NCBI RefSeq assembly: GCF_000378425.1
Contig: NZ_KB899820.1
Location: 1-64,000 of the forward strand
Origin: Cohnella laeviribosi DSM 21336
GTDB lineage: Bacteria > Bacillota > Bacilli > Paenibacillales > Paenibacillaceae
DNA length: 64,000 nt
Reading direction: 5' to 3'
The notes beneath the pieces were generated by a model, which did no database searches, was not told the DNA's origin, and was given only the letters and a program-made list of their open reading frames with translations. Numbering within the stretch: position 1 is the stretch's first letter; each line of letters opens with the position of its first letter. Shown here one piece after another: positions 1 to 64,000 of the stretch. Made by a program: the position numbers and the translations under genes.

Positions 1-315
1 AGGTTCCCAGTACACGTCCCATGCTTACCACGACATGCTGCCTAAGGTTGGCGCCAGAATCAGCATGTCACGCCGAGGCAATTGTTACGACAATGCCTCT
101 ATGGAGAGCTTCTTTTCCCATCTCAAGGCTGAAGCACTCTATCCTTATGATATACGAAGCTTGGAAGAGGCGCAAAGGCGTATTGAGGAATTTATCCGCT
201 TTTATAATGAGGAACGAGCACAACGGAAGCTAAACAAGCTGACGCCGGTTGAATACCGACGCCAGCTTGCAGCTTAGGGTGTTTTTACAATGTCCACTAA
301 ATGGGGGCTTGACCA
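1..315 (+). mobile_element. Right end of an IS3/IS150-type insertion sequence
   Basis: The transposase stop at 275-277 is followed by a short tail reading TGTCCACTAAATGGGGGCTT then GACCA. IS3-family elements typically end in CA, so the right terminus is inferred near 315. The left end and any target duplication lie outside the window, so the exact boundary is unproven. Confidence 0.6.
2..277 (+). CDS. IS3-family transposase (OrfB), C-terminal fragment
   Basis: This is the last 91 residues of a DDE integrase-type transposase of the IS3/IS150 group; the 5' part lies before the window. The frame is open from base 2. It begins with G-S-Q-Y, which in this family follows the second catalytic Asp, and the catalytic Glu is seen in MESFFSHLKAE near residue 35. 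The C-terminal IS3 signature (FIRFYNEERAQRKLNKLTPVEYR) is intact. The family cuts and joins IS ends through a circular intermediate. The fragment is truncated only by the window edge as far as can be seen. Family assignment is secure; whether the full element is active cannot be judged here. Confidence 0.93.
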   Translation, partial: GSQYTSHAYHDMLPKVGARISMSRRGNCYDNASMESFFSHLKAEALYPYDIRSLEEAQRRIEEFIRFYNEERAQRKLNKLTPVEYRRQLAA

Positions 316-383
316 AACGGTTCTCCGCTTGCCGTCGGGGGCTTTTGTTGTCATGGCCGGAGACTAACGACCCGCTGCTCATT

Positions 384-941
384 CGCCATGTAGTCCGTCT
401 AGTACCCTTCTTGGCTGCCAACCCCGACGCTTACCCGCCATGTAGTCCGCCCAGTACCCTTCTTTGCCGCAAACCCCGCTGTTCACCCGCCATGTAGTCC
501 GCCCAGTACCCTTCTTTGACGCAAACCCCGCTGTTCACCCGCCATGTAGTCCGCCCAGTACCCTTCTTTGACGCCAACCCCGCTGCTCATTCGCCATGTA
601 GTCCGTCCAGTACCCTTCTTTGACGCCAACCCCGCTGTTCACCCGCCATGTAGTCCGCTCAGTACTCTTCTTTGCCGCCTAGCCCGACGCTCACCCGTCA
701 TGTAGTCCGCTCAGTACTCTTCTTTGCCGCAAACCCCGCTGCTCACCCGCCATGTAGTCCGCTCAGTACTCTTCTTTGCCGCCTAGCCCGACGCTCACCC
801 GTCATGTAGTCCGCTCAGTACTCTTCTTTGCCGCAAACCCCGCTGCTCACCCGCCATGTAGTCCGCTCAGTACTCTTCTTTGCCGCCTAGCCCGACGCTC
901 ACCCGTCATGTAGTCCGCCCAGTACCCTTCTTTGCCGCTTA
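384..941. repeat. Array of 52-bp direct repeats (10 full copies plus a partial one)
   Basis: Copies begin at 384, 436, 488, 540, 592, 644, 696, 748, 800, 852 and 904, exactly 52 bp apart. Each starts with CGCCATGTAGTCCG (or CGTCATG...) followed by YYCAGTAC and a more variable second half. From 644 onward two unit types alternate, giving an almost perfect 104-bp higher-order repeat. There are no unique spacers, so this is a minisatellite, not CRISPR. The unit length is not a multiple of three and no convincing gene reads through it. It fills the gene-free stretch between the IS end and the oxidoreductase gene. Confidence 0.95.
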
Positions 942-1007
942 GCGGATGTTCCCGAACGAACGTGCGAGCGGATCGAGCGCTCCATGACCGCGGATGCGTA
1001 ATGCAAA

Positions 1008-1035
1008 GCCCCCTCTGGCTTAAGCCAGAGGGGGC
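1008..1035 (-). terminator. Hairpin terminator after the Gfo/Idh gene
   Basis: A perfect 28-bp inverted repeat (GCCCCCTCTGGCTT and its complement) lies 41 bp past the minus-strand stop at 1076. On the minus strand it is followed by a short T-rich tail. Confidence 0.75.
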
Positions 1036-1075
1036 CATGGTGAGCAGGCTTACTTTTGGGACAGCCTCAGCGGGA

Positions 1076-2152
1076 TTACAGGCTCCAGTCGAGCTTGACT
1101 TCCCTGCCGGTACGGGAAGATTCGTAAATCGCGTCGATGATCAGGTTGGAGCGCAGGCCCGTTTCGGCCGATGTCCACGGCGTTTTGCCTTCCCGGATGC
1201 ATTCGAGGAAATGGCGGCTGAGCCGAATGCGCCCGCCCTCGTCGTCTTCCGGCGCTTTGAGCGGCACGTCGACCGTGCGGTCGAATTTTTCCGTCAGGAA
1301 CATGCCTTCATTGCCCCGCAGGTATGCGCCGCCCTCCGAGCCCATAATATGCACGAACGGGCTGCTGTCGGTGTTCATGTGCACGGCCCAGCTGACTTCC
1401 AGCGTCAGCGTGGCCCCGTTTTCCATTTTGATCATGGCCGTCGCCAAATCTTCCACGTCGTAGACGCCGTTCCAATCCGGTTTCCCCCAAGTGCCGATCC
1501 CTTTTTTCCGCGGACCGAACTCGGCGTACGTGGCACCGTAAACGGATATCGGCTTCGGCTCGCCCATCAGGAAAAAGGCCAGATCCAGCATGTGCACGCC
1601 GATATCGATCAAAGGGCCGCCTCCGGACAGTTCCTTGCGCGTAAACCAGGTGCCCCAGCCGGGAATGCCTTTGCGCCGGTACCAACCCGTTTTGGCGGTA
1701 TAGATGTTGCCGAGCTCGCCTTGTTCGATTTGCGACTTGACTTGCAGCGGCAGCCACTCCCAGCGCATTTGGTGCGCGACCATGACGGTCTTGCCGTATT
1801 TCTTTTGCGCGCGGACAATATCCTTGGCCGCCTCCGAATTCAGGCCCATCGGCTTTTCGACCAGGACGTGCTTGCCGCTTTGCAGCGCCTGAATCGTCAG
1901 CGGAGCGTGGCTTTGATTCGGCACGGCCACAATGACCGCGTCCACGTCGCTCCGTTCGATGAGCGCTTCCGGAGACGGCGCTACCGTCCGGATCCCGTAT
2001 TGCTGCGCTCTTTGCTCCGCCAGCGGCAGATAAGCGTCGGTGATCGCGACGATTTCGCATTCTTCGCCGAGCTTGCCGAATTCCTGCAAATGCACGTTGC
2101 CGATATTTCCCGCTCCGATCAGTCCGATGCGGATTTTATCCGAAGAACCCAT
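1076..2152 (-). CDS. Gfo/Idh/MocA-family NAD(P)-dependent oxidoreductase
   Basis: 358-residue sugar or inositol-type dehydrogenase. The N-terminal Rossmann fold shows GLIGAGNIG at about residues 10-18. The family EKP motif (VLVEKPMGLN) is near residue 100. A C-terminal substrate domain carries GGGPLIDIGVHMLDL. A longer open frame starts at 2170, but the GGAGGT at that position is the right distance before the ATG at 2152 to be its ribosome binding site, so 2152 is chosen. The gene lies 140 bp after pflA and may be transcribed separately; a strong hairpin follows it. The substrate cannot be told from sequence. Confidence 0.9.
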   Translation of the reverse strand: MGSSDKIRIGLIGAGNIGNVHLQEFGKLGEECEIVAITDAYLPLAEQRAQQYGIRTVAPSPEALIERSDVDAVIVAVPNQSHAPLTIQALQSGKHVLVEKPMGLNSEAAKDIVRAQKKYGKTVMVAHQMRWEWLPLQVKSQIEQGELGNIYTAKTGWYRRKGIPGWGTWFTRKELSGGGPLIDIGVHMLDLAFFLMGEPKPISVYGATYAEFGPRKKGIGTWGKPDWNGVYDVEDLATAMIKMENGATLTLEVSWAVHMNTDSSPFVHIMGSEGGAYLRGNEGMFLTEKFDRTVDVPLKAPEDDEGGRIRLSRHFLECIREGKTPWTSAETGLRSNLIIDAIYESSRTGREVKLDWSL

Positions 2153-2292
2153 GTGCCAGACGACCTCCATCGAAAAAAGTGAATGTTCTGCATTACCGTC
2201 ATCATACGCCAGAAACAGCTATGAAAACGATGTCCAATTTGGCCGTTTTTTTATTCGCGATGGTCATCCGGGGAGGCGGCGTACCGGCAACG

Positions 2293-3030
2293 TCAACATC
2301 TGCGGGAATTCATCCCCTCTTCCACCAGGGTCCAGGCGCGCCGCATATCCTTCTCCTCCGGCGTCGGCACGCCCGCAAGCGGGTACGGTTTGCCGAGCCG
2401 TTCCCATTTGTATACGCCCATCCGGTGATACGGCAACAGTTCGAATTTGGCGACGTTGTCCAGCGATCCGACGAACGCGCCGAAGGCCGTCAAATCGGCC
2501 GCGCCGTCCGTAACGCCGGGGATAAGCACATGGCGGATCCAAACGGGCTTGCCGCGCTCCGACAGCCACCTGGCGAAGGCCAGCGTACGGTCGTTCGGCT
2601 GGCCGGTCAGCGCGATATGGCGCCGGCGGTCAAGCAGCTTCAGGTCGAGCAGCACGAGATCGGTCGCTTCCATCAGCTCTTCGACATGAACCGGGTCGCA
2701 AAAGCCCGAGGAATCGACCGCCGTATGCAGCCCCCAGCGCCGCTTGCACGCGGCGAGCAGCCGGGCGACGAAGGGAGCCTGCAGCGTCGGTTCCCCTCCC
2801 GTTACCGTAATGCCGCCGCCCGAACGGCGGTAATACGGGACGTAAGGCTCGATCTCGGCCAAGATGTCGTCGACCGTGGCCTCTCTGCCCTTGTCGGTGC
2901 GCCACGTGTCGGGATTGTGGCAGTAGGCGCATTGCAGCGCGCACCCCTGCATAAAAAGCACGAAGCGAATGCCCGGTCCGTCTACCGTGCCGAACGTTTC
3001 AACGGAATGAATCCGGCCTATCGTATGCAA
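2293..3030 (-). CDS. pflA: Pyruvate formate-lyase-activating enzyme
   Basis: 245-residue radical-SAM enzyme that installs the glycyl radical on PflB. The cluster-binding CxxxCxxC is visible at C30, C34 and C37 (QGCALQCAYCHNP), followed by the GGE region (TVTGGEPTLQ). Length matches E. coli PflA (about 246). It starts at TTG, 8 bases after a strong AAGGAGG. The same region contains an ATG, but in the wrong frame. It follows pflB after a 210-bp gap, forming the usual pflB-pflA pair. Confidence 0.97.
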   Translation of the reverse strand: MHTIGRIHSVETFGTVDGPGIRFVLFMQGCALQCAYCHNPDTWRTDKGREATVDDILAEIEPYVPYYRRSGGGITVTGGEPTLQAPFVARLLAACKRRWGLHTAVDSSGFCDPVHVEELMEATDLVLLDLKLLDRRRHIALTGQPNDRTLAFARWLSERGKPVWIRHVLIPGVTDGAADLTAFGAFVGSLDNVAKFELLPYHRMGVYKWERLGKPYPLAGVPTPEEKDMRRAWTLVEEGMNSRRC

Positions 3031-3054
3031 GACATTCGCCTCCTTGTGGTCGCC

Positions 3055-3183
3055 TCACATCTGCTTCGCGGCATCGCCGGCGCGCGCTCCTCCCCGATCC
3101 GCTCTCCGCGGCCGAGGCCGGAACGCGCCCGGACTTCCGCTCAGATGCGTACCGCCCTCATACTGCTCGCATGCCGCACGCAT
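3055..3183 (-). CDS. Possible small ORF between pflB and pflA
   Basis: A 42-codon frame starts at ATG 3183, with GGGAGG six bases upstream, and stops at 3055. The predicted peptide begins MRAACEQYEGGTHLSGSPG and is rich in Arg, Gly and Ala. The surrounding 210 bp are full of imperfect GCATGC-like repeats, so the frame may be accidental. The ribosome binding site is the only real support. Confidence 0.25.
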   Translation of the reverse strand: MRAACEQYEGGTHLSGSPGAFRPRPRRADRGGARAGDAAKQM

Positions 3184-3240
3184 GCTGATCCTCCCATATG
3201 CTTGCGTGCCACTCGCATGGCTCGCACTCCGCCCGCACGC

Positions 3241-5514
3241 TCACATGCTGCCGTGGAACGTCCGGTTCACCACATCCAACTGCTGCTCCCTCGTCAGCTT
3301 GATGAAGTTCACCGCATAGCCCGACACGCGGATCGTCAGCTGCGGGTATTTCTCCGGATGCTCCATGGCGTCGAGCAGCTGCTCGCGGTTGAACACGTTG
3401 ACGTTCAGATGGTGCCCGCCGCTTGCCGTATAGCCGTCCAGCAGCGAGACGAGATTGGCGCGCCGCGTTTCCTCCTCCCGGCCAAGCGCCTTCGGCACGA
3501 TCGAGAACGTGTTCGAGATGCCGTCCTGGCAGCTCGCGTACGGGATTTTGGCGACGGAGCCGAGAGAAGCGAGCGCGCCCTTGCGGTCGCGGCCGTGCAT
3601 CGGGTTGGCCCCGGGCGCGAACGGCTCGCCGGCTTTGCGGCCGTCCGGCGTGCTGCCCGTCTTTTTGCCGTATACGACATTCGACGTGATCGTCAGCACC
3701 GACAGCGTCGGAATCGCGTTGCGGTACGCATGGTGCTTGCGCAGCTTGTTCATGAACGATTCGACCAGTTCCACCGCGATTCTGTCGACCCGCTCGTCGT
3801 TGTTGCCATACTGCGGATAGTCCCCTTCGATGACGAAATCAACCGCGATTCCCCGTTCGTCGCGCACCGGCCGCACCTTGGCGTACTTGATCGCGCTTAA
3901 GGAGTCGGCTGCGACCGACAGGCCGGCGATGCCGCATGCCATCGTGCGGACGATCTCCCGGTCGTGCAGCGCCATTTCCAGCCGCTCGTAGCAGTATTTG
4001 TCGTGCATGTAATGGATGACGTTGAGCGTGTTCATGTAAAGCCCGGCCAGCCATTCCAGCACCTCGTTGTAATTGGCGGCCACTTCCTCGTAGTCGAGCG
4101 TCTCGCCCGTAAGCGGCGCCAGCTTCGGCCCGACCTGGATGCCGAGCTTTTCGTCGACGCCGCCGTTGATCGCGTACAGCAGCGCCTTCGCGAGGTTCGC
4201 CCGCGCCCCGAAAAACTGCATCTGCTTGCCGATCCGCATCGCCGAGACGCAGCAGGCGATGCCGTAATCGTCGCCGAACAGCGGCCGCATCAGCTCGTCG
4301 TTCTCGTACTGGATCGAGCTGGTGTCGATCGACACCTTGGCGCAGTAATTTTTGAACGCCGCAGGAAGCCGCTCGGACCAGAGCACGGTCAGGTTCGGCT
4401 CGGGGGCCGGTCCCAGATTGTACAGGGTGTGCAAAAACCGGAACGAGTTGCGGGTGACGAGCGGCCTCCCGTCCAGCGCCATGCCGCCGATCGATTCCGT
4501 CACCCAGGTCGGATCGCCGCTGAACAGCTCGTTGTACTCGGGCGTGCGAAGGAATTTGACCAGCCGCAGCTTCATGACGAAATGGTCGACCAGCTCCTGC
4601 GCCTCCGCTTCCGTCAACGTGCCTTCGGCCAAATCCCGCTCGATGTAAATATCGAGGAAGGTCGAGACGCGGCCGAGGCTCATCGCCGCCCCGTTCTGCT
4701 CCTTGATGGCGGCCAGGTAGGCAAAGTACAGCCACTGGAACGCTTCGCGGGCGTCGGCCGCCGGAGCCGAGATGTCGAAGCCGTACGACGCCGCCATCGC
4801 CTTCAGCTCCTGCAGGCTGCGAATCTGCTCGGACAGCTCCTCGCGCTGCCGGATGACGTCCTCCGACATCGCGCAGACCTCCAGCTCGCGCAAATCGTTC
4901 CGCTTGGCTGCAATCAGCCGGTCGACGCCGTAAAGCGCCACCCGCCGGTAGTCGCCGATGATTCGCCCGCGCCCGTAGGCGTCCGGCAGGCCGGTGATGA
5001 TGCCGGCTTTGCGGGCCGTCCGCATTTCCGTCGTGTAGGCGTCGAACACGCCCTGATTGTGCGTTTTGCGGATGTCGGTAAACAGCCGGATCATCTCGTC
5101 CGGCAGCTTGTAGCCGTAGGCTTTGCAGGCGTCGACCACCATCCGGATCCCGCCGAACGGCTGGACCGCCCGCCGCAGCGGCGCATCGGTTTGCAGGCCG
5201 ACGATCTTCTCCTTGTCCTTGTCGATGTAGCCCGGCGCATGGGACGTGATCGTGGACACGGTGTTCACGTCGACATCCAGAACCCCGCCGTTTTCCCGTT
5301 CCTGCCGCATCAGTTCGAGCACCTGCGCCCAAAGCGACAGCGTCGCCTCCGTCGGCGGAGCGAGAAACCGCTCGTCGCCCGTGTACGGAGTGACGTTCAA
5401 GGTGATGAACCCGGCCGTATCGATTTTCTCCTGCCATTCGCCCGCCTTGAATCCTCTCCAGGGATCGCGGCCGGACCGCGCCGCGCCCCGCACTTCTTCC
5501 TCAAGCATCGCCAT
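3241..5514 (-). CDS. pflB: Formate acetyltransferase (pyruvate formate-lyase)
   Basis: 757-residue glycyl-radical enzyme converting pyruvate plus CoA to acetyl-CoA plus formate under anaerobiosis. The active-site Cys-Cys pair is in GIACCVSAM (about residue 415). The glycyl-radical loop RVSGYAV is near the C-terminus, with the radical Gly at about residue 732. Length matches the family (about 760). The start has AGGAGGTG seven bases upstream. It lies 33 bp after adhE and ahead of pflA, so the three are probably one transcript for mixed-acid/ethanol fermentation. Confidence 0.98.
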
Positions 5515-5547
5515 AAGAAAGCACCTCCTGAAAAAAGTAGATTCGGG

Positions 5548-8160
5548 TCAAAACCTGCCGTAATACGCGTTCCGGTAAAGCTCGGCGAGCTCCGCCACGA
5601 GCGGCATCCGCGGATTGGCGGTCGTGCACTGGTCCTCGAACGCCCGTTCCGCCAGTTCGTCCACCTTCGCTTCGAAGTCTTCCGGCGAAATGCCGAGATC
5701 GGCGAACTTCTCCGGAATGCCGAGCGACCGGTTCAGCCTCCTGACCGCCGCGACGAGGCTGTTCACGCCCTCTTCCGTCGTCTTGGCCGGAAGCCCGAGC
5801 ATCCTGGCGATATCCGCATAGCGCTCGTCGGCGACAAATCGGCCGTATTTCGGAAACGAAGCGAACTTGGTCGGCTTTTGGGCGTTGTACTTGATCACGT
5901 GCGGCAGCAGGATCGCGTTCGTTCGTCCGTGGGCCGTATGGTACTCGCCTCCCCACTTGTGAGCCAAGCTGTGGTTGATGCCGAGAAAAGCGTTGGCGAA
6001 CGCCATTCCGGCGATCGTCGAGGCATTGCGAATTTTTTCACGAGCAATTGCATCCGAAGTGTGGAACGACTTTTCGAGATTGCCGAACACGAGCCGGATC
6101 GCCTGCAGCGCCAGACCGTCCGTAAAGTCGTTCGCCATAACCGATACGTACGCTTCGATCGCATGCGTCAGCACGTCCATTCCCGTGTCCGCGACCGCGG
6201 TTTTCGGCAGGGTGTATACGAATTCCGGGTCGACAATCGCGACGTCCGGCGTCAGCTCGTAATCGGCCAGCGGGTATTTCGTATGGCCCTTCGCCCTGTC
6301 GGTAATGACGGCGAACGACGTCACTTCCGAGCCGGTGCCCGACGTCGTCGGGATCGCGACGAACTTCGCTTTGCGGCCGAGCCGGGGATACTTGTAGACG
6401 CGCTTGCGGATGTCGAGGAATTTCTGCTTGAGCGCGTCGAATTCGGTATCGGGGTATTCGTAAAAAAGCCACATCGCCTTCGCGGCATCCATCGGCGAGC
6501 CCCCGCCGAGCGCGATGATGCAGTCCGGCTGAAACGCGCGCATCAGCGCCGTTCCCTTTTCTACCGTGCCGGTGGACGGATCGGGCTCGACGTCGGCAAA
6601 CACTTCGATGTTGACGGGCGTTTTGCGTTTCCGCAAATAATACTCGACCCTTTCCGCGTATCCCAGCTTCAGCATCGTCGCATCGGTGACAATGAGCACG
6701 CGGGAGATGTCCGGCATTTTCTCCAAGTACCGCGTCGCGCCCCGCTCGAAATAAATTTTCGGAGGCACTTTGAACCACTGCATGTTCACCGTCCGCCTCG
6801 CCACCCTCTTTACGTTGATCAGGTTGACCGCCGACACGTTGGCCGTCGTCGAATTGCGCCCGTACGAACCGCAGCCGAGCGTAAGGGACGGCAGGTTCGT
6901 ATTGTAAATGTCGCCGATGGCTCCGTGCGTGGCCGGCGCGTTGACGAGGACGCGTCCGGTCTGCAGCCGCCGCGCGAACGCCTCGACCGCTTCTTCGTTC
7001 CGCGAATGGATGACCGAGGTATGCCCCATCCCGCCGTAAGCGACGATTTCGGCCGCGCGCTCGATGCCTTGACGGACGTCCGGCACGGTGTAAAAGGCCA
7101 GGATCGGGCTCAGCTTTTCGGCCGAGAGCGGCCACGCGTCCCCGACTCCGTCGAGCTCGGCCACCAGAATTTTGGTTCCGGCAGGCACGTCGATCCCCGC
7201 CATCTCCGCGATTTTCTCCGCGGGCTGGCCGACGATCGCCGGGTTGACGGCGCATGTTTCCGGGCGGATCGCGAGCCGCGACAGCGCCTCCGTCTCTTCC
7301 TTGTTCAGAAAGCGGCAGCCGTATTCCTTCATCAGCCGGCGAACCGGATCGCATACGGCCTCCTCCACGATGACCGCCTGCTCGGACGCGCAGATCATGC
7401 CGTTGTCGAACGTCTTGGACAAAATGAGGTCGGTCACCGCCTGCTTCAAATCGGCCGACTTCTCGATCAGGCAGGGCACGTTGCCGGGACCGACGCCGAG
7501 CGCGGGTTTGCCGGTGCTGTAGGCGGCCCTGACCATCGAGGCGCCTCCGGTCGCCAGCACGAGCGCAACGCCCGGGTGGTTCATGAGCGCCTGCGTCGCC
7601 TCGACCGACGGGGATTCGATCCATTGGATGCAGTGCTCCGGAGCCCCCGCCTTCACGGCCGCGTCGCGCATCGTCCGCGCCGCCTCCGCGCTCGAGCGCT
7701 GGGCGGAGGGATGAAAGGCGAAGATAATCGGGTTGCGCGTCTTGGCGGCGATCAGCGATTTGAATATCGTCGTCGAGGTCGGATTCGTCACCGGCGTCAC
7801 GCCGGCGATCACCCCGACCGGTTCCGCGACTTTCTGATAGCTTTCGTACGGGTTGTCTTCGATGACGCCGACCGTTTTGACGTGCTTGATGCTGTGATAA
7901 ACGTATTCCGAGGCAAACAGGTTTTTGATGATTTTGTCCTCGTATACGCCGCGCCCCGTCTCTTCCGCCGCCAGCTTCGCCAGCGGCATGTGCCGGTCCA
8001 GCCCCGCAAGCGCCATCGCCTGCACGACGGAATCGACCTGCTCCTGATCCAGCCGCATATAGGCCTCCAGCGCCTGCAGGGCTCTGGCGACAAGCGCGTT
8101 CACCTCGTCGGCGGGCGGTGCGGCCGGCGCCTCGCGTTTCGTGCTCTCTCTGGCTGCCAT
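5548..8160 (-). CDS. adhE: Bifunctional acetaldehyde-CoA/alcohol dehydrogenase
   Basis: 870-residue fusion. The N-terminal aldehyde dehydrogenase (about 1-450, catalytic Cys in DNGMICASEQAV) reduces acetyl-CoA to acetaldehyde. The C-terminal iron alcohol dehydrogenase (about 460-865) has GGGSPMDAAK and the iron-binding HSLAHKWGG...HGRTNAILLPH region and reduces acetaldehyde to ethanol. Length equals the family norm. GAGGAGGG precedes the ATG. It sits 38 bp behind a mobA-like gene and 33 bp before pflB. It regenerates NAD+ and uses the acetyl-CoA made by PflB. Confidence 0.98.
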   Translation of the reverse strand: MAARESTKREAPAAPPADEVNALVARALQALEAYMRLDQEQVDSVVQAMALAGLDRHMPLAKLAAEETGRGVYEDKIIKNLFASEYVYHSIKHVKTVGVIEDNPYESYQKVAEPVGVIAGVTPVTNPTSTTIFKSLIAAKTRNPIIFAFHPSAQRSSAEAARTMRDAAVKAGAPEHCIQWIESPSVEATQALMNHPGVALVLATGGASMVRAAYSTGKPALGVGPGNVPCLIEKSADLKQAVTDLILSKTFDNGMICASEQAVIVEEAVCDPVRRLMKEYGCRFLNKEETEALSRLAIRPETCAVNPAIVGQPAEKIAEMAGIDVPAGTKILVAELDGVGDAWPLSAEKLSPILAFYTVPDVRQGIERAAEIVAYGGMGHTSVIHSRNEEAVEAFARRLQTGRVLVNAPATHGAIGDIYNTNLPSLTLGCGSYGRNSTTANVSAVNLINVKRVARRTVNMQWFKVPPKIYFERGATRYLEKMPDISRVLIVTDATMLKLGYAERVEYYLRKRKTPVNIEVFADVEPDPSTGTVEKGTALMRAFQPDCIIALGGGSPMDAAKAMWLFYEYPDTEFDALKQKFLDIRKRVYKYPRLGRKAKFVAIPTTSGTGSEVTSFAVITDRAKGHTKYPLADYELTPDVAIVDPEFVYTLPKTAVADTGMDVLTHAIEAYVSVMANDFTDGLALQAIRLVFGNLEKSFHTSDAIAREKIRNASTIAGMAFANAFLGINHSLAHKWGGEYHTAHGRTNAILLPHVIKYNAQKPTKFASFPKYGRFVADERYADIARMLGLPAKTTEEGVNSLVAAVRRLNRSLGIPEKFADLGISPEDFEAKVDELAERAFEDQCTTANPRMPLVAELAELYRNAYYGRF

Positions 8161-8198
8161 CGATCCACTCCCTCCTCGGCGCGAATAATCGTTCGCCC

Positions 8199-8861
8199 TT
8201 AGATTAGCTCTCCGGCCGCATGGCCGCTATGAAGCAGATCACAGGGCGATCGCGCCGATCTTGTAAACCGGAAGCCGATCCCCATCTGCGCGAATTCGGT
8301 TTCCGTCACTTCGGCCCAGGCCAGGCGATTCGGCAAATCGGACAAACCGGCCGTCCCCTGTTCCGCCATCCGGACGATTTTGCCGGCGCAGGCGCAGTCG
8401 TACACGCCGTGCAACGGATACGGACCGCCCGCGTCCGAGGGCCAGGCGGCGTCCCAGCCGCCCGCCGCGCAACGGGCGAGCAGCACGCGGGCCGCGGCGG
8501 CGGACGGGTCCGGCATGCCGCTGTCCACGATCCAGGCGTACCGGGACTGCGCCAGCGACAGGCCGGCCGCCATGCCGCCGATCGGTCCTCTGCCCGGCGC
8601 ATAGTCGGTGACGATGCGCACGTCCCGAGGAACGATCGGCAAAAAGAGGCGCGGCGTATCGGTCGCCACCACGATTTCGCGGCACCACGGCCGCATCAGG
8701 CGGATTTGCCGCTCGAGCATCGTTTCTCCGCCGATCGGCCACAGCGCCTTGACTTCGCCGAACATAAAGCGGCCTTTGCCGCCGGCGAGGATGATTCCGC
8801 TTACGGAAGGAAAGACGGAGCCCGCCGGACAGACGTCCGGTTCGAATCCCCATGACGCCAT
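8199..8861 (-). CDS. mobA: MobA-like nucleotidyltransferase
   Basis: 220 residues with the nucleotide-binding start GIILAGGKGR and a following KALWPIGGETMLERQI, as in molybdenum cofactor guanylyltransferases. MobA joins GMP to molybdopterin. The usual CDMPF metal-binding stretch is altered here to VDSGMPDP and the RMG part of the first motif reads RFMFGE, so the enzyme is divergent and its substrate less certain. AGAGGAG precedes the ATG. It is the first gene of the minus-strand run into adhE-pflBA and diverges from fnr. Confidence 0.75.
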   Translation of the reverse strand: MASWGFEPDVCPAGSVFPSVSGIILAGGKGRFMFGEVKALWPIGGETMLERQIRLMRPWCREIVVATDTPRLFLPIVPRDVRIVTDYAPGRGPIGGMAAGLSLAQSRYAWIVDSGMPDPSAAAARVLLARCAAGGWDAAWPSDAGGPYPLHGVYDCACAGKIVRMAEQGTAGLSDLPNRLAWAEVTETEFAQMGIGFRFTRSARSPCDLLHSGHAAGELI

Positions 8862-9067
8862 CGTTCTGCGCTCCTCTCTGCTGGGCTGTGCACCGCTTTT
8901 GTTCCCACCTTCATTACACCCCGAAGCGGAGCGGGCAGGCAGTGACGGAAATCATTTTTCGCAAAAATCAGGGAATTCCCCGGCAAGATTCAGTCAATCC
9001 CCTCATAACGGCGTCGGATGCGTTCCACTACAATGAAAGTATCCGAACCGGAAGGAGCGTGCCTCAC

Positions 9068-9796
9068 ATGACCGCGACAGCCCGAATCCCGATCGGCAAC
9101 GAAGGCTTGAAAGGAACGGCCCATTGTTTTTCGCCCGTCAGCTTTGCCAGGCTGCAAAGCATCATGTACCGCAAACCGGCCGAAAAAGGCGCAATCCTGT
9201 TCTGGGAAGGCGATCCGGCCGACAATCTCATCTTCGTCCGCAGCGGTCGGGTACGCATTACGAAAACGGCGGAAAACGGCCGCCATATCACCCTTTACCT
9301 GCTTCAAAGCGGGGATTTGTACGGTCAGCCCGATCCGTCGGGCCGCCCGGTTCACGCGTTTAACGCGGAGGTGCTCGAACCGGGGGAAATCGGCGTCATC
9401 CGCTGGTCCGATCTGGAAGTGCTGCTGTGGCAACACGGCGATTTTGCGATCGAGTTCGTGAAATGGATGGGGCTGATGCACCGTTTGACGCAGACGAAGT
9501 TCCGCGACCTGATGATGTACGGCAAAGCCGGAGCGCTCTGCTCGCTTTTGATTCGCCTGTGCAATTCCAACGGAGTGCCGGATGCCGACGGAACGCTGAT
9601 TTCCTTGAAAATCAGCCATGCCGAGCTGGCGGACATGATCGGAGCGACGCGGGAATGCGTCAACCGCATGCTGTCCAAGTTTCGCAAGGAGCATGTCGTT
9701 CTCGTCAAGGACGGACACCTGGTCGTCCGAAATCTCGATTACTTGCGCGACGTTTGCCAATGCGAAAATTGCCCGAAAGAAATTTGCCGAATGTAG
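9068..9796 (+). CDS. fnr: Crp/Fnr-family regulator with C-terminal Fe-S motif
   Basis: 242-residue oxygen-sensing regulator. A cyclic-nucleotide-binding-type domain (about 20-130) is followed by a winged helix containing SHAELADMIGATRECVNRMLSK, the DNA-recognition region. The C-terminus has C232-x2-C235-x4-C240, the arrangement used by Bacillus-type Fnr to hold a 4Fe-4S cluster, unlike the N-terminal cluster of E. coli FNR. A longer frame starts at 8852, but AAGGAG just ahead of the ATG at 9068 and family length favour 9068. It diverges from the mobA-adhE-pflBA run, its likely target. I could not find a clear TGTGA-N6-TCACA site. Confidence 0.9.
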   Translation: MTATARIPIGNEGLKGTAHCFSPVSFARLQSIMYRKPAEKGAILFWEGDPADNLIFVRSGRVRITKTAENGRHITLYLLQSGDLYGQPDPSGRPVHAFNAEVLEPGEIGVIRWSDLEVLLWQHGDFAIEFVKWMGLMHRLTQTKFRDLMMYGKAGALCSLLIRLCNSNGVPDADGTLISLKISHAELADMIGATRECVNRMLSKFRKEHVVLVKDGHLVVRNLDYLRDVCQCENCPKEICRM

Positions 9797-9875
9797 CTAT
9801 GGGGTTGAAAATCGCTTCCGTATATTTATAATTGTAATTGTATATTTATACTGAAGCGACAGGAAGTGAACGCCC

Positions 9876-10718
9876 GTGATCGAGCACGGCAGCCGTCTTG
9901 CAGAACGGCAGAACGGATGTACGCCTTTGGCTCCGGAGGCTTTGAACGACGCCTGCGGGCGGACGGCGGCGGGCGAACGCATCGAACAGCTCACGGTGAA
10001 CGCCTGGCCGGGACTGCGCGAATTTGTCCATGACGGCTGGCTGATCCGTTTGTCCGACGGCTTTACGAAACGCGCCAACTCCGTTCAGCCGCTATGGTCC
10101 GGAGCAGGCGCGGATGGGGATATACGGGAGAAAATCGGGTACTGCGAGGAGATCTACCGGAACGCGGGGCTGACGGCTCTGTTCAAAATTACGCCCTTTG
10201 CCGCACCGGCCAATCTGGATCGGCTCCTGCATGCGTACGGCTACGACCGGATCGAACCTTCCAGCGTAAGGACCGTTCCGCTCAGCGGTCTGGCGCGGCC
10301 GGCATCGGACGGCATCGAGATCGAACGCCGCTTGTCGGGCCGCTGGCTGTCGCTTGTCGCCGATTGGCTGCGCTATTCGGACGAACAGGCGTCCGCCGCG
10401 GAACGAATTATGAATGCGGGGCCCGACGCCAAAGCATTCTTTACGCTGTTGCACAAGTCGGAGCCGGTAGCCTGCGGCATGGGCGTGATCGAGGACGGCT
10501 ATGTGGGGCTTTATGAAATCGTCACCCGGCCGGACTGCCGGAACCGGGGATTCGGGAAGCAGTTGCTGCTTCATATCCTGCATTGGGGAGCGGGCAACGG
10601 CGCGCACACCGGCTACCTTCAAGTCGCCGATTCGAACGCGTCCGCCATCCGGCTGTACGACAAGCTGGGCTTCAAGAAGGTATACGCGTATTGGTACCGC
10701 CGAAGAGGGTGCGGCTGA
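9876..10718 (+). CDS. GNAT-family N-acetyltransferase
   Basis: 280 residues. The C-terminal half (about 145-280) is a GNAT domain with VTRPDCRNRGFGKQLL, the acetyl-CoA-binding R-x-x-G-x-G/A loop, and a typical end (ASAIRLYDKLGFKKVY). The N-terminal half looks like a degenerate second GNAT domain. It starts at GTG after AGGAAG. The acceptor substrate is unknown. The 79-bp gap before it is very AT-rich and contains two copies of GTATATTTATA. Confidence 0.85.
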   Translation: MIEHGSRLAERQNGCTPLAPEALNDACGRTAAGERIEQLTVNAWPGLREFVHDGWLIRLSDGFTKRANSVQPLWSGAGADGDIREKIGYCEEIYRNAGLTALFKITPFAAPANLDRLLHAYGYDRIEPSSVRTVPLSGLARPASDGIEIERRLSGRWLSLVADWLRYSDEQASAAERIMNAGPDAKAFFTLLHKSEPVACGMGVIEDGYVGLYEIVTRPDCRNRGFGKQLLLHILHWGAGNGAHTGYLQVADSNASAIRLYDKLGFKKVYAYWYRRRGCG

Positions 10719-10735
10719 CGGTGACGGCAAGGCAG

Positions 10736-10781
10736 AAAAAAACGGCCGAAGCGGCCGACAAGGCCGCAACGACCGTTTTTT
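10736..10781. terminator. Bidirectional terminator between acetyltransferase and folE
   Basis: A stem (ACGG...GCGGCC, loop GACAA, GGCCGC...CCGT) is flanked by an A-run on the left and six Ts on the right, so it can end transcription from both converging genes. Confidence 0.85.
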
Positions 10782-10817
10782 CCCCTAAAATCGCCTTCTG
10801 AATCAGGCCGATCCGCC

Positions 10818-11411
10818 TCATTCCTTGATCAGCGACAAAAATTCCGACCGCAGCGTCGAGCTGTTGCGGAACTGGCCGCGCACGGCCGAGGTCACCGTTT
10901 TGCTGCCCGGCTTCTTGACGCCGCGCGAGCACATGCACAAGTGCTCCCCCTCGACGACGACCATGACGCCGTGAGGCTCAAGCTTCTCCTCGAGAATGTC
11001 CGCGATTTGCGACGTGATCCGCTCCTGCACCTGCAGCCTCCGCGTCACCGCCTCGACGAGCCGGGCGAGCTTGCTCAGGCCCGCGATTTTTCCGCTCGGA
11101 ATATAGCCGATATGCGCCTTGCCGAAAAACGGCGCCATATGATGCTCGCATTGGCTGTAATAAACGATGTCCTTGACAATGACCAGCTCTTCGTGCTGCT
11201 CGTCAAACGTCACCCCGAGCACATCGCGAGGGTCCACTTCGTAACCCGCAAATATTTCCTCATACATCCGCGTTACGCGCGCAGGGGTTTCAAGCAGTCC
11301 CTCCCGCTTGACATCCTCGCCGATCAGCTTCAGAATTTCCCGCACATGATACTCGATCTGTTCGCGGTTGCGCGCCACGCTGGAATTCGAATAATCCTTC
11401 ACACCGGCCAA
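10818..11411 (-). CDS. folE: GTP cyclohydrolase I
   Basis: 197-residue enzyme making dihydroneopterin triphosphate from GTP, the first step of folate synthesis (also used for queuosine). Zinc and active-site motifs are present: [27 protein letters not shown] and [14 protein letters not shown]. The open frame extends to 11435, but AAGGAGGAG lies inside that extension, just before a TTG at 11411, which is therefore the likely start ([11 protein letters not shown]...). It lies downstream of yneF in the same direction. Window neighbour queG also belongs to queuosine synthesis, though the genes are not adjacent. Confidence 0.96.
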
Positions 11412-11481
11412 CGGATTCTCCTCCTTATGCCGCAAGTTCCGGCCAAGCGGCGCCCGATCCCGCGGCGAACGGATACCCGCC

Positions 11482-11727
11482 TTATTTGCGGCGGGGTCCG
11501 GATTTTTGTTTTTGAAGCATTTGCTGCGCTCGCTGCAGCTGCTGTTTGTTCATATTGTAACCCATCTGCTTGGCCATCTTTTGGAGCATTTCCGGGTCGT
11601 TCTGAATGCGGGTCATTTGATTTCTCAAATAAAAAACCCCGAAAACAAATCCGAGCACAACGCCGACAAGCAGCGTGAGAATCGGGATAATGATGTTCCA
11701 GACGTTCAAACTCGTTCCCTCCGACAT
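11482..11727 (-). CDS. YneF-family small membrane protein (UPF0154)
   Basis: 81 residues: one N-terminal membrane helix (about 10-32, [19 protein letters not shown]), then a basic, Gln-rich cytosolic tail with the family motif [18 protein letters not shown]. This matches the Bacillus YneF/UPF0154 family, whose role is not established. It is located 70 bp upstream of the folE start in the same direction. Confidence 0.9.
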
Positions 11728-11881
11728 TTAGGATCAACATGAAGCCGGTCCATTGCGGCGCAGACAAAAATCAAGTTTAGCCGTTCTTTATCCTATGCGG
11801 ATCGCGACACCACGCCCTCGGGACCATTTTCCTATGATAGCACGACCCCGGGCGGCAGGGCAAATCCGACCCGTCCCGCCG

Positions 11882-12910
11882 TCAGAGCAGTACAGCTTCG
11901 ATAAAAATCGTCGGGTGCTGCGACAAGTCGATCTCCGTCGCCCCGATCGCCTCGTCCCCGGATTTGTCGATGACGCGCACGATCGGCCTGCCCGGCAGCC
12001 CCCGGTGCTGGCCTACGACGACGCCCGTCTGCCGGTTGGACAGCCGTACCGAAATGCCGTTGGGGTAAACCGAGACGATCCGCAAAAACTCGATCAGCAC
12101 CGACCGGTCGAGCTGCGTTTCGGAAAGCGCGTTTAACCGTTCGATCGCTTCATGCGGAAGAATCCGTTTGCCTTCGGACAGATCGTACAGCAGATTGTCG
12201 TATGTATTGGCGACAGCCACGATTTTGGAGTAGAGATGGATTTCGTCGCCGGTCAGTCCGCGCGGCTGGCCCGTGCCGTTCACCCATTCGTGATGCTGGA
12301 ACGCGACGTGGGCCGAGAGCAGGCTGTACTCCCGCTTCATTTTCAGCATTTCGAACCCGCGCCACGCGTGATGGAAACGGCCCTCCTCTTTCTCCCTTTC
12401 CGGAGCGTCCAGCTTGCCGATGTCGTGCAGCAGCGCCCCGATGGCCAGTTCCTTGAGCTGAATCATGTTCAGTCCCATATTCAGGCCGACAAGCGTGGAC
12501 ATCATGCAGACGTTCATGGCGTGAATATACATCGCATTGTCGGCGGTGCGAATGTCCGACAGCTGCACCAGCACGTTTTGATTCCGCATCACGTCCTCCA
12601 GCAGCTGATTGACCGACATGCTGATCGCCTTGGCGTTAAACGGTTTTCCCGAGCGCAGCGCATCGAACGCCTCCGACATCTGCTTGATGACGGCATGCTT
12701 GGTCGTTTCGGACAGCACTTCCTCGATCGTCACGTCCTGAAACATCGGATCGCTTATGTATACCATGGTGACGCCCAAGCGTTTAAGCGTGCTAATCATA
12801 AATACCGTTAACTGCACCCCTGCCGAGAGGAGCACCGTCCCGTTCGCCGAAAAAATCGTCCTGCCGAGCGTCTGTCCCGGCTCAACCGCTTCGATATCGA
12901 CCAGTTTCAT
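11882..12910 (-). CDS. HD-GYP-like phosphohydrolase
   Basis: 342 residues. An N-terminal region of unknown fold (about 1-120) precedes an HD domain with the metal pair HDIGK at 162-166 and HHEWVNGTGQP at 206-216. HD-GYP proteins hydrolyse cyclic-di-GMP. The signature is altered: GQP replaces GYP and Asn replaces the Asp of the usual HHE-x2-D-G-x-G-Y-P. The metal-binding His/Asp residues are kept, so hydrolase activity is likely but specificity is uncertain. GGGAGAG precedes the ATG. Probably a single-gene unit. Confidence 0.85.
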   Translation of the reverse strand: MKLVDIEAVEPGQTLGRTIFSANGTVLLSAGVQLTVFMISTLKRLGVTMVYISDPMFQDVTIEEVLSETTKHAVIKQMSEAFDALRSGKPFNAKAISMSVNQLLEDVMRNQNVLVQLSDIRTADNAMYIHAMNVCMMSTLVGLNMGLNMIQLKELAIGALLHDIGKLDAPEREKEEGRFHHAWRGFEMLKMKREYSLLSAHVAFQHHEWVNGTGQPRGLTGDEIHLYSKIVAVANTYDNLLYDLSEGKRILPHEAIERLNALSETQLDRSVLIEFLRIVSVYPNGISVRLSNRQTGVVVGQHRGLPGRPIVRVIDKSGDEAIGATEIDLSQHPTIFIEAVLL

Positions 12911-13036
12911 TCGTTTTCTCTCCCTGTCTGAGCATGCTGAACAGCGGGTAAACGCCTCAAAACCCTTAGCCTTAATAATGTCGGCAAATGAGCCCGAAAT
13001 TTGAAGCTCGCCGCGCTCCCGCAGACGGAAAATCCA

Positions 13037-13603
13037 TTATCGGCCGGGGGCGGCCGCAGCGCCCTCCAGCCGAAGCAGCTGCTCTTTGACCGGAAGCCCT
13101 CCCCCGTAGCCCACCAGAGCTCCGTTGGAACCGATGATCCGATGACACGGCACGATGATCGGCACCGGATTCCGGTTATTGGCCCCGCCAACCGCCCTTA
13201 CCGCCTTTGGCTGCCCGATGGAAGCGGCGATGTCGCGGTAGGAAGCGGTGCTGCCGTAAGGCACGTCGAGAAGGGCCTTCCATACGTTCCGCTGAAAGAC
13301 GGTGCCGCGCAAATCGAGCGGCAGCTTGAATGCCGTCGCATTTCCCCGGAAATAATCGGACAGCTGGCGAACGGCTTCCGCGAGAACCGGGTCGCCGTCG
13401 GCGCGAACTAAGGCGAAATCCCGCCACCATTGCCGCGCCCATGCCGCTACCGCGGTTTCGCGTTCGTCCAGGCCGCCGAATTCCAGCCGGCAGATGCCGT
13501 CCTCCGTCCGGCATAACAGCAGCGTTCCAACCGGCGTGTCAAGCTCCGTCCACTTTAATTCGGCCTTGGCTTCCCGAAGACTGTTCAGCGCTCTCGTTCG
13601 CAT
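13037..13603 (-). CDS. ogt: Methylated-DNA--protein-cysteine methyltransferase
   Basis: 188-residue suicide repair protein that takes methyl groups from O6-methylguanine. The acceptor Cys is C153 in VPCHRIIGSNG. The helix-turn-helix region (GSTASYRDIAASIGQPKAVRAVG) is present. AAAAGGAGG precedes the ATG. The start overlaps the end of queG by 19 bp, implying translational coupling. Confidence 0.96.
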   Translation of the reverse strand: MRTRALNSLREAKAELKWTELDTPVGTLLLCRTEDGICRLEFGGLDERETAVAAWARQWWRDFALVRADGDPVLAEAVRQLSDYFRGNATAFKLPLDLRGTVFQRNVWKALLDVPYGSTASYRDIAASIGQPKAVRAVGGANNRNPVPIIVPCHRIIGSNGALVGYGGGLPVKEQLLRLEGAAAAPGR

Positions 13604-14970
13604 CCGATCGCCTCCTTTTGATCTGCCGCCGTCTTTTCGGCTTCCGGCGCCTCCGGCGTCTTGCGCTTTCCGGGCCGCCCCCGGATTGCGCGGCCGGCGC
13701 CGGACGCCTGCTCCAGCGCCCGGCGGGCCGCCTCTTTCACCCGCTCGTCGGCATCCGTCTCAATCGCCTCGCGCAGCGCGGCTTCCGCCTCGCTTCCGCC
13801 GATCCGGCCCAGCGCCCACGCCGCCGTCGCGCGCAGTTCGTAGCGCGGGTCCTCGCGCAGAACGGCCGCGATGTCCGGTACGGACTCCCGGTCGCGGAAG
13901 TTGCCCAGTCCGATCAGCGCGTTGCGCTGGATCGGCTTGCGGCCGCGCCAGGAGGCGGCGCTCGATCCGAATTTTTCCTTGAATTCGCGGTTTCCCATCT
14001 TCAGCAGCGGCCGAAGCAGCGGCTTCGCCACTTCCGCGTCGGGAATGAGCTCCGCGTGCTGGCGGGCATCTTTTCCCCGGTTGACGGGACAAACGATCTG
14101 GCACGTATCGCAGCCGTACAACCGGTTGCCGATCTTGAGCATGACCTCCTCGGAGAGGGTTCCTTTCGTCTGGGTCAGAAACGATATGCACTTTTGAGCG
14201 TCCAGCTCGCCCGGCCCGACCAACGCGCCGGTCGGACAGGCATCGATGCAGCGGGTGCATTCTCCGCAACTGTCCTCGACCGGCTTGTCCGGCGGCAGCG
14301 GCAGGTTGGTGATCATCTCGCCGAGATAAACCCACGAACCCCATTCGCGGGTCAGGATCATCGTGTTTTTGCCGCTCCAGCCGATGCCGGCCCGCTCCGC
14401 CACCGCGCGGTCCGACAGCGCGCCCGTATCCACCATCGACAGGGTGCGCGCTTCGGGAACCCGTTCCGCCAGCCAATCGGCCAGCCGTTCCAGCCTGCGG
14501 TTCAGCACGCGGTGATAGTCCTCTCCCCAGGCCGACCGCGACAGAATGCCGCGCCGCAGCCCCGGTTCGGACGCCGGCGGAGCATGCAGCTTGGACGGAT
14601 ACGCGACGGCAATCGCGATGATGGAACGGGGGTTGTCGAACAGCAAAGCGGGATTCGTCCGCTTGTCCAGATCCGGCTCCTCGAATCCCGATTCCCTCCC
14701 CAGCTCCCGGTGGCGGATGAGCCGTTCCTTCAGCTCCGTGAACGGATCGGCCGACGCGACCCCGATTTTGTCGATGCCAAGCCCCGGAGCCGCCTCGATC
14801 ATCTCCTGCTTCAAGCGCTGCCAGAACCCCGCGCCGCGCGGCGGAGAAGACTCCACGCCGTTCAGGTTGTCCATGCTGTTCGTGTTGTTCATGTTCGTGT
14901 TGTTCATGTTCGTGTTGTTCATGTTCGTGTTGTTCATGTTCGTGTTGTTCATGCTGCTCATACTGTTCAT
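13585..14970 (-). CDS. queG: Epoxyqueuosine reductase with repetitive N-terminal extension
   Basis: 461-residue cobalamin- and Fe-S-dependent enzyme for the last step of queuosine synthesis in tRNA. The core begins at GFWQRLKQEMIEAAPGLGIDKIG. Two 4Fe-4S motifs follow (CGECTRCIDACPTGAL and CDTCQIVCPVN), then HEAT-like repeats (QRNALIGLGNFRD...). The start is placed at ATG 14970, because GGGAGGTGG lies eight bases upstream. This gives an extra N-terminus built on five repeats of the 15-bp unit encoding NMNNT. The frame is open to 15123 but without a better ribosome site. It is translationally coupled to ogt. Confidence 0.94.
   Translation of the reverse strand: MNSMSSMNNTNMNNTNMNNTNMNNTNMNNTNSMDNLNGVESSPPRGAGFWQRLKQEMIEAAPGLGIDKIGVASADPFTELKERLIRHRELGRESGFEEPDLDKRTNPALLFDNPRSIIAIAVAYPSKLHAPPASEPGLRRGILSRSAWGEDYHRVLNRRLERLADWLAERVPEARTLSMVDTGALSDRAVAERAGIGWSGKNTMILTREWGSWVYLGEMITNLPLPPDKPVEDSCGECTRCIDACPTGALVGPGELDAQKCISFLTQTKGTLSEEVMLKIGNRLYGCDTCQIVCPVNRGKDARQHAELIPDAEVAKPLLRPLLKMGNREFKEKFGSSAASWRGRKPIQRNALIGLGNFRDRESVPDIAAVLREDPRYELRATAAWALGRIGGSEAEAALREAIETDADERVKEAARRALEQASGAGRAIRGRPGKRKTPEAPEAEKTAADQKEAIGCERER
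14882..14956 (-). repeat. 15-bp tandem repeat inside queG (five copies)
   Basis: Units of GTGTTGTTCATGTTC (plus-strand sense) start at 14882, 14897, 14912, 14927 and 14942, the last slightly diverged. On the coding strand each adds N-M-N-N-T to the QueG N-terminus. The length keeps frame, so copy-number change would alter protein length without breaking it. Confidence 0.95.
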
Positions 14971-15173
14971 GCCGTTCCACCTCCCATCGTCTTCGTATCC
15001 GTTTTTTGCAAACCCGCTGTTATTCTGCCAGGCGATTCGCTCATGCGCGTATGCGCGAAACCGTTGGTCGCATGCCGAAGAATTCGGTTGAAGATCGGCG
15101 CTTATGCGGCAGACCTTCAACAAATGTAGAAATTTGTGCGATTTCCCGCCCGCCGGGGCTGTCGGCTTGCGTC

Positions 15174-15770
15174 TTAAAGCCTAGCCCAGCGCGTAATCGG
15201 CCACAGAATCGCTTCCGCCTTCCCGATGATCAGGCTTTCCGGCACTTCTTTAAACGTCCGGCTGTCCTTGCTCGCGCCGAAGCGGCGATTGTCTCCCATG
15301 ACGAAATAATGGCCTTCGCTCACCGTCACCGGTCCGAAATCGCCGTCTTCGATGGCCGAATCGGTATAAGGTTCCACCTTCAGTTCGCCGTTAATGTACA
15401 GCTGGCCGCCGCGAATTTCCAGCGTATCGCCGGGCATGCCGATAATGCGCTTAACGAGCAGCGGCTTGCGGTCGGGACCTTCGCTCGGATCCCGCAGGAT
15501 CACCACGTCCCCCCGCTCCGGGTGCCCGAATTCATAGGAAATCTTGTTGATGAACAGCCATTCCTTTTCGTAGAGCGTCGGCTGCATCGAGATGCTCTTG
15601 ACGGTCGACAATTGAAACACGAATGCCCGCAGCAAGAACACGATGATCAGCGCGATGGCCAGCGCCTTTGCCCAATCCAGCGCCTCCTTGACCCAAGCCG
15701 GTCTGGCGGGTCGGGATGCGCGGGCCTTGCCCGGCGGGACGGAATCGAGAGCGGAACGGTGCTCGTTCAT
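15174..15770 (-). CDS. lepB: Signal peptidase I
   Basis: 198-residue membrane-anchored serine protease removing signal peptides at the outer face of the membrane. It has a basic cytosolic N-terminus, one membrane helix (about 34-52, ALAIALIIVFLLRAFVF), the catalytic Ser in SISMQPTL, the Lys in LLVKRIIGMPGD and the C-terminal box GHYFVMGDNR. The start overlaps the stop of the DUF402 gene in an ATGA, so the two are coupled. Confidence 0.96.
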   Translation of the reverse strand: MNEHRSALDSVPPGKARASRPARPAWVKEALDWAKALAIALIIVFLLRAFVFQLSTVKSISMQPTLYEKEWLFINKISYEFGHPERGDVVILRDPSEGPDRKPLLVKRIIGMPGDTLEIRGGQLYINGELKVEPYTDSAIEDGDFGPVTVSEGHYFVMGDNRRFGASKDSRTFKEVPESLIIGKAEAILWPITRWARL

Positions 15771-16357
15771 GGGAGGCGATCTCCTTTATCGGAATTTTGG
15801 CTTTTCCATTCGGCGTAATACCGGAGGACTTCCGCGTCTTCGAACGGCGCCGCCTGCTCGGAGATGCGCTTCTGAAGCTGCTTAAGCCCTTCCTCCGCCC
15901 GCATGCGTACGATCGGGCTGTAGCGGTATTCCTTTTTGTGGCGGTCGTATTCGTCCCGATCGAGTTCTTCCCAGCCGCCGTCCGGAAACAGCACCACGTC
16001 CAGATCGTAATCGATGTACGTCAGCACGTCGTCGTACCGGCACGGCGGGGAAGAGACGTTGCAGTAATAACGAATGCCTTTATCCTCCAGCAGAGCCACG
16101 ACGTTAAACCATTGATCGGGTATAAAAAAAGAAACCGCAGGAACGCGGCTTACCCACTCCTTGCCGTCCGCTTCCCGTATCGTCGTCCGGTCGTTGACGA
16201 AAACCCACATCGATTGTTCCGCATGGCCGGGGTGAAGCAAACGGTCCGGCACCTGCCAGTTTTCCAGCCAGATCCGGTGCAGCGAGCCGTTGTTTTTAAA
16301 GCTTTTGATGATGCACCTTTCGTAAAATAAAGAGGACCTCTCCCCGCTGCGCTCCAT
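15767..16357 (-). CDS. DUF402 protein (probable nucleoside di/triphosphate phosphatase)
   Basis: 196 residues with the DUF402 core: YYCNVSSPPCRYDDVLTYIDYDLDVVLFPDG and ELDRDEYDRH. Related proteins (Bacillus YgaC, staphylococcal Ntdp) hydrolyse nucleoside di- and triphosphates with divalent metal, which the conserved Asp/Glu residues suggest here. The frame opens at a TTG (16387), but AGGTGG six bases before the ATG at 16357 supports the shorter start. It is coupled to lepB by an ATGA overlap. Confidence 0.85.
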   Translation of the reverse strand: MERSGERSSLFYERCIIKSFKNNGSLHRIWLENWQVPDRLLHPGHAEQSMWVFVNDRTTIREADGKEWVSRVPAVSFFIPDQWFNVVALLEDKGIRYYCNVSSPPCRYDDVLTYIDYDLDVVLFPDGGWEELDRDEYDRHKKEYRYSPIVRMRAEEGLKQLQKRISEQAAPFEDAEVLRYYAEWKSQNSDKGDRLP

Positions 16358-16399
16358 GTCGCGCCACCTGCCCGGAAACCGATTCAATTTACTATAAGA

Positions 16400-16467
16400 A
16401 AAGCATATCTTATGGCCAAAAGCAACCGCCTTTCAGCGGCGCCTCTACGGCACGTAAGATATGCTTT
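16400..16467. repeat. 13-bp perfect inverted repeat with nested hairpin
   Basis: AAAGCATATCTTA (16400-16412) and its exact complement (16455-16467) enclose 42 bp that hold a second small stem, CCGC-CTTTCA-GCGG. It lies between the acetyltransferase stop (16519) and the DUF402 start. It may end or process the upstream transcript, although no strong T-run follows. Confidence 0.7.
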
Positions 16468-16518
16468 CCTTATTGAGAACCCGGCGCGTCCGTGCGCCCG
16501 TTTGGCCATTGTCCGGTT

Positions 16519-16938
16519 TTATCCCGCCACGATCGACAGCGGCTTGCTCAGCTTCACCCTGTCCGGAGCATCGACGAGCCGCTCGTAAAAGGGCAGCAGA
16601 TGCTCGTTATGCTTGTCCAACGCGACCAGAACTTTCAGCACGTTGCGCTGGCGGAATCTCTGGTTCATCGCCGTCATCAGCGACCGCCCGACCCCGCGGC
16701 GGCGATGGTCCGGATGGACCGCAATCCGGTACACGTAACCGTTCTGCCTGTCAATCGTTCCGATCATTACGCCCACAAGAGAACCTTCATCTTCCGCAAC
16801 AAGAATCAACTCGCTGTCCCAGGACAATTGGCGGGCGAACGCCTTTAACGTTTCCTGGCAACACTCTTCCGACAAGGAAACTTCCAGAAGCTCGGAAACA
16901 GACCGGTAATCCGACAGTTGGAAAGCACGAATTCTCAT
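16519..16938 (-). CDS. GNAT-family acetyltransferase (RimI-like)
   Basis: 139 residues forming a single GNAT domain. The acetyl-CoA loop is HPDHRRRGVGRSLM, and the C-terminus has the LPFYERLV region. RimI-type enzymes acetylate protein N-termini, but many GNATs of this size act on small molecules, so the substrate is open. GGGAG precedes the ATG. Confidence 0.85.
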   Translation of the reverse strand: MRIRAFQLSDYRSVSELLEVSLSEECCQETLKAFARQLSWDSELILVAEDEGSLVGVMIGTIDRQNGYVYRIAVHPDHRRRGVGRSLMTAMNQRFRQRNVLKVLVALDKHNEHLLPFYERLVDAPDRVKLSKPLSIVAG

Positions 16939-17446
16939 GTTAAAACTCCCCGGCTTGAGATAGGATGGTGATTCATTAGCGGCGTATTAACGTAAGCTTA
17001 ATTTTACGACAAATTTCCGAAAATTTCTCCCCCCTTTGTAAAGAAAACATAAATTTTTTTTTGATTTTCGTCAAATTTCCCTTGAAAACGCTTAAATTAA
17101 AACGCTTTTTGTAACTGTTTCTCTAAAATCTGCCTTTAACGCGCGTTTTGAGAGATTTTCAACCCATTAGGCCGTCGCCGCCGGGCACCCCCCTGTGATC
17201 CGGATCATTGTTCGCACATAAATCTCGTATCAAGGATTCATCGGCTCTGACGGCAGAAAAAGGAATGAAAAAAGGGAAAACGGGGCATGTTAAGCCGGGG
17301 ACGGACGATGGGAAACGGACGGAAACCAGGAAACCCGGAAGGAAGCCCGTGAATCCGACTTTCTAAACATACTTGTTGATTTAATTACGTAAATCAGGGA
17401 TAATAAGAGGCAGGTTACATATTCCGAATTCAAGGAGGTTTTCATC
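16939..17446. other. 508-bp gene-free stretch upstream of sodA
   Basis: No credible gene is seen. It is AT-rich at 16980-17160, with AACGCTT-containing direct repeats near 17090-17110 and a TTTGA/TCAAA inverted pair near 17062-17078. A 12-bp palindrome TGATCCGGATCA lies at 17196-17207. The sodA promoter is at its right end. Confidence 0.7.
17376..17404 (+). promoter_or_regulatory. sodA promoter with overlapping inverted repeat
   Basis: A -35 TTGATT (17376-17381) and a -10 GATAAT (17399-17404) are separated by 17 bp. The inverted repeat GATTTA-ATTACG-TAAATC (17378-17395) lies over the -35 and spacer, a natural place for a repressor, possibly a Fur/PerR-type metal or peroxide regulator. This is inferred from position only. 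Confidence 0.65.
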
Positions 17447-18061
17447 ATGGCACATGTACTTCCCCCGCTTCCGTATGCGAAGGACGCTCTGGAACCGTAC
17501 ATCGACGCGACGACGATGGAGATCCACCACGATCGCCACCACAACACCTACGTAACGAACCTGAACAAGGCGCTCGAATCCGCGCCCGAACTTGCAAACA
17601 AAAGCGTTGAAGAGCTGATCTCCGACCTGAACGCCGTTCCGGAAAGCATCCGCACCGCCGTTCGCAACAACGGCGGCGGCCATGCGAACCACTCCCTGTT
17701 CTGGGAAACGATCGGCCCCAACGGCGGCGGCGCTCCGACCGGCGCGCTGGCTGCAGCCATCGACAGCGAACTGGGCGGCTTCGAAAAGTTCAAAGAAACG
17801 TTCTCCAACGCCGCTGCGACCCGCTTCGGTTCCGGCTGGGCTTGGCTTGCGCTGGGCAAAGACGGCAAGCTGAAAGTATACAGCCTGCCGAACCAAGACA
17901 GCCCGCTCATGGAAGGCGACACGCCGCTGCTCGGCCTGGACGTTTGGGAGCACGCTTACTACCTGAAATACCAAAACAAACGCCCGGACTACATCGCCGC
18001 TTTCTGGAACGTAGTCAACTGGGAAAAAGTCGGCGCTCTGTACGACGCCGCGAAAAAATAA
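17447..18061 (+). CDS. sodA: Superoxide dismutase (Mn/Fe type)
   Basis: 204-residue cytosolic enzyme dismutating superoxide. Metal ligands are visible in EIHHDRHH (first His), [11 protein letters not shown] (second His) and DVWEHAYYL (Asp and third His). The glycine-rich [10 protein letters not shown] segment is typical of the manganese group. AAGGAGG lies upstream and a strong terminator directly downstream, so it is a single-gene unit. Confidence 0.97.
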
Positions 18062-18072
18062 GTTTCCGCTTA

Positions 18073-18104
18073 GCAAAAACGCCAGCATTCGCTGGCGTTT
18101 TTGC
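18073..18104 (+). terminator. sodA terminator
   Basis: A perfect 14-bp stem (GCAAAAACGCCAGC) with loop ATTC; the 3' arm ends in GTTTTTGC. Confidence 0.9.
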
Positions 18105-18117
18105 TGCGACGCATAGC

Positions 18118-18250
18118 CGCCATGTAGTCCGTCCAGTACCCTACATTGCACCCGCCCGCGATGCTCAATCGCCATGTAGTCCGTCCAGCACCCTACATCG
18201 CACCCGCCCGCGATGCTCAATCGCCATGTAGTCCGTCCAGTACCTCACTT
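18118..18250. repeat. Second locus of the 52-bp repeat (two full copies plus one partial)
   Basis: Copies start at 18118, 18170 and 18222, again exactly 52 bp apart. They share the opening CGCCATGTAGTCCGTCCAGT with the array at 384-941. The second half of the unit differs from that array (ACCCGCCCGCGATGCTCAAT here), so the two loci have diverged while keeping the period. Confidence 0.93.
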
Positions 18251-18708
18251 GGCTCCGAGCCGGCTATATTGGATTTTCTGCAGGATACGGGCTCCTTTCG
18301 CCTTTTTCCGGAACGTATGTTGTATTTTTTCCAATGAAAAAGCCCGAAAGCCGTGCGGATTCGGCTTCTTCGGGCCAAATAACTGGATATTTCCAACATA
18401 GACCGGCTTTCGTCGCCTGAACGGCGCATTCGATTGGAGTTTTTCCAATATAGACGCGTAGCCGAGTCGCAATGGACGCGTAACCCATAGACGTGTAACC
18501 CATAGACACGTAGCCTATAGACGCGTAACCGAGTTGCTCTATAGCCACGCCGGGGATATAGACGCATAGGCTGCGGCTGCTCAGACCGCGGTGGTGTACG
18601 GCGAATAACCGGTTCGGCAACCGGCAGAGCGCTTGGAAACCGTTCATCGGCCGGTCGCGTTTTCGGGAACGGACTTGAAGCCGGCGCAGGTTTAAGCCTG
18701 CCCGTCCG
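18251..18708. repeat. Gene-free stretch with modular and 15-bp repeats
   Basis: Three related segments contain TTTTCCAATGAAA, ATTTCCAACATAGAC and TTTTCCAATATAGAC, with their CCAA at 18331, 18393 and 18445. Between the first two lies a stem-forming GCCCGAA...TTCGGGC. From about 18449 to 18570 a degenerate 15-bp unit resembling ATAGACGCGTAACCC is repeated at least four times in tandem. Open frames here read as simple repeats (GYASIGYVSMGY...) and are not taken as genes. Confidence 0.75.
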
Positions 18709-19890
18709 CTAGCGTGCCTGCCGGGCAAAATAATCGCCCAGAATTTTGCGGAACACGTTGGGCCACGCCAGCGCTTCGAACTCCTCCCGGTTCACCCAGC
18801 GGTATCGGTCCGGCGTCGGCGGAACCGGTCCGTCGCTCGTTCCCGCTCCGTACAAAGCCGAATGCTCGCGAACCGCCGCCTGCCCGCGGCCTTGGCCCGC
18901 CGGGAGCGCAAACTCGGCGCCGTCCGCCTCCCACACGCGCAGAAACCAGTGCAGGTGCGAGAATACGTGCTCCGCCTCGCCGACATAGCGGCGCGGCAGC
19001 ACGCGCAGCCCCTCGGCGGCCAGAGCGCCGGCGAGCCAGTCGGGGCCGGCCTCGTCCGACTGCCACGATTCGGCGTCGGCCGCCTCCACATGCGGCAGCT
19101 CCCACATCCGCGCGAGCAGCCCCCGCTCCGGCCGCTGCCGCACCAGCACCCGGCCGTCCGGCCTCGCCGCAAGCACCGCGAGCCTGTGCTGCGGCTTCGG
19201 CGGTTTCGCCCGGCTCTTGACGGGTAGCTCCGTCTCCCGGCCCGCCAGCCTGCCCGCGCAGTGCTCCATCACCGGGCAGGTCAGGCAGTGCGGGGAACGC
19301 GGCGTGCAGACGAGCGCGCCCAGCTCCATCAGCGCCTGGTTGAAATCGCCGGCCGCTCCTTCGGGGATGAGTTCCTCCGCCAGAACCTCCATTTTGGCGC
19401 GCGTCGAAGGGCGGGCGATATCGTCGTCGATGCAGAAATAACGGGACAGCACGCGCATCACATTGCCGTCCACCGCCGGAACCGGCCGGTTAAACGCGAT
19501 GCTCATGATCGCCCCCGCCGTATACGGCCCGACGCCTTTGAGCCCGGACACCGCATCCTTATCGTCCGGCACGCGGCCCCCGTACCGCTCGGTCACCTGC
19601 TTGGCGGCCGCCTGCAGGTTGCGCGCGCGCGAGTAGTAGCCGAGCCCTTCCCACAGCTTGAGCACTTCCTCCTCCGGCGCTTCCGCCAAGTCGCGAACGG
19701 TCGGAAACCGCTCCACGAACCGGTTGAAGTACGGGATCACCGTGTCCACCCTCGTCTGCTGAAGCATGATTTCCGATACCCAGATGTGGTACGGGTCCCG
19801 GCTTCGGCGCCAGGGCAAATCCCGTTTCGACGCCCGGTACCATTCCAGCAGCCCGCGGGAAAAATACCTTTTCAGCTCGATCTCGTTCAT
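18709..19890 (-). CDS. mutY: A/G-specific adenine glycosylase
   Basis: 393-residue base-excision repair enzyme removing adenine opposite 8-oxoguanine. It has the catalytic Glu at E40 (SEIMLQQTRVDT), the helix-hairpin-helix LKGVGPYTAG at 117-126, the catalytic Asp D141 (VPAVDGNVMRV) and a 4Fe-4S cluster at C195, C202, C205 and C211 (C-x6-C-x2-C-x5-C). A C-terminal MutT-like domain recognises 8-oxoG. The frame extends to 20061, but the ATG at 19890 begins the conserved protein. It is 29 bp downstream of the AraC-type gene. Confidence 0.96.
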   Translation of the reverse strand: MNEIELKRYFSRGLLEWYRASKRDLPWRRSRDPYHIWVSEIMLQQTRVDTVIPYFNRFVERFPTVRDLAEAPEEEVLKLWEGLGYYSRARNLQAAAKQVTERYGGRVPDDKDAVSGLKGVGPYTAGAIMSIAFNRPVPAVDGNVMRVLSRYFCIDDDIARPSTRAKMEVLAEELIPEGAAGDFNQALMELGALVCTPRSPHCLTCPVMEHCAGRLAGRETELPVKSRAKPPKPQHRLAVLAARPDGRVLVRQRPERGLLARMWELPHVEAADAESWQSDEAGPDWLAGALAAEGLRVLPRRYVGEAEHVFSHLHWFLRVWEADGAEFALPAGQGRGQAAVREHSALYGAGTSDGPVPPTPDRYRWVNREEFEALAWPNVFRKILGDYFARQAR

Positions 19891-19919
19891 CCGCTTCCCC
19901 AGCGGCCCCCTTTCGCTTC

Positions 19920-20780
19920 TTATTCGCCGTCTCCCGAGCCCGGCCAGCCTCCCGCCAGCTTGCGGTAGCGGCTCGGCGTCAGCCCCGTGTGCGCCTTGAA
20001 CATCCGGGAGAAATAATAAATTTTCATGCCGATCCGGTTCGCCACGTCCGAGACGTTGCATTCCGGGTCAAGCAGCAGGGTCCGGGCCAGTTCCATCCGC
20101 CGCTGGTTGACGTACTGGATCGGGGAACACCCCATCATGCTTTTGAAAAAGACGATAAAATAGTTCGGGTGCAAAAAGACTTGGCGCGCCAGTTCCTCCA
20201 CGGTCAGATTCTCGCCGAGATGATCGTCTATGTACTGCAGCACCGTTCCGATTTTCTCCATCTCCTGGCTCGGCGCCTTGTCGGCCTTGGTGGCATCCTC
20301 CGGCAAATGCTCCAGAAAGACGCTGATCAGCTCAAGCATCGCCGCTTTCATCCGGAGCTTGGAGGTCAGGCCCGATTGGGCCGACAGCGCCGTGATCGTG
20401 TCCAGCAGCCGCTGCGCATCCGCCGTCTCCGCATGCACCGTATAAGGCAGCCTGAGCATCCGGTACAGATTCCAATCGCCGTAGCCGTCGCGAAAGTGGC
20501 ACCATTTGTATACCAGCTCCGAGCCCGCTTCCGCCGCAATTTCGTGTTTCGTTCCCGCAAAAATCAGGCTGCAGTCGCCGGGCTTGAGCGCGGTTTCGCC
20601 GTTTTCGAGCAGCAGCTTGCCTTCGCCTTTGACGACAAGGATAAACCGGTTGCAATCGTATGCGTCCAAACCGCCGGCGCGGTTGTCTTTCGCGACCGCC
20701 GTAGTCTCCGACGCGGCCGTCACCTCCACCTGCATATGTTCGAGATGATGCATCAATATGGTAAAATAAGAACGGGCCAT
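19920..20780 (-). CDS. AraC-family transcriptional regulator
   Basis: 286 residues. The N-terminal cupin-like ligand domain (about 30-120, RFILVVKGEGKLLLENGE...KPGDCSLIFAG) is followed by two C-terminal helix-turn-helix units (NLTVEELARQVFLHPNYFIVFFK and NVSDVANRIGMKIYYFSRMFK). GAGGAG precedes the ATG. The effector is unknown. mutY follows closely but is unlikely to be a regulatory target. Confidence 0.92.
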   Translation of the reverse strand: MARSYFTILMHHLEHMQVEVTAASETTAVAKDNRAGGLDAYDCNRFILVVKGEGKLLLENGETALKPGDCSLIFAGTKHEIAAEAGSELVYKWCHFRDGYGDWNLYRMLRLPYTVHAETADAQRLLDTITALSAQSGLTSKLRMKAAMLELISVFLEHLPEDATKADKAPSQEMEKIGTVLQYIDDHLGENLTVEELARQVFLHPNYFIVFFKSMMGCSPIQYVNQRRMELARTLLLDPECNVSDVANRIGMKIYYFSRMFKAHTGLTPSRYRKLAGGWPGSGDGE

Positions 20781-20862
20781 TTGTACTCCTCATGCTGTCT
20801 GAAATGATCTGCTCATACAAAGCTCCATTTTATAATAAGAAATCCCGAAGGAGAAGAGCGAA

Positions 20863-21240
20863 TTGTCGACGACTCCCGCAACCGCACGATTTTCAATGTT
20901 CAAAAAGACCGTCCCGCTCATTGCGGCCGCGGGCTTGTTCGCCCTTCTCGCCGCCTGCGGAAAGAGTGGCTCCGATACGGCAACGAGCCCGAGCCCGAAG
21001 CTCGAAGGGCCGAAGGAGACGGTCGCCCTGTACCGGAGCAACTGCATCTCCTGCCACGGGGCGGAACTGGAAGGCAAAATGGGCGACTCCACCAACCTTC
21101 AGCATGTCGGCGGCAAGCTGACCCTAGAGCAGATCCGCCGGCAAATCGCCGAAGGACGCGATCTCATGCCGGCGTTCAAGGATCGGCTGACCGCCGAACA
21201 GATCGACGCTCTCGCCTCCTGGCTGGCGGAGCGCCGCTAA
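20863..21240 (+). CDS. Membrane-anchored c-type cytochrome (lipoprotein)
   Basis: 125 residues. A lipoprotein signal ends in LLAAC (C32), so the mature protein is tethered by lipid to the outside of the membrane. The heme site is C61-ISC-H65 and the likely axial Met is M102 in GRDLMPAF. Size and layout match Bacillus cytochrome c-551 (CccB), a small electron carrier to the terminal oxidase. It starts at TTG with AAGGAGAA close upstream; the ATG at 20896 lacks a ribosome site and would shorten the signal peptide. Confidence 0.9.
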   Translation: MSTTPATARFSMFKKTVPLIAAAGLFALLAACGKSGSDTATSPSPKLEGPKETVALYRSNCISCHGAELEGKMGDSTNLQHVGGKLTLEQIRRQIAEGRDLMPAFKDRLTAEQIDALASWLAERR

Positions 21241-21274
21241 AGAAGCCTGCCCGACCGCCCGGAAGGCAAAACAA

Positions 21275-21303
21275 AACCCGGCCGTCCCGCAAGGCGTCCG
21301 GGC
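21275..21303 (-). terminator. Probable terminator after acpS
   Basis: A GC-rich imperfect stem (CCCGGACGCC and complement) is followed on the minus strand by TTTTGTTTTG, between the converging cytochrome and acpS genes. Confidence 0.5.
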
Positions 21304-21306
21304 CTT

Positions 21307-21702
21307 TCATGACTTTTGCTCCACAATCGCCGTTGCGGCGGCGGCGTTCCGTTCGTGCGTAATCGCCACATGGATGGCGTACCGTTCCGCGGCCAGACCC
21401 AGCCGCAACCACGCTTCGGCGGACAAGCGGCACACCGGCCGGCCGGCCGGATCGGGCAGCACCTCGATGTCGCGAAAGCCGACGGCCGCGCCGATGCCGC
21501 AGCCCAGCGCCTTCGCCACCGCTTCCTTGGCGGCGAAGCGCCCGGCGGCAAACTCGGCGGCCCTTCGCTTGGGCAAAGCGCTGCAGCGTTCCCGCTCGGC
21601 GTCGGTCAGCACGCGGGCAGCGAACCGTTCGCCGGTCCTCCCGTCCAGCACCGCTTCCATCCGCCGGAGATCGACGATGTCCAATCCGATTCCGATAATC
21701 AT
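21307..21702 (-). CDS. acpS: Holo-[acyl-carrier-protein] synthase
   Basis: 131-residue enzyme transferring phosphopantetheine from CoA to acyl carrier protein. The N-terminal GIGLDIVDLRRME (metal-binding Asp) and FAAGRFAAKEAVAKALG (metal-binding Glu) motifs are intact. A longer open frame exists, but the family start MIIGIGLD is at 21702, ten bases after the nadE stop. This spacing implies a nadE-acpS operon. Confidence 0.95.
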   Translation of the reverse strand: MIIGIGLDIVDLRRMEAVLDGRTGERFAARVLTDAERERCSALPKRRAAEFAAGRFAAKEAVAKALGCGIGAAVGFRDIEVLPDPAGRPVCRLSAEAWLRLGLAAERYAIHVAITHERNAAAATAIVEQKS

Positions 21703-21712
21703 AGGACGGCGG

Positions 21713-22522
21713 TCAAATGCCCGGAATCGGCTGGCGCTTGTGCTCGGTGCGGCGGTAGTGCCGCTCCAGAATTTCCCTTGCGGCCGGGTCGATGTCCTTG
21801 CCTTCGAGATAGTCGCTGTTCGCCTCGTACGAAACGCCAAGCTCGCCTTCGTCCGTCTGTCCTTCCCATAATCCGGCCGTCGGCGCCTTTTCCACCACTT
21901 CCGCCGGCACGCCCAGCCGCCGCGCAATCTGGCGGATCTGGCGCTTGTTCAGCGAGCTTAGCGGCGTAATGTCCACCGCTCCGTCGCCCCACTTCGTAAA
22001 GAACCCGGTCAGCGCCTCGGAAGCGTGGTCGGTCCCGACCACCAGCAAATTCAGATCGAAAGCGAGCGCATACTGGATGACCATTCTCGTGCGCGCCTTG
22101 ATGTTGCCTTTGCCCCCGCGGCTGATATGCCGGTGGATGCCGAGCGATTTGAACGCGTATTCCGTCTCCAGCGCGATTTCGTCCACCGCTTCGGCGATGT
22201 TCGTCTCGACTTTATGCGTCAGCTTGAACGCCTCCGCGACGGCGTAGCTGTGGTGGATGTCCTCCTGCTTGCCGTACGGCTGGAACACGCCGAGCGTGAT
22301 GTACTCCTTGCCGGTTTCGGCGGACAGCTCATCCGTCGCCATCTTGCACAGGCCGGTCGCCACCGCGCTGTCCACGCCGCCGCTGATGGCGATCAAAAGC
22401 CCCGACGCCCCCGCCTTTTTGACGTAGTCCTTCAGAAAATCCACCCGGCGCCGAATCTCCTCGTCGACGTCGATGACCGGCTTCACACCGAGCTTCGCGA
22501 TAATTTCCTGCTGCAGGCTCAT
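21713..22522 (-). CDS. nadE: NH3-dependent NAD+ synthetase
   Basis: 269-residue enzyme amidating nicotinate adenine dinucleotide to NAD+. The PP-loop is LLIAISGGVDSAVATGL. The deamido-NAD region reads GNIKARTRMVIQYALA and the C-terminal part AGLWEGQTDEGELG. No glutaminase domain is present, so it uses ammonia. The ATG at 22522 has GGAGAG eight bases upstream, while the one at 22546 has none. It probably shares a transcript with acpS. Confidence 0.96.
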   Translation of the reverse strand: MSLQQEIIAKLGVKPVIDVDEEIRRRVDFLKDYVKKAGASGLLIAISGGVDSAVATGLCKMATDELSAETGKEYITLGVFQPYGKQEDIHHSYAVAEAFKLTHKVETNIAEAVDEIALETEYAFKSLGIHRHISRGGKGNIKARTRMVIQYALAFDLNLLVVGTDHASEALTGFFTKWGDGAVDITPLSSLNKRQIRQIARRLGVPAEVVEKAPTAGLWEGQTDEGELGVSYEANSDYLEGKDIDPAAREILERHYRRTEHKRQPIPGI

Positions 22523-22602
22523 CGGATCACTCTCCGTTTGTTCCATAATTATGTAAACCGGGCGCCGTCCGCTTTCGGAGGCGCCAAAACTGCCGAAACG
22601 TT

Positions 22603-22638
22603 CAAAAAAAACCGCAAGTCCGTGGGACGAACCTGCGG
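22603..22638 (-). terminator. Terminator after the bacilliredoxin gene
   Basis: On the minus strand, the stem CCGCA...TGCGG with an inner GTCC/GGAC pair is followed by eight Ts, 11 bp past the stop. Confidence 0.85.
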
Positions 22639-22649
22639 GCTGTGCCGGC

Positions 22650-23084
22650 TTAGCGGCAGAAACGGTCGAACGCGGCCGTCAAATCGCCGGCAATCTCGCT
22701 TGCGCTGCGGTTCTCGATTTGGTGGCGCTCGATGAAATGCACGAGCTCGCCGTCCTTCAGCAGCGCGATCGACGGAGACGAGGGCGGATACGGCGCGAAA
22801 TATTCGCGCGCCTTGGCGGTCGCTTCCTTGTCCTGGCCGGCAAATACCGTGTACAGATTGTCCGGCAGCACGTCGTGCTTCAGCGCCTCGGCGACCCCCG
22901 GCCGGGCTTGGCCTGCCGCGCAGCCGCAGACGGAGTTGACGACGACAAGCGTCGTTCCCTTGGCGTTCGACAGCGCCTCTTCCACCTCTTCCGGCGTTCT
23001 CAGCTCCTTAATTCCGAGCCTGGTCAGCTCGTCGCGCATCGGTTGGACCATGTCCAGCATATATCTTTCAAACGACATCGACAT
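22650..23084 (-). CDS. Bacilliredoxin (BrxA/BrxB family)
   Basis: 144-residue thioredoxin-like protein with the C53-G-C55 active site (VVVNSVCGCAAGQARPG), the signature of the YphP/YqiW family. These proteins remove bacillithiol from mixed disulfides after oxidative stress. The frame opens at 23156, but conserved sequence begins at MSMSFERYMLDMV, so 23084 is taken. It has its own terminator. Confidence 0.93.
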   Translation of the reverse strand: MSMSFERYMLDMVQPMRDELTRLGIKELRTPEEVEEALSNAKGTTLVVVNSVCGCAAGQARPGVAEALKHDVLPDNLYTVFAGQDKEATAKAREYFAPYPPSSPSIALLKDGELVHFIERHQIENRSASEIAGDLTAAFDRFCR

Positions 23085-23299
23085 GATATCAGCCTCGCTT
23101 CCCGTGTCCGTAATTGCGGTTTGATCCGCTTGATTCATTATACCGCGATGCCGCAAGCACCGTCAAAACGCAAAACCCTGACTGCGCCGCCAGGGTCCGT
23201 CCGTTCTCGTTATGGTTCGGGTCTATTGCGCGGGTTCGCTCCGCCTTGCGTCTCCTCGTTTTGCCGGCCCTTTGCGGCAGGCGGATACCGTGCGCTGCC

Positions 23300-23491
23300 T
23301 CAAGGCTCGTCCAGCACTTCGGGCACGGGAAAACGGGGATCGGGATACGGAAGCCCTCCGGCGGCGAAATCGCCGTCTCTCTCGACCCGGTCCCGCTCCT
23401 TGCGGGCGCGAAAGCCGTTGCCATTGCTTGCGGCCGAGCCGGACTCCCGTCCCGCCCCCCGTCTCTCGTATCGTTTGCGATTTTCGGTCAT
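23300..23491 (-). CDS. Small hypothetical protein, 63 residues
   Basis: GGAGG lies eight bases before the ATG. The product is highly charged at the N-terminus (MTENRKRYERRG...) and ends in a proline-rich tail, LPYPDPRFPVPEVLDEP. There is no membrane segment or recognised domain. It follows the 41-residue gene by 24 bp, so the two probably form one transcript. Function unknown; the ribosome site and spacing are the support. Confidence 0.6.
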   Translation of the reverse strand: MTENRKRYERRGAGRESGSAASNGNGFRARKERDRVERDGDFAAGGLPYPDPRFPVPEVLDEP

Positions 23492-23515
23492 GGCTTAAGC
23501 CTCCGCGTCCGGAGC

Positions 23516-23641
23516 TCAGGTCGAAGGACGATCCGGCCCGTCCAGTTTTTTGTCGTACCCGCGGTCAAGCGGGGAACGGTCGCGCTGCCGTTTTTTCTCG
23601 GGAACACGTTCTTCCTGGGAAGGGGATTTCGGATTGGACAT
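23516..23641 (-). CDS. Small hypothetical protein, 41 residues
   Basis: An ATG at 23641 is preceded by AAGGAGG with eight bases between. The peptide starts MSNPKSPSQEERVPEKKR and ends LDRGYDKKLDGPDRPST. It is hydrophilic, rich in Lys, Arg, Asp and Glu, and likely disordered. It is first of a two-gene run with the 63-residue ORF and diverges from the BaiN-type gene. No function can be proposed. Confidence 0.6.
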   Translation of the reverse strand: MSNPKSPSQEERVPEKKRQRDRSPLDRGYDKKLDGPDRPST

Positions 23642-23850
23642 GGGCGCATCCTCCTTAGTTGGATCATTCGCCCTTATTGTTGGCCAAGCGCGAGGCCATT
23701 ATGCGTTTGTTGCGGCTTGCCGGAACGGATGCCGATGCGCCGGGGAAACGAACGGGCCTTTGGCCTGGACGCCGCTTTTCTTTGCGCTTCCTTAACGCTA
23801 CAATATGAAAAATAAACCTCGAATTCAGGATTCGGAAAGCGAGAGCGAAC

Positions 23851-25131
23851 GTGAGCAAAATGTGGGACGTTATCGTCATCGGCGGAGGGCCGGCGGGCCT
23901 GATGGCCGCGATCGCGGCGGCGGAGGGGGGCGCCCGGACGCTGTTGCTCGACAAGGGAGACAAGCTCGGGCGCAAGCTTGGCATATCCGGCGGCGGACGC
24001 TGCAATGTCACGAACAATAAGGATGCACAGGAGCTGATCCGCTATTTGCCGGGCAACGGGCGGTTTCTGCACAGCGCGCTGTCCCGCTTCGGAAGCCGGG
24101 AGATCGTCGCCTTTTTCGAAGGGCTTGGCATCGCCCTGAAAGAGGAAGATCACGGACGGATGTTTCCGGTTTCGGACCGGGCCAAAACGGTGGTCGACGC
24201 ATTGGTCGGACAAGTCCGGCGCGCCGGCGTCGAAATCCGCGTTCATCAAAAGGTGGCAAAGGTGCTGTACGACGGCGGCCGGACGGCCGGCGTGCTGCTG
24301 GCGTCCGGAGAGAAAATCGCGTCTTCGTGCGTCATCGTGGCGACCGGCGGCAAGTCGGTGCCGCATACCGGCTCCACCGGCGACGGCTACGCGTGGGCGG
24401 AAGAAGCCGGACATACGATTACCGAGCTTTACCCGACGGAAGTGCCGATCACGTCCGGCGAGCCATGGATCAAGGAGCGGGAGCTGCAGGGGTTGTCGCT
24501 GCGGGACGTAAAGCTTACCGTTCTGGACGGAAGCGGCAAAAGCGTCGTCTCGCACGAAGGCGACATGATTTTCACGCATTTCGGCCTGTCCGGACCGGCG
24601 GCGCTCCGCTGCAGCCAGTTCGTCGTCAAGACGCTGCGGGCCGGCAAAGGCCCGGTAACGGTCGCGATCGATCTTTTTCCCGGGAAGCAGGCGGAAGAGC
24701 TCGCTTCCGGCTTGGGGACGGCGGCCCGCGCCGAACCGCGCAAGGCGGCCAAAACGCTGGTCAAGGGCCTGTTGCCGGAACGGATGGTTCCGCTGCTGAT
24801 GCGAAAGGCCGAGCTGGACCCGGAGATGGCCGCCGCGAACGTGTCCAAAGCCGCCTGGCTGAAGCTGGCGCAGCTATGCAAGAGCTTTCCGGTGCAGGCG
24901 ACGGGGACGCTTTCCCTCGAGGAAGCGTTCATCACCGGAGGAGGCGTTAACGTCAAAGAGGTCCATCCCGCAACGATGGAGTCCAAGCGGATGCCGGGGC
25001 TGTACTTCTGCGGCGAAGTGCTGGACGTGCACGGCTATACCGGCGGCTACAACATTACCGCCGCCTTCGCGTCGGGACGGGCCGCGGGGACGGCGGCGGC
25101 GCAAGCATGCCGGGAAGCCAGCCGGCCGTAG
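23851..25131 (+). CDS. BaiN/HI0933-family FAD-dependent oxidoreductase
   Basis: 426 residues. The FAD-binding start is VIVIGGGPAGLMAAIAAAE (about 8-26), followed by the family hallmark GRKLGISGGGRCNVTN. The C-terminal FAD site reads GLYFCGEVLDVHGYTGGYN. Family members reduce diverse substrates; the physiological substrate here is unknown. It starts at GTG (MSKMWDV...). It converges with the ABC permease gene, with only 4 bp between stops. Confidence 0.92.
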   Translation: MSKMWDVIVIGGGPAGLMAAIAAAEGGARTLLLDKGDKLGRKLGISGGGRCNVTNNKDAQELIRYLPGNGRFLHSALSRFGSREIVAFFEGLGIALKEEDHGRMFPVSDRAKTVVDALVGQVRRAGVEIRVHQKVAKVLYDGGRTAGVLLASGEKIASSCVIVATGGKSVPHTGSTGDGYAWAEEAGHTITELYPTEVPITSGEPWIKERELQGLSLRDVKLTVLDGSGKSVVSHEGDMIFTHFGLSGPAALRCSQFVVKTLRAGKGPVTVAIDLFPGKQAEELASGLGTAARAEPRKAAKTLVKGLLPERMVPLLMRKAELDPEMAAANVSKAAWLKLAQLCKSFPVQATGTLSLEEAFITGGGVNVKEVHPATMESKRMPGLYFCGEVLDVHGYTGGYNITAAFASGRAAGTAAAQACREASRP

Positions 25132-25135
25132 CCGC

Positions 25136-25963
25136 TTATTTGCCGCCCGTAAACGTAATGCCCTGAACGAAAAACCGGTTGAAGAACACGTAGATCAACA
25201 GCGCCGGCAACGTCATGATGATCGAGGCGGCCATAATATAGTTCCAGAAGCTGATGTACTGGCCCTTGAACGTGTTCAGCCCGACCGAGAGCGTAAACAT
25301 CGCTTTGTCGGACATCAGCATGAGCGGCTTGAGGAACTCGTTCCACGCCCCCATGAAGATGAAGATCGTCTGCGCGGCAAGCGCGGGCTTGGCCAGCGGC
25401 AGCACGACGCGGAAAAACGTTCCGAACCGCCCAAGGCCGTCCAGTTCGGCCGCCTCCTCCAATTCCTTCGGGAAATTGATGAAAAACTGCCGCATCATAA
25501 AGATGTACGTCGCCTGCGCAGCCATCGGCACGATGATCGCCTGATAGCTGTTCAGCCAGCCGAGCTCTTTGATGATGAGATAACTCGGAATGATCGTCAG
25601 CTGTCCCGGAATCATGATCATCCCGAGAATGCTGTAGAACATCAGCGTGCTGCCCGGAAACTTGATGCGCGCAAGGGCGTAGCCCGCCAGGGAGTTGAAC
25701 AGCAGATTGAACACGGTGACGGACACGGCGATGAAGGCGCTGTTCAGGAACCATCTGCCGAACATCGGCTCCTGCTGCAATATCGTTTTATAATTGTCGA
25801 GCGTAAAATGCCTCGGAATCAGGTGCATGCCGCCGGAGACGATCTCGTGAAGCGGCTTGAACGAAGCCGACAAAGCCCACAGAAACGGCACGAACGTGAC
25901 GATCGCGTATATCCCCAGAATGACGTAGACCAGCGGCCTGAGACGCGAAACCTTCGGACTCAT
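25136..25963 (-). CDS. Sugar ABC transporter permease (MalG-type)
   Basis: 275-residue integral membrane protein with about six helices and the EAA loop EEAAELDGLGRFGTFFRVVLPLAKPAL that contacts the ATPase. It has a cytosolic N-terminus and the family end FFVQGITFTGGK. GGAGGCGGG precedes the ATG, 13 bp after the MalF-type gene. Last gene of the LacI-controlled operon; no ATPase gene is present, so a shared MsmX-type ATPase elsewhere is expected. Confidence 0.95.
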   Translation of the reverse strand: MSPKVSRLRPLVYVILGIYAIVTFVPFLWALSASFKPLHEIVSGGMHLIPRHFTLDNYKTILQQEPMFGRWFLNSAFIAVSVTVFNLLFNSLAGYALARIKFPGSTLMFYSILGMIMIPGQLTIIPSYLIIKELGWLNSYQAIIVPMAAQATYIFMMRQFFINFPKELEEAAELDGLGRFGTFFRVVLPLAKPALAAQTIFIFMGAWNEFLKPLMLMSDKAMFTLSVGLNTFKGQYISFWNYIMAASIIMTLPALLIYVFFNRFFVQGITFTGGK

Positions 25964-25976
25964 TTTTCCCGCCTCC

Positions 25977-26885
25977 TTAATTCAGTTTCTCTTCCTTGAA
26001 AATCAGCCGCTGCACAACCGTAATCAGCATGATGACGACCGCCAGCACGAAGGCGAGCGCCGATGCGTAGCCCATGTCGAGGTTTTTGAAGGCATACTGG
26101 TAAATGAGCAGCACCATCGTCAGCGTCGCGTTGTTGGGTCCGCCGGAGCCTGCGGAGAAAATATAGGATTGGTCGAACAACTGGAACGTGCCGATGATCC
26201 CCATCACCACGACGTAAAACGTCACGGGCTTCAGCTGCGGAACCGTGATGCGCCAGAACTTGGTCCAGGCGTTCGCCCCGTCGATTGCCGCCGCTTCGTA
26301 CTGGGACTCGGGAATGTCCTGCATCGCGGCCAGATAGATCACCATGTACAGCGGAGCCGTCGACCAAATGTTCATCAGCATGATGCCCGTCAGCGCCACG
26401 GCCGGATCGCCCAGCCAGTTGTAGGTCGGCAGTCCGGCAAGCTCAAGGAGGTGGTTGAGCAGTCCGTTGCTGTTGTAAATCCACATGAAAATCAGCACGA
26501 GCACGGCCGACGAGGTCACGGTCGGCAGGTAGTAGGCGACGCGGAAAAAGTTCCGGAATTTGATCTTCATATTCAGAATCGCCGCAAGCACCAGGGCGAG
26601 CAGCGTTTGGCACGGCACGACGATCAGCGCGTATTTGGCGGTGTTGCGCAGCGCGATCCACAGCCTGGCGTCGTCCAGCATCCGTTCGAAGTTGGCCGTT
26701 CCGGCGAATTTGTAGCTGACGCTTCCGAGCAGATTCACCTTGTGAAAAGACAAAAAGATCGCATAAAGGATCGGCAGCAGCATAAACAGTCCCAGAATGA
26801 GAACGACCGGCGTCATAAAGGTGTAGCCCGCCAGCGCTTCGCGGAGCCGAAGCCGGCTTTGGCGCCCGTTTGGCGATTTGGCCAT
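25977..26885 (-). CDS. Sugar ABC transporter permease (MalF-type)
   Basis: 302-residue membrane permease, with helices beginning at GYTFMTPVVLILGLFMLLPI and the EAA loop YEAAAIDGANAWTKFWRITVPQL. The frame opens at 27101, but GGGAGAGGG before the ATG at 26885 and family length set the start there. It is separated from the binding-protein gene by about 310 bp that contain two strong hairpins. Confidence 0.94.
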   Translation of the reverse strand: MAKSPNGRQSRLRLREALAGYTFMTPVVLILGLFMLLPILYAIFLSFHKVNLLGSVSYKFAGTANFERMLDDARLWIALRNTAKYALIVVPCQTLLALVLAAILNMKIKFRNFFRVAYYLPTVTSSAVLVLIFMWIYNSNGLLNHLLELAGLPTYNWLGDPAVALTGIMLMNIWSTAPLYMVIYLAAMQDIPESQYEAAAIDGANAWTKFWRITVPQLKPVTFYVVVMGIIGTFQLFDQSYIFSAGSGGPNNATLTMVLLIYQYAFKNLDMGYASALAFVLAVVIMLITVVQRLIFKEEKLN

Positions 26886-27194
26886 CCCGAACCCTCTCCC
26901 TTCCTGATTTGAATCATTCCCCGTCCCTCGGCGGAGACGATTCGGAAACGTGCCCGACACTCGGGCGCTCTCCGAATCGTCAAGCCAAACGGCACGCCGC
27001 CCCTGCGGAAGCGAGAACGTTTTGCGGCGGGAACGCAAATTCCCGGTCGCGTCCTCGCATGAAACGACTGAAGCCGGCCTTTCCGGCTTCAGTCGTTTCA
27101 CGACGACGCAGCCGCGGATGCGCCGGAGAGCGGCCCGCTCTCCGGCGAAAGGCGTTCCCGGCCTGCGGCGCGCGTTCTTGCGCGCGCGTTCGCG
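26886..27194 (-). other. 309-bp intercistronic stretch with two strong hairpins
   Basis: There is no gene. An 18-bp perfect stem with a 5-base loop spans 27060-27100 (arms TGAAACGACTGAAGCCGG and complement). A second, nested stem spans 26938-26979 (CGATTCGGA/TCCGAATCG with inner GCCCGA/TCGGGC). Such structures after a binding-protein gene often protect its mRNA or partly end transcription, giving more binding protein than permease. Confidence 0.75.
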
Positions 27195-28493
27195 TTATTG
27201 GGCCGCCTTAATTTCCTGATTGGCCGTATCCTGCGCTTTTTTCATCGCTTCTTCCAGGCTCGATTGGCCGGTGTAGGCCGCAATGAACTGGTTGTTGAAG
27301 TTGTTCATGATCGTCGGCAGCGTCGTACCCGCCTGCCACGGGATCGAGTACGGGCCGCCCGCCACCAGTGCCGCGCGCAGCGGATCGGTGTCGTAGCCGA
27401 GCTCGGCGGCGACGGATTTGCGGGTCGGAAGCGCGAAGCCTTTGCTCGTCCATGTCTTCATGCCTTCCTTGCCGGTCAGGTAGGACAGCAGCTTCCAGGC
27501 CGCTTCTTTATGCTTCGACTGCTTGTTCATGACATAAGCGACCGTGTAGGACATCGTTCCCTTCTTGCCGTTGACGGTCGGAACCTCCGCGGTGCCGAAA
27601 TCGAGGTCCGGGAAGTTCGACTGCAGATACGGAATCGCCCAGTTGCCCTCGATCACCATCGCGGCCTTTTGCTGGCCGAACATTTCGCCGCCCCAGCCTG
27701 CGCCCACATCGGACGGCTGTCCTGCTGTTTGCGCTTTCAAATGCTGGTCGACAACCAATTGCAGCCCTTTAAGCGCTTCCGGAGTCGCAAACGTCGCCAT
27801 TCCCTGGTCGTCCGTCAGCTTGCCGCCGAACGCGTGGATCATGAACAGCTGGCGAGCCAGCTCGGGCGCTTGGCCCAAACCGTAAACCTCGACCTTGCCG
27901 CCGTTTTTCTTCGTCAGCTTTTCGGAGACGGCCATAAGTTCGTCCCAGGTGGCGGGAGGCGTGGCGATGCCGGCATCGGCGAACATCTTTTTGTTATAGA
28001 ATAAAGCCAGCGTAGACGTGTCTTTCGGGAAGCCGTAGATTTTGCCGTCCTTCGACTTGAAGGCGTCGAGCATCGGAGCCTCGAAGTCCGCCAGGTCGAA
28101 ATCGTCGGTCACGTAGCCGTCAAGCGGCTCGAGCACATCCTTCTCGATGAGCCCGGGAGCTTCGAAGGCGTCCAGGTAAAAGACGTCCGGCGCCTCGTTG
28201 CCGATCAGGCGCGTCTTGATGACGTCCATGTACTGGTCGGCGATCACTTCGTATTTGACTTTGATGTCCGGATTTTTCGTCTCGAACTCTTGCAGAACCT
28301 GATTGAGCAGCGACTGTTCCTCCGGCGACGTCGTCCAGCCGGCAAGCGTTACCTCGACCTGCCCGCCGGACGGCGAGGACGGGGATGAGGAAGACGACGG
28401 GGCCGCCTGTTCGTTCGAACCGCCTCCGCAGCCGGCCGCGGCCAGAGACACCGCGAGCAGCAGCGACGCCCCTCCAAACCATTTTCGTTTCAT
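27195..28493 (-). CDS. Sugar ABC transporter substrate-binding lipoprotein
   Basis: 432 residues. The lipoprotein signal ends in the box LAAAGC, followed by a Gly/Ser/Pro linker. The body matches the MalE-type family (VEVTLAGWTTSPEEQSLLNQVLQEFETKNPDIKVKYE). It captures an oligosaccharide outside the membrane and hands it to the two permeases that follow. GGGAGG precedes the ATG. The neighbouring debranching-type enzyme hints at an alpha-glucan-derived sugar; this is inference. Confidence 0.95.
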   Translation of the reverse strand: MKRKWFGGASLLLAVSLAAAGCGGGSNEQAAPSSSSSPSSPSGGQVEVTLAGWTTSPEEQSLLNQVLQEFETKNPDIKVKYEVIADQYMDVIKTRLIGNEAPDVFYLDAFEAPGLIEKDVLEPLDGYVTDDFDLADFEAPMLDAFKSKDGKIYGFPKDTSTLALFYNKKMFADAGIATPPATWDELMAVSEKLTKKNGGKVEVYGLGQAPELARQLFMIHAFGGKLTDDQGMATFATPEALKGLQLVVDQHLKAQTAGQPSDVGAGWGGEMFGQQKAAMVIEGNWAIPYLQSNFPDLDFGTAEVPTVNGKKGTMSYTVAYVMNKQSKHKEAAWKLLSYLTGKEGMKTWTSKGFALPTRKSVAAELGYDTDPLRAALVAGGPYSIPWQAGTTLPTIMNNFNNQFIAAYTGQSSLEEAMKKAQDTANQEIKAAQ

Positions 28494-28621
28494 ACGGAAT
28501 CCTCCCTTTTTTAATGTGATTTATAATTAAACGGATGAAAACCGCGGGCGGGGCGGGAACGGGGCCGTCCGAACAAGCGGCGTCCCCGCGGCTTGCTCCG
28601 CCGCAAGCGGTCCCGGTCCGT

Positions 28622-30745
28622 TCAATCCTCCTTGGCGCGGGCAGGTTCTGCGGTTTCGATCCGGCAACCGCTCGTATTGGCCAGAATCCGGACTTCCACC
28701 TGCGAATCCTCCCGGGTTCGGGTCAGCTCCACCGACAGATGTCCCCGTCCGACGGGAATGTCCGCCGCCGTCAGGCGGTTTACGCCTTCCGGCAGCCACG
28801 GTCTGAGCGTCAGCCGGCCGGCCGGCGCATCGGCCTCGAGTCCGAGCATCGCCTGAATCAGCACGACGGACGTCCCGGCCGCCCACGCCTGCGGAGAGCA
28901 GGCAACCGGATAGCTTACCGGATAGCCCAGGCTATCGTCATAGCCGCAGAACAGCTCGGGCAGGCGATGATACTCGAACTTCTCCGCCGCCCGGATCAGA
29001 GCGCCGGCCAGCGCCGCTGCCGCCGATACGAACCCCAGGCGGCTCAAGCCGAGCAGGATCAGCGAATTGTCGTGCGGCCAGACGCTGCCGTCGTGATAGC
29101 TCATCGGGTTGTAGCCGGTCGACAGCCGCGACATCGTGCGGATGCCGTAGCCGCTGAACATATCCGGCGCGATCAGCCTGTCGGCCACGGCCTTCGCCCG
29201 CTCTTCCGACAAGATGCCGCTCATGAGCAGATGCCCCGGGTTCGACGTCACCGACCGGACCTGCCGTTTGTCCGCGTCCAGCGCGATGGCGTAAAACCGC
29301 TCATCCTCCATCCAGAACGCCCGGTCGAAGGATTGCTTCAGACGTTCCGCTTCCTCCGCAAGCCGCCGCGCCAACTCCGGAAGCCCCAGCCGCTCCGCGA
29401 TCGGGGCGAGCCGGCTTTTCGCCTGGTACACATAGCCTTGAACCTCCACAAGCGCGATCGGCGCCGCCGCGAAGCTTCCGTCCTCGTGCACGACCGAATC
29501 GGCCGAATCTTTCCAGCCCTGATTGGCGATGCCTTTGGACGACTCCTGATAGTACTCGACGAAGCCGTCTCCGTCCCGGTCGCCGTACGAATCGATCCAC
29601 TCTAGCGCCCGCTCGATGTTCGGCATAAGCTCTTTCACCGTCTCCAGGTCTCCGGTCCAGTGCGCGTATTCGGCCGCCAGCAGCACAAACAGCGGGGTCG
29701 AATCGATGCTTCCGTAATAAGGCGCGAACGGAACCTGGCCGGACTTCGACAGCTCGCCGCTGCGGAGCTCGTGCAGAATTTTGCCCGGCTGCTCGTCTTT
29801 CCACGGATTCGTTTCCTCGCCCTGCCAGGCGGCCATCATGCGCAGCGTCCCCTTGGCCGTGGCCGGGTCCAGCGGCAGCATCTGCAAAGCGGCGATCAGG
29901 CTGTCGCGGCCGAAAGGCACCGCGTACCACGGCAAGCCGGCCACCGGGAACGGGCCGTAGCCGAAGTCGGACAGCAGCGCCTGCAGGTCTCTGACCCCCC
30001 GCTCGAACAGCGAATCCAGCACCGGATTGTCGCTTGCGACTTTCGTTTTTCCGTTCCGCCACTGTTCGTAGCTTTTCCGCAGCTCGGCAAGCGCCTTATC
30101 CGGCTCTGCAACCGCGGGCTTCGCGCCGTCTATCGAGGGCGCTACCGTGAAGCGGATGCGCTTGGCCTCCGCCGGAGCCAGCGTCACGGCAAACCGCACC
30201 TCGCCGTTTTCGTTGGCCTCGTCGGCCTCCGCGTCCCAGGCGACGACCGTTTCCTTGCGGATGCCGTCGCAGCCTACATATTCGGCGCGCCAATGCCGGC
30301 GGTCCGTCTCCCTTGCGGTGATCCGGCCGAGCCGCTCCGAAGGCTGGAAGCCGCGCACGAGGAACATGTCGGCGAAGTCGGCGTCCAGCCTCACCTCGAG
30401 CTCGAACGCAACGGTCCGGGTCGAAAAGTTGGTCATGGATACGTTTTCGTAAAGAACATCGTTGTAAATGAACCGTTCGCGAACGATCTCGACCGATTCC
30501 CGCCACAGCCGGAGCTCGCCGTTTTCCTCCATGTGCTCGTTCGTCAGCCTGAACGCGGCGACGTAATTGTCGTCCGCGGCGGAGGACAGCAGCACCGGCC
30601 GCTTGCCGTTCAGCTTCAGCTCCAGCCTGCTCAAAAATCTCGTGTCTCGCATATACAAGCCGTTCGGCGAATCGCCCCCGACGGCGTCGCCGTGCCGGTC
30701 CGTCATCAAGAAGACGTCGTTGTTTTTAATGACTCTGTATTCCAT
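28622..30745 (-). CDS. Glycogen-debranching-type enzyme (amylo-alpha-1,6-glucosidase family)
   Basis: 707 residues. The N-terminal glycogen-debranching domain (YRVIKNNDVFLMTDRHGD...) is followed by a six-hairpin (alpha/alpha)6 catalytic domain with GLPWYAVPFGRDSLIAALQ and SVWPHDNSLILLGL. Related proteins hydrolyse alpha-1,6 or similar linkages in oligosaccharides. No signal peptide, so it acts inside the cell on imported sugar. The ATG at 30745 has AGGAGA upstream and is preferred over 30763. It lies downstream of two LacI-type operators and ahead of the transporter genes. Confidence 0.88.
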   Translation of the reverse strand: MEYRVIKNNDVFLMTDRHGDAVGGDSPNGLYMRDTRFLSRLELKLNGKRPVLLSSAADDNYVAAFRLTNEHMEENGELRLWRESVEIVRERFIYNDVLYENVSMTNFSTRTVAFELEVRLDADFADMFLVRGFQPSERLGRITARETDRRHWRAEYVGCDGIRKETVVAWDAEADEANENGEVRFAVTLAPAEAKRIRFTVAPSIDGAKPAVAEPDKALAELRKSYEQWRNGKTKVASDNPVLDSLFERGVRDLQALLSDFGYGPFPVAGLPWYAVPFGRDSLIAALQMLPLDPATAKGTLRMMAAWQGEETNPWKDEQPGKILHELRSGELSKSGQVPFAPYYGSIDSTPLFVLLAAEYAHWTGDLETVKELMPNIERALEWIDSYGDRDGDGFVEYYQESSKGIANQGWKDSADSVVHEDGSFAAAPIALVEVQGYVYQAKSRLAPIAERLGLPELARRLAEEAERLKQSFDRAFWMEDERFYAIALDADKRQVRSVTSNPGHLLMSGILSEERAKAVADRLIAPDMFSGYGIRTMSRLSTGYNPMSYHDGSVWPHDNSLILLGLSRLGFVSAAAALAGALIRAAEKFEYHRLPELFCGYDDSLGYPVSYPVACSPQAWAAGTSVVLIQAMLGLEADAPAGRLTLRPWLPEGVNRLTAADIPVGRGHLSVELTRTREDSQVEVRILANTSGCRIETAEPARAKED

Positions 30746-30814
30746 CGCGTTTCTCTCCTGCAACTATTCTTTTGGTGATCTGTCTCTGAATCTTTTCGAT
30801 ATCGTTCTCTTTTT

Positions 30815-30863
30815 TCCGAAACGTTTCGGATTTTACGCGAAAAAGAGACCCGAAACGTTTCGG
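30815..30863 (-). promoter_or_regulatory. Debranching-operon promoter with two LacI-type operators
   Basis: Palindromes TCCGAAACGTTTCGGA (30815-30830) and CCGAAACGTTTCGG (30850-30863) flank a possible -10 TAAAAT (about 30830-30835, minus strand). One operator covers the -35 zone and the other the start region, a classic repression layout for the LacI protein encoded just upstream. Confidence 0.85.
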
Positions 30864-30889
30864 ATACGGATTCAAAAGAAACGCGGTGA

Positions 30890-31912
30890 TCACGTGGATG
30901 CGATTTGCCGCGTACTTTCGCGTACGATCAATTGATTGCCGAGCAAAATTTTCCGGTTGTCCGTCCGTTTGTCCAGGATGTCGATCAGCAGTTGGGCGCC
31001 CTGATACCCAAGCTGGTATTTGTCCTGCCGGATCGTCGTCAGTTTCGGAGAGCAATAAGCGGCGATGCTGATGTCGTCAAAGCCGATGATGGAGATTTCG
31101 TCCGGAACCTTGCGCTCCATCCGCTCCAGCGTCCGCATCGCCCCGAGCGCCATCAGGTCGCTGGCGCAAAATACGGCGGTCACCTCGGGATGGCGGAGCA
31201 GAATCCGGTACATCGCCTCCGCGCCCCCGTCCTCGGTGAACGAGCCGTCGTACACCAGCTCCGGGCGGTATTCGACGCCGGCCTGCTCCAGCGCGTCGCG
31301 ATAGCCGGCCAGCCGCTCCTGGCTGACATGCGCCCGGTCGTGGCCGTTGATCATCGCAATGTGACGGTGCCCCAGCTGCAGCAGATGATTGGTGGCCATC
31401 GCCGCGCCGGACCGGCTGTCCGAAGCGATGTACCCGACGTTTTCGCCCGTTTTCGGAATGTCGATCAGGACGCAGGGGAACGCATTTTGTTCGATGACCT
31501 CCTGCAAATAGGGATCGTCCAGCCGCAAGCCGGACAGGATCGCGCCTTCGACGTTGCGCTCCTTGCAGAGCGCCGAATACGATTTCTCCATTTGCTTGGA
31601 CGGGTTGGTGCTGAACAGCAGCAAATCGTAGTTCAGCTCGCCCGCCCGGTCGTTAATGCCGCATAAAATTTCGTATGCAAACGCGTCCTTGGCCCCCGCG
31701 CGGTTGATGTCCGAGATGATCAGGCCGATCGTGCGCGTTTTTTTGGAGACGAGGCTTCTCGCCACCGCATTGGGACTGTAAGACAGCTCCTCGGCTACGC
31801 GCTTGATCTTCCGGCGCGTCTCCTCGTTGACGTCGTCGTGGCCGTTTAGCGCTCTGGAAACGGTTGTAACGGATACGCCCGCTTTTTTGGCTATGTCCTT
31901 TATCGTTACCAT
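30890..31912 (-). CDS. LacI-family transcriptional repressor
   Basis: 340 residues. The N-terminal helix-turn-helix is VTIKDIAKKAGVSVTTVSRALNG, followed by the hinge region (YSPNAVARSLVSKKTRTIGLI) and a periplasmic-binding-like sugar domain (about 60-335). It sits upstream of the debranching enzyme and ABC transporter genes, with the same palindrome before itself and before them, so it very likely controls both. The ligand is unknown. Confidence 0.95.
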   Translation of the reverse strand: MVTIKDIAKKAGVSVTTVSRALNGHDDVNEETRRKIKRVAEELSYSPNAVARSLVSKKTRTIGLIISDINRAGAKDAFAYEILCGINDRAGELNYDLLLFSTNPSKQMEKSYSALCKERNVEGAILSGLRLDDPYLQEVIEQNAFPCVLIDIPKTGENVGYIASDSRSGAAMATNHLLQLGHRHIAMINGHDRAHVSQERLAGYRDALEQAGVEYRPELVYDGSFTEDGGAEAMYRILLRHPEVTAVFCASDLMALGAMRTLERMERKVPDEISIIGFDDISIAAYCSPKLTTIRQDKYQLGYQGAQLLIDILDKRTDNRKILLGNQLIVRESTRQIAST

Positions 31913-31926
31913 GGTGCAAACACCTT

Positions 31927-31974
31927 TCCGAAACGTTTCGGATTCATTATAAAGGATAACCTCCCGGCCTGCAA
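31927..31974 (-). promoter_or_regulatory. lacI-type gene promoter with autoregulatory operator
   Basis: On the minus strand, -35 TTGCAG (31969-31974) and -10 TATAAT (31946-31951) are separated by 17 bp. The palindrome TCCGAAACGTTTCGGA (31927-31942) lies just downstream and reaches close to the ribosome binding site. It is the same 16-mer as at 30815. Confidence 0.85.
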
Positions 31975-32110
31975 GCGATTTATTTGCCGCAGTTTCCGGC
32001 CGAGAGGTTCAAAGAGGAGCGATGCCGCGCCGGGCCGCTTGCGAGCCGTCCGAATGCCGGACCGCGCCGGGCCCGTCTGGCCGGCAGGAAAGGAACCCGC
32101 AAAAAGAGCG

Positions 32111-32491
32111 CTATCGGGCTTCGAAATGATCGTAGGTTTCGGAATCGGGATCGAATCGCTCTTTGACTTCCACATCTTCCAAGCCGCCCGACGAATACGC
32201 CTCCGACGAGACCCAATCTTCGTTGACGGTATGCGCGGGAATCGGAATGGCGTCAAGCCCGTAGGCCGCATCCGCATGCATCGAGGCGTCCGCCGGCGCC
32301 TGTTCCACGAGCTCCCCTCCATGGCTCTGGGCGATCTCCAAAGCCGAGATCAGGTCCTCCCGGATCACATGGATGTGAATGCGGTTGCCTTCGTGCATTT
32401 GCGGATCGTAACCAAGTTCGCCGAACGTCTCGTAAGCGAGCTGGGCCGCCGAAGCGTTGGGAAACCTGAACATGAGCGCGTTGGACTGCAT
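32111..32491 (-). CDS. Hypothetical protein, 126 residues
   Basis: GGGAGAAG lies upstream of the ATG. The N-terminal half (NALMFRFPNASAAQLAYETFGELGYDP...IHIHVIREDLISALEIAQSHGG) looks like a small alpha/beta domain. The C-terminal half is acidic and probably disordered. There is no signal peptide or membrane helix. It stands alone between the LacI gene and ecsB. I do not recognise the family. Confidence 0.7.
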   Translation of the reverse strand: MQSNALMFRFPNASAAQLAYETFGELGYDPQMHEGNRIHIHVIREDLISALEIAQSHGGELVEQAPADASMHADAAYGLDAIPIPAHTVNEDWVSSEAYSSGGLEDVEVKERFDPDSETYDHFEAR

Positions 32492-32576
32492 GATCGCATC
32501 TTCTCCCGTATCTGGAATCGGTCATCCTCTTCAGGTTGCCCCGCGACGCCGTCCGGCATGTATGCCCGGACCGCTG

Positions 32577-32639
32577 CTCCATGCGTCGGCCCGTACGCTT
32601 CATGCGTCGGTCCCTGCGCTCCATGCGCCCCCTCGCACG
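32577..32639. repeat. 21-bp tandem repeat (three degenerate copies)
   Basis: Copies at 32577, 32598 and 32619 share the form CTYCATGCGTCGGYCCNTRCG. They lie in the 210-bp gap between ecsB and the hypothetical gene. Confidence 0.7.
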
Positions 32640-32701
32640 CTCCCGCACTTTCCCGCCGCGCCCATGCGGACAAGGCGGCAGCCCGCGCCCGGTTCGCGCG
32701 C

Positions 32702-34033
32702 TCACGCGTTCTCCCGCGCCTCCTCCTCTTCCGTGCCGCTTGGACGTTCCCCGGTTTGGGCCTTGCGCTTGCTTTCCCGGAATTGCAAATAAACCGACAC
32801 CACGCTGTCGAGATACCTGCCCGCCGCCCAGCCGACCGCAGGCGCTAGCGGAACGGCCAGCCACCCCGCTCCTCCGTAAAGAAGCCCGATCTTGCACCCA
32901 AGCGCAAGGCCCCAAAGCCCAAACAGCGGCAAAACCAGGGCCCGCCTGCCGATCCCTTCCGCTTCCCGCAGCGCAAGCGGGGGCCACGGCAGCATGGCGA
33001 CATAGCGCTCCCCTTCCCACTGCTTCCACTGTCCGTGCAGCCAGAACAGCGCAAATAGCCCCGACACGGGCCACATGGCGAGCCCGAGTCCGAGCGGCGG
33101 AAGCGCGACCGCCGCCGAACCGATGGCCGCAAACGTCAGCAAAGCCTGCACGTTCTCCGGATCCCGCAGCTTCGCTTTGACCCACAGTTCGGCAATCCGC
33201 TCGCGGGTACCCCTGCGCCGGAACAAATTCCTGCGCAGCGATAGCAGCGGCTTCCGTCCCCGCGGAACGGAACGCGCGCCTCCGGCTTCCATGAGCAGAA
33301 ATCGGACGCAAGCCGAATACGCTTCCCGTTCCGCCGCCACCTCATGCAGAAAGGTTCCCTTTGCTCTTAAACGCAGCCATGTCAGCAGGCAGGACGCCGC
33401 AATCAGCGCGGCAAGCGCCAGCCCGAACGAGGCTCCGCTCCGGATCGCGGTCATCCCCGAGACCCAGGCTGCCATCAGAATCAGTCTCGCGACCCAGACG
33501 GCCGCAACCCGCCGCCACCCCGACCGCCGGCGCTCAAGCCCGTCGCGGACCAGCGTCCATGCGTAGCCAAGCAGAGCGGCCGCTCCGGCCATGGCCGCGC
33601 CGGTTGCCGCGTCCCAGCCAAAGCGCAGGTCGAGCAGCGGAGCGAGCAGAGCGACGACCGCCGCCGCCGTCAGCAGCCGCACCAGCAGCGTGTACGCCAG
33701 CCCCGTCGCGATCATTGGCCGCGTCCACCTGGCGCTGCGCCGCAAAAACAAGCCGTCGCCGTAATCGGCGAACGTGCGCGCGCGGGCTCTCAGCATGGCG
33801 GCCGCCAGCAGGACGAACACCGTCTGCTGCGGAACCGCGGCGAACCACGAAGGCGGATGGAGCCAGGCGTCCCGGTACATATTGGCGCCGATAAACAGAG
33901 CGGGAATCGCGATGTAAACCTGCACCGTCCAGTCGAGCGTCAGACGCCAGCATTTCCAGACTTCGCCCCAGAAAAAGACGATCCGGGACAGAACGAGAGG
34001 GACGGGCCGAAAGTGTCTTCGTCCGCCGTTCAC
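32702..34033 (-). CDS. ecsB: ABC transporter permease, EcsB family
   Basis: 443-residue membrane protein with many hydrophobic segments and an Arg-rich, polar C-terminus. Partner of EcsA; in Bacillus the pair affects secretion, protease processing and competence. The open frame continues far upstream, but that part is only the shadow of ecsA. The start is the GTG at 34033, which overlaps the ecsA stop in a GTGA. No ecsC is found nearby. Confidence 0.85.
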   Translation of the reverse strand: MNGGRRHFRPVPLVLSRIVFFWGEVWKCWRLTLDWTVQVYIAIPALFIGANMYRDAWLHPPSWFAAVPQQTVFVLLAAAMLRARARTFADYGDGLFLRRSARWTRPMIATGLAYTLLVRLLTAAAVVALLAPLLDLRFGWDAATGAAMAGAAALLGYAWTLVRDGLERRRSGWRRVAAVWVARLILMAAWVSGMTAIRSGASFGLALAALIAASCLLTWLRLRAKGTFLHEVAAEREAYSACVRFLLMEAGGARSVPRGRKPLLSLRRNLFRRRGTRERIAELWVKAKLRDPENVQALLTFAAIGSAAVALPPLGLGLAMWPVSGLFALFWLHGQWKQWEGERYVAMLPWPPLALREAEGIGRRALVLPLFGLWGLALGCKIGLLYGGAGWLAVPLAPAVGWAAGRYLDSVVSVYLQFRESKRKAQTGERPSGTEEEEARENA

Positions 34034-34803
34034 GAACGCTCCGCCCCCTCTTGCGTCAATACGCGGAAGCATTCGAACAGCGGGGTGCCGTCCGGGCAGC
34101 CGGCGGCCCGGCGGATGTCGGCGAGCGTGCCCGAAGCGGCGATGCCTCCTTCGTGAATGAGAACGAAGCGGTCGCAAAGCCGCTCGGCCGAATCCAGCAC
34201 GTGCGTCGTCAGCACGACGGACGCTCCGCGGGTCCGCTCCTCGTCCAGCGCCGCAAGCAGTTCCATGACCGCGCCCGGGTCCAGGCCGATAAACGGCTCG
34301 TCCACCAGGAACAGATCCGGCTCCAGCAGAAAAGCCGCGATCAGCATCACCTTTTGCTGCATGCCCTTGGAGAAGCGGACCGGGTATTCGTGCTTGGCTT
34401 TCCGCAGGCGGAAACGGTCGAGCAGCCGATCCGCCCGCTCCCCGAATCGGTCCTCGGGCATCCCCGCGGCCGCCGCCGCCAACTGCAGATGCTCCCACAG
34501 CGTAAACCGCTCGTACAAAATCGGCAATTCGGGGATGTACGCCATGCGCCGGATGCCGTCTTCGGAACGATCCGAAGGCTCGCGCTCCGTTAGGCCGTTC
34601 CAGTCGATTTGTCCTTTCCAATGCCCGAGCTGGCCGAGCAGCCCCTTCATGACGGTGCTTTTGCCCGCGCCGTTCGGACCGAGCAACCCGAGCCGCTCCC
34701 CGGGACGCACTTCGAAGAACAGATCGCGGAGAATCGGCTTGCCCGGTTCGTACCCCGCCTCATCGATCCGCACCCGAAGCCGGAAATCCGCACCTTCCTG
34801 CAT
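34030..34803 (-). CDS. ecsA: ABC transporter ATP-binding protein, EcsA family
   Basis: 257 residues. Walker A is GLLGPNGAGKST (39-50). The signature is FSKGMQQK in place of LSGGQ, usual for this family. Walker B is PDLFLVDEPFIGLD, followed by the switch His (LTTHVL). GAGGGTGCGGAT precedes the ATG. It overlaps ecsB by 4 bp. The transported substrate is not known for the family. Confidence 0.9.
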   Translation of the reverse strand: MQEGADFRLRVRIDEAGYEPGKPILRDLFFEVRPGERLGLLGPNGAGKSTVMKGLLGQLGHWKGQIDWNGLTEREPSDRSEDGIRRMAYIPELPILYERFTLWEHLQLAAAAAGMPEDRFGERADRLLDRFRLRKAKHEYPVRFSKGMQQKVMLIAAFLLEPDLFLVDEPFIGLDPGAVMELLAALDEERTRGASVVLTTHVLDSAERLCDRFVLIHEGGIAASGTLADIRRAAGCPDGTPLFECFRVLTQEGAERS

Positions 34804-34897
34804 ATCCGCACCCTCAATCCTGAGCTTTTTCTTTGTTTACGAAAAAAAACGCATGCCCGTTCCAAGGAGACACGTCCTCGGTTCTTCCGGGCGACGA

Positions 34898-34938
34898 AAA
34901 AGAGCCCCCGCCGGTTTCCGGCCGGCGAACGGGGCTCT
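34898..34938 (-). terminator. Terminator after xylB
   Basis: The stem GAGCCCC...GGGGCTC has an inner GCCGG/CCGGC pair and is followed on the minus strand by TTTTT. Confidence 0.88.
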
Positions 34939-34997
34939 GTCAATAGGGAGGCAACCGTCGCGTGACAAGTTACCAATCTTCATTTTAGCGAATTTTG

Positions 34998-36494
34998 TCA
35001 TTTTCGAAAAGCGGCTAACGCCTGGTTCAGCCCTTTGGTCTGACGGTAAACGTCCTGATAAATGCGGAACAGCTCGGCATACCGGCGGGAGCGCTCCGGA
35101 TCCGGACGGTACGCTTTCTGCCGCTTGACGAAAACGTCCGCGCAAGCGTCCAGCGACGGGAACCAACCGCAGCCTACGGCCGCCAGCATCGCCGCGCCCA
35201 GTCCGGGGCCCTGCTCGTTCTCCAGCGCCACGACGTCGGCCTGGAATATATCCGCCTGCATTTGCAGCCAGACCGGGTTTTTGGCCCCGCCGCCGATGGA
35301 CACGATTGTATCCACCGTCTTGCCGGCTTTGCGGAAAATATCGACCGTCTCATGCAGCGAGAACGTGATGCCTTCCATGACCGCCCGGGCGAAATGCGCG
35401 CGCGTGTGCGAGCCGTCCATGCCGATGAAGCTGCCGCGGATGACGGAATCGGCATGCGGGGTGCGCTCGCCGACAAGATAAGGCGTAAACAGCAGTCCGC
35501 CCGATCCCGGCGGGAGGTCGCCGACGCCGGCAAGCAGCGAATCGTACGATTCGCCCTTGGCGAACGTGTTGCGGAACCAGGACAAGCTGTATCCGGCGCC
35601 GAGGGTGACGCCCATCGCGTAAAAGGCGTTCTCCTTGCCGTGATTGAAGAAGTGGACCTTGCCCTGGTAGTCCGCCGAAGCATCCGGCTCGTACGTCAGA
35701 ATAACGCCGGACGTGCCGATGCTGCACAGCGTGACTCCCGGCTGCAGGATGCCCGCGCCGATCGCGCCGCAGGCGTTGTCCGCCCCGCCGGCAAACACTT
35801 TCGTATCGGCCGCAAGGCCCGTCTTCTCCGCCGATTCTTTCGTCAGCGTCCCGACGCATGCGCCCGCTTCGACAAGCGGCGGGCAGAAGTCCGCCGGAAT
35901 CCCGAACGTCTCCAGCACATCGGCGCTCCACCGCTTGTTGGCGACGTCAAGCATCAGCGTCCCGGCCGCATCGGACAGATCCATGTGCACCGCTCCGGTC
36001 AGCCGGTAGCGCACGTAATCCTTGGGCAGCAAAAAGCCGCGGGCCCGCTCGAACGCTTCGGGTTCGTGCTGGCGCACCCATTCGATTTTCGGCAGCGTGA
36101 AGCCTTCCAGCGCCGGGTTGCGCATGACGGACAGCAGCTTGTCCCCGAGCTTCGCTTCGATCTGCCGGCATTGCTCGGTCGTGCGGGTGTCGTTCCACAA
36201 TATCGCTCTCCGCACGGGCCGGCGCTCGGCATCCAGCAGCACGAGGCCGTGCATTTGTCCCGAAAAGCTGATCCCTTCGATGTCTTCCGGGGCGACGCCG
36301 GAGTTCGAGACGATTTCCTTGATCGATTCGATCGTGCCGGCTACCCAATCCTCAGGCTCTTGTTCGCTCCATCCCGATTTTTCGTGGTACAGGGGATACT
36401 CGCGTGTCGCTTCCGCCCTAACCGCCCCGTCCTGCGAAACGAGCAGCGTCTTGACCGCGCTCGTGCCCAAGTCGACGCCGATGACGTATTTCAT
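34998..36494 (-). CDS. xylB: Xylulokinase
   Basis: 498-residue FGGY-family kinase phosphorylating D-xylulose to xylulose-5-phosphate, which enters the pentose phosphate pathway. It has the N-terminal phosphate loop YVIGVDLGTSAVKTLL, GISFSGQMHGLVLLD, and the C-terminal GGGAKNPVWLQMQADIF. GGAGGACAA precedes the ATG. It is 86 bp after xylA, with a GC-rich hairpin between (36518-36551). Confidence 0.97.
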   Translation of the reverse strand: MKYVIGVDLGTSAVKTLLVSQDGAVRAEATREYPLYHEKSGWSEQEPEDWVAGTIESIKEIVSNSGVAPEDIEGISFSGQMHGLVLLDAERRPVRRAILWNDTRTTEQCRQIEAKLGDKLLSVMRNPALEGFTLPKIEWVRQHEPEAFERARGFLLPKDYVRYRLTGAVHMDLSDAAGTLMLDVANKRWSADVLETFGIPADFCPPLVEAGACVGTLTKESAEKTGLAADTKVFAGGADNACGAIGAGILQPGVTLCSIGTSGVILTYEPDASADYQGKVHFFNHGKENAFYAMGVTLGAGYSLSWFRNTFAKGESYDSLLAGVGDLPPGSGGLLFTPYLVGERTPHADSVIRGSFIGMDGSHTRAHFARAVMEGITFSLHETVDIFRKAGKTVDTIVSIGGGAKNPVWLQMQADIFQADVVALENEQGPGLGAAMLAAVGCGWFPSLDACADVFVKRQKAYRPDPERSRRYAELFRIYQDVYRQTKGLNQALAAFRK

Positions 36495-36517
36495 CCGATT
36501 GTCCTCCTTCGCGCGAA

Positions 36518-36551
36518 CCGCCCCTCGCGAGCCGCTGCGCGGGGGGCGGTA
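36518..36551 (-). other. Intercistronic hairpin between xylA and xylB
   Basis: ACCGCCCC and GGGGCGGT arms (with partly paired GC-rich interior) form a strong stem without a T-run. It may tune xylB expression or mRNA stability. Confidence 0.55.
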
Positions 36552-36580
36552 TTTCCGTTCAAGATGCGAATTGGCGCGTA

Positions 36581-37897
36581 TTAAACGCTGAAAATGACTT
36601 CGTTAAGCGTCGCCCGGATTTGTTCCAGACGGCCGGATTTGTTGACGATCGGTTTTTGCTGGTTCAGCACGTAGGCTTCAAGCGACTTCAGCGTAGCTTT
36701 GCCGGATACGATCTCGGCTCCGATGCCTTCCTTGTAGCTGCTGTAGCGCTCTTCGACGATATCGTCGAGAATGCGCTCCTCGATCAGCTTCGCCGCCGCT
36801 TTGAGGCCGCGCGCGTAAGCGTCGATGCCCGCGATGTGCGCGAAGAACAAATCCTCGTCCTCGAAGGACGTGCGGCGGACTTTGGCGTCGAAGTTGACGC
36901 CGCCCCGGCCGAGGCCGTTGTTTTTCAGAATTTCATACATGGCGAGCGTCGTGCTGTACAGATCGAACGGGAATTCGTCCGTATCCCAGCCGAGCAGGTA
37001 GTCGCCCTGGTTGGCGTCGATCGAGCCGAGAACGCCGTTGATGCGGGCAACGCGCAGCTCGTGCTCGAACGTATGACCGGCCAGCGTCGCGTGGTTGGCT
37101 TCCAGGTTCAGCTTGAAGTGGTCCTTCAGGCCGTATTTTTGCAGGAACGACAGCGCCGTCGCCGCATCGAAGTCGTATTGGTGCTTCGTCGGCTCCTTCG
37201 GCTTCGGCTCGATGAGGAACTGGGCGTCAAAGCCGATTTCCTTGGCGTAGTCGACGGCCATGTGCAGCAGGCGGGCCAGGTTGTCCAGCTCAAGCTCCAT
37301 ATTGGTGTTGAGCAGCGATTCGTAGCCTTCGCGGCCGCCCCAGAACACGTAGTTCTCCGCGCCGAGCTCCTTGCCCACTTCGAGCATCTTCTTGACCGTC
37401 GCGGCGGCGTAAGCGAACACTTCCGCATTGTTGGACGTGGCGGCGCCATGGACGTAGCGCGGGTTGGTGAACAGGTTCGCCGTATTCCACAGCAGCTTTT
37501 TGCCGGTCGCTTGCTGGAACTCTTTCAGCTTGGCGACGATGATGTCGATGTTCTTGTTCGTTTCCGCCAGCGTCGCGCCTTCCGGAGCGATGTCCGCGTC
37601 ATGGAACGCGTAGAAAGGAACGCCCAGCTTTTGCAGCAGTTCGAAGTTCGCTTCTACGCGCGCTTTCGACCGGTCGAGCGGGGACAGGGAGTCCCATTTG
37701 CGGACGGCCGTGCCGGCGCCGAACGGGTCCGTGCCGTTCGCATTGAACGTATGCCAGTAGGCGACGGAAACGCGCAGATGCTCTTCCATCGTCTTGCCGA
37801 GGACGACTTCCTTCGGATTGTAGTGCTTGTACGCAAACGGATTTTTGGAGTCGCGTCCTTCATATTTGATCTCGGGGACGTTGGGGAAATAACTCAT
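36581..37897 (-). CDS. xylA: Xylose isomerase
   Basis: 438-residue enzyme converting D-xylose to D-xylulose. Catalytic His and Asp are in [13 protein letters not shown]. The metal-site regions [16 protein letters not shown] and [18 protein letters not shown] are present. Length is typical of the class II enzymes of Bacillus relatives. AGGAGGT precedes the ATG. First gene of xylAB; the promoter overlaps a XylR-type operator. Confidence 0.98.
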
Positions 37898-37940
37898 GAA
37901 CAGGACCTCCTAAAAGAGTTGAAATCGCTTCACTGGTTCT

Positions 37941-37982
37941 AGCATATCACGCTCTAGTTAGTTTGTCTATTGAATAAACAAA
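37941..37982 (-). promoter_or_regulatory. xylA promoter and XylR operator
   Basis: On the minus strand, -35 TAGACA (37964-37969) and -10 TATGCT (37941-37946) are 17 bp apart. The near-palindrome TTTGTCTATT-G-AATAAACAAA (37962-37982, 9 of 10 pairs) covers the -35 and resembles the TTTGTT...AACAAA form of Bacillus XylR sites. Confidence 0.85.
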
Positions 37983-37983
37983 G

Positions 37984-38011
37984 TTGTCATCTTTCGTTAT
38001 TGTGGTATGAT
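37984..38011 (+). promoter_or_regulatory. xylR promoter
   Basis: -35 TTGTCA (37984-37989), 16-bp spacer, -10 TATGAT (38006-38011). It starts two bases from the XylR operator, so xylR is probably autoregulated by the same site. Confidence 0.75.
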
Positions 38012-38056
38012 GAAGGCATTCCCATTTATTCGGCACTAAGGAGCAATCGGACGGCC

Positions 38057-39223
38057 ATGAGCATGACTACCGGCGATCAGGCAATGATCAAACGCATAAA
38101 CACGGCGATCGTACTGGAAGCGATTTTGCGCCACGCCCCGCTATCGAGAGCGAAAATCTCCGAGACGACCGGCCTGAACAAAGCGACCGTATCCAGCCTC
38201 GTGCAGGACTTGATCGACAACAAGCTCGTTGCGGAAACGGGAACGGGCGCTTCCAGCGGAGGCAGAAAGCCGGTGATGCTCGAATTCGTGGCCGACGCCG
38301 GCTACGCGGTCGGCATCGATCTCGGCGTCAACTATATGCGCGGGGTGCTGACCGATTTGCGCGGCAACGTGGTGAGCGAGCGGATGACGGCGCTGACGAC
38401 GGTCGACCCGGACCGGGTGTTCGGAACGCTTCGCCCGTTCATCCAGCAATTGATGGACGAAGCGCCGGACAGCCCGTTCGGCATCGTCGGCATCGGCGTC
38501 GGCGTCCCCGGGCTTGTGGACCGGAACGGCTCCGTGCTGTTCGCTCCGAACATGGACTGGAGAGACGTGCCGCTTCGCGAGGCGCTGTCGCGCACCTTCA
38601 ACCTCCCCGTAATGATCGACAACGAGGCCAACGCCGGAGCGCTCGGCGAGCAGCGGTTCGGCATCGGCCGCGGCATTTCCAACATCGTGTACGTCAGCGT
38701 CGGAATCGGCATCGGCACCGGGTTGATATTGCAAAGCCGCCTGTACAAAGGCTCGTCCGGGTTTTCCGGCGAGATCGGCCATATGACGATCGAAGCCGGC
38801 GGCAAGCCGTGCCGCTGCGGCAACCTCGGCTGCTGGGAGCTGTACGCCTCGGAGCAGGCGCTGCTTGAGCAGGCGGCGGAGCTGGGTTACAAGGACAAGG
38901 ATCTCGACGGGCTGCTCGCGGCCGCCGAGGCCGGAGACGAGAGCGTGGCGTCGCTGCTGAAGCGCATCGGGGAATATCTCGGAATCGGCATTGCCAATAT
39001 CGTCAACGTGTTCAACCCCAACGCGGTCATTATCGCGGGCCGGCTGAGCCGGGCGCGGCCGTGGCTGGAGGAAGCCGTTAAGGACACGTTGGAGCGGCGC
39101 GCGCTCGGCTTTCATTTGCGCAACGTGAATGTGCTGTATGCCGAGCTGGGCGACCGGTCCGCCGTCATGGGCGCGGTGGAAATGGCGATCTCGTCGTTTT
39201 TCGAGCGGCTGAAAACATCGTGA
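38057..39223 (+). CDS. xylR: Xylose-responsive repressor, ROK family
   Basis: 388 residues. The N-terminal winged helix is LSRAKISETTGLNKATVSSLVQDL. The ROK sugar-binding domain has the zinc-binding CRCGNLGCWE motif and the GEIGHM box. It blocks xylAB until xylose binds. The start is ATG 38057 after AAGGAG, shorter than the open frame from 37970. It diverges from xylA. A strong terminator follows. Confidence 0.94.
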   Translation: MSMTTGDQAMIKRINTAIVLEAILRHAPLSRAKISETTGLNKATVSSLVQDLIDNKLVAETGTGASSGGRKPVMLEFVADAGYAVGIDLGVNYMRGVLTDLRGNVVSERMTALTTVDPDRVFGTLRPFIQQLMDEAPDSPFGIVGIGVGVPGLVDRNGSVLFAPNMDWRDVPLREALSRTFNLPVMIDNEANAGALGEQRFGIGRGISNIVYVSVGIGIGTGLILQSRLYKGSSGFSGEIGHMTIEAGGKPCRCGNLGCWELYASEQALLEQAAELGYKDKDLDGLLAAAEAGDESVASLLKRIGEYLGIGIANIVNVFNPNAVIIAGRLSRARPWLEEAVKDTLERRALGFHLRNVNVLYAELGDRSAVMGAVEMAISSFFERLKTS

Positions 39224-39255
39224 CGGGACGCGGAACACCCGGAAACGCGCAAACC

Positions 39256-39300
39256 AAAAAGCCTGCCGCTCTCCGCAAAGGGAGAGGCGGCAGGCTTTTT
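39256..39300. terminator. Bidirectional terminator between xylR and the mutarotase gene
   Basis: A stem with arms AAAAAGCCTGCCGC and GCGGCAGGCTTTTT, plus an inner CTCTCC/GGAGAG, is flanked by A and T runs. It serves both converging genes. Confidence 0.9.
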
Positions 39301-39310
39301 CCCGTTTCGC

Positions 39311-39742
39311 TCAGGCTTTGATGACGTCCTTCTTCAGAATCAGATTGGCATACAGCGCGCTTTCGCCCGTGGCGACGATGGCGTACGCCTTTTTCGCCCG
39401 CTCGTAAAACGCGAACCGCTCCACTTCCTCGAACGGCTCCGCGATTCCGGTCCGCTGTTGAATGATGGCCCGGTATTCCTCCCAGATCGGCGTTTGCGCC
39501 GTATCGCCGGGAACCACCTGCATCACGGCCGCCGGGCGCTCGACGTACGTGTCCAGAGGGAACAGCTTCAGGATGGCGTCGAGCAGCTCCGGGATCTTAT
39601 GCCCGTCGCAGCGAACCAGACGCGCGGCATGGCTAGCTGCGGGAAAATTGCCGTCGGCCAGCACGATTTCGTCGCCGTGCCCCATTTCCATCAGCACTTT
39701 CAACAACTCGGGTGAAATCAAGGGAGAAATCCCGTAGAGCAT
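39311..39742 (-). CDS. RbsD/FucU-family sugar mutarotase
   Basis: 143 residues with the family pattern ISPELLKVLMEMGHGDEIVLADGNFPA (catalytic His in GHGD) and a C-terminal YERAKKAYAIVATGE...YANLILKKDV. These proteins interconvert sugar anomers: FucU acts on fucose, RbsD on ribose. Sequence favours the FucU side. GGAGG eight bases before the ATG at 39742 fixes the start. It stands alone near the xyl genes. Confidence 0.88.
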   Translation of the reverse strand: MLYGISPLISPELLKVLMEMGHGDEIVLADGNFPAASHAARLVRCDGHKIPELLDAILKLFPLDTYVERPAAVMQVVPGDTAQTPIWEEYRAIIQQRTGIAEPFEEVERFAFYERAKKAYAIVATGESALYANLILKKDVIKA

Positions 39743-39906
39743 GGTTGCATCCTCCAATCGCAAGAAAGGTCATCGACGAAAACCATTGTACCACGCGCGG
39801 CTTCCATCCGAGCGTTTCCAAAGCTCATTCGTACCGGCGATAAGAACAAGCATGGCGGACTTTTCCTTTTTTGTAAACGGATACAAATCGCGACAAGTCC
39901 GCCCGC

Positions 39907-40362
39907 TTACGATTTCACTCCGTATACCTGCCGCACCAGATCGGCGATCGTCCGCTTCTCGAGCATGGTCATCACAAGCTGCTCCGTCTCCTTCGTGATG
40001 TCTGCGAACGCGTCCTTAATCTCAAGCCCGATCCACCCGTCGCTGGTCGTATCCATCAATCCGGTGCAAAACGTCTCCGTCAGCTCCAATGCGCGGTATA
40101 CCTCCGCCAGCGTAATCGTTTCCGGCGATTTGCTTAAATAATAGCCTCCATCGCGGCCTTCCCTGGCTTCCACGATGTTCGCCCGGGCGAGGCGCGACAG
40201 AATGCGCCGCATCAGCGTCGCTTCCGTACAGATGGTGAGCGCGATCTCGCCGCTCGGGCAGCGCGATTCGTTCTCCGCCCGCTTGGCAAGATAAACAAGC
40301 GATTGCAGCGCGTAGCCGAACCATCGCGGCGTCGCCTGGCCGCCGCATCTTTCGTTTTTCAT
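39907..40362 (-). CDS. Rrf2-family transcriptional regulator
   Basis: 151 residues. The winged helix is EATLMRRILSRLARANIVEAREGRDGGYYLSK, ending in the GGY wing typical of Rrf2. The usual three closely spaced cysteines for an Fe-S cluster are not seen, so it likely senses something else, as YwgB/YwnA-type members do. Targets unknown. Confidence 0.88.
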   Translation of the reverse strand: MKNERCGGQATPRWFGYALQSLVYLAKRAENESRCPSGEIALTICTEATLMRRILSRLARANIVEAREGRDGGYYLSKSPETITLAEVYRALELTETFCTGLMDTTSDGWIGLEIKDAFADITKETEQLVMTMLEKRTIADLVRQVYGVKS

Positions 40363-40454
40363 CGGAATGGCCCCCGTTCCTCCTATCCTTCGTACTTTAA
40401 GTATAGCTTATCGTTTCGCTGCAGGATATTCTGCGGGCGCTTTTTTTCCAAGCT

Positions 40455-41690
40455 TCACCCCGCCTTTGGGCGGTCCGTCGGCAGAATCAATGCCAGCAAC
40501 CCGGCAAACGGCAAAAATGCGATCGCCTGCATGACGGAAGTTAGGCCGAAGAGGTCGGCGGCCTTGCCCAGCACAACCGCTCCGATCGCGCCCATGCCGA
40601 ACGCAAGTCCGGTCGTCAGCCCTGAAGCCATTCCCACTTTGGCCGGCATCAGATGTTGAGCGTACACGACCGCGACCGAGAAGCCCGACAGCAGAATGAA
40701 TCCGAGCGCCGTAATGAACGGGTACACCATGTACAGCGGCAAATACGGCAGCAGCAACGAGAACGGGATGGCTCCGGCAATGGAAAGGACGATCATCTTT
40801 TTCATCCCGATCCGGTCGGCCATCACGCCGCCCATAAAGGTTCCGGCCACGCCGGCCGCAAGAAACAGAAACAGCGGAATCTGCGCCTGTTTGGCTGTCA
40901 AACCGTAATGCTCGATCAGGAAAAATTGATAATAACTGCTGATGCCGGAATGATACCACGACCGCGCGAAAACGATGAAGACGAGCAGACAGACGGCGAA
41001 AACGACCCTTGGATGGCTCGCCGCCGCGGAAGCCGCAGATCGGGTCTTGGCCGAGCCTCCGGCCGATTTGCCGGCGTTGAAGTCGTGAAGGCGGCTGCGG
41101 TACCAGGGCGTAATGGCAAGCAGCGCCGCAATGGCGACGACCGCAAACAGGGAGCCCCAGACCGCGCCGACCTGGCCGAGCGGGACAAAGACGAACAAGG
41201 TCATCAACGGAGCGAGCGAGCTGCCCGCATTGCCGCCGACCTGGTAGACGGATTGGGCGAAGCCGCGGCGGCCGCCCGCAGCCAGATACACGACGCGCGA
41301 GCCTTCCGGATGAAAGATGGCGGAGCCGAGACCAATGAAGAGAACGGCCAGCAAGACGGCCCAGAACGAAGGGGCGAAGGCGATGCCGATCATGCCGATG
41401 AGGCTGAGGACCATGCCTCCTGCCAGCATGTAGGGAGAAGAGCGGCGGTCGGTATAGGAGCCTACGACCGGCTGCATAACGGACGAGGTCATATTCAGAG
41501 CGAAGGTAATCCAACCTACCTGGACATAGGACAGGTTGAGCGATTTTTCCAAAACGGTATACAGCGCCGGAACGACCGCTTGCATGGAATCGTTCATCAT
41601 ATGAACGAGGCTGATGGCCAGCAAAACGGGCAATGCGGTGTCGGCCGAAATGGAAACCGGACGGGTGACGGACGGCGAAGCCACAATCAT
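40455..41690 (-). CDS. MFS transporter, fosmidomycin-resistance (Fsr) type
   Basis: 411 residues with about 12 hydrophobic segments. The N-terminus LLAISLVHMMNDSMQAVVPALYTVLEKSLNLSYVQVGWI is characteristic of Fsr-like exporters. The loop SRVVYLAAGGRRGFAQSVYQVGGNAGSSLAPL follows. It is a proton-driven exporter; the substrate is inferred by family only. GGAGGA touches the ATG at 41690, so the GTG two codons later could be the true start. Confidence 0.9.
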   Translation of the reverse strand: MIVASPSVTRPVSISADTALPVLLAISLVHMMNDSMQAVVPALYTVLEKSLNLSYVQVGWITFALNMTSSVMQPVVGSYTDRRSSPYMLAGGMVLSLIGMIGIAFAPSFWAVLLAVLFIGLGSAIFHPEGSRVVYLAAGGRRGFAQSVYQVGGNAGSSLAPLMTLFVFVPLGQVGAVWGSLFAVVAIAALLAITPWYRSRLHDFNAGKSAGGSAKTRSAASAAASHPRVVFAVCLLVFIVFARSWYHSGISSYYQFFLIEHYGLTAKQAQIPLFLFLAAGVAGTFMGGVMADRIGMKKMIVLSIAGAIPFSLLLPYLPLYMVYPFITALGFILLSGFSVAVVYAQHLMPAKVGMASGLTTGLAFGMGAIGAVVLGKAADLFGLTSVMQAIAFLPFAGLLALILPTDRPKAG

Positions 41691-41889
41691 TCCTCCTCTT
41701 TGCCCGCTTTTAACCGCACTTCACTGAGCGTTAACCGGTCGGTGCGGACAGGCGAAAGATGCCTCGTTCGATCGGATTCGTATCCGGGGAGGCGCAAATC
41801 CGGCGTCTTTCGGCCAACCGCGCGGGGCTGCATATACGACAATAAAGTTTAGAAGTAAGGTTATCGGAAGTCAATCAAAAAAATAAAAC

Positions 41890-42573
41890 TCAGCCTTCCT
41901 CTTTAAATTTGAAATTCCTCGCCGCATAAATAACCGGCGTTGAAGCCGCGGAGACGATAAACTTCAGCAGGTACGTGCTCAACACGATCTGCCACCACAC
42001 GGACCAGGAATATACTCCGGCAAAGGCGATCGAGGCAAATACGAGCGTATCGACCAGCTGGCTGAGCAGCGAGCTGCCGTTGTTCCGAATCCACAGCTGA
42101 TTGCGGCCCGGATACGCTTTTTTCAGCTTGCTGAACAGCCGGACGTCGAGAAACTGGCTGACAAAGTAGGCCGTCAGGCTAGCCAAAGCGAGACGGGGCA
42201 TCAGCCCGAAGATCGTCTCCAGCGCCTCCTGCGAGATGTCCGACTCCTGCGGCACAAACTTGAGCGCCATTTGCATCAAAATCATGGACATGACGAGCGT
42301 AAAAAAGCCGAACCAGACGGCTTTGCGCGCTTCCTTTTCCCCGTACTTCTCGTTCAGCAGGTCGGTCGTCAAATAGATCGTCGCGTAAATGGTGTTCCCC
42401 AGCGTCGCCACGATGCCGAAAATCTCAATCGTTTTGACCACCTGAATGTTCGCAAGCACCGTCGCCGCGCCGATCCAGGCGTACAGGCCGTTTTTGCCGA
42501 ACAGGCGGTAGCAGGCCAGAAACAACGCGAAATTGACGACGACGAACAGCGCGCCCCACAGAACGTTAAACAT
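41890..42573 (-). CDS. Queuosine precursor transporter (YhhQ/QPTR family)
   Basis: 227-residue membrane protein with about six helices and family motifs YLTTDLLNEKYGEKEARKAVWFGF and YFVSQFLDVRLF. Members import 7-cyano-7-deazaguanine or related queuosine precursors. This fits queG elsewhere in the window. Strong GGAGG upstream. No preQ1 riboswitch is visible in the 27-bp gap to the ArsR gene, with which it may share a transcript. Confidence 0.93.
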   Translation of the reverse strand: MFNVLWGALFVVVNFALFLACYRLFGKNGLYAWIGAATVLANIQVVKTIEIFGIVATLGNTIYATIYLTTDLLNEKYGEKEARKAVWFGFFTLVMSMILMQMALKFVPQESDISQEALETIFGLMPRLALASLTAYFVSQFLDVRLFSKLKKAYPGRNQLWIRNNGSSLLSQLVDTLVFASIAFAGVYSWSVWWQIVLSTYLLKFIVSAASTPVIYAARNFKFKEEG

Positions 42574-42600
42574 CCGAATCCCTCCTGGTGTCGCATCGGA

Positions 42601-43503
42601 TCACGTATAGACCCGGAACAAAATATCCTGCGCGTAGTTTCCGAACGATTCCCCGTAGATCGTCAGCCCCCCGACATGTTCGGCGTCTTCCGGCACGGCA
42701 AGCCGGAGCGTCCAGTGGTTGCGGGCCGCGGGAATATCCGCAATCGTCACGTCCGACACCCGCTGCCCGTCCACATACGTGCCGTCTCTCCGCACCCGGA
42801 TCATTTTCAGCCAGCCGTATTGGTTGATGTGGTCCGGCCACCAGTCCGGAGTCAGCTTCCCCCTGCCTTCCCCGCTGTCCCCCGGGCTGGTCCATACGCC
42901 AAGCAGCACGCCGTTCAGGTAAAAATGGATGTCCGAAGGCCAGTGCTCGTTGACGCCGGGAGCCTCCGACCCGATTTCCAGCGAAATTTCGATTTCTTCG
43001 GCCTTCTGACCCGTCAGCAAATAATTCGGGATCTGATATTCCACAAACCCTTTGCCGAACCACAGAATTTGCGCGTTCATCCGCTCCGGCTCGAGAAAAT
43101 AGCGCGCGTCGTCGTACTGTCCGATCACCCGGTCCTTCGTCGCCAGGCCGCATGTCGGGTACACCTCGTACCGGGTATAATGGCCGATCGGCACCGAAAC
43201 CTCCTGCACGGGGCGGGCTTCTTTTTCCCTGCTCGGGAACGCGATCTCGACGCCGTCTTCGGCGAGCGAGCACATTTTGTGCGTTCCGCCGTCCTTGCGG
43301 ATCATCCGCGTGCGGATCAGGCCGGCCTGCTCCAGCTTGCGGATATGCATCGTCATCATCGGCCCGCTCAGGTCAAGCGCCTGCGCCAAATCCTTGAGGT
43401 TCATCGGCCGTTCCGCCAGCAGCTCCAAAATCCGGAGCCGCGCGCCGTTGGCCAACGCCTCGTAAACGGGCAGCCATTTTCGGTCGGTATTCGCTCGAAT
43501 CAT
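42601..43503 (-). CDS. ArsR-type regulator with C-terminal sensor domain
   Basis: 300 residues. The N-terminal winged helix (about 10-90, ARLRILELLAERPMNLKDLAQALDLSGPMMTMHIRKLEQAG) is fused to a long C-terminal domain of about 200 residues with beta-rich sequence and several Trp residues, like a carbohydrate-binding sensor. It diverges from the GH51 arabinofuranosidase gene and probably controls it. Three 12-bp direct repeats lie just upstream. Confidence 0.85.
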   Translation of the reverse strand: MIRANTDRKWLPVYEALANGARLRILELLAERPMNLKDLAQALDLSGPMMTMHIRKLEQAGLIRTRMIRKDGGTHKMCSLAEDGVEIAFPSREKEARPVQEVSVPIGHYTRYEVYPTCGLATKDRVIGQYDDARYFLEPERMNAQILWFGKGFVEYQIPNYLLTGQKAEEIEISLEIGSEAPGVNEHWPSDIHFYLNGVLLGVWTSPGDSGEGRGKLTPDWWPDHINQYGWLKMIRVRRDGTYVDGQRVSDVTIADIPAARNHWTLRLAVPEDAEHVGGLTIYGESFGNYAQDILFRVYT

Positions 43504-43522
43504 CGCCTTTTTCCCCTTTTGA

Positions 43523-43558
43523 TTGGCATCGTAGTTGGAATCGCGGTTGGAATCGTAA
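43523..43558. repeat. Three 12-bp direct repeats upstream of the ArsR-type gene
   Basis: TTGGCATCGTAG, TTGGAATCGCGG and TTGGAATCGTAA are directly abutting in the divergent region between the regulator and the GH51 gene. Possibly a repeated operator. Confidence 0.7.
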
Positions 43559-43654
43559 CGCTTGCCGCCGCTGAATCGCTTTAAACCGTTTGCTGCGGGC
43601 GCGTGAAAAAACCGTTGCTTTTCTGCCGCGGGTAAGGTTTAATGTAATTGTTAA

Positions 43655-45211
<1,557 letters not shown>

Positions 45212-45266
45212 GGCAAGCGTTCCGCTTGCCCGGGACTCCAGTTGCCTTTTGCGCAACTGCAGTCCC
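45212..45266. terminator. Hairpin pair between abfA and lspA
   Basis: GGCAAGCG-TTC-CGCTTGCC (45212-45230) and a 13-bp stem with one C-C mismatch (45232-45266, arms GGGACTCCAGTTGC and GCAACTGCAGTCCC) lie between the converging genes. There is no long T-run, so termination strength is uncertain. Confidence 0.6.
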
Positions 45267-45297
45267 AATCCGGCCGGCCTGCCGGGCCGATTGCCGT

Positions 45298-45750
45298 TTA
45301 CGCGACGGCCCGGCGTTTCCGCCCCAGGAGCATGCAGACCAGGATCACGACCATGCCGATGTTCAGCAGCAGATCCGCCACGTTCATAATGCTGCGGCCC
45401 GTCCCCCATTGGATAAAATCGGTCACCTTGTTCATGAAGGCGCGATCGATGGCATTGCCTATCGCCCCTCCGGCGAAAAGCCCGGTTCCAAGCTCCATCC
45501 ACGCCCCTCTCAAACGCCCTTGGCGCCGATAATACAGCACCAGGACGACAATCGCGACCGCAAGCGGCACAAACAGCCGCCCATAGCCTTGAAACGTGCT
45601 TCCCATCGCGCCGGTGTTCTCGAAATGGCTGAAACGCAGAACGCCCGGCCAGACGTCCAGCGTTTCGCCTACCTGCATGTTGCGGCGAACCCACAGCTTG
45701 GACAATTGATCGATAAGAACGGTTAGGACAAAGGTCAGATAAAACCGCAC
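45298..45750 (-). CDS. lspA: Lipoprotein signal peptidase (SPase II)
   Basis: 150-residue membrane protease that cleaves prolipoproteins. It has four hydrophobic segments. The family box (N-T-G-A) is in ENTGAMGSTF; the catalytic Asp residues are in GAIGNAIDRAF and NVADLLLNIG. It starts at GTG (45750) with GGGAGGTG upstream; the longer open frame is not needed. It would process the several lipoproteins in this window. Confidence 0.93.
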   Translation of the reverse strand: MRFYLTFVLTVLIDQLSKLWVRRNMQVGETLDVWPGVLRFSHFENTGAMGSTFQGYGRLFVPLAVAIVVLVLYYRRQGRLRGAWMELGTGLFAGGAIGNAIDRAFMNKVTDFIQWGTGRSIMNVADLLLNIGMVVILVCMLLGRKRRAVA

Positions 45751-46012
45751 GGGCACACCTCCCTGATCTGTTGCCTGCCTGCCTCTATTGTATAGGGGAT
45801 TCGCCAAAATTTCCAAAATTTCGGACTTCGGGCGGAAACGCCGCTCAAGCGCAAACAAGCTGGCCGCTTCCCCCTCCGACTTTCTTGCCGCTCACCGTTT
45901 TCTTGCCGCCTATGGATTTGTAGTATACTGTTCTCGAGACAGACCGGAGAATATGGGAAGCGGAATGCCGGCATGGTCGATAAAACAATGAACGGAACAG
46001 GAGGAGCCGAAC

Positions 46013-46792
46013 ATGGATTTGGGCTTGCGGGGAAAAACCGCCTTGATTACGGGAGGCAGCAAAGGAATCGGTTTGCATACGGCTATCGTGCTGGCCCAGG
46101 AAGGCGCCAACGTGGCCATTGTAGCCCGCGGAGAAGAAGCGCTGCGGGCAGCCGCGGAGACGATCCGAAAGGAAACGGGCGCCGACGCCCTGACCGTCGC
46201 CGCCGACGTCACGGTTACGGAAGACGCCGAACGGGCGGTGTCGGAGACGGTCAAGCGTTTCGGACGCCTGGACATTCTCGTCAACAACGCCGGGACGTCG
46301 GCGGCCGCGCCGTTTGAGAGCGTTGACCTGAACGCGTGGGAACGGGATTTGGACTTAAAGCTGTTCGGAGCGATCCGCTTCAGCCGCGCCGCCCTCCCCT
46401 ATCTGAAGGAAAACGGCGGAGCCATCGTCAACGTTACCGCCTCCGCGGCCAAGACGCCGGGAGAATCGTCGCTGCCGACCAGCGTCAGCCGGGCGGCCGG
46501 AATGGCGCTGACCAAAGCGATGAGCCGGGACCTGGCCCCTTACGGCATTCGCGTCAATACCGTAGGGATCGGCCTGATCCGGAGCGACCAGATCGAGAAG
46601 ATGTGGAAACGAACGGCTCCGGAACAAAGCTGGGAGCAGTTCTCGCGCGATCGCAGGCACGCCATACCGCTCGGGCGCATCGGCGAAACGAGCGAGGCCG
46701 CGCGCGTCATCGCGTTTCTCGCCTCCGATGCCGCCTCTTATGTGACGGGAACCTCCGTGAACATTGACGGAGGCAAGGCAGCGGCGCTGTAA
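46013..46792 (+). CDS. SDR-fold protein lacking the catalytic Tyr and Lys
   Basis: 259 residues. The cofactor-binding GGSKGIG (14-20) and LVNNAG (89-94) are normal. The active-site YxxxK is replaced by T156-S-V-S-R160 (SLPTSVSRAAGMALTKAM), while the region of the catalytic Ser (S144) remains. The C-terminal end VTGTSVNIDGG is typical of 3-oxoacyl-ACP-reductase-like SDRs. It may bind NAD(P) without classical activity or use another mechanism. CAGGAGGAG precedes the ATG. Stands alone between lspA and the AraC gene. Confidence 0.9.
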   Translation: MDLGLRGKTALITGGSKGIGLHTAIVLAQEGANVAIVARGEEALRAAAETIRKETGADALTVAADVTVTEDAERAVSETVKRFGRLDILVNNAGTSAAAPFESVDLNAWERDLDLKLFGAIRFSRAALPYLKENGGAIVNVTASAAKTPGESSLPTSVSRAAGMALTKAMSRDLAPYGIRVNTVGIGLIRSDQIEKMWKRTAPEQSWEQFSRDRRHAIPLGRIGETSEAARVIAFLASDAASYVTGTSVNIDGGKAAAL

Positions 46793-46867
46793 GAAGGCAG
46801 CGAAAGGGAACCCTTCGTTTGGCGGCTGAAGAAGCGCCGAGCGAAGGTTTTTTTTGCGCAGCCGCGA

Positions 46868-47731
46868 TCAGGAACGAAATTGCCTGCGGTAGCGCAGCGG
46901 CGGCATGCCCACCTGCCGTTTGAAACAGCTTGAAAAATAAGGCGTGTGCCGGAAGCCGACCCGCTCGGCGATTTGAGCGACGGACCACTCGGTCGTTACG
47001 AGCAGCAGTTTGGCCTGCTCCAGCCGGTACTCGTGCAGGTATTCCATCGGCGTGCGGCCAAAGCGCTCCTTCATGCAGCGGACGATGTAATTGGGGTGAA
47101 AATGGAGCGCCTCCGCCAGCTTCCCGTTCGTCAGCTCCGACGGGTAATTTTGCTTCAGATAGGCTTCCGTTTCGTCAGCCAGCCTTACGGCCGGCGTGAT
47201 CCGGCTGTTGTGAACGCTCTCCTCAAGCAGGCGAAGCAGCTCGAACAGCAGCTTTTGCTCCTTCCAAAACGCGACCGAACGATTCGCTTCCCGAAGCCGC
47301 ACCAGCTCCTTAAGCCGTTCCATCGCTCCTTCCGCATGACCCGGTTCGGCGCGATGCGGAAGCCGGATCTCATAAGGATTGCTGAACGGCTGCTCGAACG
47401 GCTGCCGCGGATTGCCTGCCGGCGCCTGCTGCATCTCCCATTTGCCGGAAGTTTCAAAATGAACCCAATAAAACACCGTATCCCGCTCGCACGGCTTGAC
47501 CGCATAATGTTCCCCGTCCGGCAAAAGCAGCAGCGTCTGGCCTTCGGCAAGCGTCCACTCTTTGCCGTTTTCCCCGATATAAAGCTCCCCTTCGACCACC
47601 CACAGCAAATCGAAAAGCCCCAGGTTTTTGCGGTTGGGATGCTGCTCTCCCGCGCGGTAATGCGAGATTCCGGCTCCCAAATAATACGGCAGCGGCGGCG
47701 CCTGAAGCGCGACAAACGGTTCGGAGACCAC
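46868..47731 (-). CDS. AraC-family transcriptional regulator
   Basis: 287 residues. The N-terminal cupin (LGLFDLLWVVEGELYIGENGKEW...LLLLPDGEHY) precedes the C-terminal paired helix-turn-helix (LTNGKLAEALHFHPNYIVRCMKERFG and WSVAQIAERVGFRHTPYFSSCFKRQVG). It starts at GTG after GGGGGCG. It diverges from the GH127 gene, so it is probably the arabinoside-responsive activator of that gene. Confidence 0.92.
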   Translation of the reverse strand: MVSEPFVALQAPPLPYYLGAGISHYRAGEQHPNRKNLGLFDLLWVVEGELYIGENGKEWTLAEGQTLLLLPDGEHYAVKPCERDTVFYWVHFETSGKWEMQQAPAGNPRQPFEQPFSNPYEIRLPHRAEPGHAEGAMERLKELVRLREANRSVAFWKEQKLLFELLRLLEESVHNSRITPAVRLADETEAYLKQNYPSELTNGKLAEALHFHPNYIVRCMKERFGRTPMEYLHEYRLEQAKLLLVTTEWSVAQIAERVGFRHTPYFSSCFKRQVGMPPLRYRRQFRS

Positions 47732-47805
47732 GGCAACGCCCCCATCGTGTTAAATCGTATAAAAACTGGTTTATTCCGTTCGTATTTGTTAATTATTTTG
47801 AAGAA

Positions 47806-47811
47806 TATAAT
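47806..47811 (+). promoter_or_regulatory. GH127 gene -10 element
   Basis: A perfect TATAAT lies 48 bp before the GH127 start. The sequence 17 bp upstream (TATTTG) is a poor -35, which would fit activation by the divergent AraC protein. Confidence 0.55.
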
Positions 47812-47859
47812 CACGTCTGTACAGAGTTCATTTCTGATATTTTTCTCGGGAGGATGCGC

Positions 47860-49812
47860 ATGAGCGGACAAATCCGGATTCAGGATCGGTTCTGGAACGA
47901 CTACACGGAGCTTGTGAGGCAGACGGTGATTCCTTATCAATGGGAAGCGTTGAACGACCGAATCGAAGGGGCCGAGCCCAGCTGTGCGATTCGGAATCTC
48001 CGGATTGCCGCGGGACTCGAAAAGGGAGAGTTCGGAGGCTTGATCTTTCAGGACAGCGACCTCGCCAAATGGCTGGAGGCCGTCGGTCATTCCCTGGCCG
48101 GCCATCCCGATCCGAAGCTCGAACAAATCGCGGACGAAGTGATCGACTGGCTCGGCAAAGCTCAACATGAAAACGGTTACCTGAATACGTACTTCACGAT
48201 CAAGGAGCCGGGCAAGCAGTGGACCAACCTTCACGAAGCGCACGAATTGTACTGCGCCGGGCATTTGATCGAAGCGGCCGTCGCCTATTACCGGGGAACG
48301 GGCAAGCGCAAGCTGCTCGATATCGCGTGCCGGCTGGCCGACCATATCGGGGACGTCTTCGGCAACGAGCCCGGCAAGCTCCCGGGCTATTGCGGCCACC
48401 AGGAGATCGAGCTGGCGCTGGTCAAGCTTTACGAAACGACCGGGGAAGAACGCTATTTGCGTTTGAGCCGATACTTTATCGATCAGCGCGGCAAGAAGCC
48501 GCACTACTTTATCGAAGAATGGGAACGGCGGGGACGCACGAGCCATTGGACGCCGGGGATTGCGCCCCCGCCGAACCTGGAATACAGCCAAAGCCATCTG
48601 CCCGTCCGCGAGCAGACGGCCGCGGTCGGCCATGCGGTGCGGGCCGTCTACATGTACACGGCGATGGCCGACCTGGCGCGGCTGACCGGGGACGAGGGCT
48701 TGCGCTCGGCCTGCGAGCGGCTGTGGAACAACATGACCGAAAAGCGGATGTACATTACGGGAGGGATCGGTTCGACGCATCACGGCGAGGCGTTCACGTT
48801 CGACTACGATCTCCCGAACGATACGGCGTACGCGGAAACGTGCGCGTCCATCGGGCTCATCTTCTTCGCGCGCAGAATGCTGCAGCTCGAAGCCCGAAGC
48901 GAGTACGCCGACACGATGGAACGGGCGCTGTACAACAACGTGCTTGGCAGCATGTCCAAGGACGGCAAGCATTTCTTCTATGTAAATCCCCTGGAGGTCT
49001 GGCCGGAGGCGAGCGCCCGCAATCCGGACAAACGCCACATCAAGCCGGTGCGGCAGCGTTGGTTCGGCTGCGCCTGCTGCCCGCCGAACGTGGCGCGGCT
49101 GCTCAGCTCGCTGAACGAGTACGTTTATACGGCGGATCGCGAGCGCAATACGGTGTACGCGCACCTGTTCATCGGCAGCGAAGCCCGGTTCGAGCTGGCC
49201 GCGGGAAACGTGACGCTCAGGCAGCGGTCGGAGCTGCCTTGGGCGGGCAAGGTCAGCTTCGCGGTGGCGCCGGAGGCGGAAGGGCCCGCGAAGTTCGCCC
49301 TCGCGCTGCGCGTGCCGGGATGGTGCGACGGGGGGCAGCCGAAGCTGGCGGTGAACGGCGAGCCGGCAGCCTATCGCGTGGAGCGCGGCTACGCCTTCGT
49401 GGAACGGGAATGGACGGAAGGCGATACCGTAAGCTGGGAGCTGCCGCTGCAGCCGCAGGTGATCGCCGCTCACCCGTCGATCCGGGCGAACGCGGGCAAA
49501 GCCGCGCTGCAGCGCGGACCGCTGGTATACTGCCTGGAGGAGGCCGACAACGGCGCGCCGCTCGCTTCGCTGTCGCTCGCCGCGGAGCCGCGCCTGTCGG
49601 AGCGGTACGAAGCCGGACTGCCGGGCGGAGCCGTCGTCATCGAAGCCGACGGCACGGCGGTCGACGGGGCGGCGTGGCCCGACGACCGCGCGCCGTACCT
49701 TCCGTACAGGCATCGCGCGAAGCCGGTGCGGCTCAAGGCGATTCCCTACTATCTGTGGGGCAACCGCTCGCCGGGCGAGATGTCCGTCTGGATCCGGACG
49801 GCGCAAGCTTAA
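47860..49812 (+). CDS. Beta-L-arabinofuranosidase, GH127
   Basis: 650 residues. The GH127 zinc/catalytic centre is complete: Glu and Cys in AYAETCASIGL, and the Cys pair in WFGCACCPPNVARLL, one of which is the nucleophile. The core is an (alpha/alpha)6 barrel followed by a beta-sandwich. There is no signal peptide. GGGAGG abuts the ATG at 47854, so the ATG at 47860, six bases on, is the more likely start. It acts on beta-arabinosides of plant glycoproteins. Confidence 0.94.
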   Translation: MSGQIRIQDRFWNDYTELVRQTVIPYQWEALNDRIEGAEPSCAIRNLRIAAGLEKGEFGGLIFQDSDLAKWLEAVGHSLAGHPDPKLEQIADEVIDWLGKAQHENGYLNTYFTIKEPGKQWTNLHEAHELYCAGHLIEAAVAYYRGTGKRKLLDIACRLADHIGDVFGNEPGKLPGYCGHQEIELALVKLYETTGEERYLRLSRYFIDQRGKKPHYFIEEWERRGRTSHWTPGIAPPPNLEYSQSHLPVREQTAAVGHAVRAVYMYTAMADLARLTGDEGLRSACERLWNNMTEKRMYITGGIGSTHHGEAFTFDYDLPNDTAYAETCASIGLIFFARRMLQLEARSEYADTMERALYNNVLGSMSKDGKHFFYVNPLEVWPEASARNPDKRHIKPVRQRWFGCACCPPNVARLLSSLNEYVYTADRERNTVYAHLFIGSEARFELAAGNVTLRQRSELPWAGKVSFAVAPEAEGPAKFALALRVPGWCDGGQPKLAVNGEPAAYRVERGYAFVEREWTEGDTVSWELPLQPQVIAAHPSIRANAGKAALQRGPLVYCLEEADNGAPLASLSLAAEPRLSERYEAGLPGGAVVIEADGTAVDGAAWPDDRAPYLPYRHRAKPVRLKAIPYYLWGNRSPGEMSVWIRTAQA

Positions 49813-49848
49813 AGGCGCAAGCTTAGTGGAAGACGCGGCGGGCGGATC

Positions 49849-50976
49849 TTACGGTTTGGGCTTGATGTTTTCCGCCAGCAGTTCGCCCATCGGCGTCCAT
49901 TCCGCGGCCTCCGGGCGTTTGGGATAAGTGACGGGAAGCCTGGGAAACAGCAGCTCCGAAATTCGGTACGCTTCTTCGAGATGCGGATAACCGGAGAGGA
50001 TAAACGTATCGATTCCAAGCGCCGCATATTCCTTCAGCCGTTCCGCCACTTCGTCCGCGCTGCCCACCAGCGCCGTTCCGACGCCGCCTCTGACCTGACC
50101 GATTCCGGCCCACAGATTGGGGCTGACTTCCAGCCGGTCCCGATTTTCGCGGACCAGTTGGGTCATGCGGCGCTGGCCGACGGAATCGAACCGGTCAAGC
50201 AGCCGCTGCGCCTGGCGGACGTCCTCCTCGGACACATACTGGACCAGCCGCCGGGCTTCTTCCCATGCTTCGTCCGCCGTTTCGCGGACGATAATCTGAA
50301 CGCGAAGGCCGATTTTGATCTTGCGGCCAAGCGCATGCGCCCGCGCCCTGACGTCGGCGATTTTCTCCGCTACCATTGCCGGCGTCTCGGCCCATGTCAG
50401 GTACGTATCGATATGCTTGGCGGCCACGTTATGGCCCGCTTCTGAAGAAGTGCCGATAAAGAGCGGCGGAGACTGCCGGTTGAAGGGAACATATTGCAGC
50501 TTCGCCCCCTCCACCCGGACATGCTTGCCATGGAACGTAACGGTTTCGCCCGTCATCAGCCGTTTCCATACCGTCAGAAACTCGTCGGTCGCTTCATAGC
50601 GTTCCTCGTGCGAGAGGAAGATGCCGTCGCCCTTCATTTCGACGGGATCGCCGCCGGTCACCACATTGATGAGCAGACGTCCGGACGACAGCCGGTCGAA
50701 CGAAGCGGCCATCCGGGCGGCAATGCTGACGGAAAGGCCGCCCGGACGTACCGCCACTAGAAACTTGAGCCTCTCCGTCGCCTGGATCAATGCCGAAGCC
50801 ACGACCCAGCCGTCTTCGCAAGCGTGGCCCGTCGGAACGAGCATCCCGGTATATCCGAGCCGGTCCACCGCTTGCGCGATCTGGCGGAAGTAATGCAGAT
50901 CCGTGATTTTGGCGCCTTTTGCGGTACCCAGATATCTCCCGTCCCCCATCGTGGGCAAATACCAAAACATTTCCAT
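49849..50976 (-). CDS. ssuD: FMNH2-dependent alkanesulfonate monooxygenase
   Basis: 375-residue luciferase-like enzyme cleaving alkanesulfonates to sulfite and an aldehyde. It starts EMFWYLPTMGDGRYLGT and has GHACEDGWVVASALI, RLLINVVTGGDPVEMKGDG and the C-terminal GYPHLEEAYRISELLFPRLP, all typical of SsuD. GGAGGGAACC precedes the ATG at 50976, preferred over 51018. Last gene of ssuCABD. It needs a flavin reductase (SsuE), which is not in the window. Confidence 0.96.
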   Translation of the reverse strand: MEMFWYLPTMGDGRYLGTAKGAKITDLHYFRQIAQAVDRLGYTGMLVPTGHACEDGWVVASALIQATERLKFLVAVRPGGLSVSIAARMAASFDRLSSGRLLINVVTGGDPVEMKGDGIFLSHEERYEATDEFLTVWKRLMTGETVTFHGKHVRVEGAKLQYVPFNRQSPPLFIGTSSEAGHNVAAKHIDTYLTWAETPAMVAEKIADVRARAHALGRKIKIGLRVQIIVRETADEAWEEARRLVQYVSEEDVRQAQRLLDRFDSVGQRRMTQLVRENRDRLEVSPNLWAGIGQVRGGVGTALVGSADEVAERLKEYAALGIDTFILSGYPHLEEAYRISELLFPRLPVTYPKRPEAAEWTPMGELLAENIKPKP

Positions 50977-50992
50977 GTTGGGTTCCCTCCTG

Positions 50993-51868
50993 TTACTTGG
51001 CCGTGTTGTCGCCTGCAATCAAAGCTATCAATTGCCGCCGCAAAGCGGCGAATTCCTTGCCGGCACGCAGCTCGTCGAACGACGCGCCGCTTTGCTCGCG
51101 GAACAGCGGATTGGCAAAGTTCTGCACGATCCGCCCGGGCCCCGGCTGCATGACCAAAATCCGGCGGCCAAGCAGAAGCGCTTCGTCCACGTCGTGCGTG
51201 ATAAAGAAAATGCATTTGCGCGTCCGCTGCCAGATGCTGCGCAAATGAAGCTGCATCGACTCCCGGGTAAGCGCGTCGAGCGCGCTGAACGGTTCGTCCA
51301 TCAGGACGATGCTCGGCTCCGCGGCCAGCGTCCTCGCCAAAGCGGCGCGCTGCTTCATGCCGCCGGAAAGCTGATGCGGCAGCAGTTCGGCCGCGTGTTC
51401 CAGACCGACCAAGGCCAAATATTCGGCCGCTCTGCGCTTTCGCTCTTTCCGCGGGACGCCCGCCATCCGCAGGCCGAACGCGACGTTGCCGGCGATGGAC
51501 AGCCACGGGAACAGGTTGGCGTGCTGGAAGACGACGCCGACCTGCGGATTCGGCTTCGTATGAAGCGAACCGTTGATGCGGACCGAGCCGCCGGTCGGTT
51601 TCAGATACCCCGCCATAATGTTCATCAGAGAGGACTTGCCGCAGCCCGACGGTCCCAGCACGCAGGCAAATTCATCGGGCTCCAGGGCGAGATTGATCCC
51701 TTGAAGCACTTGCACGGGCGAAGAGCCTTGCCGGTACGTCAACGAAATATCCGTCAGGCGGATCCCCGCCGTATCCGCCGCCCGAGAAGGCGGAGCGGAC
51801 AACGCCGGGCGGACGGGCTCCGCCAAACCGGCGGCGGAAGCCGCTTCAATAGGTGCGCACATCGTCAT
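50993..51868 (-). CDS. ssuB: Sulfonate ABC transporter ATP-binding protein
   Basis: 291 residues. Walker A is [11 protein letters not shown]; the Q-loop is [13 protein letters not shown]; the signature is [15 protein letters not shown]; Walker B is [12 protein letters not shown]. The N-terminus carries about 40 extra Ala/Pro-rich residues. Two ATG codons (51868, 51862) follow AAAGGGGG; the second has the better spacing. It lies between ssuA and ssuD. Confidence 0.94.
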
Positions 51869-51896
51869 GCCCCCTTTCCGAATCGGGTCGCCTGTG

Positions 51897-52991
51897 TCAC
51901 TTGGTATACAGATCGCTGCGGATGGCTTTCTGGAAGACATCGACATCCGGCGCGCTCTTAATCGATTTCTGTTCGACCAGAAAATCTGCCGTTGCTTTCA
52001 GCAGCGAGCCGAAGGCGCCAGGCTGTTCCGGCGTTCCCATATATTTGGCGTCCGTCTGCTGGGAAGCGTCGAGCACCGTAATCTCGTTCATCGCTTTGAG
52101 CGTTTCCTCCGGCGTCAGGCCAAGCTCTTTGGACAGCGCTTCGGACGCTTCTTTCGGATGGTCGCGATAATACTTGGTGCCTTCGTCCAGCACCTCGATA
52201 TACTGCTTGACGACGTCCGGGTAATCGGCGATAAAGTCGCTGCGGACGACGCCGAATTCGCCGGTCAGCGCGCCTTTTTCGGCCACTTCCTTCGAGGTGA
52301 CGATCACCTTGCCGCCTGCGGCCAGCAGCTTCGATTGCACGGGCTGCCAGGTATATGCGCCGTCGATGTCCCCCCGCTGCCAGGCGGCGGGAAGATCCGG
52401 GGCTTGCATATCGATGATCTTGATCGTCGAAGGATCGATATTTTCCTGTTTCAGCGCCGACAGAAGACTGAAATGGGAAGTGGAGCCGAAGGTCGTGGCG
52501 ATCGTTTTGCCTTTCAAATCCTGCAGCGATTGAATACCGGATTTTTGCTGCACGACAAGCGCTTCGCTTTCGCCGATAACGTCATGAATGTAGTAGATTT
52601 GGTAGGGCAGCCCCTGCGCGATGCCCGAAGCGCCCGGCGGCGTGCCGACCAGGCCGAAATCGATGCTCCCGCTGGCGATGGCGGTATTGACGTCGCGTCC
52701 GGAATCGAACTTCAGCCAGGAAATCTTGACGCCGGGGAACTTCTTCTCCGCGAGTCCAAGCGCTTTTGCCATCAGTTCGCCGTTCGGGGACACCTGGTAA
52801 CCGATTCGAATTTCCTTGGGAAGCTTCCCCTCGGACACGTCCTCGGCGCTCCCCGCCGGCGATGCCGCGCTGCCCGCCGTTTCGTCCGATTTTTGGCCGC
52901 AAGCGGCCGCAAGCAGCAAGAGCAGAACGGCGACGAGGGAAAAGGCGTACAAACGGGAATGCTTCCGGATCCATCGGTTCAATCGGTTCAT
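51897..52991 (-). CDS. ssuA: Sulfonate ABC transporter substrate-binding lipoprotein
   Basis: 364 residues. The lipoprotein signal ends in LLLAAAC. The body follows the SsuA/TauA pattern: [43 protein letters not shown], and [20 protein letters not shown]. It captures aliphatic sulfonates, with taurine also possible from the TauA-like features. The ATG at 52991 has TAGGAG upstream; a TTG two codons earlier opens the frame. Transcribed after ssuC. Confidence 0.93.
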
Positions 52992-53015
52992 GGTCAATCG
53001 CTCCTATTCAATCGA

Positions 53016-53828
53016 TTATGATTCAATCCACGGGGAAACCTTGCGAATCAGCAGCCGAATCGCCGAATCGATGAGAATCGCAATAATGCCCATGATGATA
53101 ATGGCGGCGTAAATGATATCGCTTCGCAGATATTTGCTGGCGTCCAGCACCATCCAGCCGATGCCGGATACGGCCGCGACCATTTCCGCCGCCACGAGGG
53201 TGGCATAGGTGACGCCGACCGCTGTCCGCAGGCCGGTCAACAGATCGGGCAGACAGGAAGGGAAAATCACAAAGGCGTACAGGCGGAATCCGTTGGCCCC
53301 CAGCGAGCGGGCCCCGTTGATCCGATCGGCGGGAATGCGGCGTGCGCTGTAAACGGCGGCGATGAACATGGGGGCGAAGCCGCTGAGGAACAGCAGAATA
53401 ACCTTCGACGTGTCCTGTATGCCGAACCAGAGGACCAGCAGCGAATAGTAAGCAAGCGGAGGAAGCGGCCGGTAAAACTCGATAAACGGATCGAAGACCG
53501 CCCGGATCAGCCGGTTTCGCCCGCAAAGGATTCCAAGCGGCACCGCGGTGACGAACACCAGGAGCAGCGCGGTGAAAATTCGCCTGAGGCTGGCGCCGAT
53601 ATGGGCAAGCATGGTCGATCCTTTGTAGCCTTCCCGAGCAATATCCGCAAATGCCGACCACACATCCGCGGGCGAAGGCAGAAAGAGCGGGTTCACCCAT
53701 GGGTTGCGGCTGGCCGTCCACCAAAGCAGCAGGACGGCGATGACCGAGCAGGCGGAAACGGCGAAATACACCCCGCTCTCTTTGGCCGGCCGGCGGGCGG
53801 CCGATCGGATATCGTCCTTGACCGCCAA
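53016..53828 (-). CDS. ssuC: Sulfonate ABC transporter permease
   Basis: 270-residue membrane protein with about six helices and the ATPase-contact loop INGARSLGANGFRLYAFVIFPSCLPDLLTGL. It is first in the C-A-B-D order. No ATG gives a good start; the TTG at 53828, with AAAGGATG upstream, yields a normal-length protein. Upstream is an AT-rich stretch with AACCA/TGGTT half-sites, but not the leader hairpin found before the other sulfur genes. Confidence 0.92.
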   Translation of the reverse strand: MAVKDDIRSAARRPAKESGVYFAVSACSVIAVLLLWWTASRNPWVNPLFLPSPADVWSAFADIAREGYKGSTMLAHIGASLRRIFTALLLVFVTAVPLGILCGRNRLIRAVFDPFIEFYRPLPPLAYYSLLVLWFGIQDTSKVILLFLSGFAPMFIAAVYSARRIPADRINGARSLGANGFRLYAFVIFPSCLPDLLTGLRTAVGVTYATLVAAEMVAAVSGIGWMVLDASKYLRSDIIYAAIIIMGIIAILIDSAIRLLIRKVSPWIES

Positions 53829-53993
53829 ACGATCACATCCTTTCTTTGTAAACACATTAACCATATTTGTATAGTTGGTTTTAAGGTTGGAAAAACAGCG
53901 GAATTCGGCGCCCTGGCCCTCACGCGGCGGCAACCGGCTCAAGCGGATGCCGCTTGTCATAGGCCGCGTCGAGGCCAGCATCCGGACAGGCTT

Positions 53994-54545
53994 TTATGGA
54001 TGCTGCTCGCGCCTTTCCACCATTTTGAGCAAGTAAGCCAGCACTTTGGAACGCAGCTCGCCGTCCAGCGGCGCGAACCCGAACAGCTCGCAGAAGAACA
54101 ATCCGTCCGCGGCCAATCGGGCCACCGTCGCTTCAACGGGGTCTTTGCACTCCGACGCCATCCGGCTTTGCCATAGCAGGTATCGCTCCCGCATGGGCTC
54201 CAGCAGGTCCGGATGGTTCGCAGCGGCCGCCAAAATGCCGAAGCTCATCTCCAAATCGTCCTTGCTGATCTCGAACGTTTTGATCAAATACGCCTGCGCC
54301 CACCGGTTATTCAGCGAAGTGTTGCGGGTCGCTTCCGCATCGGTGTCCGAATCGAAGCGGTCCAGAAAGTCGGCCAGGGCTGCCTGTATCAGCGCTTCTT
54401 TGGTCGGAAAATGATAGAGCAGACCGCCCTTGCTCACGCCCGCCTCTTTGGCAACGGCATCGAGCGTCAGATTGGAAGCTCCCAATTCCCTGACCAACCG
54501 GCAGGCCACCTTCAAAATTGCGGTGCGTTTCGAATTTCGGTTCAT
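53994..54545 (-). CDS. TetR-family transcriptional regulator
   Basis: 183 residues. The N-terminal helix-turn-helix is LTLDAVAKEAGVSKGGLLYHFPTKEALIQAAL. The C-terminal ligand domain resembles TetR_C of the CDS regulator group (LEMSFGILAAAANHPDLLEPMRERY). It probably represses itself through the palindrome in its promoter; a role over the sulfur genes on either side is possible but unproven. Confidence 0.92.
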   Translation of the reverse strand: MNRNSKRTAILKVACRLVRELGASNLTLDAVAKEAGVSKGGLLYHFPTKEALIQAALADFLDRFDSDTDAEATRNTSLNNRWAQAYLIKTFEISKDDLEMSFGILAAAANHPDLLEPMRERYLLWQSRMASECKDPVEATVARLAADGLFFCELFGFAPLDGELRSKVLAYLLKMVERREQHP

Positions 54546-54564
54546 GCCGGCACCTCCGAAATTT

Positions 54565-54594
54565 AATATACTGTCCGGACGGTAAAGTTGTCAA
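54565..54594 (-). promoter_or_regulatory. tetR promoter with operator in the spacer
   Basis: On the minus strand, -35 TTGACA (54589-54594), an 18-bp spacer, and -10 TATATT (54565-54570). The near-perfect palindrome TACTGTCCGGACGGTA (54569-54584) lies in the spacer, an ideal autorepression site. Confidence 0.85.
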
Positions 54595-54734
54595 CGCGAA
54601 TTTTATATAATTCCTATAAATTAAATCAGCATTATGCCGGCGTAAACTTCCCGTTCCCCCACCCATCTTCCTCCTGCGTCAGACCGTCGATCATCCGGCA
54701 GCACACCGGGAAACACACCGTAGGAAATAGCAAA

Positions 54735-54860
54735 TTGACAGCTCGGAGGCAAATGTGTAACATCAGGATAGATTATTCCAACCGGAATAGTACATTTTCG
54801 GCTGACCAGACCGCTGGAGACTGAAAGGACCTGTCAAGGGAACCTTGCAGTCTCCTTTTT
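54735..54860 (+). promoter_or_regulatory. metY promoter and candidate regulatory leader L1
   Basis: -35 TTGACA (54735-54740), 17-bp spacer, -10 TAACAT (54758-54763). The leader holds GACCAG-ACCG-CTGGAGA (54804-54820), which can form a small stem. Its CTGGAGAC part also forms the 5' arm of the following terminator, so the two structures compete. Similar leaders precede the NtaA-type gene (L3) and the CocE operon (L2). I do not recognise it as a known riboswitch or T-box. Confidence 0.75.
54816..54860 (+). terminator. Leader terminator before metY
   Basis: GGAGACTG (54816-54823) pairs with CAGTCTCC (54848-54855), followed by TTTTT, before the coding start at 54889. Suggests attenuation control. 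Confidence 0.85.
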
Positions 54861-54888
54861 GCGTTGGCGGCCAAGAAGGAGAAGCCCT

Positions 54889-56211
54889 ATGACCGAGCAG
54901 AGGGAGAAAGAGAAGCGCTGGAGATTCGATACGAAGCAAGTGCATGCCGGGCAGCAGCCCGACCCGGCGACAGGCGCGCGTGCGGTCCCCATCTACCAGA
55001 GCACGTCGTTTGCGTTCAAAGATACGGAGCATGCGCGCGCGGTCATCAATTTCGAAGAGTTGGGAAACACGTACACGAGGATAAGCAACCCGACCAACGA
55101 GGTATTGGAGCAGCGCATCGCGGCATTGGAAGGCGGCGTAGGGGCGCTTGCCGTCGCGTCCGGCTCCGCCGCCGTTACGTATTCGATCTTCAACATCGCC
55201 GGCGCCGGCGACGAAATCGTATCCGCGAGCACGCTGTACGGGGGAACCTTCAACCTGTTCGATGTGACCCTGCCCAAGCTCGGCATCCGTACGCGATTCG
55301 TCAATCCCGACGACCCGGAAAATTTCCGCCGCGCGATTACGGACAAGACGAAGGCGCTGTTCATCGAATCGATCGGAAATCCGGGCCTCAACATCCCCGA
55401 TATCCGCAAAATCGCCGACATCGCGCATGAGCACGGCATCCCGCTGATCGTCGACAATACGTTCGGCACGCCGTACCTGCTCCGTCCGCTCGAGCATGGC
55501 GCCGATATCGTCGTGCATTCCGCAACCAAATTTATCGGCGGGCACGGAACGTCCATTGGCGGTCTGATTGTGGACGGCGGAACGTTCGACTGGACAAACG
55601 GCAAGTTTCCGGGCTTTACGGAGCCCGACAAGAGCTATAACGGCATCCGGTATGTGGAGAAATTCGGCGAGCTGGCCTACATTACCAAGGCAAGAATCCA
55701 GTTTCTGCGCGATATCGGCGCGTCGCTCAGCCCGTTCAACGCGTTTCTGCTGCTGCAGGGGCTGGAGACGCTGTCGCTGCGGGTGGAGAAGCATCTGGCC
55801 AATACGAAGCGCATCGTCGCCTACCTGAACGAGCATCCGGACGTAGCCTGGGTCAATTATCCGGCTCTGCCTTCAAGCCCTTATTACGAATTGGCGCAAA
55901 CGTATTTCCCGAAAGGGCCGGGGTCCGTCTTTACATTCGGGTTAAAAGGCGGCTTCGAGGCGGCGAACCGCTTTATCGACAGCCTGGAACTGTTCTCGCA
56001 TCTTGCCAATGTCGCCGACGCCAAGTCGCTGGTCATTCATCCGGGAAGCACAACCCATGCGCAGCTTTCTCCCGAGGAGCAGGCCGCCGCGGGCATTTCC
56101 CCGGATTTGATCCGGCTGTCCGTCGGCATCGAGGACCCCGACGATCTGATCGACGATTTGGAGCAAGCGATTCGCAAAGCCGTGGCATCCGTTGAAACGG
56201 CGGGCGCCTGA
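54889..56211 (+). CDS. metY: O-acetylhomoserine sulfhydrylase
   Basis: 440-residue PLP enzyme joining sulfide to O-acetylhomoserine to give homocysteine, the entry of sulfide into methionine. The PLP Lys is in [15 protein letters not shown]. The N-terminus [27 protein letters not shown] and the C-terminal [18 protein letters not shown] are diagnostic. AAGGAGAAG precedes the ATG; 54859 opens the frame but lies in the terminator. It uses sulfide made from sulfonate-derived sulfite. Confidence 0.96.
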
Positions 56212-56217
56212 ACATAA

Positions 56218-56258
56218 CGAAGACGCCTCCCGGAAACGATTCGCGGGAGGCGCCTTCG
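56218..56258. terminator. Hairpin between metY and the monooxygenase gene
   Basis: Arms CGAAGACGCCTCCC and GGGAGGCGCCTTCG (one mismatch) lie between the converging genes. Only a weak T-rich tail on either side. Confidence 0.7.
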
Positions 56259-56262
56259 TTCG

Positions 56263-57603
56263 TTAAACGGGGCTGCCTGCGGCATGCCGATTGACCGGGA
56301 TCGGAAGTCCGAGATGCTCCCGCAGCGTGCGGCCCTCGTATTCGCTCCGGAACAGCCCCCGCTCCTGCAGCAGCGGAACGACCCGATCGACAAATACCTC
56401 CAATCCTTCCGGCAAAGCGGGCGCCATCAGCATAAAGCCATCCGCCGCCCCTTCCAGGAACCATTTTTCAAGCGAAGAGGCAATTTTCTCCGGCGTCCCG
56501 ACGAACGAATCTCCGCTGAAGGAACCGATGATCAGCGAATAGATTTCGCGGAGCGTCGGGTTTTCCCTGGCGATGACCGGCTGGTGCTTCCTGTAATCGG
56601 GGTTGGCCGCCTGGATCGTATCCAGTCCGGCTTCCCTTGCCGTCGTGTCGGCGGTGAAGCGGCTGAAGTCCACCTCCTTGAAATAATCCGCCAGAAAGCC
56701 GATAATCGTCTCTTCCGGAAGCAGCGCTTCGAGTTCCTTCCGTTTGGCGCGAGCCTCCTCTTCCGTAGCGCCGATGACCGGCGAAATGCCCTGCAGGATG
56801 TACACGTCGTCGGGGTTGCGTCCGGCAGCGGCGACCTTCTGCTTGAATTCCCGGTAAAAGGCGCGCGCGTCCTCGAAATTGTACTTGATCGCAAAAATCA
56901 CTTCCCCGACCTTCGCCGCAAACGCCTGGCCGGGCCCGGAATTGCCCGCCTGAACGAGCACGGGATGGCCCTGGGGCGAACGGGCGATATTGAGCGGTCC
57001 TTCCACCGCGAAAAACTCGCCTTTATGGCGAATGCGATGCATTTTGTTCGGATCGAAAAACCGTCCCTCCGCTTTGTCGAAAAGAAAAGCGTCGTCTTCC
57101 CAGGAATCCCACAAGCCGCGCACGACGTCGACAAACTCGCCGGCCCTGCGGTAGCGATGCTCCAGCTCCAAATGGGCTTCCTTGCCGAAATTGCGCGCCG
57201 TGTTGCCGGACAAGTCGCGCGTGGTCACGATGTTCCACCCGGCCCTTCCTTTGCTGATGTGGTCGACGGACATGAAGAGCCGCGCGAGGTTAAACGGTTC
57301 GATATACGAGGTCGAAGCGGTGGCGACAAGGCCGATGCGCGAGGTCGCGCCGGCCAGCGCGGCGATCAGCGTGATCGGCTCGAACCGGTTGAGGATATTG
57401 GGGTGGGACTGCTCGTTGATCGCCAGGCTGTCGGCCAGAAAAGCGATATCGAATTTGCCGCACTCTGCGGTCTGGGCCAAGCGGCGGTAGTAGTCGATAT
57501 CGATACTTGCGCCGGGATTGGCCCCTTCCAACCGCCAGGACGCGGCGTGCATGCCTGTGCCGACCAAATAAGCGGATAATTTCATCTGTCTCTTACGGGG
57601 CAT
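56263..57603 (-). CDS. NtaA/SnaA/DszA-family FMN-dependent monooxygenase
   Basis: 446-residue luciferase-like enzyme. Family features: FDIAFLADSLAINEQ, LVATASTSYIEPFNLARLF, GRAGWNIVTTRDLSGNTARNFG, and VLVQAGNSGPGQAFAAK. Relatives oxidise nitrilotriacetate, sulfones or other C-S/C-N compounds. The setting between metY and a transporter suggests organosulfur cleavage. AGGAGGG precedes the ATG at 57603; the longer open frame runs through leader L3 and is rejected. Confidence 0.92.
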   Translation of the reverse strand: MPRKRQMKLSAYLVGTGMHAASWRLEGANPGASIDIDYYRRLAQTAECGKFDIAFLADSLAINEQSHPNILNRFEPITLIAALAGATSRIGLVATASTSYIEPFNLARLFMSVDHISKGRAGWNIVTTRDLSGNTARNFGKEAHLELEHRYRRAGEFVDVVRGLWDSWEDDAFLFDKAEGRFFDPNKMHRIRHKGEFFAVEGPLNIARSPQGHPVLVQAGNSGPGQAFAAKVGEVIFAIKYNFEDARAFYREFKQKVAAAGRNPDDVYILQGISPVIGATEEEARAKRKELEALLPEETIIGFLADYFKEVDFSRFTADTTAREAGLDTIQAANPDYRKHQPVIARENPTLREIYSLIIGSFSGDSFVGTPEKIASSLEKWFLEGAADGFMLMAPALPEGLEVFVDRVVPLLQERGLFRSEYEGRTLREHLGLPIPVNRHAAGSPV

Positions 57604-57628
57604 GTCGAACCCTCCTATTCGGCAGTAT

Positions 57629-57667
57629 AAAAAGAAAAAGAGACACTCTCCGAACGGAAAGCGTCTC
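57629..57667 (-). terminator. Leader terminator before the monooxygenase gene
   Basis: GAGACGC (57667-57661) pairs with GTGTCTC (57646-57640), with an inner TCCG/CGGA, then TTTTTCTTTTT; it is upstream of the start at 57603. Confidence 0.85.
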
Positions 57668-57722
57668 CAGTTTCTCTGGTCGAACCTAATGACACTGTAA
57701 GAGGTAAACCCGTTCTTGTCAA
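57629..57722 (-). promoter_or_regulatory. Promoter and candidate regulatory leader L3 (monooxygenase gene)
   Basis: On the minus strand, -35 TTGACA (57717-57722), 17-bp spacer, -10 TACAGT (57694-57699). The short leader has GACCAG-AGAAA-CTGGAGA (57681 down to 57664), the same hairpin as L1 and L2, running into a terminator. Confidence 0.75.
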
Positions 57723-57794
57723 CCGGACCCGCCAAAAAGTTGCTGCGCCTTACGGAACATGCGTAAACGAAATCGAAGGCCGTGAAATCAAGGG

Positions 57795-57933
57795 TTGACG
57801 AATATCAAAACGATATGCTAGTATAGCCACAATATAACCTATTATTTATATCGGGATTATGCAATTTGCATTGACCAGTCATCTGGAGATGTCGGATGCT
57901 AATGAACGCTCATTAGTCCGACATCTTTTTTTT
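57795..57933 (+). promoter_or_regulatory. Promoter and candidate regulatory leader L2 (CocE/transporter operon)
   Basis: -35 TTGACG (57795-57800), 18-bp spacer, -10 TAGTAT (57819-57824). The leader has GACCAG-TCAT-CTGGAGA (57873-57889). It aligns without gaps to L1 over 49 bases (54772-54820 against 57841-57889) with 33 identities by eye, including ATTATT at the same distance of 32 bases. Confidence 0.75.
57887..57933 (+). terminator. Leader terminator before the CocE-type gene
   Basis: AGATGTCGGA (57887-57896) pairs with TCCGACATCT (57917-57926), with an inner CTAATGA/TCATTAG, followed by eight Ts. Confidence 0.9.
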
Positions 57934-57968
57934 GCGATGGCGTCGATGTCGTACCCGCGCAAAAAAGA

Positions 57969-58937
57969 TTGGGGGTGTTGAAATCGAGTACGTTCGATCC
58001 TTCCGTGCAGATCGAAAGAAACGTGTCCGTTCCGATGCGGGACGGCGTCAAGCTGGCCGCGGATATATACCGGCCCGCGGCGGACGGGGCTTACACGGTT
58101 CTGCTGCTGCGGACGCCTTATAACAAAGAAGACGCGCAAACGATGAATTACGCGCACCCGGCCTGGTACGCCAGGCACGGCTACGTCGTGGTCGTTCAGG
58201 ATGTAAGGGGACGGTGGGCGTCCGAAGGCGATTTTCATCCGTATGCCTTCGAAGCGGAGGACGGATACGACACCATCGAGTGGGCCGCCTCGCTTCCCGG
58301 CGTCGTGCCGAAGGTCGGCATGTACGGCTTCTCCTATGCCGCAGCCGTCCAGTGGCTCGCGGCGATGACAAGGCCGCCGCATCTGAGCGCCATCGCGCCC
58401 GCGATGATCGGTTCGGATTCGTACCAGGGCAAAACGTACCGAAACGGCACGTTTTCGCTCGCGTTGCTGCAGTCCTGGGTGCTGTTCGTCGCCCAGGACA
58501 CGGCCCTCAGACAGAAGAGGCCGGATTGGGCGTCCGAACTGACGGATCTTTACGCCGGCATTCACGCCTACTACAAGCGGCTTCCGCTCAACGATCCGCC
58601 GGCAGCGGTCAAATCTCTCGCGCCCTATTATCTGGAATGGCTTGCGCATCCGACGCGCGACGATTATTGGAAAGCGACCTCGTTAAGGGATCATTACGGC
58701 TCGATTGACGTTCCGGCTCTGCATATCGGCGGCTGGTACGATATTTTCATCGACGGAACGATCGAGAACTTTACGGGCATTCGCAGAAGCGGAACCGCTG
58801 CGGCAAGGGACGCTCAATATTTGCACATCGAGCCCTGGTTCCACATGCCGTGGTCCCGTTATGTCGGGGAACTGGACTTCGGTCCGGAAGCCGCCAACCG
58901 GATCGACGAACTGCAGTTTCGGTGGTTCAACCGCTGA
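57969..58937 (+). CDS. CocE/NonD (S15)-family hydrolase, C-terminally truncated
   Basis: 322 residues. The alpha/beta-hydrolase part is intact: nucleophile Ser in VGMYGFSYAAAVQ, Asp in LHIGGWYDIFIDG, and a His near HMPWSRYVGE. Family members are about 550 residues with a C-terminal jelly-roll domain. That domain is missing: the frame stops right after DELQFRWFNR. The next DNA encodes the tail of a peptide-binding protein in another frame. The start codon is TTG 57969, GTG 57975 or TTG 57978; the GGGGGTG there makes the exact choice unclear. Activity of the shortened protein is doubtful. Confidence 0.85.
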   Translation: MGVLKSSTFDPSVQIERNVSVPMRDGVKLAADIYRPAADGAYTVLLLRTPYNKEDAQTMNYAHPAWYARHGYVVVVQDVRGRWASEGDFHPYAFEAEDGYDTIEWAASLPGVVPKVGMYGFSYAAAVQWLAAMTRPPHLSAIAPAMIGSDSYQGKTYRNGTFSLALLQSWVLFVAQDTALRQKRPDWASELTDLYAGIHAYYKRLPLNDPPAAVKSLAPYYLEWLAHPTRDDYWKATSLRDHYGSIDVPALHIGGWYDIFIDGTIENFTGIRRSGTAAARDAQYLHIEPWFHMPWSRYVGELDFGPEAANRIDELQFRWFNR

Positions 58938-59158
58938 GCGAAGCGTTCGACGAGACGCTGAAAGCGGCGGTCAAAGAGATCGACGACGCCAAGCAGGTGG
59001 AACTCTACAAAAAAGCGCAAACGATTCTGGCGCAGGACGCGGCGGCCGTCTACATTATGGACCCGAATTTGAACGTGGCGCTCAGCAACAAGCTGGCGGG
59101 CTACAAGCAATATCCGCTCTACGTTCAGGATCTGTCGACCGTATATTTCACGGAGTAA
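58936..59158 (+). pseudogene. 3' remnant of a peptide/nickel ABC substrate-binding protein gene
   Basis: In the frame ending at 59158, about 70 residues match the C-terminus of SBP_bac_5 proteins: EAFDETLKAAVKEIDDAKQVELYKKAQTILAQD...AAVYIMDPNLNVALSNKLAGYKQYP. The first 450 or so residues and the signal peptide are absent. The preceding DNA is the CocE-type gene in a different frame. The best explanation is a deletion joining two genes. The permease genes begin 10 bp later, as expected for the original operon. Confidence 0.8.
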
Positions 59159-59168
59159 CGAATCCCGC

Positions 59169-60110
59169 ATGAACTACTATGCACGCCGCCTGCTTACGTT
59201 GCTGCTGACCGTCCTGTTCGTGCTGCTGCTGACGTTCGCCGCGTTCCGGATCATTCCCGGCAATCCCGCGCTTGTCATTCTGGGCACGGAAGCGACCGAC
59301 GCGCAGATTGCCCTGCTCGAAGAAAAGCTGGGAACGGACCGGCCGCTGGCCGAGCAGTTCGCAGACTGGCTGGTCGCCGCTTTCCGGCTCGATTTCGGCG
59401 AGTCGCTCCGGTTTTCGGAGCCGGTGACGCATCTGATCGCGGGCCGCCTTCCCGTGACCGTTTCCCTCGCCGTCATGTCGCTTGTCTTGACGATCGCCGT
59501 CGGAATTCCGCTCGGCATCATCGCCTCGCGCGCGCGGGGCAAAGCGGCGGATATGCTGGTAACGATCGGCACGCAGCTCGGCCTTGCCGTCCCGTCGTTC
59601 TGGATGGGCATCATGCTGATCCTCGCATTCGGTCTTACGCTTAAGTGGTTCGCCGTCAGCACCTTTACGCCGTGGTCGGAGAATCCTTGGCTGGCGGTCA
59701 AATCGCTTGTGCTTCCCTCCGCGGCGCTCGCCGTCCCGCAAATCGCCATCGTGGTCCGCTACCTGCGCACCTCCATGCTGGAGCAGCTCGGCCTCGATTA
59801 TGTGCGGACGGCGAGAAGCAAAGGGCTGCGGGAGTCGACTGTTTTGTATAAGCATGTGCTCAAAAACGCCCTTCTGCCCGTCATCACGATTATCGGAATC
59901 AACTTCGGCGAGCTGCTGGCGGGCAGCCTTGTCATCGAGCAGGTCTTCACGCTGCCGGGCATCGGCAGCCTGCTGATTACGGCGATCGGCAACCGCGATT
60001 ATCCGCTCGTTCAGGGACTTGTCGTCCTCATTGCCTTCACCGTCATTGCGATCAACTTTGTCGTCGATCTGTCCTATCGCTGGCTTGACCCGAAAATCCG
60101 CTTACAGTAG
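59169..60110 (+). CDS. Dipeptide/oligopeptide-type ABC permease (DppB type)
   Basis: 313 residues with six helices, an N-terminal YYARRLLTLLLTVLFVLLLTF, the RIIPGNP loop and the C-terminal EAA region DYVRTARSKGLRESTVLYKHVLKNALLP. It imports peptides or similar solutes, possibly sulfur-containing ones given the setting. First intact gene of the transporter set, directly after the binding-protein remnant. Confidence 0.95.
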   Translation: MNYYARRLLTLLLTVLFVLLLTFAAFRIIPGNPALVILGTEATDAQIALLEEKLGTDRPLAEQFADWLVAAFRLDFGESLRFSEPVTHLIAGRLPVTVSLAVMSLVLTIAVGIPLGIIASRARGKAADMLVTIGTQLGLAVPSFWMGIMLILAFGLTLKWFAVSTFTPWSENPWLAVKSLVLPSAALAVPQIAIVVRYLRTSMLEQLGLDYVRTARSKGLRESTVLYKHVLKNALLPVITIIGINFGELLAGSLVIEQVFTLPGIGSLLITAIGNRDYPLVQGLVVLIAFTVIAINFVVDLSYRWLDPKIRLQ

Positions 60111-60119
60111 AGGCGCGTC

Positions 60120-60929
60120 ATGAAAAGAATGAAAAGCTACAGTCTTGTGCTCGGAGCGTCCTTCGTTTCGGTTTTGTTCGTCGTGATGCTGATCAGCCTG
60201 GTCTACACGCCCCATCCGCCGAATGAGATGAATATCCGCGAGCGGCTGCAGGCGCCAAGCGTTCGCCATTGGCTCGGAACGGACAATTTCGGCCGGGATA
60301 TCCTCAGCCGCGTAATGGTCGGCTCGCAGACCGCTTTCGAAGTCGGGGCCGTATCGGTCGCCATCGGACTGCTGGGCGGGTTTCTCGTCGGGACGCTGGC
60401 CGGCTACATGGGCAGATGGGTGGACGAGTTGCTGATGCGCGCAACGGATGCGCTGCTCGCCTTTCCCGGCATTCTCCTCGCGCTGCTGCTGGTGTCCATA
60501 TCGAAGCCGAGCCTGTTTCAGACGATGCTGGCGATCGGCATTCTGTCGATTCCGTCGTTTGCGCGCGTCATCCGAAGCGGCGTGCTGCAGCATAAGGAAG
60601 CGGACTACGTGAAAGCGGCCCGCGGCCTGGGCGCGGGACACGCTAACCTGATTTTCGTCCAGATCGCGCCCAATATCGCCTCTTCCGTCGTGACGACCGC
60701 GGCGCTCAGCTTCTCGACGGCCATCCTGATCGAAGCGGCGCTCAGCTATTTGGGGCTCGGCGTGCAGCCGCCCGATCCAAGCTGGGGCCGGATGCTGAAC
60801 GAAGCGCAGAGCTACCTGGCCAAAGCGCCGTGGTTTACGCTGGCGCCGGGGCTTCTGATTACCTTGACGGTGCTCGGCTTCAACCTCCTCGGCGACGGGA
60901 TCCGGGACCTGCGCGACAAAAAAAGCTAG
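60120..60929 (+). CDS. Dipeptide/oligopeptide-type ABC permease (DppC type)
   Basis: 269 residues. It has the HWLGTDNFGRDILSRVMVGSQ motif of DppC proteins and the EAA loop DYVKAARGLGAGHANLIFVQIAPNI. Nine bases separate it from the DppB-type gene. It completes the membrane channel. Confidence 0.95.
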   Translation: MKRMKSYSLVLGASFVSVLFVVMLISLVYTPHPPNEMNIRERLQAPSVRHWLGTDNFGRDILSRVMVGSQTAFEVGAVSVAIGLLGGFLVGTLAGYMGRWVDELLMRATDALLAFPGILLALLLVSISKPSLFQTMLAIGILSIPSFARVIRSGVLQHKEADYVKAARGLGAGHANLIFVQIAPNIASSVVTTAALSFSTAILIEAALSYLGLGVQPPDPSWGRMLNEAQSYLAKAPWFTLAPGLLITLTVLGFNLLGDGIRDLRDKKS

Positions 60930-60942
60930 AAAGGTGATGCAG

Positions 60943-61968
60943 ATGAGAGAGGCGGCGGCAATCGCAACGGAAGCATCGCTGCTGGATATCCGGAATTTGC
61001 AGATTCGATTGAGGCGGACCCGCGGCGCGGGTCTGTCCGTATTGGACGGGGTATCGCTGACAGTGGAACGCGGGGAAACGATCGGCATTGTCGGCGAATC
61101 GGGCTGCGGCAAAAGCGTGCTATCGCTGTCGATTCTCGGTTTGCTGCCGAGCGCCATGCGCATTGGCGGCGGGGAAATCTGGTATGAAGGACGGCATCCG
61201 CTGCACACGATGACCGACCGGGACATCCGGGCCTTTCGGGGCAAAGAAATCGCGATGATCTTCCAGGACCCGATGAGTTCGCTCAATCACGGTCTTACGA
61301 TCGGCTATCAGATAACGGAGACGCTTCGGCTCCATCTCGGATATTCGCGCAAGGAAGCCAGGGAACGCGCCGTCTGGCTGCTCCGCAAAGTCGGGCTGCC
61401 GCGCCCGGAATCGCTGCTTCGGGAATATCCTCACCAGCTTTCCGGCGGCATGCGCCAGCGGGTCATGATCGCGATCGCCGTCTCCTGCAATCCCGGCCTG
61501 CTCATTGCGGACGAGCCGACGACGGCGCTCGACGTGACGATCCAGGCGCAAATCCTCGATCTGATGCGGCAAATCCGGGAGGAGGACGGAACGTCGATCC
61601 TGCTGATCTCCCACGATTTCGGCGTCATCGCCGACATGTGCGACCGGGTTCTGGTCATGTATGCGGGGCAAATCGTCGAATCGGGAACGGTCGACGACCT
61701 TTTTGAGCGGCCGCTTCATCCTTATACGGCCGGGCTGCTCCGGTCGATTCCGACGCCCGCGAAGAAGAACAGCCCGCTCTATTCCATCGAGGGCCACGTG
61801 CCGGCGCTGCACGAGCGGGGCGCAGGCTGCCGCTTCGCCTCCAGATGCGCGCATGCGACCGAGCGCTGCCGGACGGAGCAGCCCGAGCTGGTGGCCTACC
61901 GGGGCGGGCATGCCGCGCGTTGTTTCCTCGCGGAAGCGGAAGGAGGAAATCGCCATGCCGCCGTCTGA
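60943..61968 (+). CDS. Dipeptide-type ABC ATP-binding protein (DppD type)
   Basis: 341 residues. Walker A is [16 protein letters not shown], the signature [14 protein letters not shown] and Walker [13 protein letters not shown]. The C-terminal oligopeptide-transporter extension has the Cys-rich [15 protein letters not shown] that in relatives binds an Fe-S cluster. Three possible starts (GTG 60934, ATG 60937, ATG 60943) follow AGAAAGG; spacing favours 60943. Confidence 0.94.
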
Positions 61969-62926
61969 GCCGCTCGTGGAATTAAACGGCATTACCAAGT
62001 CGTACGCCAAGCCGGTTTCGCTGTTCAAGCGGCAAACGCTGCGGGCGGTGGACGGCGTGTCGCTATCCGTTCGCCAAGGGGAAACGTTGGGACTGGTCGG
62101 AGAGAGCGGCTGCGGCAAATCGACCACCGGCCAGATCGCCGCCCGGTTGCTCGCCCCCAGCGGCGGCAAGCTGCTCTACCGCGGCGAAGACGTCACCGGC
62201 GCGGGAGCGGGTGCGCTGCGGCGGGCGCTTCGCCGGCGGATTCAATACGTGTTCCAGGACCCTTTCACCTCGCTCAATCCGCGGTTTCCGATCGGCCGGC
62301 TGCTGGGAGAGCCGCTTAAGATCAACCGGCTGTGCGGCCGGAAAGAACGGCAACTGCGCGTAGGGGAGATGCTGGAGACGATCGGGCTGGACGCCTCCTA
62401 TGCGAAGCGTTATCCCCACGAGCTGAGCGGCGGCCAGCGGCAGCGGATAGGCATCGCCCGCGCCCTGATCCTGAATCCCGAGTTCGTGGTACTGGACGAA
62501 CCGGTTTCGGCGCTGGACGTCTCCGTCCAAGCGCAAATTCTGAACCTGCTGAAGAAGCTGCAGCGGGAATTCTCGCTCACGTACCTGTTCATCTCGCACG
62601 ATCTGAACGTGATTCACTATATGAGTGACAAAGTCGCCGTCATGTACCTGGGGAAAATCGTCGAGACGGCCGACGTCGACTCCCTCTACAGCCGTCCGTT
62701 GCACCCGTATACGCAGGCGCTCATGTCCTTCGTGCCGGCGGACGATCTGCGCGCGAAACGGGAGAAAATCATTTTGAAAGGCGACCTGCCCAATCCTCTC
62801 GCCATTCCGGCGGGCTGCCCGTTTCAGACCCGGTGCGCGCACGTTCACGAACGCTGTTTGTCTGCGGCTCCGTCGCTGAAGGAAGCGTCGCCCGGCCATT
62901 CGGTGAGCTGCCATCTTTATGCCTGA
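61955..62926 (+). CDS. Dipeptide-type ABC ATP-binding protein (DppF type)
   Basis: 323 residues. Walker A is [15 protein letters not shown], signature LSGGQRQRIGIARAL, Walker B FVVLDEPVSALD, and the C-terminal CPFQTRCAHVHERC Cys motif. AAGGAGGAAAT precedes the ATG at 61955, which overlaps the end of the DppD-type gene by 14 bp. Last gene of the operon. Confidence 0.95.
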   Translation: MPPSEPLVELNGITKSYAKPVSLFKRQTLRAVDGVSLSVRQGETLGLVGESGCGKSTTGQIAARLLAPSGGKLLYRGEDVTGAGAGALRRALRRRIQYVFQDPFTSLNPRFPIGRLLGEPLKINRLCGRKERQLRVGEMLETIGLDASYAKRYPHELSGGQRQRIGIARALILNPEFVVLDEPVSALDVSVQAQILNLLKKLQREFSLTYLFISHDLNVIHYMSDKVAVMYLGKIVETADVDSLYSRPLHPYTQALMSFVPADDLRAKREKIILKGDLPNPLAIPAGCPFQTRCAHVHERCLSAAPSLKEASPGHSVSCHLYA

Positions 62927-62951
62927 TCCTCCGCTTTTTTGCCGCTTCATC

Positions 62952-62985
62952 AAAAACGAGAGACGGTTCCTTCGGGAACCGTCTC
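62952..62985 (-). terminator. Terminator after the symporter gene
   Basis: An 11-bp perfect stem (GAGACGGTTCC with loop TTCG) is followed on the minus strand by TCGTTTTTG. Confidence 0.85.
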
Positions 62986-63008
62986 CGCCATGACCGCGCC
63001 TAACGCGC

Positions 63009-64000
63009 TTATACCGAAATGATCCCGACCGAATACAGAAATACCAGAAGGATCAAAATCGGGGCTACGATTTTAATCAGGAACATCCAGATCTTGTACC
63101 AGAAGCCCGAAAGGCCCGCTTCCTCGCCGGCCCGCTTCCATGCGTATCCGGTGAACAGCGTCACGGCCAGGCCGCCGATCGGCATCAGGACGTAAGAGGT
63201 GACGAAATCGAACCAGTCGAACACCGTTTTCCCTCCGGGTTGGAAGGCGCCGAGCACGCCGCCGACGGACAGCGCCGACGGAACGCCCACCAGAAAGCAG
63301 ACAGAAGAAATGACGGCGGCCGCCTTCTTCCGGCTCCACTTCCAATTGTGCATGGCATAAGCGACGGGAACCTCGAGAATCGACACGGCCGACGTCAGCG
63401 CCGCGATGGCCAGCAGCACGAAAAACAAGCCCCCGAACAGAAAGCCGAATGGCATTTGCGAGAAAGCGGCAGGCAGCGCCATGAACGCCAATCCCACGCC
63501 CTCTCCCGGCTCCAAGCCGAAAGAAAAGACCGTCGGGAAAATCACAAGCCCCGCGATGAACGCATAGAGCAGATCCCCCAGCCCGATAGCCAGCGTCGCC
63601 GATCCCAGCGACTGTTTTTGCTCGACGTACGATCCATAGGTCAGCATGCAGCCCATGCCGAGCGACAGCGAGAAGAAGGCATGTCCCAGCGCGATCAGCG
63701 CGGATTCCGCATCCAGCTTGCCGAAGTCGGGCTTCAGGAAAAATTCCACCCCTTGGCCGGCTCCGGGCAGCGTCAAGGAACGAACCATGAGCACCAACAA
63801 AATCGCCAAAAAACCGGGAATCAAGATTTTGTTGAATTTTTCAATGCCGCCGGATACGCCTTTGGCGATTACCCATCCGCAAAGCAGCATGACAACGGCC
63901 TGCCAGAAAACGGGCCAATAACCCGACGCGAACGATTCGAACTTGCCCCGGTAGTCGTCCCCGCCGCGAAACAGCGCGCCCGTAATCGACTCGACCGTAT
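63009..64000 (-). CDS. Sodium:neurotransmitter symporter (SNF) family transporter, partial
   Basis: About 330 residues are present. The frame stays open to the window edge, so the N-terminal third is missing. It is a LeuT-fold membrane protein: TVESITGALFRGGD..., ALGHAFFSLSLGMGCMLTYGSY (the conserved TM6-TM7 zone), and FGGLFFVLLAIAALTSAVSILEV. Members couple amino-acid or amine uptake to sodium. The ATG at 63888-63890 is internal and not the real start. The substrate is unknown. Confidence 0.92.
   Translation of the reverse strand, partial: TVESITGALFRGGDDYRGKFESFASGYWPVFWQAVVMLLCGWVIAKGVSGGIEKFNKILIPGFLAILLVLMVRSLTLPGAGQGVEFFLKPDFGKLDAESALIALGHAFFSLSLGMGCMLTYGSYVEQKQSLGSATLAIGLGDLLYAFIAGLVIFPTVFSFGLEPGEGVGLAFMALPAAFSQMPFGFLFGGLFFVLLAIAALTSAVSILEVPVAYAMHNWKWSRKKAAAVISSVCFLVGVPSALSVGGVLGAFQPGGKTVFDWFDFVTSYVLMPIGGLAVTLFTGYAWKRAGEEAGLSGFWYKIWMFLIKIVAPILILLVFLYSVGIISV

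Follow-up and report, generated by a model that had tools for sequence, protein, structure and literature searches.

An operon for a CocE-type hydrolase and a peptide-type importer in the window, the 64,000-nucleotide stretch of the soil bacterium Cohnella laeviribosi DSM 21336 analyzed here, has very probably lost ~2.9 kb in a single recent deletion. The ancestral operon would have read cocE - HAD hydrolase - SBP - dppB-C-D-F, with the lost segment running from within cocE into the binding-protein (SBP) gene. The order, missing content, frame, and size of the deletion follow, at the level of sequence, from comparison with relatives. We infer that a single event was responsible and that the deletion exists in the cell and is not confined to the assembly.

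A truncated cocE gene joined to a binding-protein remnant

The cocE gene (CocE/NonD hydrolase; 57969..58937, + strand) starts near 57969 and ends at a TGA stop at 58935-58937, giving an open reading frame of 322 aa, compared with 576-625 aa in full-length relatives. The shortfall is ~250 residues rather than the ~200 estimated by an earlier sequence-only reading of the window, which had correctly placed the end of the frame after the hydrolase domain: Pfam Peptidase_S15 is complete across residues 25-293 (211 bits), and the NCBIfam CocE_NonD (TIGR00976) match covers only model positions 1-300 of 550. The protein is therefore not a full-length member of TIGR00976 (~550-580 residues in all), lacking the C-terminal PepX_C-type domain found at residues 326-562 in the CocE of an intact relative. 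It retains the S15 alpha/beta-hydrolase domain with the catalytic Ser, Asp, and His positions (GFSYA, GWYDIF, and PWFHM in alignment with cocaine esterase structures). These features are common to cocaine esterase CocE (PDB 1ju3, 3i2f), whose C-terminal domain is missing from the window protein.

Immediately downstream, in a different frame, lie the last ~72 codons of an SBP_bac_5 (oligopeptide-family) binding-protein gene (58940..59158, + strand) without a plausible start, matching the ~70-residue tail of the earlier reading. A Pfam search with the tail gave no match, and its NCBIfam matches were weak and limited to the C-terminal ends of the DppA, GsiB, and OppA models; the signal/lipobox N-terminus and the SBP_bac_5 core domain are absent at the locus. 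The tail shares 87, 86, and 80% amino acid identity with the intact SBPs of Bacillus sp. FJAT-27264, Paenibacillus naphthalenovorans, and Cohnella thailandensis, respectively, higher than the identities of dppB (75 and 77%) and dppD (70 and 71%) to the first two. Differences from FJAT-27264 fall mainly at third codon positions (11, 3, and 44% at positions 1, 2, and 3), and codon-position divergence is no greater than among intact copies. The tail thus appears hardly to have drifted since gene loss, either because there has been too little time for decay or because the gene is not truly broken. The undecayed state of the tail suggests that the deletion is recent.

Homology to cocE reaches 58934-58936 and homology to SBP begins at 58940-58946, and the nine bases AGCGAAGCG at the junction (58937..58945) are assignable with confidence to neither gene. 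A search for microhomology, proposed as a check near 58935, found none; nor do direct repeats flank the breakpoints in relatives, where the longest shared strings are 4-6 bases, and a 9-base string shared across the junction in the window is uninformative. With no repeat or microhomology, and with junction bases that fit neither gene well, the sequence points to no particular deletion mechanism. Several events, such as a deletion and subsequent small changes nearby, would leave the same picture, which tempers the reading of a single deletion.

Intact relatives and the missing segment

In a comparison set of 151 genomes, ranging from genus to order, the closest cocE, SBP-tail, and dppB matches co-locate in the same loci. 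In twelve relatives (Cohnella, Paenibacillus, and Bacillus sp. FJAT-27264), the order is the same and cocE and SBP, both full-length, precede dppBC, the intact arrangement that the sequence-only reading had proposed to look for. Relatives with the locus include C. thailandensis, C. xylanilytica, P. ehimensis, P. tyrfis, P. oleatilyticus, P. paeoniae, P. tuaregi, and FJAT-27264. A HAD-hydrolase gene, small and phosphatase-like, was seen directly between cocE and SBP in 9 of the 12; in genomes G002, G076, and G086, the spacing of the full-length cocE and SBP genes is the same. The interval between the final cocE codon and the initial SBP codon that are shared with the window measures 2902-2981 bp in six relatives, as against ~10 bp in the window itself. 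Measured on these six, the window is without ~2.9 kb, comprising ~250 cocE codons, the entire HAD-hydrolase gene, and ~465 SBP codons; in C. thailandensis terms, this corresponds to ~0.79 kb of cocE, a 0.74-kb HAD gene, and ~1.4 kb of the SBP gene. The earlier reading had the kind of event right, a deletion taking the hydrolase C-terminus together with most of the SBP, but put its size at ~2 kb and missed the HAD gene.

A tree of dppB and dppC groups the window with C. thailandensis, FJAT-27264, and P. naphthalenovorans (support 99/97), on a short end branch of 0.14. C. thailandensis DSM 25241 and FJAT-27264 match the window in gene order, in the leader RNA described below, and in protein identity of 70-80% over most common parts, and FJAT-27264 also shares the divergent luciferase-like gene; in contrast to the window, cocE, HAD, and SBP are all full-length in both. 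That the short order is ancestral and the relatives gained the 2.9 kb can be given almost no credence: we found no point in support of it, the homologous SBP tail and N-terminal cocE piece make sense only as remnants, and all surrounding branches carry the long form.

No relative was seen that combines this short CocE with the absence of an SBP. P. naphthalenovorans PR-N1 (L088/L043) resembles the window in having a divergent NtaA/DmoA-type gene, a leader-like element before that gene, and a broken cocE, but its cocE carries a separate, frameshifted internal deletion (residues ~190-440), and its HAD and SBP genes are intact. In Paenibacillus sp. GSMTC-2017, cocE is absent and the locus reads HAD-SBP-dpp. 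The cocE gene thus appears to be dispensable, or evolutionarily loose, in this group, so that its loss in the window is no great surprise; losing the receptor does more damage.

Two other cocE variants were considered and set aside. In FJAT-27264, a ~100-residue insert (L087:2480-2793) in the linker between the CocE domains, where the window gene breaks, is an in-frame, repeat-rich expansion of that linker and not a mobile element. The short CocE of G104 (L023) arises from a frameshift of its own close to the domain boundary, past which the C-terminal domain continues in a different frame. Separately, an SBP gene in a Lysinibacillus metagenome-assembled genome (L111:5190-5969) seems to be without its middle (model residues 112-352), at a locus containing 100 N that may represent a scaffold gap.

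The window genome is a 4.48-Mb draft in 102 contigs with 99.99% completeness. It is unlikely that the cell still has the 2.9 kb and that the assembler dropped it. The draft state of the genome would allow for such an error, and the SBP remnant is undecayed, as expected if the gene were really whole. However, the junction is located mid-contig in a 117-kb contig (C13) with no N, no repeat connects its two sides, and despite the near-complete genome no other contig carries the lost cocE C-terminus or SBP. Searches of the genome with the lost CocE C-terminus gave no match, those with the lost HAD protein gave only generic HAD relatives (best 37% identity), and an intact SBP query recovered the tail itself and full-length paralogues of ≤35% identity, short signal-peptide matches aside. 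Together with the intact order in relatives, the absence of these pieces elsewhere strongly supports the proposed removal of the hydrolase C-terminus and most of the SBP. The deletion is an ordinary gene loss, real in the sequence as given.

An importer without an evident receptor

The dpp-like genes that the sequence-only reading placed next are all open and full-length on the + strand: two permeases, dppB-like (59169..60110) and dppC-like (60120..60929), and two ATPases, dppD-like (60934..61968) and dppF-like (61955..62926). They supply the two permeases (BPD_transp_1 in each) and two ATPases (ABC_tran plus oligo_HPY in each) of a Dpp/Opp-type importer, but not the cognate binding protein, which is missing at the window locus. 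Genes downstream of the deletion show no decay, and the leader on the promoter side of the operon has been retained.

Elsewhere in the genome are eight further SBP_bac_5 genes, each with a dppB-like gene in the retrieved flank. Since each has its own permease, no spare receptor is evident, which agrees with the suggestion that the transporter is without its own receptor unless one is encoded elsewhere. The DppBCDF importer is therefore without an evident receptor of its own, and borrowing from another system is possible.

Such borrowing would form part of a functional remodelling of the locus, in which the short CocE would function as a single-domain hydrolase and the importer would rely on the binding protein of another system. 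This we consider quite improbable, as we do the corresponding proposal that the truncated operon is still used, with an active single-domain CocE and DppBCDF fed by a paralogous system's binding protein under the shared sulfur-regulon leader. The intact triad positions, leader, and dppBCDF genes fit remodelling, as does the dispensability of cocE seen in P. naphthalenovorans and GSMTC-2017. Against it, the short form is a stable state in no relative, every receptor gene in the genome is accompanied by its own permease, and the SBP tail is too recent a remnant for any selection since the deletion to be visible in it. Under the favored reading of a single deletion, the locus would yield a 322-residue CocE catalytic domain with its triad positions but no C-terminal domain, no HAD hydrolase, and no receptor; the DppBCDF-type importer would be idle or, at best, borrow a receptor from one of the eight paralogous systems.

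The operon is adjoined by an O-acetylhomoserine sulfhydrylase gene (54859-56211) and a divergent NtaA/DmoA-family FMN monooxygenase gene (56263-57735, - strand), and on the basis of these neighbors it probably serves in the scavenging of organic sulfur compounds.

A conserved leader ahead of sulfur genes

A conserved hairpin-plus-terminator leader precedes cocE (57873..57933, + strand), and others precede the sulfhydrylase (54804-54860, + strand) and the monooxygenase (57635-57681, - strand). The pattern, GACCRG-N4/5-CYGGAGA followed by a stem and T-run, opens all three transcripts, that is, both genes of the divergent promoter and the sulfhydrylase. It has four matches in the window versus 0.07 expected by shuffling, three of the four with a terminator. 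Across 43 distinct leaders, hairpin column pair 5/13 is G-C in 23, A-U in 19, and G-U in one, and never unpaired; this alignment was fitted to the model, and the first, unfitted alignment of 16 behaves alike (9 G-C, 7 A-U). The hairpin thus covaries.

With a covariance model of the leader, 91 of 121 relatives gave a match at E ≤ 0.1 and, among 200 genomes of the class, 32 gave one at E ≤ 0.001; single weak matches are probably ordinary terminators. The leader is found across Bacilli ahead of sulfate, sulfonate, methionine, and cysteine genes. Among the downstream genes checked against NCBIfam are those for sulfate-binding and aliphatic-sulfonate-binding proteins, MetN- and MetQ-like proteins, the PAPS reductase CysH, the sulfate permease CysP, a LysR regulator, and an NtaA/DmoA monooxygenase. 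Many copies (L198-L225) also have, ~10-50 bases ahead of the leader and between promoter and hairpin, a second conserved element similar to ATAACCNACTAAT...ATNGGAATNA, which may be the operator of a CymR-like sulfur repressor.

The 3' arm of the leader hairpin (CYGG) overlaps the 5' arm of the terminator (GGAGA) in many copies, so the two structures compete, and both forms are represented in foldings of the three window leaders. The leader is likely a transcription attenuator responding to sulfur supply. A search of Rfam 15 with the leader matched no family, and a literature search gave no clear description of it; it appears to be a candidate uncatalogued RNA switch-like element, an unlisted attenuator of the sulfur regulon. 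A passage in a 2010 survey of premature terminators (PMC2965389) refers to an attenuator common to a sulfonate transporter operon and an unknown gene in bacilli, and given this hint the leader may not be wholly new.

The deletion adds one more case of recent operon decay, and its recognition is useful mainly in preventing annotation of the gene as a short CocE next to an orphan importer. Its wider value is indirect, in that comparison of the locus exposed a leader, without a match in Rfam, that is conserved before sulfur genes in the Bacilli.
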